Positions 1 to 64,000 of a stretch of 64,000 nucleotides of DNA are shown piece after piece. Location: contig NC_063156.1 in NCBI RefSeq assembly GCF_020921035.1, positions 4,836,001 through 4,900,000 of the forward strand, read 5' to 3'. The notes under the pieces were generated by a model. It ran no database searches. It was given only the letters and a program-made list of their open reading frames with translations, and was not told where the DNA came from. Each line of letters begins with the position of its first letter. Within the stretch, counting starts at the first letter, position 1. The translations under genes and the position numbers were made by a program. This stretch comes from Rhodamnia argentea. Its lineage: Eukaryota > Streptophyta > Magnoliopsida > Myrtales > Myrtaceae.

Positions 1-364
1 AAATAGCTTTTATTCCATGAACATAAGAAATCATATCCACCTTTATCTCACATCTTACATGAGATAATTTTATCCAGCTATATCCCCTTTATACCCCACT
101 TTATTCTATCTTAGACGGGAGCTAAACATGGGATAGGCCGAATCCAAGTTTGCTACTCCAACCATTACCAAACCGATACCTATTCCATTTAGTACTTTAG
201 GTGCTTCTCTTGCGTATAATGTAAATCCCCTAGCGGATCAATTCCAACAAGCCTTTCAAACTAGTACTTTTTGTAATCAACTCTATAGCTTATTCAATAA
301 ACGTTGGTTCTTCGATGTAAAATTTATTTTATCTTGATTTTTATCCCGACCACCAAACGCAGCC
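1..364. repeat. MITE copy cut by the window edge (Tourist-like, same family as 19830-20365)
   Basis: The stretch ends with the inverted terminal sequence ACCACCAAACGCAGCC, followed by TAA, a three-base duplication typical of PIF/Harbinger-type elements. The same terminus closes the element at 19830-20365. The interior is AT-rich with several ATCC/GGAT words (tatcc, ggatag), as in the other copy. The left end lies outside the window, so length and left terminal repeat cannot be checked. Confidence 0.5.
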
Positions 365-367
365 TAA

Positions 368-2434
368 GAGGATTTAACTAAACAAAAATTTCTCATTGGG
401 TAGGTGAAAATAAAGGTAGATAAGATTTTTTATATCTCAAGTATAAAGCTATTTTTTCAACTACTAATTTTTTTAATTAATAAATTAAAATAATAATTAA
501 ATATAAATAAAAATTGAATTTGCATATAGAAAACTAAATTCAAAATAGCAAATAAAATAACAACATTTTGTTTTTATTCATTCCTCTACATATATGTAGA
601 TTGTACCTATCCTATAGTAGAATATTTTATATTTATATTTCTCGCATATTTTTTAAAAACTATTTGACCAAATAAAAAGTACGGAATGATGGAAGGCAAT
701 AAGAATAGTAATACATATTCGAAGAAAATTTAAAAAAAAAAGAGAGAGAGAGAGATGGAAAATAGTAAATAAACAAAACTAAGGCGGAAGAACTTAGATT
801 TTAAATAAACAATTTCAAACTTGAAAAAGTATTTTTCTAATTTTAGAAGAATGAGAGGCCGTGATATATGTATATATATAATGGTCCAATCATTGATCCC
901 AAAAATTTCTACAATAAAATTAGGTAGGTCGCTTGTATAGTTACCTATCCACAATTCTGTTATTTAGTTTCCTAAAATAATTTTACTGGAATATAGTAGT
1001 AGGAGAAATCCCTGCGGGGTAGAAAGAGTATATAAGAATCACTCTCTTTGTCTACTTCTCCTTCATATCTATGGTTCATGTTCAAGTTTCACAACTTCTC
1101 TGTAGTTTTTTAATTCATGTCAGAACTCCATTAAAATGACGAGAGAGTCGAAGTTCCTTCTTCTCCATAATTCTACGGTTCATTTTGAAGTTTCGTGAAA
1201 ATAACAAGAGAATCAAAGCGCTATATTTTTTGGAATAACGAAGGTGAATCATGTTTTCCCTCTCTTATTATAGTTGGCATAGATTGATTAATCTACCTCG
1301 TGGATATTGCTAATGCTTGTTTACATTTCTTGTCATAATAAAACGTGTGGCTCTAGGATATTGTAATGAGCTTATTTACTATTTAGGATTTAGATCGTGC
1401 AATGATCCCGAATTGATTGATGGAGTTTACATCCGTTTGTAGCACTAACTTCATGCACTGCTAAAGAAACTATAGATGCATAAAGTTTGTGCAATCAAAT
1501 CTTAAAATTTATCAAGTTAATGTAATCAAGTCCTAAAACTTATTGGCATTTTCTTTTTGTCAAGCTGGACAGGATTAATGGAGTAAGTTGATTGCATCAA
1601 CTTAACAAGTTTTAGGACTTTATTGCAATTTTTGAAAGTTTTAGGACTCAATTACATTTTTTGAAAGTGTTAGGATTCGAGTGTACTTACGTGAGAGCTA
1701 CCGGTGTGCCCTCGTCGGCCCTCCCAAGGCCTAGGCGAGGATCGACGACCCCAACAACGGTGGGAGTGGCCCCAGTGTGTTCTTCTTCTTCTTGCGTTCA
1801 TCTTTTTCTTTTTTTCTTTTTTTGGTTACATTTATTTTTGTTATCGTTTTAAAAAAAACAAAAAGGAATAAAACAAAGAATAAATAAATAAATAAATGAC
1901 GAAAATGCCCCTAATAGGTTGGTAAGCCGTACCCCTTTTTTGAGACCGATATTAGCACTTCAAAATTTCAGGCTATTATTTGAAATAAAGATGACACTTC
2001 AGGTCCCTATTTAAAATAATGTCTATTTTAGGTCATTATTTGAAAAAATATGGCACTTCACGCCCTTATTTGAAATTTTTCACAAAAAAAAAAAGTAGCA
2101 ATAAGCAGCCTTATTTGGTTACCATGAAAGAAAATAACGGACATGCCGAAATAGTTTCAAAGCCATTCATTTATCACGCGTGTTAATCTATTAGATATAG
2201 GTGCTATAGTAAAAGTAAATAACAATAACAATAATAATAATAATAATAATAATAAGTAGCATGCATAAAGGAAGTAAACAATGTTAAAATACGTAAATAT
2301 TAAATTAGTTTTAGAAGCTGTCCTATAATATTTTACATTATATCAAAGCAAGAACATTCAGTTCAAATCTTTTCAGATCCCTCGTTTACATTCCATGTTA
2401 TATATATTTACACCTTACTCGATAATACCGGCTT

Positions 2435-2470
<36 letters not shown>

Positions 2471-3580
2471 ACACTTCACACAGTGCCTAGCCGACTTACG
2501 CACAGAGGAAGACCATATGCATGTGTTTGGGCCTTAGGGTTCGCCCCACGTTTGCCGAGGGAAAGACTTGTTCGTGGGCCTATTTACATGGCAAAAGGCA
2601 TTATGGGCTTTTCCATTGGTGTTGGGCCCAATCAATTTATGACGTAAGACCATATTAGAGAAAACAAGAAAAAAAACTCAATTTTGCAAGAGTCGAAATC
2701 GTCCCTTTGTCCCTAGACGGAGGGCATCTTCTGGATTAAGTACTAGTGGGTACTGGATAGGCAGTCACGTTCGACGATGTATGGTCTCTGTGTCTGCTTT
2801 CGCTCCCCTTTGCTTCCTCTGAGCCAGCAGATTTACTTGTGGATGCTATCAACCCCCGCTATAACATTCCCAAACACCTCACAGCATGTCATAACTCTCT
2901 CTCTCTCTCTCTCCCTGAGGCGCAAGAACGTTGACGGGTCGCGGTGATTCAGGGGGCCAGAGATACGGTGAAGATGTTGGTGTGGCTCAATCTGATCATT
3001 ATGTTAGAGGGGAAGCTAGATACTAGCCACTGTGATTTGATTAAGCCGCGTCAGTATCTCATCTTACCCAAGTTACTAGTTTCATTGGCATGTGCAGTTT
3101 ACTTCAGCAGATGGCTTGTATCGCGGCACATCGCATCGGTTTAAGAAGCCAAGCAAGCCCTGTGTCGCAGCTATCTTCCTCGAGTCGATTTCCCTTGCTT
3201 GAATCAGCACCTTTCATTCGGGTAATATCCTCGCCGCCGGTATCTTTTGTGATTTCATATTCGTACGGTTTCTCAAACTTCTTTATCTCCATCACTAAGT
3301 GATGACTAAGTTTTGGTCAATGGAAACTGCAGCAGAGTGAATTCTGAGTGCCTAAAGGTGGTTAGTTCTGGCCTCTTTCCTTTCTTTTTCGGTTCTGTGT
3401 GGAGATTGGTGGCACAAGAGATCATCGACGCGGACCATATTCCTGACATTTACAATTGATACATTGAAATCGAGCCAAGCAAAATGCCTGATGGTCAAGT
3501 GAAACCGGGCCCAATCAATGGGCCTAGGAAGTTCGCTAAAGCCCTGAATGAGCCTGACCCCCAAAATTAACGGTAATTAA
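368..3580. other. Intergenic spacer, no recognisable gene
   Basis: AT-rich, with only short ORFs lacking family features. At about 1480-1680 a phrase of the type 'tcctaaaacttat...' recurs in both orientations, and at 1940-2080 a 'gacacttcaggtccctatttgaaat'-like unit of about 45-50 nt occurs three times; both look like remnants of miniature elements. Simple repeats: an AAT-rich run at about 2223-2256 and (GA)n at 2437-2467. The remainder shows nothing I can assign. Confidence 0.6.
2437..2467. repeat. (GA)n microsatellite
   Basis: Uninterrupted GA dinucleotide run of about 15 units in non-coding sequence. Confidence 0.9.
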
Positions 3581-3822
3581 GGGTGCGTTTGTTTTACGAA
3601 AAACTCAAAAGTTGAAAAGCATTTTTCGAAAAATAATTGATTCTATCGCTTAGAAAAATTAGTCAACAGAAGATGTTTTCTTTAGTGACAACGGTTTATG
3701 ACTGACTATTTTCATGGGTGATAAGAATATTTTTCGTTCATTCATTTTTTTAAGTAATAAAAATGATCATATTTCAGAAAATATTTGCCAAACCTTGAGT
3801 TTTCCGTTAAACAAACACTACC
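3581..3822. repeat. MITE with about 30-bp terminal inverted repeats
   Basis: The left end GGGTGCGTTTGTTTTACG and the following AAAAACTCAA match the reverse complement of the right end (TTGAGTTTTCCGTTAAACAAACACTACC) with few mismatches. The element is about 240 bp, AT-rich and non-coding. A clear target-site duplication is not visible, so the superfamily is not assigned. A sequence with a similar left end (GAGGTGCATTTGTTTC) lies in intron 1 of the MYB gene near 6401. Confidence 0.6.
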
Positions 3823-3944
3823 TCAATCCGCTGCCAAATCCTTTTTTGACTCCTTCATAATTGAAGAATGTCTCTGTAAACATAGGCCCCGATTCTAGTA
3901 TTATACTTCCATTCCAAATGATATTCTTTTGAGCCCTATCACCC

Positions 3945-4725
3945 TGAAGGACCTCCAATTTTAGTTCTTGTTTCAATTCTACCTTTTATCTCATAAACAA
4001 CCACCAACTTTAGGTGCATTCCCAATTTTACCCTAAACTTTTTTGTCCCATAAAAATATCACTAACTTTAGGTCTAGTCCCAGTTCTTTCCTAAACCTTT
4101 TTTTTTTTTTTTGTTTCATAAAAAAAACTATCAACTTTAGGTCTGGTATTAATGCTGCCATAATTTTTTTATCTCACGAAAAAGTCCCAGCTTTAGATCT
4201 AGTTTCAATTTTACTGTAAATTTTTTTGTCTCATAAAATATTGCTTAATTTACTTGAGTCTTAAATCTACCTCCATTAACCTTCCATCAAAATCTTCCTT
4301 GGTGATTTTGCGCTTGGTCTTTGATCCCTCATGTTCGGTATTGTTCCATCTCTCACGGTCGGAGAGTTAGTGCTCAAGATGGTCGAATAGCTTGTGCTTG
4401 GGAGTTTTCCATCTTTAGATTATTAATGAGAATTTTGAATGAAGGGTTAATGTGGGAAGATTTGTGACTGAAGTAAAAATTTGTGATTTTTTATCGGATT
4501 GTAAACTTTTTAGGGTAAAATTTTGATTGGACGGTAAAGTTGGAATAAGACCTAAAGTAGAGAGTTCTTTATAGGGAAAAAAAATTAGGGAAGACTTGGC
4601 ACAAGACCTATAGTTGAGGATTTTTTATGGGACAAAAGAAAGTTTAGCTGGAATTGGGACTGGACCTAAAGTTGGAGGTTTTTTATGAAACAAGAGCTAA
4701 AGTTGGAGTTTTTTAAGGTATTAGG
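3945..4725. repeat. Palindromic repeat element built of about 65-80-nt units
   Basis: The left half repeats a unit of the form 'caactttaggtctagtcccaattttaccctaaac...ttttgtcccataaaaa' at least four times with drift; the right half carries the same unit in reverse complement ('ggacctaaagttggaggttttttatg'). No ORF. Similar inverted arrays occur at 52200-52735 and 58400-59120. Confidence 0.6.
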
Positions 4726-5781
4726 CCATTTTTTTTTATAAAAAAAATATTATTTTGCGTTGAATCAAGTATCCTAATAAGAGTACGTTTACACATATAA
4801 CAGACGTGCCAAATAATTATGTGTTTCACAAAGAGGAAGCAATGCCGAATTACACGAAAAGAAATGAGAAAAGATCAAGAAGCATCAATGACAAAGTTAT
4901 AGAAATAAACGGGATAACGAAGTTTGTTATGGAAGGTGCTTCTTGCACAAATTTACTGTAACAGGTTAATAAAAAACAGAGAGATGCGCGAGAACCAACA
5001 AAACGACTTCATGATTGATATGCCTTTACCGAGGGATATACGCTTAGCAACGAGTCTGTCTAATAACAACGTCACATCAAAAGAGCGAAAATGTCGTAAT
5101 CGTAATTTGTCGTCGTCCCGACATTCCCCCAATCATAGAGAAGAATGTGTTTGATTCCATAACCAAAAAAATTTCACCCATCATGGCTCTTAAGTCCCTG
5201 ATTTGAATGTTCACCATAATTTAAAAAGCAAACTCGTCATTGTTGTACATGCTCATCCCTAATTGCATAAAGATCTCTTTTCCATTCCAATTCAGTCACA
5301 TACATGCACTTAGGTAAGTTGAATAACCTTCATTTTTTCATCGACTCAATACAAAATATATATGAAAATGTGTAGTACCCATAATGCCCCTTGTGATACG
5401 TAAGGGATGCGTGAAGCTTACACATCAGCGGTGGAGGAAGGAAAAAAAAATTGGAAGAACCACGTTGCATGCAAGCCGGAGCGACGCCCCGGCTCTCCCC
5501 CTGAAATCTCTCTCTCCAGAAACATCCTGCAAACAATGAAGAAGAAGAAGACGACAACCACCGTCATATTTCTTTCTCTCTCTCTCTTCTTTCACGTCTC
5601 TCACCTAACTAATCGAGAAGAGACCACAGTCATCACTCAAACCGGAAAACATCGGCAGTGTCGACTTCAACCGTCCCTCCTCCTGAAACCTGAACGCTTT
5701 ACCAGCACCGCATTCGCATACCCAGAAGCATAAAAGGCTCGGAAACACAGGCGAGGATAGGCTAATCGAAGATCCGAGGCG

Positions 5782-8700
5782 ATGGATGGGGGCAGCAGCA
5801 GTCGGGGAGGAGGAGGAGGAGGAGAGGAGCTGCCGAAGAACATGAGCAAGAAGGGGATGTGGACATCGCAGGAGGACGAGATACTGACGGAGTACGTGAG
5901 GAGGCACGGGGAAGGGAACTGGAACGCGGTGCAGAGGCACACGTCGCTGCAGAGGAGCGGCAAGAGCTGCCGGCTGAGGTGGGCCAACCACCTGAGGCCG
6001 GACCTCAAGAAGGGGGCCTTCTCGCCGGAGGAGGAGAGCCTCGTTGTCCAGCTCCACGCCGAGTACGGCAACCGGTGGGCCCACATGGCCTCTCTGGTCA
6101 GTCTTCTCCTCCCTCTTAACCCTTTCCGACCTGCTATCGTGAACTCCCATTCATGGGTGTGTCGTGATTTTTCAGACGCGTTACGAGATTTAACGGTGGA
6201 TTTGGTCTCACTTGTGTTCTTCGGGGCTCATCCCTGCATCTTGCTTTAGTGTTCTTAGTTTACATCGATCCCCACGAGAAACGTGCATGCAGTTTCTTGT
6301 TTATCATTTTCCTTCAAGTGGCGTTTTCTTTTCCTTCTTTTCTTTTACCTTGCTTTGTTAAGGAGGGTTCCGTTTGATTTGATGCTAGGGCTTTTTTTAT
6401 TGAGGTGCATTTGTTTCAAGAAAAATCAAAGATTTGAAAAACATAGTTCAATCGCATTACCGCTCGCAAAAATGTATCGCCGGAAAAATATTTCCATCCA
6501 CAACGTATCTTTTCGTCAACTAATTTTTTCATTTGAATAATCTCTTTTACGGAAACATTTTTTAAATTATGGGTACGAGGGATGACGAGGAAATTGGTTT
6601 TGTGGGGGGTGTCGCCGCTTGCGTTTGATGCCTCTTGCATGGCGTTCTCTCCGTACTTTTTGACATTATGAAACTGTTCTTTTCTTTTTCACTATTTGAT
6701 TACGTATGTCGGGTGCATTTTTTTCCCTTTTTCCGGCGAAACACATGTCTTTTGCGTTCCTTACGTATAGAGTCGTTACAATAAATGAGTCCACAGGCAA
6801 TCAGGCATCACTCGGCAAGTAAAAAGGTTTTACCCCAAATTTAAAGAAAAAAAAACCGACAAGATTTCAAATTTTAGACAATATAAAATGTTTGAGTTTA
6901 ACGTATCACTTACCTTATTGACGTCATCATCCCAAATATTCGCCACATTTCCATCCACCAAGCATATGTCAAACCTTAGCATTGAGTCGCAAATCCTATC
7001 ATCTAGCCAATTTTATCAACAAAACAAAAACCACCAGCTTTTACGTGAAAAAAAAAAGTGGCATTAACTCTAGTTGAAGGTTATGGATTCTTAAGATATT
7101 TGTCGCATATTATCAACGTTTGAATTAAATTCTCTCGTTTGAGTTTAGATAGAAGATATTTGTAATAAAATTCATTTCTCACAAGAGGAAGAACAATAGT
7201 ATTTTGCAGCTACAAATATGCAGTATCGAAAAGAATAAGACATGTACGTAGATATGTCCCTTCAACCGTACAATCTAATATTCTCTTTTTCTCCTTTTTT
7301 TAAAAAAGAAAATTTTTACGATTTACGTATTTTTTTCCTATTTAATTACTTGGATATGCTCATGAAACCGAGGAGCTCGGTCAATTCGTTGTTTAATTAT
7401 GACTTGAATTTTTTTAATTGGGGTTTGACTTGAGTCGTCCACGGCATCTCCGGATGCCGGGAAGAACAGACAACGAGATAAAGAACTTTTGGAACACGAG
7501 GATAAAGAGGATTCAGAGAGCGTATTTACCTATTTACCCCGGCAGATTCCGCCGTGCCCAGAGCACCAAGTGCAGTCCGCCCAACCCCAGCCTCACCGGT
7601 GGCAATGCCCAACCTCCCCCTCCCTTCTTCGGACCTTCGTCGTCGCAGTGGAATTGGCCCGGACCCAATCAATGCCAACGCTATGAGCTCCCGCCGCAAT
7701 CAACCATCGCCGGGCTCCGCCACCATCTGAGCGCCTTCTGCGCCGAATCTCACCTACCATCTAGGGGAGCCAGTGTGGTGCTCCATTCAATCCAAATCAC
7801 ACCGCTGGGGGCAATGGTTCTGAGCTCTGGTGGAGCTTGCCACTTCTTCCCGATGCCGTCCAAGGAGAGTATGAGCAGCATGTTCGGGGACTTGTTGGGA
7901 GAATCCGAAACCCTAGCTCAGAAGGAGATGGAAAAGAACAAGAGGGAGAGTTTGGGCGGCGATGGTGCGGAGGTGGTCGCTTCCTCCTCATTCAGTGAGT
8001 ACTGCACATTGCATGCTTGATATCTCTCTTTCATTCTCATTGAAATGTGGTCTGAATTTCTCTCGCTAAGCAATAGATAGGGAACCAATTGAGGAGCCGA
8101 CAGACCAGATCCATTGCATGGACGATGGCCTGTTGGGGGGTTTGATGGTGGAATCTGAAACCCTAGCTCTGAAGGAGATGGAGAAGTACCTGAGTGAGAG
8201 TTTGAGCGGCTATTGCGCCGAGGCGACTTATCAAGCCACTTCCACCTCGTTCAGCGAGTACACCCAATTCTTCGGGATATCCATAAACTACAAACTACAT
8301 AGTTTATGCTTGATATTTCTTTTTCATTCTCGAGTGCACATTTTGTTTAGTCACGGAGTGTGGTCTAAATCTCTCTCGTTAAGCCACAGGTGGGGAACCA
8401 ACCGAGGAGCCGATAGACGAGATCGAGTGCATGGACAATGGCCTGCTGCGAAATTTGTTGGCGGAATTTGAAACCCTAGCTCCGAAGGAGATGGAGAAAA
8501 ACCATAGCGAGAGTTTGAGCGGCTATTGTGCGGAGGCGGTGTATCAAGCCACTTCCACCTCATTTGGCGAGTACACACAATTCTCCGGTATATCTATAAA
8601 CTACATGATTTATGCTTGATATTTCTCGAGTACACCTTTTGTTTATTTATTGAATCTGGTCTAAATCTCTCTTGCTAAGCCATAGGTGGGGAACCAACCA

Positions 8701-9410
8701 AGGAACCGATAGACGAGATTGAGTGCATGAAAGATGGCCTGTTGGGAAATTTGTTGGCGGAAATTGAAAACCTAGCTCCGAAGGAGATGGAGAAGAACCA
8801 TAGTGAGAGTTTGAGTGGTTATCGCGTCGAGGCGGCATATCAAGCCACTTCCTCCTCATTCAGTGAGTACACACAATTCTCTGGTATATCCATAGACTAC
8901 ATAATTTATGTTTGATATTTCTACTTTTATTCTTGAGTACACCCTTTGTTTATTCCTGAAATGTGGTCTAAATCTCTCATTAAGCCATAGGTGCAGAGCC
9001 AACCGAGGAGCCGATAGCAGAGATTGAGTGCATGGTCGATGGCTTGTTGGGGGATTTGTTGGCAGAATCCGAAACCCTACCTCTGAAGGAGATGGAGAAG
9101 AACAAGATTGAGAGTTCGAGTGGCTATCGTGCCGAGGTGGCGGATCAAGCCACTTCCTCCTCTTTCCGCGATTCCCCAGAATTCTCTGGTATATTCATGA
9201 ACTACATGAGTTATGCTTGATATCTCTTTGTCATTCTCGAGTACACCTTTTTGTTTATTCATGGAATGCGGTATAAATCTCTCTTGTTTTGCCATAGGTC
9301 GGGAACCAACCGAGGAGCCGATGGACAAAATCCAGTGCTTGGACGATGACTTGTCTGGACTCCTCTCCAGCTTCGCTTCGACTTCGACGATGCCATCTCC
9401 GGACTGGTGA
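5782..9410 (+). CDS. GAMYB-like R2R3-MYB transcription factor (subgroup 18) with tandemly duplicated exons
   Basis: Nuclear DNA-binding regulator of the MYB33/65/101 type, a family acting in gibberellin responses, anthers and pollen. Exon 1 (5782-6096) codes R2 and most of R3: KKGMWTSQEDEIL, SGKSCRLRWANHLRPDLKKG and GNRWAHMASL. Family alignment puts exon 2 at 7454-7994; it opens with MPGRTDNEIKNFWNTRIKR and the subgroup motif RAYLPIYP. Next come four duplicated exons (8077-8253, 8390-8587, 8686-8862 or -8883, 8991-9188) and a terminal exon (9298-9410) ending DLSGLLSSFASTSTMPSPDW. All junctions after exon 2 are phase 1. Product about 570 aa, normal for GAMYB. Oddities: the base pair before 7454 is GG, not AG, so the phase-0 intron (1,357 bp, with a MITE-like insertion near 6401) has no canonical acceptor; a nearby AG at 7433-7434 shifts the frame. 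Exon 8077-8253 needs a GC donor. It may be a damaged or alternatively spliced gene; the domain call is firm. Confidence 0.85.
7776..7796 (+). promoter_or_regulatory. Probable miR159 target site in MYB exon 2
   Basis: This 21-nt stretch (TGGTGCTCCATTCAATCCA plus AA) pairs with the conserved plant miR159 as I remember it at 18 of 21 positions. The three mismatches face miRNA positions 12, 18 and 20, so seed and positions 10-11 are fully paired. miR159 control of GAMYB-like mRNAs through a site in this part of the coding region is well established. The position-12 mismatch may weaken cleavage. Confidence 0.75.
8077..9297 (+). repeat. Four-copy tandem array of exon-plus-intron units in the MYB gene
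   Basis: Unit starts at 8077, 8390, 8686 and 8991, with the terminal exon at 9298; spacing is 313, 296, 305 and 307 bp. Each unit has an exon of 177 or 198 nt (59 or 66 codons) and a short intron ending in a CCAYAG-type acceptor. Coded peptides share EPTEEPIDEIEC, GLLxxLLAExETLALKEMEK, SESLSGY and QATSSSFS. The end of exon 2 (from about 7860: MFGDLLGESETLAQKEMEK) is a partial copy and the terminal exon has the EPTEEP start. Because every exon is phase 1-1, gain or skipping of a unit keeps the frame. Confidence 0.85.
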
Positions 9411-9480
9411 TGGCAGAAGACGGCACCGTGTTTATCGGACAGCTATTGGCCGTGGCATGTAGGGCTGCCCACATCACTGA

Positions 9481-9514
<34 letters not shown>

Positions 9515-10075
9515 AACAGCCAAAGAGCTATAGAAGCAGTAACAAATGGAACAACATTCAAGTATGTACGCGTATGTGTGAGATCACCTGATATAGACCG
9601 TGTAAATGATCTTTATGTAGCTTATGGAGAGGACTTTGTTTAGCTCTACTCTACTTAGTCTACTAGACAAATTGGGCGTTAATATTACTGACATTCCGGT
9701 ATTATTAATGTTGTTATTTCGGGTCAGCCAAACTTTCTTGGTTCTCTAATTCATGTTTGTGTCCAAGAACATGTGTTGGCGTGTGACCAAGAAACTAGAA
9801 GGAATAGAAAAAGTACATTTAGTGCATAAACGCTTGTATGATGATCTTGTAAGTTTTGAAGCGATAACCCTTTCTTTTAATGAGGCATTTACGGCTCGGA
9901 ATATCCATTATTTGGATGACTTAGAACACGCTGCAAAGCTCTCAAGATAAACTTGCATACTTTATATCAAGAGGTTCGGTCCAAATACAGCGAAAATACG
10001 AATCAGACGAGTCGATCTCGATCGAATACATCAGAAACTCTCGAAGGTCATCAGGTTCAATCTTGTGACATTCTA
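9411..10075. other. Spacer between convergent MYB and reductase genes
   Basis: 665 bp holding the 3' flanks of both genes. A (CT)n run lies at 9483-9512. A short open stretch on the + strand at 9753-9950 (65 codons) has no family features I recognise. Confidence 0.6.
9483..9512. repeat. (CT)n microsatellite
   Basis: About 15 CT units just downstream of the MYB stop codon, possibly within its 3' UTR. Confidence 0.9.
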
Positions 10076-13000
10076 TCACAGAGGTTTGACTTGAATGATG
10101 ACCTTCCCCATGTTAGAGCTCGAGAAAACCGACTGCAAGCTCTCCAAGAAGCTCTCGACGCCATGGTAGATCTTGTGCTTGGACCTGATCTTGCCTTGTC
10201 TCAGGTGACCCTCCATCTGCTGAGCGAAGTCCCCGAACCTCACCAGGTGCGATGGCGAGCCCACCATGAACCCTTCCATCCTCACCTCCTTCCCAACCAT
10301 GTTCAGCAGATTCCTGACCCCTTCCCTCTCCGTCCACACCTGCATGCAATTGCATCTCACTCAAATGAGGTTCAATTAAAAGAAGAATCAAATCAACAAT
10401 GTGTTAAGGAATACAGTTAATTCCGTAACGGACAATTCAAAATTCTAATTTTGAATTAGTCCATTAATGTAGATATCTTATGTAGTTAATATTGTAACGG
10501 ACTAATTTTGAATTAATCCATTAATGTATGTTATCCCCTGTCGTTAATACTATAAAGTACTAATTCAAAAGTCAAAATATTTTGAATTAGTCCATTCTAG
10601 AAAATCTCTATGAATATAAACGCTATCCTAGAGTTAAGGATAAACGAAACTCATTTTCAAACCTAGTTCTTACCATGGATCGCGAATTACAACTTCGATT
10701 TCGGTAAAACGACATACTCGGCGTTACGAGGTATATGAGGATAGACTCGCAACTTCGATTGCCTGGGGCAACCCTCTCAATAAAATGACTCTTAACATCT
10801 GGATAAGATCATCTTGCGTTCGTTCTTGTGACAAGTTAAACGAGATAAATCGAGTTAATATAGCCAGTTTTACGTTCTTAACAAAATTTTACTAATAAAG
10901 TTTTAACTTTTAAGTGGCTTTTGTCTCAAGAATCTCTTCTAGAAAGTGGAAAAAGCCTCAGCAGATGATTGGACCGACACAGCTTTTGCCACTCCGCAGA
11001 CCAGCAGCGATCTCTGTTCGGAGCGGAAGCGGTAAACCTAACCCCATTATGCACAGTTAAACTATCATTATGAGTAGGTTGGTGAGCCACTTTACTGGTT
11101 CCTCTCTCACGTTCTAGTTTCAACAAAGCATCAGCGGAAGCCGGGAGCGTGTTCTGGTCGCCGGAACGGAGCTATTCCATATTTCGAAAGCCGAGATGGG
11201 TCGAGACAGCTCGTCAATCGGCTCACTCACGTCCATTTAAATGCCGAATCGTTCTTAGGAACGAAACGCTGTTGTATAACGTAATCGGAACGTACCTTGT
11301 TGTACTCGGAAATCATTCCGCAGAGCGAGATCCGAGCGCCTCGATTGACATGGTTCAACACGGCCTCGAGCATCTTACCACCGACATTGTCGAGGTACAT
11401 GTCTATGCCACCGGGGAAGTATCTGCCACATCCGCATTTCAAGCAAAATTAGCTCTACACAAGTACAACTGTGCTGATGAAAACGAGATTAATGAGCGAG
11501 AACGGGGTTTTTAGGAATAATTACTTCCTTAATGCAGCGTCAAGATCAGTTTCTTTCTTGTAGTTGAATGCTTCATCGTAACCGAATTCCTCCTTCACCA
11601 GGATTACCTATAAAATATTAAAATAATTATAAGGATAATAAAGACGAAATTACTTTTGCTATGCTTTAGTGCATTGGAAATTAAAAATGGAAGGCACTTA
11701 GCTAGCTTGATGCTCACCTACGATATTTAATTTTTAATTTATCAACTTTATTTATCATGTTGGACCAAAAAAAAAACTTTATTTATCATGATTAACAACT
11801 CCTAACATTTATCAACATTTTTTTTAAGAGATTAGTAATCTAAGATGTGACTTACCAAGTTTTCCTCCCGTTAAATTACGCATAATACAATACTAGACTG
11901 ACAACTATTATTTTGAGTTATTTCTTAACCGTGTCTTACAGTTACCAACTCTTATATGAAATTGCTAAATGTAGTTTAAGTGGCTTATCGGCTCTTTCTT
12001 TGAATAAGTTTGTCAACTAGCTTCGAGTTACCAACCCTCGTGTGAGTTACTTGTCAACATTTTTGTCTAGTTCTTTTTTAATCTACCGACATTTCTAAAG
12101 ATTTCGTAATTTAATCGAAAGAAGAAGTTGGTAATTCATTCAAGTAATGATCGGCAAATTCATATAAGAGTTGGCAAACATAAGAGATTCGTAAGAAAGA
12201 CATGTAAAAATCGGTAACCAAAAGAAAATTTTGATAATTTACAAACTGTGAAAAAATAGATGATATTTTGGCGAAAGTATGGGTAAATCACTAACAAGTT
12301 GCATGGAAATCAGATAATCGATAAATTTACTTTTTACCAATAACATTTTTTTTTTACCTTCATCAATTTTTCTAGAAATCTACTTGCTCGCAATGAAAAT
12401 TCGTTTTTTCTTATTAAAAAAAAAAACAAGATATCAATTGGATTTATCAGCAAAACATTACCTTTTCATCAGATCCGGTGCTCCCCACGACTCTACACCC
12501 TCTGAGCTTGGCCAACTGCCCCGCGTACATCCCCACGCCGCCTGCTGCGGCGGAGATGAACACGTTCGTCCCTGCCTTCGGCTCTCCCAGCACCTCTATC
12601 CCCAGCCAAGCCGCGAATCCGGGCACCCCTGCAACAACATCGAAGCGAAAATCAATTGCCCATTCAGATATACACGGCGGCGGAACGCTGTTATGTTTTG
12701 TTCACGGCGATGAACAAGATAGAATAGAATTCTCATTTCACTTTTATATAACTACGTGAAGGAAAACTTGTAGGCAAAATGAAGAGGCATGAGCATGAAT
12801 GAGAGGATGGTATACTATAAACCTAAGCAGCTGAGATAATCCGGCAACTCGATGTCTCCGGTAGGCTCGATCTTCCTGATAATGAAGTCCGATGGCACCA
12901 CGCAGTACTCTGCCACGGGTAAAAACGGCCCGGTCACGATCTCTCCCTTGCCATACTTATCGTCCGTCGACGCCACCACCCTTCCGATCCCGAAAGCTGT

Positions 13001-13391
13001 CACCACCTACACTTCCCAAAGACATGAGCGCATTATCTCCAAAGATATCCGGTTATTAACCTACTATTTTGGTTATTTTCCGTAGATGCGGCACGTTTAA
13101 CTCTTAAGGATTCAACTTATGGAAAACCTGGTTGAGATCGAACTGAGGGGAGTACAGGCCGTCTTCCCGGCCGGTCATCCGGGAGCGCAAGAAGGGATCA
13201 ATGGAGACGAAGAGCATTTCGAGGGCGACGTGGCGGTCGGCGATCGAGCCGGCGGCGACCGGGATCTTCGCGGCCCGCAACTTCAGGTGATCGGAAGTCG
13301 GGATTCCTTCTGGTGCGTAGGCTGATATGAACCACTCTTTGCTCTCCATGGCCATCTTCACCGTGTTCATTTCCTCCGAACCGCTTCTCAT
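10076..13391 (-). CDS. NADP-dependent 2-alkenal reductase / double-bond reductase (MDR superfamily)
   Basis: Soluble enzyme that uses NADPH to reduce the alpha,beta double bond of reactive aldehydes and ketones or phenylpropenals. Coding exons on the minus strand: 13128-13391, 12823-13006, 12462-12628, 11525-11607, 11296-11422, 10076-10339; phases 0,1,0,2,0 join to one 362-aa frame (family about 345-350). The N-terminal half has KEWFISAYAPEG, DHLKLR, SIDPFLRSRMTG and GLYSPQFDLNQ; then VVTAFGIGRV, LPDYLSCLG, GVPGFAAWLGIEVLG. The dinucleotide-binding loop SAAAGGVGM with VVGSTGSDEK is near residues 172-200; next FGYDEAFNYK, YFPGGIDMYLDNVGGKMLEA, CGMISEYNK and VWTEREGVRNLLNMVGKEVR; C-terminus SSSNMGKVIIQVKPL. 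No catalytic zinc ligands are seen, as expected for this family. The start is the first ATG; an internal Met at residue 8 or 13 is possible. The last intron (10340-11295) is large. The exact substrate cannot be told from sequence. Confidence 0.9.
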
Positions 13392-14803
13392 ATGGAGGAG
13401 GGGATTTCTACTTCTCTAGCTCTTACTGATGATGCAGACAGCTATTTCATTGCTTTGAAAGCTGCACTTTACCCAATTATTTCCCATAAATACTTTTGAC
13501 GGACCGCTTTCGAAAGAACACGATTCTTTCGCACTCAAATACGTACACGACGTGTCCATTCATCCAAGTACGCACACAGCACGCTGCATTCGTTCAAATC
13601 GGCGCACCCGATATTTTACATGGCCAGCGCATCCGAGGAGGTCACCCTCTAGAATCCGACCGGCCAGCACCTAGAGCGATGTCGAGTTACATGGATGGGC
13701 AATGCCAAAGAAGCGAACGCTGTAAGGAAATGTAAGTAACACATAACACCCTCGAGTTACACATCGAACCGGATAGAATTTGTCGAGCGATGCTTGAGAA
13801 GAACTTGATGCCAGAGATACCGATACCATACCACCTTACTTTCCCTGGAACGTTCAAATGAAAACCTTGTCGAGTATTTTTGTTGGATCAAAGGGCGACG
13901 GTCCAGATTATCTACACTTTCAAGGGCTAAGACTTGGCGACCGTTCGATCGCCGAAAAGAGTTTTGCCGAGAAGAGAAGCTAGAAAAATTGGAGCGCACC
14001 TTTCGCAGAGGATGAACTGGGAAAAGAATTCTGAACTTGAGGGTCAGTTCACAATTTATTAAAACTTTCGGGTCAAAGCTTTTCGTCTATTTGCCGGCAA
14101 ACGTCCCAAAAAAAAAAAAAAGGGTCACCAAAAACTCCAATGACTTGCTTCAATTTTTTTTTTTTTTGTGTGTGATCTCAATAATCTCAAACTTATATCT
14201 GTGTCAACATTTACTCCCGCCATAAATTTGTCAATAAGAATCGCTAAAAATCTTCTACATGAATGACGAAAAGTAAACGGTGTTGAGATGATGCCCACGT
14301 GGCTTAAGTAAAATAAAAACGACTTTTTTTAGCTGAAAAATCATATGACGAAACCTTGACTAATGGTACACATGTCATGCCGGTACAAGTTTGTAGTTTT
14401 TTATGCCACAATTAAAAGTTTAGGATAAATGTGTCACTTTAGCTTAGTTTAAGGATTTCGATCTCACAAAAAAAAAAGTTAAGGGCAAATATGTAAGATT
14501 GAATATATAATTTGGAATTTTTGATCACTTTTTTTTTCCTTTTATTTGTTATGCTTAGTCATTAGGCACAGAGAATTCCAAAAAAAAAAAAAGATTGGTC
14601 AGTTAAATCATGAGGAATTCATGGATTTGCAAGTGAAGAGGAGGGTTCTCGGAAGATGCCCATGTCCCTACGTACCGGACTTGACGACTTGTACAGAGGA
14701 ATGCGACAGAAGGTAAGTCCTACATGCCGTTCTGCCCTTTTCCTGCCTTACGGGGGACCGCAGCAGCACATCTCGTGACGACCGACGCTCATTCAGTACA
14801 GAA

Positions 14804-14923
14804 AGAGCGGGACCCACATCTATGCACGATCCAACATCAACCCCTCACCAAACCCTACTTTTCGAAAAGTAGGGTTTGGTGAGGGGTTGATGTTGGATTG
14901 TGCATTGATCCGGGTCCCGCTCT
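14804..14923. repeat. Near-perfect 60-nt-arm inverted repeat (hairpin)
   Basis: The sequence is symmetrical about 14863/14864 (TTTTC|GAAAA). The left arm from AGAGCGGGACCC and the right arm ending GGGTCCCGCTCT match at 56 of 60 positions with no gap and no loop. A transcript from either strand would fold into one long stem. It has no coding features. Confidence 0.9.
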
Positions 14924-14931
14924 TCGGTTCC

Positions 14932-14995
14932 AAGGAAAAGTAGAGTTTGGTGAGGGGTTGATGTTGGATAGTGCATAGATCCGGGTCCGGCTCTT
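14932..14995. repeat. Third, direct copy of the hairpin arm
   Basis: From about 14932 the right-arm sequence recurs in the same orientation (GAAAAGTAGAGTTTGGTGAG ... GATCCGGGTCCGGCTCTT) with a few substitutions, directly after the inverted repeat. Confidence 0.85.
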
Positions 14996-15229
14996 TGATT
15001 CCAAGGGTTTCCAATCCGCGATTCCGAAAAATGGATGTACACTTTGATAGAAGACGAGATCGAGCTCGAGGTCGAGGAAACAAAGATTGATGTACCGCGA
15101 GCTCGACGGAGTCAAGGCCTCTTCAATTGGTAGCTCCGGATCGAACTTGTAAATATCTGCGACGCTACGTTGAAGTGAAGCAAAGAAACCCTAAAGGACC
15201 TAAACCTAAACAACAAGTAAATATTAGGT

Positions 15230-15418
15230 TTGTTTTTAAAAAAAAAAAAATTAAAAAAAGGACCGGTCGAGTCTGGTCCTAAGCCCCGGAACCAGGAACC
15301 GGACCGCCCGGTCAATTGTTCCAATTTTAGGAACCGGGAACCGAACCCAACCAGACCCCCTAAAATTGGAAATCGGACCATCGGTCCCCATTCGGGCGGT
15401 CTTTTTTGCTCACCCCTA
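15230..15418. repeat. Fragment of a hAT-like non-autonomous element
   Basis: Ends with TTGCTCACCCCTA, close to the terminal repeat of the element at 31671-32333, and its interior is rich in ggaaccgg/ccggttcc-type words (for example ccggaaccaggaaccgg) as in that element. The left terminal repeat is not found, so it is probably truncated. Confidence 0.45.
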
Positions 15419-16826
15419 ATTGAGACTAGCAATTCCATGGCATCGACCCACCGTTTGAGCGTTACTAGTGAATTACGACATCACATATGGTCTGTTACTC
15501 ACCCACGAATAATTTCAGGTATCGGTAATTGGCGAAAACGGGGCGAATCAACGGCCTGATGGATTTACGCATTTTCTCTTCTCGAGAGCTAGTTGGAGCC
15601 GATAAACGGCAACGAGGACAACCATGTACAATGCTTTGTCACATAATTAAAAAGCAGGGAAGGAAAAGCTTCGAGTTTGCTAACTCGTCTGCCTTTCCAC
15701 ATCTTGCTCATGTTTTCATGATCCAAGGTAGGGAAAACATGTTGGGAAATTTAGTGACTGACAACGTTGCTAATGGTTAGCTGCAAAGATCCTTCGTAAT
15801 ACAATCTGATCTCATACAATTCTTCGTATCCGAAAACGGTTTATTCGAACACAACTATTCATTGTTAGAAAACTATTATATTAGGAAGATTGCAACTTTT
15901 CAAAAATCGTAAGAAATTAATTCAAAATTCAAAATAAAAAAAATTAAGAATGCAACCTTTTGAAGGTAGTAAGAAATTGATAAAAATTCAAAACTAAAAA
16001 CAACAATAAAAAAAATTGGTCCCAACTCCTACGTGAATAATTGCTTCGATAGGGCTCAAGAGTTAATTTATTATTATAATTTCAAAAATTAAAAAAAAAA
16101 TAATTGATGATTAGTGCCAATTTCCAACCGCGACCACACAAGCATACCCTCACACAGGTAGGCCAGTTGCTTATTTCTTAAATTGAAAGACTATAATCTT
16201 TAGCTGAATGATTATAATAGCCTAAGCTAATAGCGGGTTTCACTTTTCCTATCACCCTATGTGTGACTTGAAAAAACAGACACTTTTGTTTGTTTTTCAT
16301 GTTCTGTTGATGTTTTTCAATCAAACGTCAACAGAACATCCACCACTTACAAGACAGACTGGAGCCTAAACAACAGTACAGTTTTATGGGTAAGTCCTAT
16401 GAGTCGAGATTGACACTAAAAACAAGAGTAATTCCGGGGTAAGTGACTATTTTACCAACCCAGCTTTCTCAATGATATGACAAAATATCGAATGCAAATA
16501 CATCTTATCTGAACAACTCATTCAGAGTTCGCTACGTCATTTTATTAAAATGTTTGTTCCAGTATCATTTCATTATTCAAAAGACAATCATCTCCACCGA
16601 GACCCTGCACATTTGGGAAGAGAGAGACAGAGACAGAGACAAAGGGAGGACAAAATTATCCAAGTCTTACAGATGTCATTGAGCAGAATGTAAATTAAAG
16701 GAGCATCAAGTAAAAGAGCGAGACATCAAAGAGAAGGGGATGCAAAGAATTTACATTTGAAGCTGGTCACTTCTTCCCATATATACAATGCAAAGCTTTT
16801 CATCAAAGGTTTAACTAAGTCATGCT

Positions 16827-18687
16827 TCAGAGAGAACCAAAAGTATTCTCGCCGCTGTAGGTCATGTAGAGAAAGCCATCTTCATCCTTGTTTTCCTCGT
16901 ATATTGCAGACATCATAGCAGCTACAACATCAAAGAGGCATCGCAAATCAGTAAAGTCAGTAGTCCATGATGACTGCAGGACCAAATTAAAGATCTTTTC
17001 TCACCGGTGGGTGGCAAAATGTTCTTAACAAAGACGAAAATAGCTTTCTCCGGACTTAGCTTGATCCTCTTCCGAACGACATACACAAACTGGCCAACAG
17101 TAAGGTCAGCAGGAACCAGATACCTGAATTTGCCACGAAAAAAGATCACACCTAAACGACAATCATGAAGAATGCCATTTCATGGATGAGTGCAAACTGC
17201 GAAACATACTAATAGTAAACGCACGTGTGATAAAGCCTCATGCAAGCCTTCAACTAAATGAATGACCTTCAAACATTGAAATATTCGTTGCATGCACTGT
17301 ATTTTAGAATTTTCACTCAAGTTTATTTGCTAAGTATGCCAAATTAGTCAAATAGCTCTCCTTGCCTTCCACAATACAAGTGCAGCATTTTAACAGTGAG
17401 GACTACCACAATCTAGACATCTTTCTTTCCTATGTTTTAGCAGAGCAACTGATCACCAAAACTTTCAAATTGCCGAAGTCACAAATCTATGCGAGGGAAA
17501 AATGCTCATCAGTGGATGGATTAGTATTCACAAAAACCAACGGCCAACGAATGAATCTAAACATGAAAAGTACAAAATTTCCCTTGATTTAAACTGACTT
17601 TTTCTTATCAATGTCGGGTACATCGGTCTTCTCAGCCCTCTCAACAATCACCTGCACCACGCATTGCAGAGAGTTACAATTGAGAACCAAGGGGAAAGAC
17701 ACAAAAAATGAGTAGGACAAGTTTGATCATACAGGAATTCTATCGGGATACTTCTCTCTGATTCGTGCAGACTCTGCTTGTCTCCTCTCTGTCACATATG
17801 TGCAAGATCAGAAGGAGCGAGAAGAACAAATGCGGAAAATGCAAAAGCTGGGCACTTTTTCGATAAGCTAAACAAGCATAAAACATCAGGAAACAAAGCA
17901 TGATCAAAATATTACATACACGACATGACCACTAGACATATTCTAACGAAAAAAATCAAAACCCAACCAAAGTAAATCCTGAGGAAAGCGGGTACAAAAT
18001 TATTTTGCATTTCATAGCAATCAGCCATGCGAAGAGACACTGACTTTCGCTCAAATCAGTTGACAAATATCAAGATGCTATAACTTCTCCATCACTCATA
18101 ATCTGCACCCCATCGTCAATCTTCATTTCTTTTCCTTCTCCAAGCAAGTGCCGAGAATTTCAATGGCCACTGACAGTACCACACCCAATTAAGAAATTCA
18201 TCTTTTTTCTCTGTCTCCAGATTACAGTAGACCCGTAGAATTAGACATGGTAAAAACAGATTCCTCCGATAAGCTAACAAAGCCAAACAATTCGACCAAG
18301 CACAGTTATAACCCTAAAGAACTGTTCCTTTTACCGTAGATCTGAAGCCCAAAACTAAGTCCTTATCCAATTACCTCCCATCTCACACCAAAAACAAAGA
18401 ATCGACCAAGGTCGGGTTCACAGAAACCACAATACTCCCAGGAAGATCAACAGATCAGAAACCCGAATCAATTAAGATCATCCACACACAGTCCCCTATA
18501 CAAATCCAGTAGAGCGTACGATCGAACAAGCCCGCATCGATTCCGATGAAATTCCCTCCTTATCAGCTCCTGATGATCAGGAAAAGCAACACATGGACAC
18601 ACACAGAGACGGACGGAAGGATAGAGTTAGGATCGGGTACTAGGACTCACCAAGGGGATGCTCCATCTTGAACGAGCTTCTGGCCAT
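16827..18687 (-). CDS. ATG8: Autophagy-related ubiquitin-like protein ATG8
   Basis: Ubiquitin-fold protein conjugated to phosphatidylethanolamine on the phagophore; it drives membrane growth and recruits cargo receptors. Minus-strand exons 18651-18687, 17733-17788, 17599-17651, 17005-17123 and 16827-16921, phases 1,0,2,1, join to 119 aa. Seen: [90 protein letters not shown] and the end [11 protein letters not shown]. The conjugated glycine is Gly117; Ser-Leu would be removed by ATG4. Length and exon pattern are usual for the ATG8A-G type rather than the ATG8H/I type that lacks residues after Gly. A CT-rich leader and a TTTATATC element lie roughly 90-100 bp upstream of the ATG. Which Arabidopsis paralogue is closest is not resolved. 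Confidence 0.95.
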
Positions 18688-19829
18688 GGCGAAAACTCCG
18701 CAGGAACGAAGCAAAAGTCTCGGACGATCGTCGCAGGGGGGTTAGGTTTTGGTATCGGCTGCGAGATCGAAGAGATATAAAGGACAAAACCGAAATATTT
18801 TCTCGAGATGGAGATCGAGAGAGAGAGAGAAACGAAGAAAAGGACGGATTGGCCCTCACGCAAACGGAGGCGTAAATCTGTACGATAGGCAGTTGCGCAC
18901 TCAATATTTTCGTTCTTTCCTTTAATTTTTCCTTTTCTCCTGTTCGACAGATTTCGGGATATTTTCATTCCGATCCTCATCCTAAAACAGAAAATTGACT
19001 AAGGGCATGTGTGGTAATTATTTTGATCTCAAAAAGTGATCCTAATTAAAATGAATTTTTTTTATTCTATTCTCTGGATAAATTTTAGACAATCAAAACG
19101 CGTTTGATATTTTGTTCTTGAAAAAGAAACGCATTTGATAACTACACAAAATTTTTGTTCCCGAGAACAATTGCTCATCCTAATTTTTGTCATTTTAGTC
19201 AAATAATTTCATAGTTTCTTTGTGAAACTTCATTCTACATTTCAAAATTAATTGGAGATTAATCTATATTAATTCTCTTATACAACATATTGCATATTAA
19301 AATATAAAAATAAATATCAAGAATTATCACGGATCATTTTCGTTATTTATTGTGGGGTCTTATTGAACTTTTTTGAGCGAGCGGATAATCGACACGAGCG
19401 ACGCTCTCGTTTTCGCAAAGAAAATGCACTGTCTTGCGTTGCATTAGTGTGTATTTTTTGTTCTAGAAAGTCAAATCTCAATCTTATTTCATCGAAAACT
19501 TAAGAACGAAAGCTTGCTAAATGTTCACAATGGTTGTTTTTTGTCTTTTTCAAAATTTTATAAACTCGACTAAGTCTAAAGTACATAAGCCTAGGCTAAT
19601 CACAATCAATGAAATCAAATGCGCAATCGAAAAATCATGTCATTGATAAAATCGCATTAAAAAATCCTAATGAAGCCCTAAGGGTTTAGAGAAATGTGGT
19701 TCGAATTTAATTGCTAAGGTGTTTATGATTTTTCTAAAAAATGACAAAATCTATGAAATCTAGGGAATCTAGGCCCGGATTTATGAAAATGAAGTCAAAC
19801 TAGCTCAATCTAAGCTTCTTCTACTTTTA

Positions 19830-20365
19830 GGTCGCGTTTGGTCGTCCGTATAAAACTCGGGATAGGATATGTTTTATCATATCCCGTATTTGGTAGGTGT
19901 CCTGGATAGTATAATGTCGGATATAGGGAGGATATAACCCGGACAAAAAAATCCTAGGGGAGGGGGTAGGATAAGGTCGGATAGGATTTCTCTTATCCGT
20001 CATATAAAAGCTAACTTTCTTATCTTATTTATTTCTATTTTCATTTTATTTTATTTTTTTTGCAAAGAGGTTTGAAAATCTAATAACATATGTATATTTT
20101 CAAGTTTTTTTTTTTTTTGTGTATGAGAACATTATTTTTATAGTAATAAGATCGGAATATTTCATGAGCATCACATAGGGCATATATGTCATTTATATTG
20201 ATATACGACTTTTACCAAATGCATGATATGATAGGATATGAGAATATCCGACTTTAAATCCGTAGTTCACCAAATGATAGATAGGATATGGCCAAATCCC
20301 TAGATTTCTTATCCTATCCTATTCAATCATATCTCGACCGTAAATCCCGACGACCAAACGCAGCC
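19830..20365. repeat. Tourist-like MITE (PIF/Harbinger type)
   Basis: The termini GGTCGCGTTTGGTCGTC and GACGACCAAACGCAGCC are inverted repeats matching at 15 of 17 positions. The element is flanked on both sides by TTA (19827-19829 and 20366-20368), the target duplication expected for PIF/Harbinger elements. The 536-bp interior is AT-rich with ggatagg/cctatcc words in both orientations and codes for nothing recognisable. Confidence 0.75.
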
Positions 20366-22633
20366 TTAGGGATTTTCCTAAATTTTTCCGATTTTCAGAA
20401 TTTTTCTAAATTTTTTCGAATTTTTTTATATTTTATATTTTATTATCTTATATGTTTTTTGAAAATGAGACCTCGTTTTATTTTAGGTTGAGGGAAAATT
20501 GACAAGAGAATTGACAAAAAAAAAATGAGAAATGTGAAACTTTATTCTGTTTTGTGATTCTAAAAAATGGTTCTTTTTTTCGTAACCAAATTTTTTTCTT
20601 ATTTTTGCTCCAAAACTGTTCTTGGGAAAGGAATCATAATTATTTACTTTACCAAACATGATTATCGTCTTTTTTTTATTTTATTCCAGGAAACAGAATT
20701 AGAGAACCGGAATGGTTACCATACGCACACTGATAATTCTGCTTTTGAAAACTAGTGTAATCTTTATTACTCGTATACAACTTTAAACATGTTGTTATGC
20801 AATGTCAAAATACATTCGAATAAAAAGATGCACGCGTTTCAATGAATAGTTATGCGATAATAAAGATCGGAAGTCAAATTCGAATTCAATATCGATACCC
20901 ATGAACAATCAAATTGTTTTTATTGGTCAAAAAGGTATGCCAATTTAATACGCATTGCTTATGTATAACATTTTCATTTACCATTTTATGTTGAGGATGA
21001 ACGGTTCTTGATCTCGGTATATCATATGAATGTCTTAAGAAATGCAATTCATGGAATGTCTTAAGAAATGCGATTTCTTGTCCTCATCTAGGTTCTTTGA
21101 TCAATGGTTTTCATACGTTACTTGTATATACAAATATATAGTACATTACGGAAAACTCCAAACCGATAGTCATCACAAATTTATCCCCGAATCAATTGTT
21201 TGACCACCAAAAATTTCAAATTGGCACACTTATGATAAATCTATCCTCCGACAGTTTTCATCAAAATATAAATTAGATGACACGTGTCGGTTGACGAGCC
21301 TATCATTGAGAGATCAATCTTCCCTGTACCCCGCCATTGTCACCACCGTCACTCGAGCCTCCCGCCAAGCTTTATCTATTGCCACTGATGAGGTTCGTAG
21401 TGGGGACGAGCTCAACTCGGTCTGCATCATAAAGGAGCTCAAGGACCGATATGGAGCTCCTCCATAACTAAGCTCCGCTCGACCTCAGCTGCGAAGGAGC
21501 TCCATGGCAAGTTCTGGAGCAACAGCCGCTGTCTTCTTTTGTCTCATGCGTCTTTGTAGCACGAGCAACCGCACCTTCTACCTGCACATTTGTGGCTTTG
21601 ACCTCGCATTGGCCTCGACGGTAAAGATGGCGATCGGATTGGTGGTTGCTGAAGATTTAGCACAATGGTGATGCTAGGGCAACTTGGACATCCACGAGAG
21701 CTCCGAGATCTGAACGGCCGGCGTTTAACTCGGCATGGGCAGAGCGGAGGAGGTAGAGGACGAGCGAGGAGAGCAAGGTGGGATTTGCCAGTTGCTGGAG
21801 TCATTCGACATTCAATTTAACTTAGATATCCGAATGTTAGCCCAACACTAAATAAGATATTAGAAATTCAACTTTTGTCCAAGTGAAACCATATCTCAAT
21901 CAGATGTTATCTTTTCAAGTGCTACAATAGCAATTTTTTTTAACCAAAATCCCTATAAATATGGTATTCTCCAAAATTACTTCTCTATTCACTTCTCAAC
22001 TACTTTCCCCAACCACACTTCTAACTCAAAACTCTTTGGCTAAATAAACTTTTGAAATGGTAAGGTTTTCGCAAATTAACCTAATTGGATCACATCATTG
22101 GCCAAAATAATTCCCAAAACTAATTAGGCCCTTTGACCATCAATGTATTGTCCAGAAGCCAAACAATCGATTCCTCCCTACCTGCAACATTACAAGGTAA
22201 TCGAGAGCACTTGGGTCCTGAGTAAAGATCGCAGCCAAATCAGGTTTACCTCAGACACGAGATGATGAAATTAGGCGGTGTCGGGATCTCTTCCACAAGA
22301 ATATCGGCAGCTGAGAGATTTGCCGGAACCGCTCGTGCTCGTGAGCACAATTGACACGACTGGCTCACAAGCAGGCAAAGCACGGTATCTGAATCCGCCG
22401 GAGGAGCTTTTGAGTCCGGTCATATGAAGATCGAAGGCAGAGCAATACTTGCTCTGTGAAAAGGTACTCACGAATCGCCAGCCAAAAGAATGCCAATCAC
22501 AATCAAAGCCAAGTCGCTCTAATTCGGCATGGAAAATCGCAAATTGAGGCCGTTATTTAATTCTTCTTTCTGTTCACAAAGGAGTACATCTACTGAAATT
22601 CGCCGCTCTACAACATGGCGAATCTAAAAGAAG

Positions 22634-22634
<1 letters not shown>

Positions 22635-22670
<36 letters not shown>
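22635..22670. repeat. (GAAAAC)n minisatellite
   Basis: Five to six copies of the hexamer GAAAAC, just downstream of the small gene at 22691-23050. Confidence 0.8.
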
Positions 22671-22690
22671 GAGAAGCTGATCTGTTCTAT

Positions 22691-23050
22691 TCAATGAGCA
22701 GCGACACCATCGCCACCGAAAAAATCAACTGACGGATCTGACTCGTTCCGAGCAGGACTCCCAGGGCTGGATCCGACAAACCAAACGCACTTGGCGGCTA
22801 CGAGCTTCTTCCTCTGCGGGCAACGAGGCCCGTAGATCCTCCCGACGAAGCAGGGCATTCCGTCGGCCGCGTCGACCTGGGGCTGTCCGTCCTGGTTCGG
22901 CGGCGGAGACGGGCAGATCTGGATGAGGGAGTCGACCCGGTGGAGCCTGGCGCTGATTCGCAAGTCTCTGAGCTGAGCGAGCGCGCCGGGCTTCAGGTAC
23001 TTGAGGTAGGGCTCGGATCTGCGATTGATTCTTCGCGTCCTGCGATTCAT
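22691..23050 (-). CDS. Small basic protein of unknown function, single exon
   Basis: 119-aa open frame with an ATG start, preceded on its own strand by a (CT)22 tract six bases upstream, as often seen in plant 5' UTRs. The N-terminus is very basic (MNRRTRRINRRSEPYLKYLK), followed by PGALAQLRDLRISARLHRVD, a Pro-rich stretch (CPSPPPNQDGQPQ), then GMPCFVGRIYGPRCPQRKKL and VAAKCVWFVGSSPGS. There is no signal peptide or membrane segment. The region is GC-richer than its surroundings, consistent with coding. The YLKPGALAQLRD stretch gives me a vague impression of an uncharacterised plant family, but I cannot name it. No function is proposed. Confidence 0.6.
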   Translation of the reverse strand: MNRRTRRINRRSEPYLKYLKPGALAQLRDLRISARLHRVDSLIQICPSPPPNQDGQPQVDAADGMPCFVGRIYGPRCPQRKKLVAAKCVWFVGSSPGSPARNESDPSVDFFGGDGVAAH

Positions 23051-23053
23051 GAT

Positions 23054-23056
<3 letters not shown>

Positions 23057-23100
<44 letters not shown>
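23057..23100. repeat. (GA)22 microsatellite at the start of the small gene
   Basis: Perfect 44-nt dinucleotide run; on the minus strand it is a CT tract ending six bases before the ATG at 23050. Confidence 0.95.
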
Positions 23101-23104
<4 letters not shown>

Positions 23105-24256
23105 GGGGTAGAGAGAGAAAGGGCGGAGGCTAGGGTTAAAAGGAGAGGGATAGGGGCGGGAAAGGGAGAGAGAGGCTTTTGGTTTTCGAAAGCGAAGGCG
23201 GAGCGCGGGAGGTTCGTGGAGTTTTGACCTCTCCGACTGTTCACTCGACCTACTCGCCCTGTGAGGGCGCCGCGTGTCATTCGATGACAGGACGACTATT
23301 CTCTTGGGGAGAATCTCACTTTGCTCCCCTGATCTATAACCATCTTACATGTCGAACCCAAAATTTTAGATATTTCACTTCACCTCCCTAAACTCTCATA
23401 TTCTTCTGCTTTAAACCCCAATCATGAAAGTCTTTCAATTTGCCCCCCTAAGTGTGTAGTGCGCGGGATTCCCAAGCTGCAATCAAAGAATTACACAAAA
23501 AGGCCTCTCTGTCCATAAAATGGAAGAACGTGATGTACTGTAGCTCACTGAACCATTCTAATGAAAAATAAATAATTTAAAATATATTTTTTAAAATTGA
23601 TCGTTTGTATCAGATAAAATAATAAGTCAATAAAAAAATTTCTCCGTTGACACCAATATATATTTTAATAATTCCATTAATAGTAAAAATATTTTTCATT
23701 CATTATCATTTTAATGAATTATTTTTTAAATATTTTTTTTTATGAAATAAATGGAGTCTAACGTGTGGGAGCCTTCCCGAGGTGGGTGAGTTTTGGGGGT
23801 TAATCTGAAAGGACTGAGGTTCGTAGGGGCGGAAATGAAATTTTCACAAAAGCTAATGATACCGACATTTTTCTGTTTTCATTATTGTTGTCATTTTCTT
23901 CCTCCTCAATCATACAATTCTGCGATTCTTTTTTTCCTTCTGCGACTTCGCTCTACTTGGCTTCTCATCACGTTGTGTTTAGTTTGGTCAAGTGAGTCCT
24001 CGGGACGCACAGCAATGGCTGATTCGATACCGAAGTCTTCGCAAGCGTAGCCGCGAAACTGTTCCTTGGACGAGAAGGCTTCGTTTATCACGTGGGCCGC
24101 CTTTGCATCTTAACCCAACTTTCCACCAACAAAAATTCTTCGACTTTCCATCTCAAATTCCATCTGTTTCCCCCCATTGGAATCGTTGCTTCATGCTCGC
24201 TGGTTCGCGTTCAAACCAAGCCTTACTGGGAGCTCCAGTCTCGCCGCCCCCTGAAA
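23101..24256. other. Spacer between small gene and GLR3.7-like gene (divergent promoters)
   Basis: The two flanking genes are transcribed away from each other, so this 1.2 kb holds both promoter sides. It is GC-rich to 23280, then AT-rich (23560-23760). I see no gene. The 5' leader of the GLR gene probably covers the last 100-250 bp. Confidence 0.55.
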
Positions 24257-29185
<4,929 letters not shown>

Positions 29186-31670
29186 AGTCGGTAGATTTGC
29201 TGAGTTGGTTTTGCTAGGTAAAGCTTTTTGCAATATCGAGTTTTCCGTCAAGTGTCGATTAGTCTCTCTCTAAGTTTAGATCGAAGCATGTAAATATATA
29301 ACCCTCTCCCTTCTGTCAGGCTCCCCTATAAGAATGCAGTCTGATCATAATTCTCCAGCTAGATAACCTCTGGATCTATTATTGGGTCTGTTCTTAAGCA
29401 AATTTCTGCTGTTTGGTCTCTGAATGACTGCCAATTTATGCAATTTGGTTTTGGTCAATGAGTCTTATTATCCTTGACCTGGATCAAAGAACTTCCATCC
29501 AAGTTTTTTAAGTACCATCACCACCACAACCATACGACAAGTACAGCGAAATTAATCACATTGTAGCTCTCGAGTGACAAGTCATTTGAGATATGCAGTT
29601 ACGAATCGTCTGAGTCGGATCCTATTCGTGATAAGCCTGGACTATCATCATTAGTCCCGCTCTTGAGAAGTCATTGCCCATTAGATCTTGCTTTTCTTCT
29701 TTACAAGCGGTTTGTACGGAATTGTCAAGTTCCCATGCTAGGTGGATACTACTATTGGTGCCAAACCATCTGTTACATTGGAGGAAGCCATTGCCCATTT
29801 TGCCTCTTCAAAGCACAAGCAGGAATATCCAACAAGGAAGATACTGAAACTCTGAAGCACAGGCAAACAAGTTCATCAGCCACATGTTCCCATAGGCCAT
29901 TGTCTCCCCCTGCATAAACAGAAAACCTGTCAAGCAATGCTTGCCGTGCTTGACCAGCTAACACGATGTCGGTTGTTCAACCAATCCATGCGGTTGTCGA
30001 ATCCCTTGTCAATGAAAACGAACAAAGCCAACTTCAAAGATCAAATGAACCGGAAAGCGCTTCTCGAATTGACCGGCCATTGAGCTTCTCATTGGCGAGT
30101 ATCTTCTCAGTCTCTTCTTCTGTCGTCATCGGCACGAAGAAAGACTTCCCTCGGTGGTTAAAGATTGGACAGATTTTGCGAGGCTTGCCCAAGTCCAGGC
30201 AACTCTTTGCGAGAGTTGCAATCTCCGTCTCTTTCATTGTTTCCTCGGGCAAACTCCCCAAGTCAAGGTCAAGCGAAGACATTCTAGGCCGTCTTCCATC
30301 GTTATGACGGTGAAGATTACGTCTGATATCCTGTCTCTTTCCAGGAGTCTTTCTTCCTCGAACTCAGGACAATCGGAACAAGGGAAGGAAAGAAAAAAAA
30401 TCTTTGAACGTGGACAAAACATCTACGGAATTTAGATCAAGCCGCCGAGCTTGGAAAAGTCAGGTGCCCTAAGTCGAATCTCATGAAAACTAAGTCGTGC
30501 TTTTCACGGCAATGATTCTATTGGCGAAAGCCCATGAGATATTATTATTATTATTATTCGGTGGTGAAAACGAACAGGGACCGGTCGTGGAGGTCCCCAT
30601 CTCCTGCTCTTTTTTTACCCCTAATGGAACCCACCAAAAGTCTCTTCGAATTCGAACATTTTGAAGTTGTTTTCGGCTTGAAACAAATGGTGCGTCGTCT
30701 CTCTTTTGGCCCTTCTTTGTGGAGCAAACATCACGGGGGCGTTAATCATGATGTTACGGAAAAGATCGAGAGCCGATGAGACGAGCGGAGTCGAATCAAA
30801 TCGAGCCTGAGTTACCCCGTACCCAGCTTGCCCTAACGCGCGCGATAACGACAGTCGGGCTCTGGATCCATCCTAGCAGGGAAATCGCCGAGCACCTTCC
30901 TCGCGCGACACACGACGAACTGAGATGGGAATGAAACAAGAACAGGAAACTTCAGTCCGCTGTTTGATGCGGAATCCCACACGATGCATCGACCAAAGCA
31001 CCAAATGGGTCCTCTACGCTTGCCAAGTCTCTCGTACATTAGACTGCATTTGCCGATTTTTCGACATGAAATACCCAAGAATCTAACTATTCTCGTGAGG
31101 ACACCAGACGGTCCCCTCCCCGACACGCTGTTGACTCGGAGATGAATTCCTCGGGGTGTTCATTGCCAACTAACCGATCAAGAGGAGCCGGCACGTACCT
31201 CGAAAAAGGATCTTCTCATAGGATAGGATACCCTTTTCCTTCAAAACACGCTCGGCATCTTGTTTGGTTGGTAGAGGGTTTTGCTTACCCGGTCGCTATA
31301 GTCTTGCCTGATCGCTCGCTCGTGGATTCCTCGTCCTTTTCCGAACAACCGGATGCAACGCAAAGTGAGTTTTCATGGGGGCATTGATGTTTTTTCCCCA
31401 CTTTCACGGCATCGATGCTGATGCTTCATGATGAAGACGAGTCACCTTAGCTTGGATATTTATTCGTGGTGGCCATATTCAGAAACTGAAGTGGAGTGGC
31501 ATTGAGAAGAGAAGTCGATTCCCAAATCCCACGTTCCATTTAATCAAAAACCCCATTAACTTTCTCTTTAGCGCACTCATTTCCCACCGATCACTCCGCC
31601 CACCTGTCTCTCTAGCTATATGTCACGTAACCATGATGGTAATACACCACGCATGTAGGGAGAATATAAC

Positions 31671-32333
31671 TAGGGATGAGCATGGTCCAGGTGGGCGGTT
31701 CTCACCCTAAAATCGAACACTGCTCATTAAGGATGGATTGCGAAAAATTGAAATCATGAACCGGCCGTTGATTTCATGGCCGGTCCGATCCGACTCTCGG
31801 GTGGGTCCATGGAACGGGTTCTACCAATCTTCACCGACCAAATGGAGATTGAAAATTAGGGATTTTGTAAGTAGATTGAAGAGTAGGGATTCCAACTAAT
31901 AGTAAAGGGAGGCGACCGAGAGCGAGAGAGGGAGGTGATGAACAGCCGGAGGTGTGGCCATAAGTTGATGGAGGTCGAGGTCGTGAGTCAATGAGAGTCG
32001 AGAGACGAAGATGGAGACGGAGATGGAGACAAGAGACCGAGATGAGAGTGAGACATTGAGAGTCCGAGATGAGGGGAGTAGAGGCTGAGATGAGAGTGAG
32101 AGTTTGATACGAGATGAGCAAGTTTCGGATTATGGATTTAGGATTTAGGATTTTTCATTTTTTAAAAAAATTTAAAAATTATATATATCACATATATTAC
32201 TAGTTCGGTCTAGGTGGATGGGTGGCCGGTTCCATGTTTCGAATTGGGAACCAGACTGGTACCCTTAGGAACCACTGGTTTTGGGCTGATCTGGCTCGTT
32301 TAGGGTGATTTTCAGTTCTTTTGCACACTCCTA
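31671..32333. mobile_element. Non-autonomous hAT-like DNA transposon
   Basis: Terminal repeats TAGGGATGAGCA (left) and TGCACACTCCTA (right; reverse complement TAGGAGTGTGCA) match at 9 of 12. They are flanked by an 8-bp duplication, AATATAAC at 31663-31670 and AATATAAT at 32334-32341, the hallmark of hAT transposition. The 663-bp interior has ggccggttcc and gagacgg/agatggagac repeats and no transposase frame. Confidence 0.75.
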
Positions 32334-35255
32334 AATATAATTAAACGATTGAGGGTTTTATTGGTGTTCGCACAGTGGATTCCAAACATCCCCGATCCAC
32401 TGGCCGTGCACCAGGAACGACATTTACAAGATATTCATCGTGTAGAGCAATGAATTTCTCCTATTACGTGCTCTGTAAAATCTCCAAATGGAAGATATTT
32501 CAATTTCATCCGAGCATCTATCCCCACCAAGAAAGGAACCTTAACCTGTCTACGAAGCCTAAATCAAGCCGAAATTATCAAAGTGCGGAAAGAATAAAAT
32601 GGAGAGTAAACAAAGAAGACACCGAGATTCCGACCAAAAAATGTCCTTTGCGATGTCCAACAAATTTGACAGGGCAGTCTGCCGTTCATGACCGTTGTGT
32701 CGTTGTTGTTGCAACATTAGTGGTCTGTTGGCGGGGCCCATGGGGCTCCAGATCTGGAGCTCGCGACCATGAGTTCCAGATCGAGCCATGGACGCGAGCA
32801 CGGTGGCCATTCCGGCTAGTCCATGGCCCCGGCGAGACTACTAGATCTGCAACATGGCTCCAGCGACAGCAGCTCGTCCATGGCTGCGAGCGACGGTGGT
32901 CGACTTCAGATCTGCAATGCTGACCACAAAGACGACGGAGAGGGTTGGACACCCCGGCAGCGGTTGCATCAGACATGGCGCCGACAACTCTATCAGTGGT
33001 GACTTGGCGGAGAGAGGCGCGGAGTCGGGCTCAAGGCAGCCGTACATGGAGGAGGAAAAGTGAAGTGGATGGTGATTTGCTATTTTGTTTCATCTAAATC
33101 CACATCGATATCTACATGTCAATATGTGATCGGTTCAGAGTTGGGCAAACCGCTTCGGAACCGGATCCTGCCTCTTTGACAGTAATTTTATGGCGACGTT
33201 CGCTTATTTCCATATTAATAATAATTTAATTATGGGTAATATGTCCTTTCATAACTTTCTTTTAAAGGGGATTGCTCTATGATCCGAAATATTTCAGAAA
33301 ATATGTAGTAAATTGTCTACCTTAATAATAAATGTCGTGACTTCTGTAGTTAATGAATCCTGTCACCTCCATCCTCTCTTCCTTGAGAAATCACTTTCAA
33401 GATAAAATTCCCTCTCCGTGACTGTACGACTCCCCATAACTTTTTGTCAAACGCTCCATAGCCCAAGCCTAATCACTTTTCGACCAAAAAAAAAGAAAAA
33501 GAAAAAGAAAAGAAAAGCCTAATCACTTAAACATTTTTTAAGGGCTGCTTTATTTTCACCCCTTTTTTTTCGCGGGAAAAGGCAAAATTAATGTCAATAA
33601 TTCAATTGCGATTTAAAGTAATAGCCCAAATTTATTTGCTTTGCCTCTTTTTTATTCGTTTTCTATATTTATTTAGCATTTAGTTGCCATAATTAGACAT
33701 TTTGTATTAAATTCGTTTGTCAAAAACTTTTTTCCCAAGAAACCTCGTTCTTTTTTAGATCGTCGAGCAAATATATATGAGTTAATTATCAAGTAGAATA
33801 TAGAGATTAATAGAGACGGTTTTTTTTATAAACAATTCCGCATTCACAAAATTTTACTTTTGTTGTACATATCACTATCAAACCCTTTCATGTCTTGAAT
33901 TTTTTTTTTCCCAAAACACTTCATGAATGATATTAATTTTTGTCAATCCAAAATGATGAGATTGCACCGGCATTTTTAAGAAAAGATTTCTTATTTTATG
34001 AAGGTTGTGATTTAATTACCTTACATCTCCCATACATTGGAGAATGTAACCATAATTTTATTTTGGAAATTCTTTACAGAGGGGTTTTTTTTTTTCCGTT
34101 TCATTGATTATTCCAGTATATATGTGTATAAAAGATAATCGATAAAATAAAAGGGTTTGATATTGATACGCACAACAAATGTGACATTTTTTTTTTGGTC
34201 GGAAAATGTGAAAGTTTATTAGCAAGTGATTGCGTTAAAAAAGTATTTATGTCGATTTTTTTCTTGATTCTACTTGTCAATTAATCGACAAATCTATTAA
34301 ACAACGTTGAAAAGAATTAGACTTCTTAGATATTTCTCCTTTCAACAAAACTAATTCTTACATAAGTGAAATCTAATAATAAATTGAAAACGTAGTAGCT
34401 TTAGTACACATGGATACCCACAATTAAAAAACTAAAAATAAATAAATAAATTTGGGTCACCACTTTTTAAGTTGCAATTGCATGATTAAGTGAAATTTTA
34501 TCCTTTTCATGAAAATTGGACAGATTTAACCATGTAAGAGGCGAAAATAGAAGGCATGAGCGGTTCTAGCTTTCATACAAGTTCCATCTAGAACCGGAAC
34601 ATACCCGTAAGAACATGTTCCTCATTTTTTAGAATATGAAACCCACATTGTCACGGGTTCCACGATATTCCCAATTTCACCTGTATTTTTGTTTTAACTA
34701 TTGCAGTAAATCGTCACCTTTAATGACCATCACTTGATACTAGAATCCACTAACTACGACTCATATTTAGATATATGAATATATATGAAATAAAGCAAAA
34801 GTCTCATTCATAAATATTGCCGAAAATGAAAGCTCACATTAGTGATTTTATATTACACATTCATCATTGGATATCATGGAATACGGCAAGATCGCACCAA
34901 AACATATACAAAAAAAAAATTAAAAAACTTGTTTCGGGTTCCACCTACATAGAACCCGAACCTACTTATCGAAACAGGTTCTCTAATTTTTGAAACTCGA
35001 ACCTTACTCTACATACCTTAGAACCTAAAATTGAATATCATTCTTATTAGTCCGGTTTCACATTTCGGGTTCGACCCTAAAACCATGCTTAACCTTAAAA
35101 AATAGTGCTGCCCTTTTTACCAATTTTCATGTGGAATAATAATCAATGATAAGCAATATCCTGGAAACTATACTTATCACCACACTACCTTGTTTTTATC
35201 TCGTGACGTGATCATGACTGTCTATGATGCCAATCGAAACTTTGTCCCTAATAAT

Positions 35256-35341
35256 ATAACTTAGGTCAAAGAAATAAACATCATTATCTTTCTAATCTCA
35301 TAACTTAGGTCAAAGAAATAAACATGATTATCTTCCTATCT
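35256..35341. repeat. Two-copy 44-bp tandem repeat
   Basis: The unit ATAACTTAGGTCAAAGAAAT followed by AAACATSATTATCTTYCTA occurs at 35256 and again at 35300 with two or three differences, about 1.4 kb upstream of the GLR3.4-like start. The shared GGTCAA is a W-box-like core (TTGAC on the other strand). Confidence 0.8.
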
Positions 35342-36688
35342 TTCATGTACTTATGTCACCACCAATTGTTACTTACCGTTTCCCAATAACTAATTTTATT
35401 CTCTCTCCTCGCAACGTATGAATGGAATATTGGGGAACGCAGACTCATGCAAGGCACAAAAGTCTGTACAAGTCAAATTAATTTTTAGGCAGTGCTCGTG
35501 GTTCAAGAACGGAACCCCACATGTTTCACACCTAAGAGGACGGGGCCCACATCCCATTAACTCTCAATAATCCCGAGAGGGCCCCACTATGCTCAGGAAT
35601 AAAATAATCCCTTGCTTTTATCGAATCAGCCAAACAGCCTGCATGTCCCTGCTTCAGGTACATCAGGAGCCAATATAAGTATTCGAATTACTCATCGCTG
35701 TTGCTGACGTGGCCTAATCAGGACCGTTCCTTCTCTCGAACTCCCCTGGCCCACTCTCAGTTTCCCTACTTATATAATCGTTTTCCTATAGGCGCCACAT
35801 GATGATGATGAATTGATGATGATGCTTCGAATGACTAGAGCGAACGTAGGCTGGGTTAGCTTTTCGGGACATCACCATCTGTTTTTGTTCCAAAGCGAGA
35901 CACCAAAATGACAGAGAATCATTCTTTACTTGAGGCTTCCGCGCTGTTCGTTCTTAATTCTGCGAAGTCTCTCGTTTCTTCACTTCTACTCCTTCTTCTT
36001 CTTTCAAACTTTTGTCTGGTCTAATGAGTTTTAGATACATGTAATCTCAACGAGCTCAAACTAGCCCCAAACCATCTATGTGTTTTGTGTTTTTTTTTTT
36101 TGGAGAAATCTGGGTTTTCAGGTAATCTCCGAAAGCTACCCTCCCGAGTTCTTCTCTTCCCCGGTGGTGTATTGGATTCTCTTTCTCTCGCCTGTCGATC
36201 AATGCATGTGTGTCGTGTCCGTACTCCGGTTCAAAGTCGGATCTTTTTCTCCCCCGCCAACTTGCTTGGAGAAATATTTGTTTATTTCTGCTTGGCGATT
36301 TCCTTTTTTTTAAAATATTTTTAGGCTCTGTTTCGTGATTGGATGGCGATGGCAGTGAGTAATAAATAGTGGGTCTTCCGGGTCTTGTCTAGATATGGCA
36401 GTCCTGAAGTACACTAATTGTTTTGATAGGCTGTTTCGCTAGTTTTTAAGAGGGTGTTGATTCTTGATATTCATCGCCGATGAACTGGTTCGAATGTTGA
36501 TACTCTTATCCGCTCTTAATGTGAGAAATCTTATCATGTGCATGGGATTATTTGGGTTTTTGCCGTCCGAAGAACTCCCGGGCTGAAAGTTCTCTTTGCG
36601 TGACTGGAAAATTTGCAGGTCGGTTTTTGTCATGCATCTGATGCTGCGGTGTCGGTGTTGATCGAAGAGTTGCGAAGCTTTCGGAGAC

Positions 36689-40742
<4,054 letters not shown>

Positions 40743-43664
40743 GAGGAAGATTTGCTCTCGGGCCGTCACACGGTGTATTTTTCTTCTCTGTTATAGCCGT
40801 AGGATGTGCACAAAGGCAGAGTATAGTTCATCTAATATCGTCTTAAGTTGAGCTTCCACTAGGTAAACAAGTGGAATCACGTAATACGCAAGAAGGTAAA
40901 CAAATTTTCGGACGAAGGTTGCCATTTTGCGCAATGCGTTGAGAGCCAAAGGTTGCTCTGTATCGTAGATGAGAGTGTCAATGCAACCAGAGAAGTTGGT
41001 CCATGAAATTCTATCTGGAGATTGTCAGGATGATGTAACCTCACATAAAGAAATCAGAATCTGGCTGTTCAGTATCCAGTCATTGCGAAAATATTTCTCA
41101 TTGGCCAATTTTAGCTAGAAATTGCTGATGTGAATGATGATCGGCCTACGTGGCATCTTTCGCAATGACGCAAACAATTCTTGTCATTTTTTTATTATTT
41201 TTTTGAAATTATTTTATAACTTTTTTGTTTTTTGTTTTTTTCTTCTACCTTCTTCCTCCGCGGTCACCGGCCTCCTCGATGGCCTCGCTGGTGACCAGCA
41301 ACTGGCAAGGTCACACGCCGAGCGACGCTCGCCGTCGCCAGAGGGTCCTCTGTCAGACGTGGAGCAGGGCAAAGAGGAGGGGATAACAGTGTCCAAGCTC
41401 GTGCCTCAGCAGAAACCAATCGAGCAATTGCTCATACGAGGCCGACCAGTTTGATCCGGGCTTCCGTGTCGGCCTAGGCCGTGCGGGCCATCTTATTCAC
41501 ATCACTTTAGCCCAACTTCGGAACTCAAATATAGTTTTAAATGCCTCCTCTTCTTATCTTGTCTTCTTGAATCCATTTCGCAGGTATTGTTCCTAGTTTT
41601 CGCATTCTACCTCCTCTATCTCGAAAAATTTTCTCAGTTAGTTTTCTACGGTTTCCATTGTTGCAACACATCCTAATCAACGTATTGCTTCACCTCACAG
41701 GGTATTTCGGGGCATACGACTCCCCGTTAAAGTGAGAATTGCACCCGGCACAAGAGACACCAACTCGCAAGTGAGTCTCCAAAGTTTCCATGACACACTT
41801 CGAAGAAAATCATCCAAAATATTCCTGAGCTTATCGTATGGCGGATGATTCAGCCTTAAATTTTTTAATTTGTCCAATTTATAGTCCTAAATCTTTTGAT
41901 GATTTGCTAATAATGTGGCCCTTTCGATCAGTTTTTCGCTGAAACCGCTAACATGGAGGTTTCCTTAGTGCCGGCCATTCTACATGGACGGCACTAAAAT
42001 GGACAGTTTTCGCAAATTTTCTGAATTTTTTCTTCTTTTCCTCTTTTTTTCTTTCTTTCCTTCTTCTTTCTTTTCACTATTTCCCTTCCTTGGCTAGACG
42101 GCCACCGTTGAGGCCCCGGTAGCAAAGGGAAATAGGGAAAGGAGATAAGAAAAAATGAAAGGAAGGGGGAGGAAAAAAAGGAAAAGGACAAAAAAAATAT
42201 GAAAATCGAAAAATTGCACAATTGACAATAATGTAGCCGATTTTTCTATTTTTCTAAAAAAAAAATTCCTTAACTCAACGTAGGATGCTAGATGACTATG
42301 TTAGTGATTTCCAAAACTGGCTAGAAAGACCACTTTAGCAAATCATTAAAAGGTTTCAGACTAAATTGGACAAATTAAAATAGTTTAACACCGAATTGAC
42401 GTGGTACAGTATGTTTACGACTTTTTGAACAATCATCACCCTTCCTAGATACATGCAAGGAAATTCATCGTCTATACTAATTTCGAGTTTGTCGACTAAA
42501 CTGAATTTCGATTTAAGAAAAATAGAAGATTACCCTAGATATGATACTCCTTTCCACGTAAAGTTGTTGCTGCTAACAAAATTTCTAGCAATGTTAGAGA
42601 CACGACCTCAAAAGCACCGAAGAAGAAAATGATCAAAATCGAAAGCAACATCAGGAATAAAAATCGAATATTAAGAAAAGTAAAGCCGATGCTAGCCAGA
42701 AGATGAGCTTTACTGCCCTTGATAAGGAAAGTCATGAAGATAGAATAGCAGCATCCTCAAATTCCACAACAGTAAAAACCCTAAACCTAGCTAAACTGAG
42801 TTTTTTTTTTTTCTCCCTCTTGACATGACAAAGCTAAAAGCTAGCATGAACCAATAGTTCCGGACTCTTCTGCTTTAGGTACTTAAGTTAACAACAGAAA
42901 TTTAATGGAGTTCTCTGATTGTCTTTGATCCGAGAAGTCAATTCCCGAACCTCTTATCTTCGCGCTTGCTTCGGAGAATGTTCAAGGCCGTCGAGTGCTT
43001 AAAATAGACTCCAAATGAAGCGTTGAGGATCACACGAGGTGCGTTCTTGACTTCTCCAAATAACTCTATGAGCTAATATACTGTCCCTCCCTTAATCGCC
43101 TTCTCTCCCATGGAAACTCACCTCCTCATTCTTGCCCTTGCACTTCTAAATTGAACTGTTCAAAAGAGAGAGGACGCATTAAGAGTTTAAGATAGGAAAT
43201 CAAAGGAAATAGTTAGATGAACATCTGTCAAGACGAACAAAGCAATCAAAGAAGATTCTATCTTGTTCGGACACGGTGGAGAAAGTAACGCCACGCATGT
43301 GGTATTAGGGTTATTGATATTGCTCATCTACATGAGACAATTGTTTGTTTCCACCGACAGAGGATGAAAAATAGTATAGGAAAGATTTTTGCTCCATGGA
43401 TAAAAGAACGGAGAACGAACCTATATTCACAACATGCATTTTTCGACGTTCGGAGGGATCATGTGAATAACTTAAAACCCTAACACACCCAACAGAGGCA
43501 ATGCTGCTTGATTTGGAAATGCAGATAACTATCTACCTAAGATGTAGAAGGTGAAACTTACCGAGAAAACAAGGAGAAAAAAGAAACATCGAGATGAGAT
43601 ACTGTTTTATCACTGAAAAACAAAGAGATGAGATGATTTTTAACTTACCAATGTGCATGAGAAG
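40743..43664. other. Spacer between convergent GLR3.4-like and HD-ZIP IV genes
   Basis: Holds the 3' flanks of both genes and one inverted-repeat element (41848-42398). GC-rich remnants at 41255-41400 resemble low-complexity repeat sequence. 42400-43660 shows no coding features. Confidence 0.6.
41848..42398. repeat. MITE-like element with about 80-bp terminal inverted repeats
   Basis: The left end, TTAATTTGTCCAATTT then GATGATTTGCTAA and GATCAGTTTTTCG, matches the reverse complement of the right end (GCCAGTTTTGG side, TTAGCAAATCATT, AAATTGGACAAATTAA). About 550 bp, with a pyrimidine-rich left interior and purine-rich right interior that themselves pair loosely. No coding capacity. A related element appears at about 57000-57330. 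Confidence 0.7.
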
Positions 43665-46600
43665 CTAATTGTTCTCAGGCGATAAAGAAGCTCTAATCCT
43701 CTCAACAGTGCAAGCAATCAAATTGTTAACAGTTGCGACCGATCCGAGAGAAAGCTTAGCAGTCGGGACTGAATCGACCAGAATTTGAAACGCGACAGTC
43801 AAGAGAGATCCGTCGGATGCCACTTCGCCTCCGCTTTGCATGGACGAGCCGCCAGGAAGTATGGAGAACCCCGAGGGAAGGAGAGCCACATAGTCGGGAT
43901 CTCCGCCGTTTAGAACCACATTCATCGCGACGATGTCAACCGGAGCATATACCACGAAGGAGCCTGTTGCATCAGTGCAGCTCTCTTGCAATATCAGCAT
44001 GTTGCTTTGGCTTGAATTTGCGCTCTGGTAAACATTCGCAACAAAGGATTTGTTTAGATTCGGTAACTGAAGAATTTAGCTGCAACATTAGGATAGATAC
44101 AAAGCTCACATTTACTCGCAACAGAGACACACAGTTGCCGGTGTCTCGGCCGTTGGCGATGTGTGCCATTTCTTGAACAATTCCTCCATTTGAGAGAATA
44201 TCCCACTGCACAGTAGCAAAAAGATAAAGAGCATCAAATCAACATTACAAGAGCTTCCATTTCGCTCACTCAACAAATTAATCCTAGCAGCATAACCACC
44301 ACACTCGGAAGGACTTCGGATACTTCACAAAACAAAATCTTTGGTTAAGAAAATGAATGATCAATCATTTATGGCTCTATCATCACCCAATTAAGGTGAA
44401 ATGTAACACGATATATTATATAGGACATACTAGTACTAGTAGAATGCATGTTAGCCCAAAATCATGTCTAAGAAATTTTGGACAACGTTAGCTAATTAAG
44501 GCATCAAATGAATCACGGACCAACAACCTGCATCGCTCTCTCCATTATTCTTGCACCCGAATGAGGAATACAAAGGAGGAACCGACAGCATGGACTTGCA
44601 AAATTCACTCGACATGTATTGAGAGAACAATGTCTAGTTGACTGTACCCTGATAAAATCCTTTTTAAGGTAAAAATCTCGAATTTAACATCCTACTAGAA
44701 GAAATTATAAAAAAAAAAAAAAAAACACAGGAAGCTGTACATATTAATGGCAATGGAGAATACCTGCATAGAATTTATTAGAAATCCATTTAAAGAATTC
44801 AAATTGTGTTTCTTAGTCTGTCAAGTTTACCAACCACACCGGCAGATAATTGTTCCATCAAATGTGATATTGAAGAAAGTAAATTCTTCAGATATCTTTC
44901 CATGCATTCCCGTTCTCATACTAAAAACAACATATGCTGTAGACTTGCTAAGGAAAGAAAATTGCATAATGCATATATAAGCTCATAAAATTTTTCCCTA
45001 CCTCGCTTCGAGAATTCTCATCACGAAGGAAATCGAAGACCTGCTTTGGGGAAACTGGCAGCCAGAAGGAAGTGGCAGCGCATAGAACTATTCCCGGAGG
45101 CCTGCCCGGATCATCCACGCTTTTCCGAGTCATCACACGCACGTCGTCTGCTCCGGTTCCGGATAACGTCGTCCATGTATGAGCTGTAGATGCGCTGACT
45201 CCGGCACAAAAGCTTATTACCATCCTCTCAGCCAGCTTCATCATGCTTTTTCTCCCTTCGGGGCTCGTTATGACTTTGGAAAAAAGCAACAAGTCAAAAG
45301 TTTAAACTCGTTCAACCTCAATGCTTCCGAACTGTTACCGCCAAAAAGCTTTGATAGTGTATATTGCATTGTCTAGACTACAACCTTAGCTAACTCAAAA
45401 GCTGAAATATTTTTGAAACCAACGAAATTAACGGTAAGCATAGCCTTGGTGAAAATCAGTACCCACAGACAAAGCACTAGGTCACTATATAAAGCCCTCA
45501 GATCTTAATTGAACCCGAAACTCATGAGAGATACCGATGAAAAATTTAATAAGGGGAAAATATGGGGATAAACAATAAATGGTACGTATGTTTGCTTAAG
45601 AGGAAACTGAAAAATCCTAGACACAAGTAAGAGAGAAACGGTATTCGAGTATTTGTGAGTGTAGGCCAAACAAAAAGAGATACAGAATATCAATTTGCAA
45701 TCAAATGAAAAAAAAAATATCGGCATCCATAGTCAAACAAAAAATCTCGAAAGAGAGTCGAAATAAAAAACAATACCGCCAACATCTCCGCTAGAAATAT
45801 GAGTTGCCATGGCACTTGCGAGCCGTTCACATTGTCGATCTAAGGTAGCGACCCAGCGTTTGGCCCCGAAGGCATGGCCAGAGCCAACAAGCTGCCTGTA
45901 TAGGTTATGCACTCCTCTATGATCTACTTCCACATGCTCAAGCCATGTGACCTACACCGTGGTTTTATTCACTTACCCTTTCTCCTGGAATAATATAGTT
46001 GATAAGAAAATCATAGCAGAGTAAAAGATTCACTATACCCTAGAGTATCCATTCGGCATTTCTTGAATCAGACATCCCGAAGGCTTCCTACGGCATCGGA
46101 CCGCTGGGTTTGGGCGTAAAGTGTCCAAAGAAACATCAACCACTGCCCAAGTCCCGTCGCTATGCTGCTTGCAGTAGCGGACGAAATGTACTTCCCGAGT
46201 AGGAACGAGTGGCGATGGAACTTGAAATTCAGCCGTCACCTGGGAATTCATGAGATCAGTCAATCAAATAATCGGACACGCTAATGGAGGCTAAGTGCTC
46301 ACTAAATGCCCACAGCTCAACTGTCTTCCTTAATTAAGCATAACCACGCTAATTTTGGGCATTGGTTTGATCTACTTAAGTTTGTTTGAGTGGAAACACA
46401 TATGAGTCATACGAATTGAGTGCACATACATACCACTTGCAAGGCTCCGTTGTAATTCCCTGCCACCCCAGTTGATAGAACTTCCAAAGTCATAGCTCTT
46501 GAGACAATGCTTGAGAAAATAGTGGACCACTGGCTCTGCAATCATATAGCATTAGCAAATGAATGATTGAAAGGTAATTTGAACGACCAATTTTGCTCAG

Positions 46601-48601
46601 TTTAAATGAACTTGGCAACATTGTGGATATCTAGAAGTATCAATGTGGCCAATTAAAGAGGTAAACCCTACCACATCCATGAGAATCTCAACAAGATTGA
46701 TGTGATTCATGATGATGACCCCAGTTTCTCGCGAGGCTTCACGCTTAAATCCCGTGGGGTTTGTTGTGATCCCACGAGCAAATGCACGAATGTACTCGTC
46801 TTCATTTAGCACGCTTGAAGTGCCGTCAAGTCCCATAGTCCACATGGGCTCTCCCACCTGCGCCATTCTGATAAGTTCCTCCATGGCTGCCACCGCCAGC
46901 TCGATTATGATCGGCTTCTCGGCTTCAGTCGGTGCAGTGATTGATCGGAAAAGGTCCCCGCACCCATAAACATCGCCCCCAACACCTGATTGGCCCGAGA
47001 AGCTTCCGAAACCAAGATCAAGTGGGCGAGGAGGGACTGGAGAAGAAAGAGGAGGGTAGTTTCCTATCGGCTTGCCTACATACCTTGCAGCTATTGCCGA
47101 TATCCTATCAATCTGAGACCAAACCAAGAATCAAGATATAGTTAAGTAAAAGGTAATCTTTAGCTGAACATAGTTTTGCGTACTGATATTACAATACTCG
47201 TCAAGTTATCCACTACGCTGCTTGCAAAAACACTACTTCCACAAGCGGTACTGGATTTCGAACGGAGTAACAACAGTCTGACCTCACTTTTTCTCAAGTG
47301 CATAGTCGTCATCAACTCGGACACTGCATTCGGAAGACAAAACTTCTGTCCATCTCTAATAAAAACCTAGAAAATTACTTTACCTCTTCTCTTAGACGGG
47401 CATTTTCCAGCCTCAAGTGATGTTCATCAAAGGACATCTCTCCTATGGCAGTTGGGCCGCCACAGTTGGGACAGGAAGCGCTATTGAGCGCTTCTCGGTA
47501 CCTCATGTTATCTGCCCGGAGCTTCTCATTCTCGGTGCGGAGCTGTGTGTTCTCGTGGCGCTCATGTTGGGTCTGAGAGGAAATCATTAGAGTGAATTCA
47601 GATCTTAGCAAAATATAGGAAAAAGTATAAGATCATATGCCCAGTTGGTAGCCATTGTCGTAGATCCATGCACTTTCCGTAGTCCGAAGGCGGGATTTAT
47701 CTTTCCTTAATTCAGGTTTAGGTTCATCGTATTAGATTCATGGTGGCCATGATCAGCTAGTGCAGGGCCAACGTCAATCTCCCGTAAGTTGTAAGGTCCA
47801 AAGGTTTCCAAAGGCAAAATGCAGCGAACAATTATTCAAGATAACCACGCGAACCTTAAAACTTCTAAGTATCTTTCTTGATTACTCTAACATGCGATAC
47901 GGGAAATGTACATAAGGGCTTTCTAAGGTATATATACTTGTATTCTGGAGACTTCTCATCGATCTCCACCGTTAGATTGGTTGAAGATCAACCGTTGTGA
48001 TTAGAGGTGTTCTTCTATTATTACACGTTGTTACTCTTATAATTTTTAAAATTTTGAGGGGCTCAGTAAGGAGTTCATTTTAAATACCTTCACCTTTTTT
48101 TTTGGGGGTGGTTATGTAATTACCTTCATTTGAGTGCGCTTGTTTTGGAACCAGAACTTGACTTGCAAAGGCTCAAGCCCTAATTGACGCCCCAGTTCCT
48201 TCCTTTGCTTATCATCCGGGTGCGGGAACTCCTTGAAAAATCTAAACCCAAAAATAAAAATAAAAATTGGTGAAGTCATTAAGAAACATGTGAAAAATAA
48301 AAATCATTTTTGAGAGGAGAAAAAAAAAACCACAATTCAGGGGCAAAACTCACGCTTCCATTTCTTGAATCTGGTGCTGGGTGTGACGATGGTAGCGCTT
48401 CTTCTTCCGGCGCTCATCCTGCAGATCGTCGCCGGAGGTGGGCCCCTCGTGGTTGTCGCTGCCGGACTTGTTGCTGTCGAAGTCGTCGTCTCGGAGGCGA
48501 GCGAGCTCACTCTCCGAAGGGTTCCCCGCCATGTCTAGAGGGTGAAGCTGCGGACCGCCGCCGTCGCCATCCATCAAGTTTTGCTGGAACACGTCCATCA
48601 T
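43665..48601 (-). CDS. HDG2: HD-ZIP class IV homeodomain-START transcription factor, HDG2-like
   Basis: Nuclear regulator of epidermal identity; Arabidopsis HDG2, the closest member by memory, promotes stomatal and trichome differentiation. Ten minus-strand coding exons (48354-48601, 48124-48241, 47384-47572, 46672-47112, 46434-46535, 46039-46239, 45777-45951, 45002-45273, 44110-44205, 43665-44024) join cleanly to 733 aa. Order: acidic N-terminus from [10 protein letters not shown]; homeodomain about 65-122 ([27 protein letters not shown]); leucine zipper-loop-zipper with [25 protein letters not shown] domain about 230-470 ([74 protein letters not shown]); C-terminal HD-SAD region ([59 protein letters not shown]). 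HDG2 rather than PDF2/ATML1 is favoured by [34 protein letters not shown] and the short C-terminal linker. The upstream in-frame codons before the first ATG lack another ATG. Noncoding leader exons are possible. Confidence 0.93.
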
Positions 48602-48834
48602 AGAGATCTCCTTTAAAGATTCCCAACCAAACACTTATGGGTTTCGAATCTAAACAAAAAGAAGAAGAAGAAGAAGAAGAGGAGGAAGAGAGACAACGCG
48701 AACACGACCATTCTCAAACGAAAGCAAGGCAAAGAAAAAATCACATCAGTGTCCTAATTAACACCCGAGCGAGTGTGAAGAGAGAATGTTTGGAGAGGTA
48801 ATAGAGGGGGAGCATAATGGCAGCAAGGAGCGAT

Positions 48835-48843
48835 GTATATAAA
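48835..48843 (-). promoter_or_regulatory. Candidate TATA box of the HDG2-like gene
   Basis: On the minus strand TTTATATAC lies about 235 bp before the ATG, in CTCCTTTATATACATCGC, followed by a pyrimidine-rich leader with a (CTT)n tract at about 48660-48685. Position and context fit a core promoter with a roughly 200-nt 5' UTR. Confidence 0.45.
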
Positions 48844-51800
48844 GGAGAAAAAAAAAAGTTGGATATGACTCTGAAAGGCAGGCAAAACGAGAAAAAAAGG
48901 AAAAGCATTAACCATTCATGGGCAAGTTTGATAATGAAAAATTAAGCAACTAAAGCTGCAATGTAATGATATTGCTAAACAAGCATAAAGCCAGGGTTTT
49001 GAATTTTTTACATACCCCCTTTTTTTTATTTTTCATTTAACAAAAAAGAAGAATGGGTCACATGTATTTAGACAGAAAAAAAAAGGAATAGGGTTACATG
49101 TACGAGTGGCGATAGAACTGGAGGAATTCACGCGTTTTTTCCGAAGATCGAGGTGGGGTTTTCTTGAAATAGCAAAAAAATCGAAAGGGAGAAAAGATGG
49201 GAGATCAAACTGAGAAATTTCTGGAAAAAAAAAAAAGAGAGGGCAGGAGACCTTTGACTTCCTGTGACCTGCGAAAGGGTTGATGAACCCAGAATCTAAA
49301 AATCTGTCGGAGAACGAGGTGGAGAGACTGACAAGGGTCGTGAGTTTCAGGACACGAAAAATAACCTTCAACTTGTTAAAAAAAAAAAGGATTAGAATTT
49401 TGCAACGAGAGAGCGTTGATTTATCAGTGAAAACAAAAGGGTGAAATGAAGACCAAAATGGCAGAAGAAGAAAGGAGGAGGAGATGACAGAAATCCCGAC
49501 GACGAGTTTCAAACTTCACGGAGTTTCAAGAAAACCAAAAGCTGACCTGAGCAATCCCGAAACCACCGACGTTTCCGCTGGTGCCGATCATAGGAGGCAT
49601 GTCTCTCGCCGGAATCATGAGCCGGGCAGGCATTCTTCTCAGTGTTCTTCTGGGTTTTCCTTTGTATGAACAGTGGTGATTTTAGGGCTGGGACTTGGTG
49701 AGGATTCTGTTTGGAGGTCTGAGAATGAGTCTAAATATAAGGTCACTGCAAGTTAGAGAGAGAGAGAGCCAGGTAAGTCTTGACTTGGGTCCAGTGTTGC
49801 CGTTGAAAAAAATTAACTAAGATATTGGATTTATTTTTTATTTTTTATTTTTGGGGGCCAGAATCAGTCCATGTCTGTTTTGCTCTTACGTCCCAAGAAC
49901 ACGAGTAAAGTGCAGGGGATAAGGGTTGACAAATTTCTCTCGACCTTGTCCTCTTCTAGACAGAACCGAAAATCAGGAAGAAAAAATGAAAAAGCGAGTA
50001 ACGCCCGCTAATCTCTCGCTCTCTCTCTCTCTTTCTCTTTCTGTGTCGTCTTCTTCAACTACTGAACGTTCCGTTTCGTTTTCGTCTCATTTCATCTTTG
50101 CTCCATCGATGCTCTGCAACAAGGGAGAGAACGCCAAAACTTAAGCAAAGACAGCATATTATGTGAAGGTAAAAATCATGGGTAGTGCGTAGAAATCTCT
50201 GTTAGGCCCGTCTATTCAAGCACAGGGAGATAAAACAGATTACTCCAAAGTTTTGCCACTGACATCTGCATGAGAGATCATTGCCAACAGGAAAATGAAT
50301 GCAAAGTAAAACTTGGAGAAGAACTGCAGGACTTACTCTGCGAAATAACATAGAAACTTAAATATGTAGAAGGATGAAGGGAGATCGTCCTGGGGTTATT
50401 CTGTGTTTTCGTGGAACCCTATTCCAGAACCATTTTCTTGGCGAGCGAGAGAGAGAGAGATGATGAAGAAGATGATGGAGGAAGGAAGCACAGGAGAAGT
50501 GAGGGAGAGGGAGAGAAATGGCAGAGAGGAGTAATTGCAGAGGGCATCGAGAGGGTGCAACAGCATTAAATGGTGGAGGGGGTGGGGTGTCAATGAATTC
50601 AATGTAAGAGAGAGAGAGAGACTTAATTTGATGCTTAATCTGATTTCACAAGTGATTCGTTGTTTCTTTCTCAGCCACACTTCAAGTTTCAAATGTAAAC
50701 TCATACACAGTCCACTATGCTTTCTTGAACATTCCGACATATTCTAAGAAAAATCCAAATGATTGATTAATAGATAGTATCATTCTTACACCAAAGACAA
50801 TGTAAAATGATCTTTATATCATCCATGATTGGATACACGAAATCCGAGTTACGCCTTTCGAGATCGAAAAGAAGTAGAACTAAGTGCGCGAATCACGCCA
50901 GTGGCATATCTATCTATCTATCTTGTAATATGCTCGTGTTGTTCGTGTCCGTGATCGAGACATCGGATTTCACATTACTGCCATGTGTTTTCTTGCGTGT
51001 CTGACAACCGCATCCGATAATCATCGGAAATAACAATTCGTCACTCCTGTGACAAAAAATAGAACTTCAGTTGTTTTTATATGGGAAAAAAATTAGGACA
51101 AGCATAGACATCCCAAATTTCAATAATTCAAATGCTTTCAACATGGAATAACAACACCAACATCCAAAATGAATTCAAACGTTTGCACAACGCTAGGTGT
51201 GCAAACGAGAGTTAGAAGGATCTATCTCCTTCCTCTTTGTGCAAAATCATCAATTTGGATTTCAAACATCATATGGTCCAACCTATTAAATTACTTGTGA
51301 CTTTGCATCGGCGATTCATGTGTAGATTGAAGCGTATCATGTGGGATGCGATTCTAAATCGCTTACTTTTCTTCTAATAGCATGTAATCAATCTTTATTG
51401 GTGTGATCTTGACGAGATAACGATACTAAAATGCATTGAATTGACCTTTTGACTGTTGAATCAACCAAATTATATCAATTTGGTTAATTTGATCTTTTGG
51501 ACACGCCGTTACGTTTGATAGCAAACCAAGCTAATCCTAAGAGATGTGCATTCCGATGGGGTTTGTCTTCTAAAATCTATTTACTTTTGTGATTGGCTAT
51601 GGTCGAACTTCTTCTTTGGGCAGGATATCTAAACATGCTTCATGGGTGTGTTAGCTTTAATTTCCATGATTTCGTTTTCGTGGAATAACATTAGCGATAA
51701 TGTCACAAAAGGGAGTGAAAGGACAAACTTGAAGCATAAAGCAACCATTCCATATACAGATCCATTTATTTGGTAGGAGACTCCAAAAATTGCATGAGAT

Positions 51801-52199
51801 AGTGAGGATGAAGTGTGACGCTATGAAAACGAAACCCTAATTATTTTCCCTTTTTTGGCAAGAATGTCTTCAATGCTATGCACAACTTCCAAAATGGCTT
51901 TCATTCAAATATCGATAGTTTTTGATTGAGGAGCCTAACCATTTTGTCAAGAAACTTAATATTTCTAGAGTGATTATTTTGATGATATCAAGTGATGCAT
52001 ACTCTTGCAAAGAGCGAAACCCATATTTATACGATATTTTCATATATTTACGATATTTGTATAAGCAAATTTCTTCTCTACAACATAAATATGTCGTGAC
52101 GGATGTCGGTGAGTATGGCTTTCCTTAAGGTATTGTGACTACTGGACAATTTTCTAGGTAATTTTTTCATGTACAAAAGTTAAATTAACATTTTTCTTT

Positions 52200-52735
52200 C
52201 GGGTTAATATCACGAAAAATCTTAAATTGGTACACTCGTGATAAATTTATCCCAAATTATTTTTTTGACTACAAAAAATCTTAAACTAGTACACATGTGA
52301 CAAATTTACCCAAACTATTTTTTGTTCACAAAAAATTAAAACTGGTACACTTGTGACAAATTTATCCTAAACTAATTTTTTCACCTTAAAAAATCTCAAA
52401 CTGGTACACATATGGCAAATTTATCCTTCATTAGTTTTCGGTAAATCAGGTTAATACCACAAAAAATCTCAAACTGATACATCTATGATAAACAAATGAT
52501 AAAAACCCCAAAATAGCATACTAGTCAACTGTCACATGTCATCTAATTCAATAATTTAATAGTAAAATTTAAAGAAAAACCAACGAATGGTAAATTTGTC
52601 ATAAATGTACCATTTTGGGGCAAATTTGTTACATATGTACCAGTTTGGGATTTTTTGTGGTGAAAAAATAGTTTATGATATATTTATCACAAATGTATTA
52701 GTTTTGGATTTTTTTTTTCATGGAATTAATCTTTT
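52200..52735. repeat. Inverted array of about 65-nt units
   Basis: The unit 'acaaaaaatctcaaactggtacacatgtgacaaatttatcc' is repeated about four times in the left part and appears in reverse complement ('ggcaaatttgttacatatgtaccagtttgggattttttgtgg') twice on the right. A related single copy is at about 21150-21260. No ORF. Confidence 0.7.
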
Positions 52736-54902
52736 TCTTTTCAAACAGTGATATATCATGCGCACCGAGGTGGTAAGATTAGAGAATTTGTGGAAATGGA
52801 ATCCTTTAACCTGATTCAAGATCTTTCATAAAAGAACATCAAACTCTAGATGTCACGGTCCGTATAGTACAAAATGACGACCAATGATACTTGAAATGAT
52901 CATATTATGTTGTACTGTATTGAGAGAATGGTTATATGTTCTATTTTACACATCTTGGTTGGCAGCATTTACCATGGAAACATTGACAAACCAGGACAAG
53001 AAAACTCACATGCTGAATTGCTCTAGGTCTTTCCAAGAGGAAGCATCCCTTACCCAAAGCCTAATTACATTGTGAAAACAGATGCTTTTCCATTGTCCCA
53101 CAACAAATGAAAAGATATTCAAGAAAACCGAGTCTCACATTAGATAACTAATGTGTGAAACAACGAATAATCTTTATTGCACTCGCAATTCACAAGCTTA
53201 AAATTCTGAATAAAAAGCGGCTTAGCCAATATAGTTAGCTCCCCCTTGACGATATGGTATCGGGCAATGGATGGGGCTTGAACTGCGACTGCGCTGAAAT
53301 CATAGAGGCAGAGTACGTATGACATCACGCCACGAGATGCACGTACATTTGAACTCAACTCAGAAAAACCAACACGGTTCCGATCCTTCCAAACAGTCAC
53401 AACAGATTAATTAAATTTCCTGTCAGGATGGCATCATTCTTCTTCAATTCCCCATTCACTGCCCCACCTGAGACAACTAATCGGAACAAAGGAAGTAAAT
53501 TGTTCTTTGAGGGATGAACTGTTCTTGTTGCATATGATTGGAAATTATAATCAATACCCAAGTAGCACCGATACGACAACACGTCATTTAAAAAAAATAA
53601 AAAAATTCCGACACGTTGAGGCTGGCTAGGTATATTAATTTTGGGGTAACTGGGTATATGATTTAAGTATATATACTTTTGGTAGATTTATATTTTGACC
53701 CCGTATTTATTGAAAATGTTTAGAATTGAGCCCGTGCATGTCGAAATGGCTTGTGGGGATGCTGGATTTGAGTGTTCCTGGTTTGTTCAAAGTGCTGACC
53801 ACGTGTTGGATGTTTGACATCTTTTGATTGCGTGTCGGACGCGTGCCGGTGTCCAACACATGTCCGACACGACACGAAAGTCCCGAGAGAGTATCCGTAC
53901 GTCCTAAATCAATACACAAAAATGTATGAATTTGCAACATCTTTGGTGGGATTTCAATGACATAAAATTTTCTTTTTAAGACAGATAAATTGTGGAGAGA
54001 TTTAAAGTTTTCCTATCCACATGCTTCTTCCTCTTTCTGCAATCTTTTTTGCGCCATCAATGGCTGAAGTAATTAATGGAGGCTGGGCATTGCAATGACC
54101 ATTTAATGCATTCATGCCTTTCTCGTACCACTTGCTCTCTGAATTCTAAATAATCATAGAATTAAATAACTGCATTTGCAAGCAAGCTGCTAGCGTGTCA
54201 GTCTAACATTACTATTAGTTATTTCTGATCATGCAATCTTTTAATTAATGAGTATTTTATACAAAACACTTGGTGATGGTGTATGAATCTAAAGTTGAGA
54301 TTGTATAGTTTCGGCAATACTTGTCAAGGAAACATTTCTCTATTTGCAATATTACTATAGAAAAATTACCAATCCACCATGCATTGCAATGGATTTCACA
54401 CTTCCAATTTAAAAAAAAAAAATACTAGAGAACTTGAAAATCATTTCATTACAATATTTAGTGAAAATATCATTTCACAATTGAACACATATACTATTTG
54501 CGCACAAAACACAGACATTGTAGTCACATAAATTTATGATAAATCTATTTTTAGGTTCTGTCATACTTACCCAAACTTTTTTCCAAGCACCGTTTAAGGA
54601 AAACAACCGTATAAATCCGTCCGTATTCCCGCATCCTATAATTTCAGTCCTTTATACCTAACCAAAAAGGGATATTTCCTTCATTTACGCAATTTTAAAA
54701 AATTAATAACTTAGCAAACACAAAAAAAAAAAAAAGGAGGAGGAGGAGAATTTCTAAGTCAGTCCAAATAAAAATTCATTAAGACTTTTGGTGAATTGAC
54801 ACTTCTCTACCTTCTCTTAAAGTCCCACAAGATTCACTACTTTAATGAGCACAACTCGTTGGTATTTAGGGAAAACATTCTGCATCATTAATAAGCATTT
54901 TT

Positions 54903-54906
<4 letters not shown>

Positions 54907-54935
<29 letters not shown>

Positions 54936-54937
54936 TT
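54907..54937. repeat. (CT)n microsatellite
   Basis: CT run interrupted by one TT. Confidence 0.8.
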
Positions 54938-56999
54938 TCGTGTCTACTTAATGTCAGAATTTGGTGGTTTTCGTGATTCCCAGGTAACCAAAAAGTGTAA
55001 GAGTGGGCATATGTCGTTTGAATGCGACCAATATCTGCATAGAATTTACTCATTCATTTTCGTTTATTTGCAAAGTAATCTACTCCTGCTTCCGGGCGAA
55101 ATTAGCTTGAAAGAGTGTCCCAGCTAAAGTCAATGATTTGACTACGAGATGATAATATAGTACGAGAATCAGTTTTAGAATGAGAAGAGAAATTTTAGGA
55201 AGAGGGGCTTTGATTTCACGGTTATAAAGAACTGCGCGGAGGTTAATAACCGAAAAAATGCGTCTCCTCGAATGTAATCGACAACTCTTAGACGACTGAA
55301 CGATCAAACAAGGACACCCTTTATGCTATAATTGGCATGAGCCGCGTTAAAAGTCTAGAGTATTGCTTGAAAATAGTCCGAATACGTTTTATACGTGGAC
55401 AATCGATTCACTAAAGAAAAACAACCTGCTTTTTTAACGGTTCGAAAAAAAAAAACATATAGAAAGACATAAGTATGCATGTATATTGCACTATAAGTGT
55501 ACTAAAATACAAATACTTTGGTGACAGATAGTGCATGTATTTGAACTTCGTTAGATTCGCGAAAAATGAGTAATTTATAAAATATTTTTTTAAAAATGCT
55601 CACTTGATTACTTAATGAAAATAATATTTATTATTGACATATAATTTATGCCTAAATTTTTGGATAGACGAAAATATTTTTTTTCGATCATTTAAAACAT
55701 TCATTTTTCGCGGACCCTCAGTATATTTTCCGATCGTGGGGGAGTCGTGGCTTAATCTCAGTCCGTCCCCTTTCGGGGAAGCGGCCGAAACGGAAAACTA
55801 CCGTGCGTCCGAGACCAGCGGTTCCTCGGTGGGGCCCAGCTTATGTCAGCCCTCGATGCCGTTCGTGGGGCAACGTCAAGTGGGGCCCGCCCGGGGGTCA
55901 AGTTTGACTCCGGGGGAACTTCAATGGAGGCCCAAAAGCCAAAAAAAAAAAAGAAAAAAAATTGATCATTGATAGGGTCAATGGGGAGAAGAAGAAGGCT
56001 TTGGAAAATCGCGACTTGGGCCAAGTCAGCGGCTCTTAATGTAAGCCGTCCTCGCGCAATTAAAGTTTTTTTCCCCCAATTATTGTATTGCCTTTTCTTT
56101 TTCCCGGTCACAAAATTTTTTTTTTGGCCTTTTTTGTCCGGTTAAATTTAAGTTTACACAGTAAATCTTGAGATCACATGTTAACAATTCGATTTGAGCC
56201 ATGACCGTTCAGCCCACCTGTAAGACTACGAGCCCATCACCCCTAACCCTACCGGCGTGCCAAAAGTCGGGGGAGGTCTCTCCACGTAAGGCAGCAAAAT
56301 GCTTCAAGCACAAGTCGATCATAGGTTTGATCAAGACATGGCTCGAGCCCGCGACCTGATGGAATCCATCACAACGAATTTATACCACCGAGCTGCTCAA
56401 TCGCACACATTTGTGGGAGTCGCCGCCGATTCACTGGATACATCAGGACCCCGTATCGAATACTTGGATTTCCAAAGGATACATGTCACATAATGCGAGT
56501 GAAAACAGTGCACGACTCACATTAAATGGCTTCTTAGCAAGGGTGTTCAAAGTCGCTTTTCGATAAAATTGCTTTAATTAATGAGTCGGCCAGTTATGAT
56601 CCGGTCAAACCCTTTTGCTTTTGTGTGGATTTTCGTGGTGTATCCTAGGAACTTTTTGGCTATCAGCTACGATACTTCCCCAACTACTTGAAAATGCCTT
56701 GTCGAAGGGGTCAATGCGAGACCAATCTAGGGACGCATTTAAGACCGACATGCCGGTTTAATGTGGAAATTGAAGGAACCATTCGTGTTCGACAAAAAAC
56801 CAAAGGACCCATTTGACTTTTCTGTGCCTTTTTTCCCAAGAGTCTAGCGAGGCTTCGAAGCGTTGGATTAATAGGGCTGCTCGATTTCAATGCGCGCAGC
56901 AACCTCGCAGTCTCAATAATATTGACGAGACACTTACTAAAAAGATCATGAATCTATTGTAATTATGTCGATTCAATTCTAAAACTTATTTTTTTGGTC

Positions 57000-57330
57000 A
57001 GTTGAGTCATAAATCTTTTGCATTTGTGCTTATTTAGTCTATCCATTTGATTTTGATCTAATATTATTGACGTGATGCGGCCGGTCTTGACGTGACCATT
57101 TAGCAATAATATATTAATACTTTTTTAAATCAGCGACCGGCCGAAGGAAGAAGGTAGAAAAGAAAAAGAAAGAAAAAAGAAACAAAAGGAAAATATATAA
57201 AATATAAAACATAAAACATAATTGTTCACGTCAATGTCGGCCCGTGCCATCTAACCAATTTCCAGCCGAAATTGGCCGGATGGGCTGAATTGACACAAAT
57301 ACAAAAGGTTCAAGACTCAATCGACACGGT
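57000..57330. repeat. MITE-like inverted-repeat element
   Basis: The left part ('gtcagttgagtcataaatcttttgcatttgtg') is matched in reverse by 'cacaaatacaaaaggttcaagactcaatcgac' on the right. The interior has ggccggtc/gaccggcc words in both orientations. Non-coding; similar in wording to 41848-42398. Confidence 0.55.
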
Positions 57331-58399
57331 TGTAATAGATTTGAGATTTTTTTGGTAATTCTTCCATATATTAACTCGCAATTCTTTTCGCCAGCAAAAA
57401 TTTAGAGCGCACCCAAAAAAACAAAAAAAAAAAGGAAAGTGAAATTGGGAATGTTGTAATGCGATCGGCCCTCCATGTTTGGTGCTTGCCAAGAGGGCAC
57501 TTCTAGGGTTGTACGTGGGAACGAATGAAGGGATTCTTTTGATTATGTGGTGTCCGATGGGACATGCAACGTGGGCAGTTCTTTGTCTTGGCCCCTACGG
57601 TGGTGGAGTGGGGGCGTCGGGTAAGATCCTTAAAACTTTTGAGACCTACCCCAACCGTCCGTTTGCCCAACTAACTTGTCCGAAGCGTAGTTAGGGAACG
57701 AGGAAGCAGGCTCGGCAAGAGTGAACATCTGTCTTGCGTGAGGGACTTGCGGCAAGGATTTTAGAGGCCAAGGAAAGAGCAACGACTTGAGACGAGATTT
57801 GAGAATTTTTCTCCCGCTTCGGGGCTTTCGTTCGCCTCTCCTTCCCAAGGTGTACCTCATAGGCGGTCGCTGCGATGACTGAACTCTTCGACGGCATTGA
57901 TTAAGTCTTCCTTCTTCCTTTTCCACTCATTTAGGGATTCGATCGCAAAGGGCCTTTGCCCTCTCCCCAAAAATTAGATGTGTCAAACTGATTGGTCTGG
58001 TCGGGTCGGGTCATAAATGGTCCGACTCAAATCGATACATATAATTTATTTATGACCAATTTATTACAATGTGAATTCCTTGACACATACCCGATTCGAT
58101 ACATATTGATAAAATACTTCCAGATTTAATCCGATTTATGAAAACTTGTTTCTTACAAATTTTTAAAAATGTTAGATTGCTAAAAGTTATATTGACTCTT
58201 GTTTGTAACTTTGTACATACATGCATACACCTTTCAATTTGAATAACCTCGCTCTGACCCAAAAAAAAAAAAAAATTTGAATAACTTCATAGATTCATGC
58301 AGACAGCCCATATCCAATGCAGAAGGTAGTGCGCTAGCGCTCTAACTGGGCCCTGGCCCGTAACGTGCATCTGTTGCGGATATATTTTAAACGCGGTCC

Positions 58400-59120
58400 A
58401 ATACCCAAAAAGAAAACTTTAATTTTAGCATATGTCTCAATTATATTAAAAAAAAATTCTCATAAAAAAATTCGACTTTTACTTTTGTCCCAATTCTACT
58501 AGCTTAATACACAAAAAACACTCCCAAATTTAGAATCTGCTCAATTATATCCGACGTGCAAAAAAGCCCTCTAACTTCTTTTCTGGTATCTGCTTCCCCT
58601 AAATATTGCATGGAGATACGGAACCATTCAAAATGGCGAGTTCCGAATTCTCCCTAGCACTCAACATCTCAAAGAATAGCTAGACGTGGAGATTTGATTA
58701 TTTGGACGAACGATATTAAATCTCATCGTCTTTGAAACCTGTTATTTTCGAATTTCGAAGATTCTTTGGTAAGTTTGGCGAGAAAAATGAACCATTAACA
58801 AAGTAAAATATCGGTTCACTAGTAGGGTGAAAAATAAGCTTCAAGATATCGTTTAAAAGGCCTAATACCAAATAGAAAAAAAAATCCAACTATAGCATAT
58901 GTCTCAATTATATCCAAACTTTGACCCAAAAAAAAAATTATATCCAAACAAAATTTTTTCTCACAAAAAACTATCAACTTTTACTTTTGTCCCAATTATA
59001 CTAGCCTAATACAAAAAAGAAACCCACTTTTGCATATGTCTCAATTATATCTGAAATTTTTTTTATCTTATAAAAAACCTTCAACTTTTACTTTTGTTCT
59101 AATTCTACCACCATCAGCCT
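58400..59120. repeat. Array of about 120-nt degenerate repeats
   Basis: The phrase 'gcatatgtctcaattatatc' followed by 'cttttacttttgtcccaattctactag' recurs three times in the same orientation with A-rich linkers. Same family style as 3945-4725. No coding features. Confidence 0.55.
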
Positions 59121-59216
59121 TCCGTCTATAATCATTGTTAGTTAGTCTTACATTGCTCAAATTTTCTCGCTACTCCCCTTCGGGGTGGCTAAGGTACCAA
59201 AAAGCAATTGCAATAT

Positions 59217-59291
59217 TGTAGGGTGGGGTTTATCTAGGATTGAGAAAACTCATTAATCTTGTAGGGTGGGGTGTATCTAGGATTAAGAAAC
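59217..59291. repeat. Two-copy 43-bp tandem repeat
   Basis: TGTAGGGTGGGGTTTATCTA starts at 59217 and recurs at 59260 with one change (GTGTATCTA), followed by GGATTGAGAAA / GGATTAAGAAA. Confidence 0.8.
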
Positions 59292-59869
59292 ACTTGACCG
59301 TGAGCGTTTTTTGAGCAGTTGCAATCTCCGCTTGGTCAATGATATGGAGTAGGACAAGACCGAACCATGTAAATTGCCCCCGTTCATTTAACATGTAAGT
59401 ACCAAAAAGTTCTGACAAATACATTGAGAGCGCAATTTAGTCCAAAATCTTAATAAAGTTTCAATGAAAACCTTCTCTATCAAACTGAACCAACGGAAAA
59501 TTAACACAAGGAATTGATCGCAAAGATCTCGAAAAGTTTTAGGACTCAATCAGTCCGCGAGAAAGTGTGTAAGAGCGAATTGCACTTTGCACGCTAAGTT
59601 TACGATTTCCATGCACTTTTCATTTCTCAATAAAGTATGGTCGGTACCAAGATAGAGCTGGATAATGAATTGGTTTCAAAAACTTGCATTTGTTGTCCCA
59701 AAGTATCGTCGAGGCTGGGCTTCGGTTGAATCTGCTGTATGAGGCAAAATTGTTAAGCCCATCAGCTTCGGTCTTCTTATGGATACCCACGTTGGTGGCT
59801 TGTAAGATGAATGGAAAGTGATACAAATAGTCCTTAAATTTTGGCTCACTGTGCAATGCGATCTTCGAA

Positions 59870-60215
59870 CTTTGAATTTTTTTAAACGTGATCCTTGAAT
59901 TTTAGTCCAATGTACAATATCATCCATGAAATTTTAATTTGTTCAATGTGGTCTATGAACTTTTGGTGCATGTTCAATTCACTTCTTGGATTGTACGTGA
60001 ATGTTCGATGTTGTACCTAAACTTGAACTAGTGGAAGACCGACATTGTATAGGTTTATATAATTTAAGAATTAGATTGAATATTTACTAAAAGTTATAGG
60101 ACCACGTTAAACAAATTAAACGTTCGGGAACCACATTGCCTATTAGATTAAAGTTCGGAGATTATATTGAATAAATCAAAAGGTCTAGAGACCACATTAC
60201 ATATTAGATCAAAAT
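59870..60215. repeat. Inverted repeat of 'accacattg...agttcg' type
   Basis: Left units read 'tgaattttagtccaatgtacaat' and 'caatgtggtctatgaacttttg'; right units read the reverse ('gggaaccacattgcctattagattaaagttcgg', 'gagaccacattacatattagatcaaaattcagg'). Miniature non-coding element or its remains. Confidence 0.55.
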
Positions 60216-60699
60216 TCAGGATATCATAATTCATACGATGGCATGATCAGATCACGACAATGTCTTCTCGTGGCAAGAAAAACAAGACGTGAACATTGAA
60301 CAATGCTAGTTGGCGGTTGCTGCACTGTTCGAAAGGGCTTGTTGTGCAGCCCTTCGCCGAATATTTGGGCATCAACAGGCATTAAGAAAGTTGAGAAATC
60401 ACAAAGTTTTTGACATAAGCCAAAGCCACGAAGCAGCTCGAGACAGACGACATGGGTTGGTTTAGTGTAAATGAGCAGTTTCCTTTTCTTGGACTCTCGA
60501 GTCAAAAACAGAGCATCGGCCATCGTTGCATGCGAAAAAAGAATGGTTTTTTAATCTCATTCGCTGTCCACAAATTCAGAAAGATTTTGTTCGTAACGCC
60601 TTTTGGGTGCCAAGCCGGCCATACGATGTTATCATCAACAACTCACCCTGTCACGTAGTGATTTCAATAAACACCCTTTTATGATCCTTCCATGTCTCT

Positions 60700-60702
<3 letters not shown>

Positions 60703-60734
<32 letters not shown>
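60703..60734. repeat. (CT)16 microsatellite in the SYP132-like leader
   Basis: CT run ending about 32 nt before the ATG at 60767, on the coding strand; probably in the 5' UTR. Confidence 0.9.
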
Positions 60735-60737
<3 letters not shown>

Positions 60738-60766
60738 CTTGTGACCCGGCTTTAATCTGATCGAAG

Positions 60767-63547
60767 ATGAACGATTTGCTCACGGTAATCCTGGAGCTTT
60801 TTACTCTGATTATGCTTGCTTTTTGATGAAATTTGGTAAAATACTTCGTCATGATCAATTTCCATTAATTTTGTTGGTTTCTTTGCTGTTTTTTGGAAGT
60901 TGATCAAGAATTTCGTGCTTAGTTGTTGATCGTATTGTCTGATTAATTCGCGTCAAGATCTATGCTAAGACTCTGCTGTGTCCACTGTCCAACATGCCAC
61001 CTTCCTCGTGTTGTGAGACCTTTGAAGGAAATAGTTTGTCGATTTCAAGTGCCATAAAATTTGTGTCATGGGGTTTTTGCAACGCCTGATGTTCTAAGAA
61101 AGTTTCGCTCTTGAAATCACTGATTGAGCGAGTACTGATTGCTTTGCTTTATGGTCTGGTTTAGGACTCCTTCGTCAGTGACGCGAAAATTCAACCTCCA
61201 TCGGAGGGAGATGTCGAAATGGGCGCTCCGTTGCCGAGGAGCAACTCCGACATGGGACTCGAAGCTTTTAATAAGCAGGTATTTCATACTTGACCGTTTT
61301 AAGTTTTTCACACACTACCCGTGGGACAAGCAGGAAATGAATGTAATAGGAGCTTTACATGCTTCGGATTGTTTTGGTTTCACATAAATTTTTCATGCTC
61401 CTAGTTCTGCTCTGAAACTGGATAGTGGATAAGAGTAATTCTTGGAAAAAAAGAGAAGGATGCACTCATCATACCTCTTGCCAATGTTGCCATCGGGCCC
61501 AGCATGATGATTCTCAAGCTGGTCTTCGTCTCTGGTCCAGTTCACTCTGTATTGCTGATATGATTAGTCTCAACATGAACCAACGGAAGTTCTCTTGTTG
61601 TATTTGTAATTCAGATACAAGAGGTTGAAAAACAAGTGCAGAAGGTCTCTAGCCTCCTCAAGAAGCTGAAGGTACGTTTAGTGTAACTTAATAAATGGAG
61701 ATGTTCAGAAATTATCATGTCTCATTGTCAGAGCGAGATATAGTATCTTTGATGACTATTTGGACGGACCTTGGACTCCGGTAGATGTTGCTGTTGCTCA
61801 TTATAGATAAAAGTTCCTCGAAGCATCTGTCCTCTTACCTGTAAATGTAGTATGCGGTCATGATTAGCACTTCATTTAGCTATCAATATGTCTCAAACAC
61901 TCGGCTAAGACACAGGCTAATGCTGTGCGAGAATTTGAGGAAGAAAGGTTACGTGTGGCATGTGGCTACAATTCTGCAATGAAACCTTAAACATTTCCGA
62001 CATCCATAGAATTTGTCAGGATGCTGTGGTAGCATGCATTTGCGTATTGTTTTATTACATTGTGCACGGCTGATTTCAGGGATTGGTATCAGTGTAATGT
62101 TTTATTTGACCATGCTTGATTTGAATGTAAAACAGGAGTCTAACGAGGAGTCAAAAACTGTTACAAAAGCCTCTGCTATGAAAGGTAATTGTCTCATTAT
62201 GTGGTTGGGGTGATAAGCAGCTTAATCGTGGATGACGATATTTTGCCTTTGAACAAATATGAGGATTGAATGATTTGGTTAATTTGATCTGAATTCCTGA
62301 ATACACCCGGCTTGTAACAAGAGTGAAATGTCAAACTTCTTAGCAATCAAAAAGCAGATGGATAAAGATGTGGACGAAGTGGGGAAAACTGCGCGAAATG
62401 TGAAAGCAAAACTTGAAGCAATAAACAAAGAGGTACGATTCTACTTACTCTCTTGATATGGGCTACAATTCTCACTAAGCTCATTAACATATTTGCGTTT
62501 TTCTTTTCAGAACTTAGCGAATCGGAAGAAACCTGGATGTGAGAAAGGAACAGGAGTTGATAGATCAAGGATGAACATGACAAAGTGCGCCTCTGGTAGC
62601 GAGCAGAGCTCACATTTGTCCCTATTGTTCAATACTTGTGTCTGATGGATTAATCAACGGTTTTGTTGTTGCAGCGCGTTAACGAAAAAATTCAAGGAGC
62701 TAATGACTGAGTTTCAGGTCTCGTTTTCATTAAACCCGCCTATTGTAGCCAGTCTCTAGCATCAACTTCTCATGTACGATGTATGTTTTCAGACACTAAG
62801 ACAAAACATTCAGGATGAGTATCGCGCGGTTGTTGAGAGAAGGGTCATCACGGGTAAGAATCCTCAAGCCCTCATATTGCCAAATCTTCAACATGACAGA
62901 TTAAGTCACAGCTACAAGTGTCGGTTTCCTTATACCAATATATATGATGATAACTAATCACGCCATTTTCAACTCTTTGGCACTTCATCATTGGGTAGTC
63001 ACGGGAACCAGACCAGATGAAGAGGTGAGGCTGATCCCTTATGTTCAGATTTGAGTTATTTCTCTATGGATCATGCTGTAATTGGTTAAATCTAATGGGC
63101 TGTGTTAGACAATCGAGCGCCTAATAGAAACGGGTGATGGCGAGCAAATCTTCCAGAAAGCGATTGAAGAAATGGGACGAGGACAGGTAGGTCTTGCATA
63201 TTCACTTTGGGTCTGAGCTGGGACAATATGATCATTTACAGTTTCCCCCGAAGCAAACTCATGTAGGCTTAAGATTTCCATATTTTGCACAACTGAATGT
63301 CATTGGCCACTAACTCTCTAGGTCGTCAATACACTAGAAGAAATTCAGGAGAGACATGATGCGGTACAGGAAATCGAGAAAAAGCTACTTGACTTGCATC
63401 AGGTAATTTCTTCTCTAAGAACGAAGCAAGGATGCTCTAGGCCGATGTGTACTCTAACATTAGTTCCTCTGGTGTTGACAGATTTACTTGGACATGGCAG
63501 TCCTAGTAGAAGCCCAAGGCGAGATCCTAGACAACATTGAGAGTCAG
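60767..63547 (+). CDS. SYP132: Qa-SNARE syntaxin, SYP132-like (3' end missing from window)
   Basis: Plasma-membrane syntaxin that mediates vesicle fusion in secretion and cytokinesis. Coding exons: 60767-60784, 61165-61278, 61615-61671, 62136-62184, 62344-62432, 62511-62584, 62675-62717, 62793-62853, 62999-63024, 63109-63186, 63322-63402, 63482-63547; all junctions stay in frame for 252 codons. Seen: MNDLLT start, ESNEESKTVTKASAMK, AIKKQMDKDVDEVG, ENLANRKKPGCEKGTGVDRS (two exons), TLRQNIQDEYRAVVERRV, VTGTRPDEE, TIERLIETGDGEQIFQKAIE and VVNTLEEIQERHDAVQEIEK. The last visible exon carries the SNARE zero-layer Gln in VLVEAQGEILDNIESQ. About 50 residues (end of SNARE motif, transmembrane anchor) should follow; I do not find them in 63548-64000. 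SYP132 is favoured over SYP121/122 by the many small introns and the GTGVDRS / VTG wording. Exon 1 codes only six residues. Confidence 0.9.
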
Positions 63548-64000
63548 GTTTGCTGCTTCTTCCTGTGTCCTGGAACTGTAACTCACACTACAATGCTATG
63601 AAAAGTTGCTACTCCTTGGAAATTTTAGTTTAGACTTCGTTAAGTATTAATCTACAATGATTGATGTCGACTTAGAGGTTGACTGAGCTCCATGGAACAT
63701 TATCGGTAACGAAGGAAAGCAACATGGAGTAAACAAATCAAAATCGAGCACATTTTAGACGTACTGCGTCGAAATCTTCCGGTATTTTGAGTTTGAGCCA
63801 CAAATTTACAGTTGTGTTAGATAAGATGCAGGAAAACTATTAAGGGGACAGACTAATTTGGCTGGCAGAGGGTGACTGTTAACGAATCTGTTCGATTTAC
63901 TTGCCATGTTTGTTTTGCGACAATTTAATTTTTTTAGAAAGAATGATTCTATAACTCGGTATGACAGCACGAGTCATGAGTTCGAATTGTGATATGCACT
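63548..64000 (+). other. Start of the intron after SYP132-like exon 12
   Basis: Begins with the donor GTTTGC. No acceptor followed by a syntaxin-like C-terminal exon is visible before the window ends, so the remaining exon is probably downstream. Confidence 0.55.

Follow-up and report, generated by a model that had tools for sequence, protein, structure and literature searches.

The window, a 64,000-nucleotide stretch of the Rhodamnia argentea genome (contig C7, 4836001-4900000), carries an R2R3-type MYB gene in which four additional exons are predicted between exon 2 and the last exon; a MIR171 precursor lies upstream of it, and two glutamate-receptor-like genes and a PDF2-like HD-ZIP class IV gene lie downstream (Table 1). 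Pfam recognizes Myb_DNA-binding in two stretches within exon 1 (E 2.4e-25), and the share of R3 carried by exon 2 gives, by itself, a weak match below the cut-off (E 0.004). The R2R3 domain is present, but its two parts sit in exons joined by a noncanonical junction. Because the R3 intron ends in GG, we file the gene as GAMYB-like by descent and not as a proven working member of that family.

Table 1. Predicted features of the MYB gene, its neighbors in the window, and the extra exon of one paralogue
Feature	Positions	Strand	Evidence and remarks
MIR171 precursor, upstream of MYB gene	2963-3070	+	Rfam RF00643, 49.6 bits (cut-off, 48)
Exon 1, coding part: MYB R2 and first part of R3, 105 aa	5782-6096	+	Pfam; phase-0 end CTG|GTCAGT
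R3 intron, 1,357 nt	6097-7453	+	Starts GT; ends GG at 7452-7453
Exon 2: remaining R3 (PGRTDNEIKNFWNTR), BOX1-like QRAYLPIYP, miR159 site, first core copy	7454-7994	+	Donor A|GTGAGT, phase 1
miR159 target site	7776-7796	+	Codon register as in paralogues L024, L025, and L026 (by eye)
Exon 2 tail, partial copy homologous to the units' 3' part	7880-7993	+	Repeat families, exon alignment
Unit exon 1, 198 nt	8077-8274	+	Acceptor TAG; GG at the donor position used by units 2 to 4
Unit exon 2, 198 nt	8390-8587	+	AG / G|GTATAT
Unit exon 3, 198 nt	8686-8883	+	AG / G|GTATAT
Unit exon 4, 198 nt	8991-9188	+	AG / G|GTATAT
Last exon, coding part	9298-9410	+	Ends PDW + TGA; head corresponds to the units' 5' part
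Glutamate-receptor-like gene 1	25156-26565	+	ANF_receptor, E 1.5e-78
Glutamate-receptor-like gene 2	37302-38795	+	ANF_receptor, E 2.5e-79
PDF2-like HD-ZIP class IV gene	43668-47130	-	PDF2_C and START matches
Paralogue L026, predicted extra exon, 168 nt, phase 1-1	6464-6631 of the L026 stretch, on contig C2 (oriented 2871-3038)	-	Between exon 2 and last exon

With genes of the GAMYB and GAMYB-like kind (MYB33/65/101), which are miR159 targets, the window gene shares an R2R3 domain, a BOX1-like motif after R3, a miR159 site, a GLLxxLxxE-type segment in exon 2, and a phase-1 last intron. The sequence-only reading that preceded this analysis had called the gene GAMYB-like, and its R2R3 domain, its alignment with five paralogues, and its miR159 site bear out that descent. 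The paralogues (L023 to L027), with E values of 7.2e-40 to 1.8e-32, rank directly below the window's own match in a genome search with exon 1 that gave at least 20 matches at E ≤ 1e-20 with 150 of 312 candidates scored; the next match has an E value of 9.4e-27. At R2R3 positions invariant in the other genes, the window gene differs at 4 of 58, and each paralogue differs at 0 to 7 of 54 to 61. The BOX1 motif reported to follow R3 in GAMYB is QRaGLPxYPx(E/S) (PMC8495421); the window version, QRAYLPIYPGR, matches at most positions, the exceptions being the G and the final E/S. Candidate BOX2- and BOX3-like segments were noted in the comparison with the paralogues. The acceptor of the last intron is in phase 1 in all five paralogues, as is, by eye, the exon 2 donor in the four that were read. 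The window gene departs from these relatives in having four extra exons where four of the five have one last intron, as well as in its short exon 2, its C terminus at PDW, and its R3 intron without AG. All three inner branches of a tree of the GAMYB-like genes (six rows) were left open, nine other MYB loci intended as an outgroup having been left out of it. A comparison of exon 1 with viral contigs yielded 427 pattern matches, none of them confirmed, as expected.

Tandem Repeats Finder places a tandem array at 8044 to 9348, with a period of 296 nt, 4.3 copies, 80% matches, and a score of 1,445. Repeat families (D1 to D3) give four copies of 296 nt plus a partial copy at either flank, one in the exon 2 tail (7878 to 7976) and one that begins in the last intron and reaches into the last-exon head (9249 to 9359). 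The units also emerged from an in-register test, in which each AG of the gene region was scored by matching the 35 nt that follow it to the first 35 nt of the last exon. Among the 257 AGs tested at about 5700 to 9700, the last exon itself being excluded, the best four were the unit acceptors, scoring 31, 28, 27, and 25 of 35 nt; the next AG scored 19. These results uphold the sequence-only reading in its claim of four exon-plus-intron units, with partial copies at the end of exon 2 and the start of the last exon.

That reading had itself named an assembly artefact among the findings that would undo it. A false expansion of a single unit is extremely improbable: we found no point in its support, and the copies differ by 13 to 22% in their exons and 12 to 20% in their introns (pairwise distances, 0.128 to 0.221 and 0.122 to 0.204), with intron indels in addition. 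A recent assembly error is therefore unlikely, and the earlier statement that the copies had diverged at the nucleotide level stands. The array query matches this locus alone in the 346.7-Mb genome (74 contigs), and the protein encoded by a unit finds six matches in the genome at E ≤ 10 (seven candidates, all scored), every one of them inside the gene and the last with an E value of 0.495. A Pfam search with two of the four units returned no match for unit 1 and, for unit 2, one match below the cut-off (E 0.087) that we take as chance. Each unit has 13 to 16 D or E and 3 to 5 K or R among its 65 residues, together with leucine clusters, and GC content is 0.48 to 0.53 in the unit exons and 0.30 to 0.39 in the introns. 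The Leu/Glu-rich core described earlier is indeed repeated in the units, but it is not new, as it matches exon 2 segments in four of the five paralogues (GLLDALVYES, GLLEAVVYEA, ALLDALFEEA, and GLLEDLLEEA); in the fifth, L027, no segment was matched to it.

As had been proposed, every unit exon is open and of phase 1-1, beginning with the last 2 nt of a codon and ending with the first nucleotide of another. The unit introns measure 115, 98, 107, and 109 nt (429 nt in total). Acceptors are AG in all four units, and the corresponding donors are GT in three. The units thus neighbor one another, are homologous, share the same phase, and have splice sites of their own, the pattern of tandem exon duplication. 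Unit 3 also keeps an upstream donor, A|GTGAGT after 8862, use of which gives a 177-nt, frame-neutral exon. Unit 1 has GG where units 2 to 4 have their GT donor and GC at the upstream donor; its best phase-1 GT, after 8301, scores 0.37, versus 6.6 to 6.7 for units 2 to 4 and 1.97 for the exon 2 donor, in a score based on splice site frequencies. Since this sole phase-1 GT donor is weak, inclusion of unit 1 is doubtful, and we read the unit as decaying and as probably either skipped or used inefficiently. The most likely end of exon 2 is at 7994 (A|GTGAGT), and, judged from the splice sites, the most likely chain runs from exon 2 through units 2 to 4 to the last exon. Splicing past all units still gives an in-frame product, in agreement with the earlier suggestion that skipping is frame neutral. 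Translation of retained introns as coding sequence was rejected, there being a TGA at 8018 directly after exon 2.

The unit exon is an in-frame fusion of two parts of the gene, the head of the last exon (its first ∼48 nt) and the tail of exon 2, with the switch at offsets 42 to 54. In 12-nt windows at offsets 0 to 36, identity of the units is 0.67 to 0.92 with the last exon versus 0.10 to 0.42 with exon 2; at offsets of 54 and beyond, it is 0.69 to 0.96 with exon 2 versus 0.15 to 0.33 with the last exon. The founding exchange thus joined the last exon near 9348 (DDDLSGLL) to exon 2 near 7880 (MFGDLLGE), and both exchange points encode a short acidic, leucine-containing stretch. A single in-frame exchange of this kind across a phase-1 intron accounts for the phases of all units: with the phase-1 last intron of the family included in what was copied, every exon gained has 66 codons and is frame neutral. 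The shared 1-1 phase thus does not amount to four independent coincidences, because the copies inherit one phase-1 intron; an in-frame join was needed at the founding event alone. Thereafter, unequal exchange from unit to unit could raise or lower their number. This hybrid origin goes beyond the sequence-only reading, as do the miR159 site, the GG end of the R3 intron, and the loss of the unit 1 donor.

The same intron appears to have been altered in a second gene. The C terminus of the family had been described as normally single copy, which describes four of the five paralogues but not L026, where a second exon with a repeated head is predicted. When each paralogue was searched with its own last-exon head, the best scores in L023, L024, L025, and L027 were 15 to 16, and nothing stood out. 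In L026, the position at oriented 2871 matches the last-exon head at 25 of 35 nt, the next best position reaching 17, and none of 100,000 shuffles reached 25 (exon heads, ANLGHSHSEIDT versus GNLGHSTLDIDT). Two 260-nt stretches of L026 compared alone align over 43 nt at 74% (E 1.8e-4); the pair is absent from a general self-BLAST of the 3.9 kb at E ≤ 1e-3. Like the window gene, L026 would carry an additional phase 1-1 exon before the last exon whose head repeats the last-exon head; unlike it, L026 has one predicted extra exon instead of four. No exon 2 tail was seen in this extra exon, and we therefore take it to represent a separate event at the same intron, which would have been hit at least twice.

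A miR159-binding site is reported as a feature of GAMYB genes (PMC6724108). The site in exon 2 scores 3.5 against miR159a and 3.0 against a second miR159 of the same genome, a one-base variant that pairs with it at only two mismatches; 50 base-shuffled versions of the gene gave nothing better than 8. Pairing is perfect at miRNA positions 1 to 11, while the peptide over the site is altered (VVLHSIQI(T) here versus the ELPSLQ type), which we read as selection on the RNA. Among the paralogues, L024 to L026 have sites scoring 3.5 to 4.5, and L023 (9.0) and L027 (8.0) are without a good site. In Eucalyptus grandis, Eucgr.G03183 is named as a predicted miR159a target (PMC4696225) and, by its chromosome name, is a candidate for the orthologous locus. 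Two miR159 hairpins, L042 and L043, lie ∼10 kb apart at 23.72 to 23.73 Mb on the contig that carries the MYB gene; one encodes the common miR159a and the other a one-base variant. An Rfam MIR159 search gave 30 rows, 17 of them above the cut-off and some representing one hairpin on both strands. The first eight loci inspected were MIR319-like or variant, and two of eight further stretches contain miR159 proper.

All five paralogues have AG where the R3 intron of the window gene has GG, and a canonical intron at MAxx|xPGR is lacking. Neither of the two nearest alternative AGs, which lie directly ahead of 7435 and directly past the normal junction, is in frame with the usual donor. Sixteen frame-keeping GT-AG pairings that reach NEIKNFW were found among donors at ∼5960 to 6300 and acceptors at 7300 to 7490; each drops or adds R3 residues, and none is normal. 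By eye, the T-rich tract of the paralogues is also missing before the junction. With its R3 intron lacking a terminal AG, this allele may now yield little intact DNA-binding protein. As a separate observation, a short palindrome (CGGCATC..GATGCCG) can be seen by eye across the GG end of the intron, at ∼7442 to 7460.

One explanation for these features could be that the gene is a young pseudogene: its array was once coding, but with the acceptor of R3 and the donor of unit 1 gone, it now decays without function. In addition to the GG intron end, the out-of-frame AGs, and the GG at the unit 1 donor, the C terminus fits this explanation, as the frame stops right after PDW (9408 to 9410) and L023, L024, and L025 run on past the corresponding DW. 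We nevertheless consider it somewhat unlikely that function has been lost altogether. The frames read, from exons 1 and 2 through all four units to the last exon, are free of internal stops, the changes in R2R3 are not in excess of those in the paralogues, and the miR159 site is preserved; gene loss, if real, must therefore be recent. The otherwise intact MYB domain and the intact miR159 site would also fit a fully active gene in which the GG at 7452 to 7453 is an assembly error or a rare allele. This we hold to be unlikely, as the array query finds no second haplotype in the genome, the T-rich tract is missing along with the AG, and unit 1 has separately lost its donor.

Several comparisons bear on whether the units have been under selection. 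The four 198-nt exons contain no indels, and the introns contain five distinct gap intervals (P = 0.0054, on the assumption of random indel placement across 792 nt of exon and 429 nt of intron, with intervals in one MAFFT alignment counted as events). Relative to 20,000 neutral simulations, replacement codon changes are reduced (44 versus 52.4 expected; P = 0.014), the absence of a stop from every unit has a P value of 0.067, and stops and replacements jointly give a P value of 0.0012; the simulations follow a star-shaped model from the consensus, in which a change common to several units may be counted repeatedly. dN/dS among the units, a comparison that the sequence-only reading had proposed, is 0.19 to 0.52 over all six pairs. 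Unit dN is close to intron divergence, and since the unit exons are no more alike than the introns, part of the low dN/dS is due to high dS. Between the exon 2 tail and the four units, dN/dS is 0.45 to 0.75, and one of the four comparisons over the 48-nt last-exon head (that with unit 2) has a dN above dS. Private changes at codon positions 1/2/3 number, for units 1 to 4 in turn, 7/8/8, 4/1/4, 5/2/9, and 10/9/12; those of unit 1 are without codon position bias. Taken as sequence comparisons, these data provide moderate evidence of selection on the units. The DNA-binding domain shows no excess decay. Real constraint in the past is thus probable, and unless it is an error, the splice change at R3 is recent.

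The similarity of exon and intron distances is also what would be expected if the array were a neutral by-product of unequal exchange that, translated or not, has no effect on protein function. GAMYB C termini are reported to vary greatly while function is conserved, distant homologues still complementing (PMC6724108), which is consistent with that idea. We think it possible but doubtful, given the constant exon length, the absence of stops, and a number of replacements below the neutral simulations. With moderate confidence, we favor an R2R3-MYB gene of GAMYB descent in which the region of the last intron was amplified into an old array of exons and which may now be impaired.

If this R2R3-MYB gene is transcribed as read, splicing through units 2 to 4 would add three to four acidic, leucine-bearing modules at the C terminus. 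In the lily GAMYB LoMYB33, the activating part is reported to lie within the C-terminal 90 aa (PMC8495421). The added modules could act as repeated activating modules that alter the strength of activation, and because skipping any unit leaves the frame intact, skipping or exchange of units could tune that strength. A broader proposal is that the C-terminal activating part of a miR159-controlled MYB is a row of symmetric, individually skippable hybrid exons, that the number of units spliced in, along with unequal exchange between plants, sets activation strength, and that such exons arise recurrently at the phase-1 last intron of GAMYB genes; as a whole, we regard this proposal as quite unlikely.

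The nearest plant case in the literature surveyed is that of the Prunus TNL resistance genes Ma and RMja, which are described as having five repeated post-LRR exons that arose by exon duplication (PMC6141779). The Prunus genes are alike in having tandem C-terminal exon copies gained and lost by duplication; they differ in encoding an immune receptor with repeated post-LRR domains, whereas the exon repeated here fuses parts of two exons and belongs to a transcription factor gene. Tandem-duplicated exons as presented through a reference cited in PMC2674458 are likewise adjacent, homologous, of equal phase, and skippable or swappable; in contrast, the symmetric 66-codon exons described here could all be retained together instead of being used in a mutually exclusive way. 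Among the matches listed in the openly licensed literature, we found no GAMYB gene with a comparable exon array.

Should the gene be transcribed as read, one in-frame exchange between neighboring exons would have made a phase-1 intron a source of frame-neutral exons, and this gain would fall in a transcription factor family described as strongly conserved in function. The paralogue L026 suggests repeated hits on this intron, and the units would form a natural series in which to ask whether plant activators are tuned by how many C-terminal modules they carry. If the gene is instead dying, it would exemplify the end of such an array, with a unit donor and a core splice site lost and the miRNA site still readable. 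Elsewhere in the window, the two glutamate-receptor-like genes run in the same direction and form a local pair.
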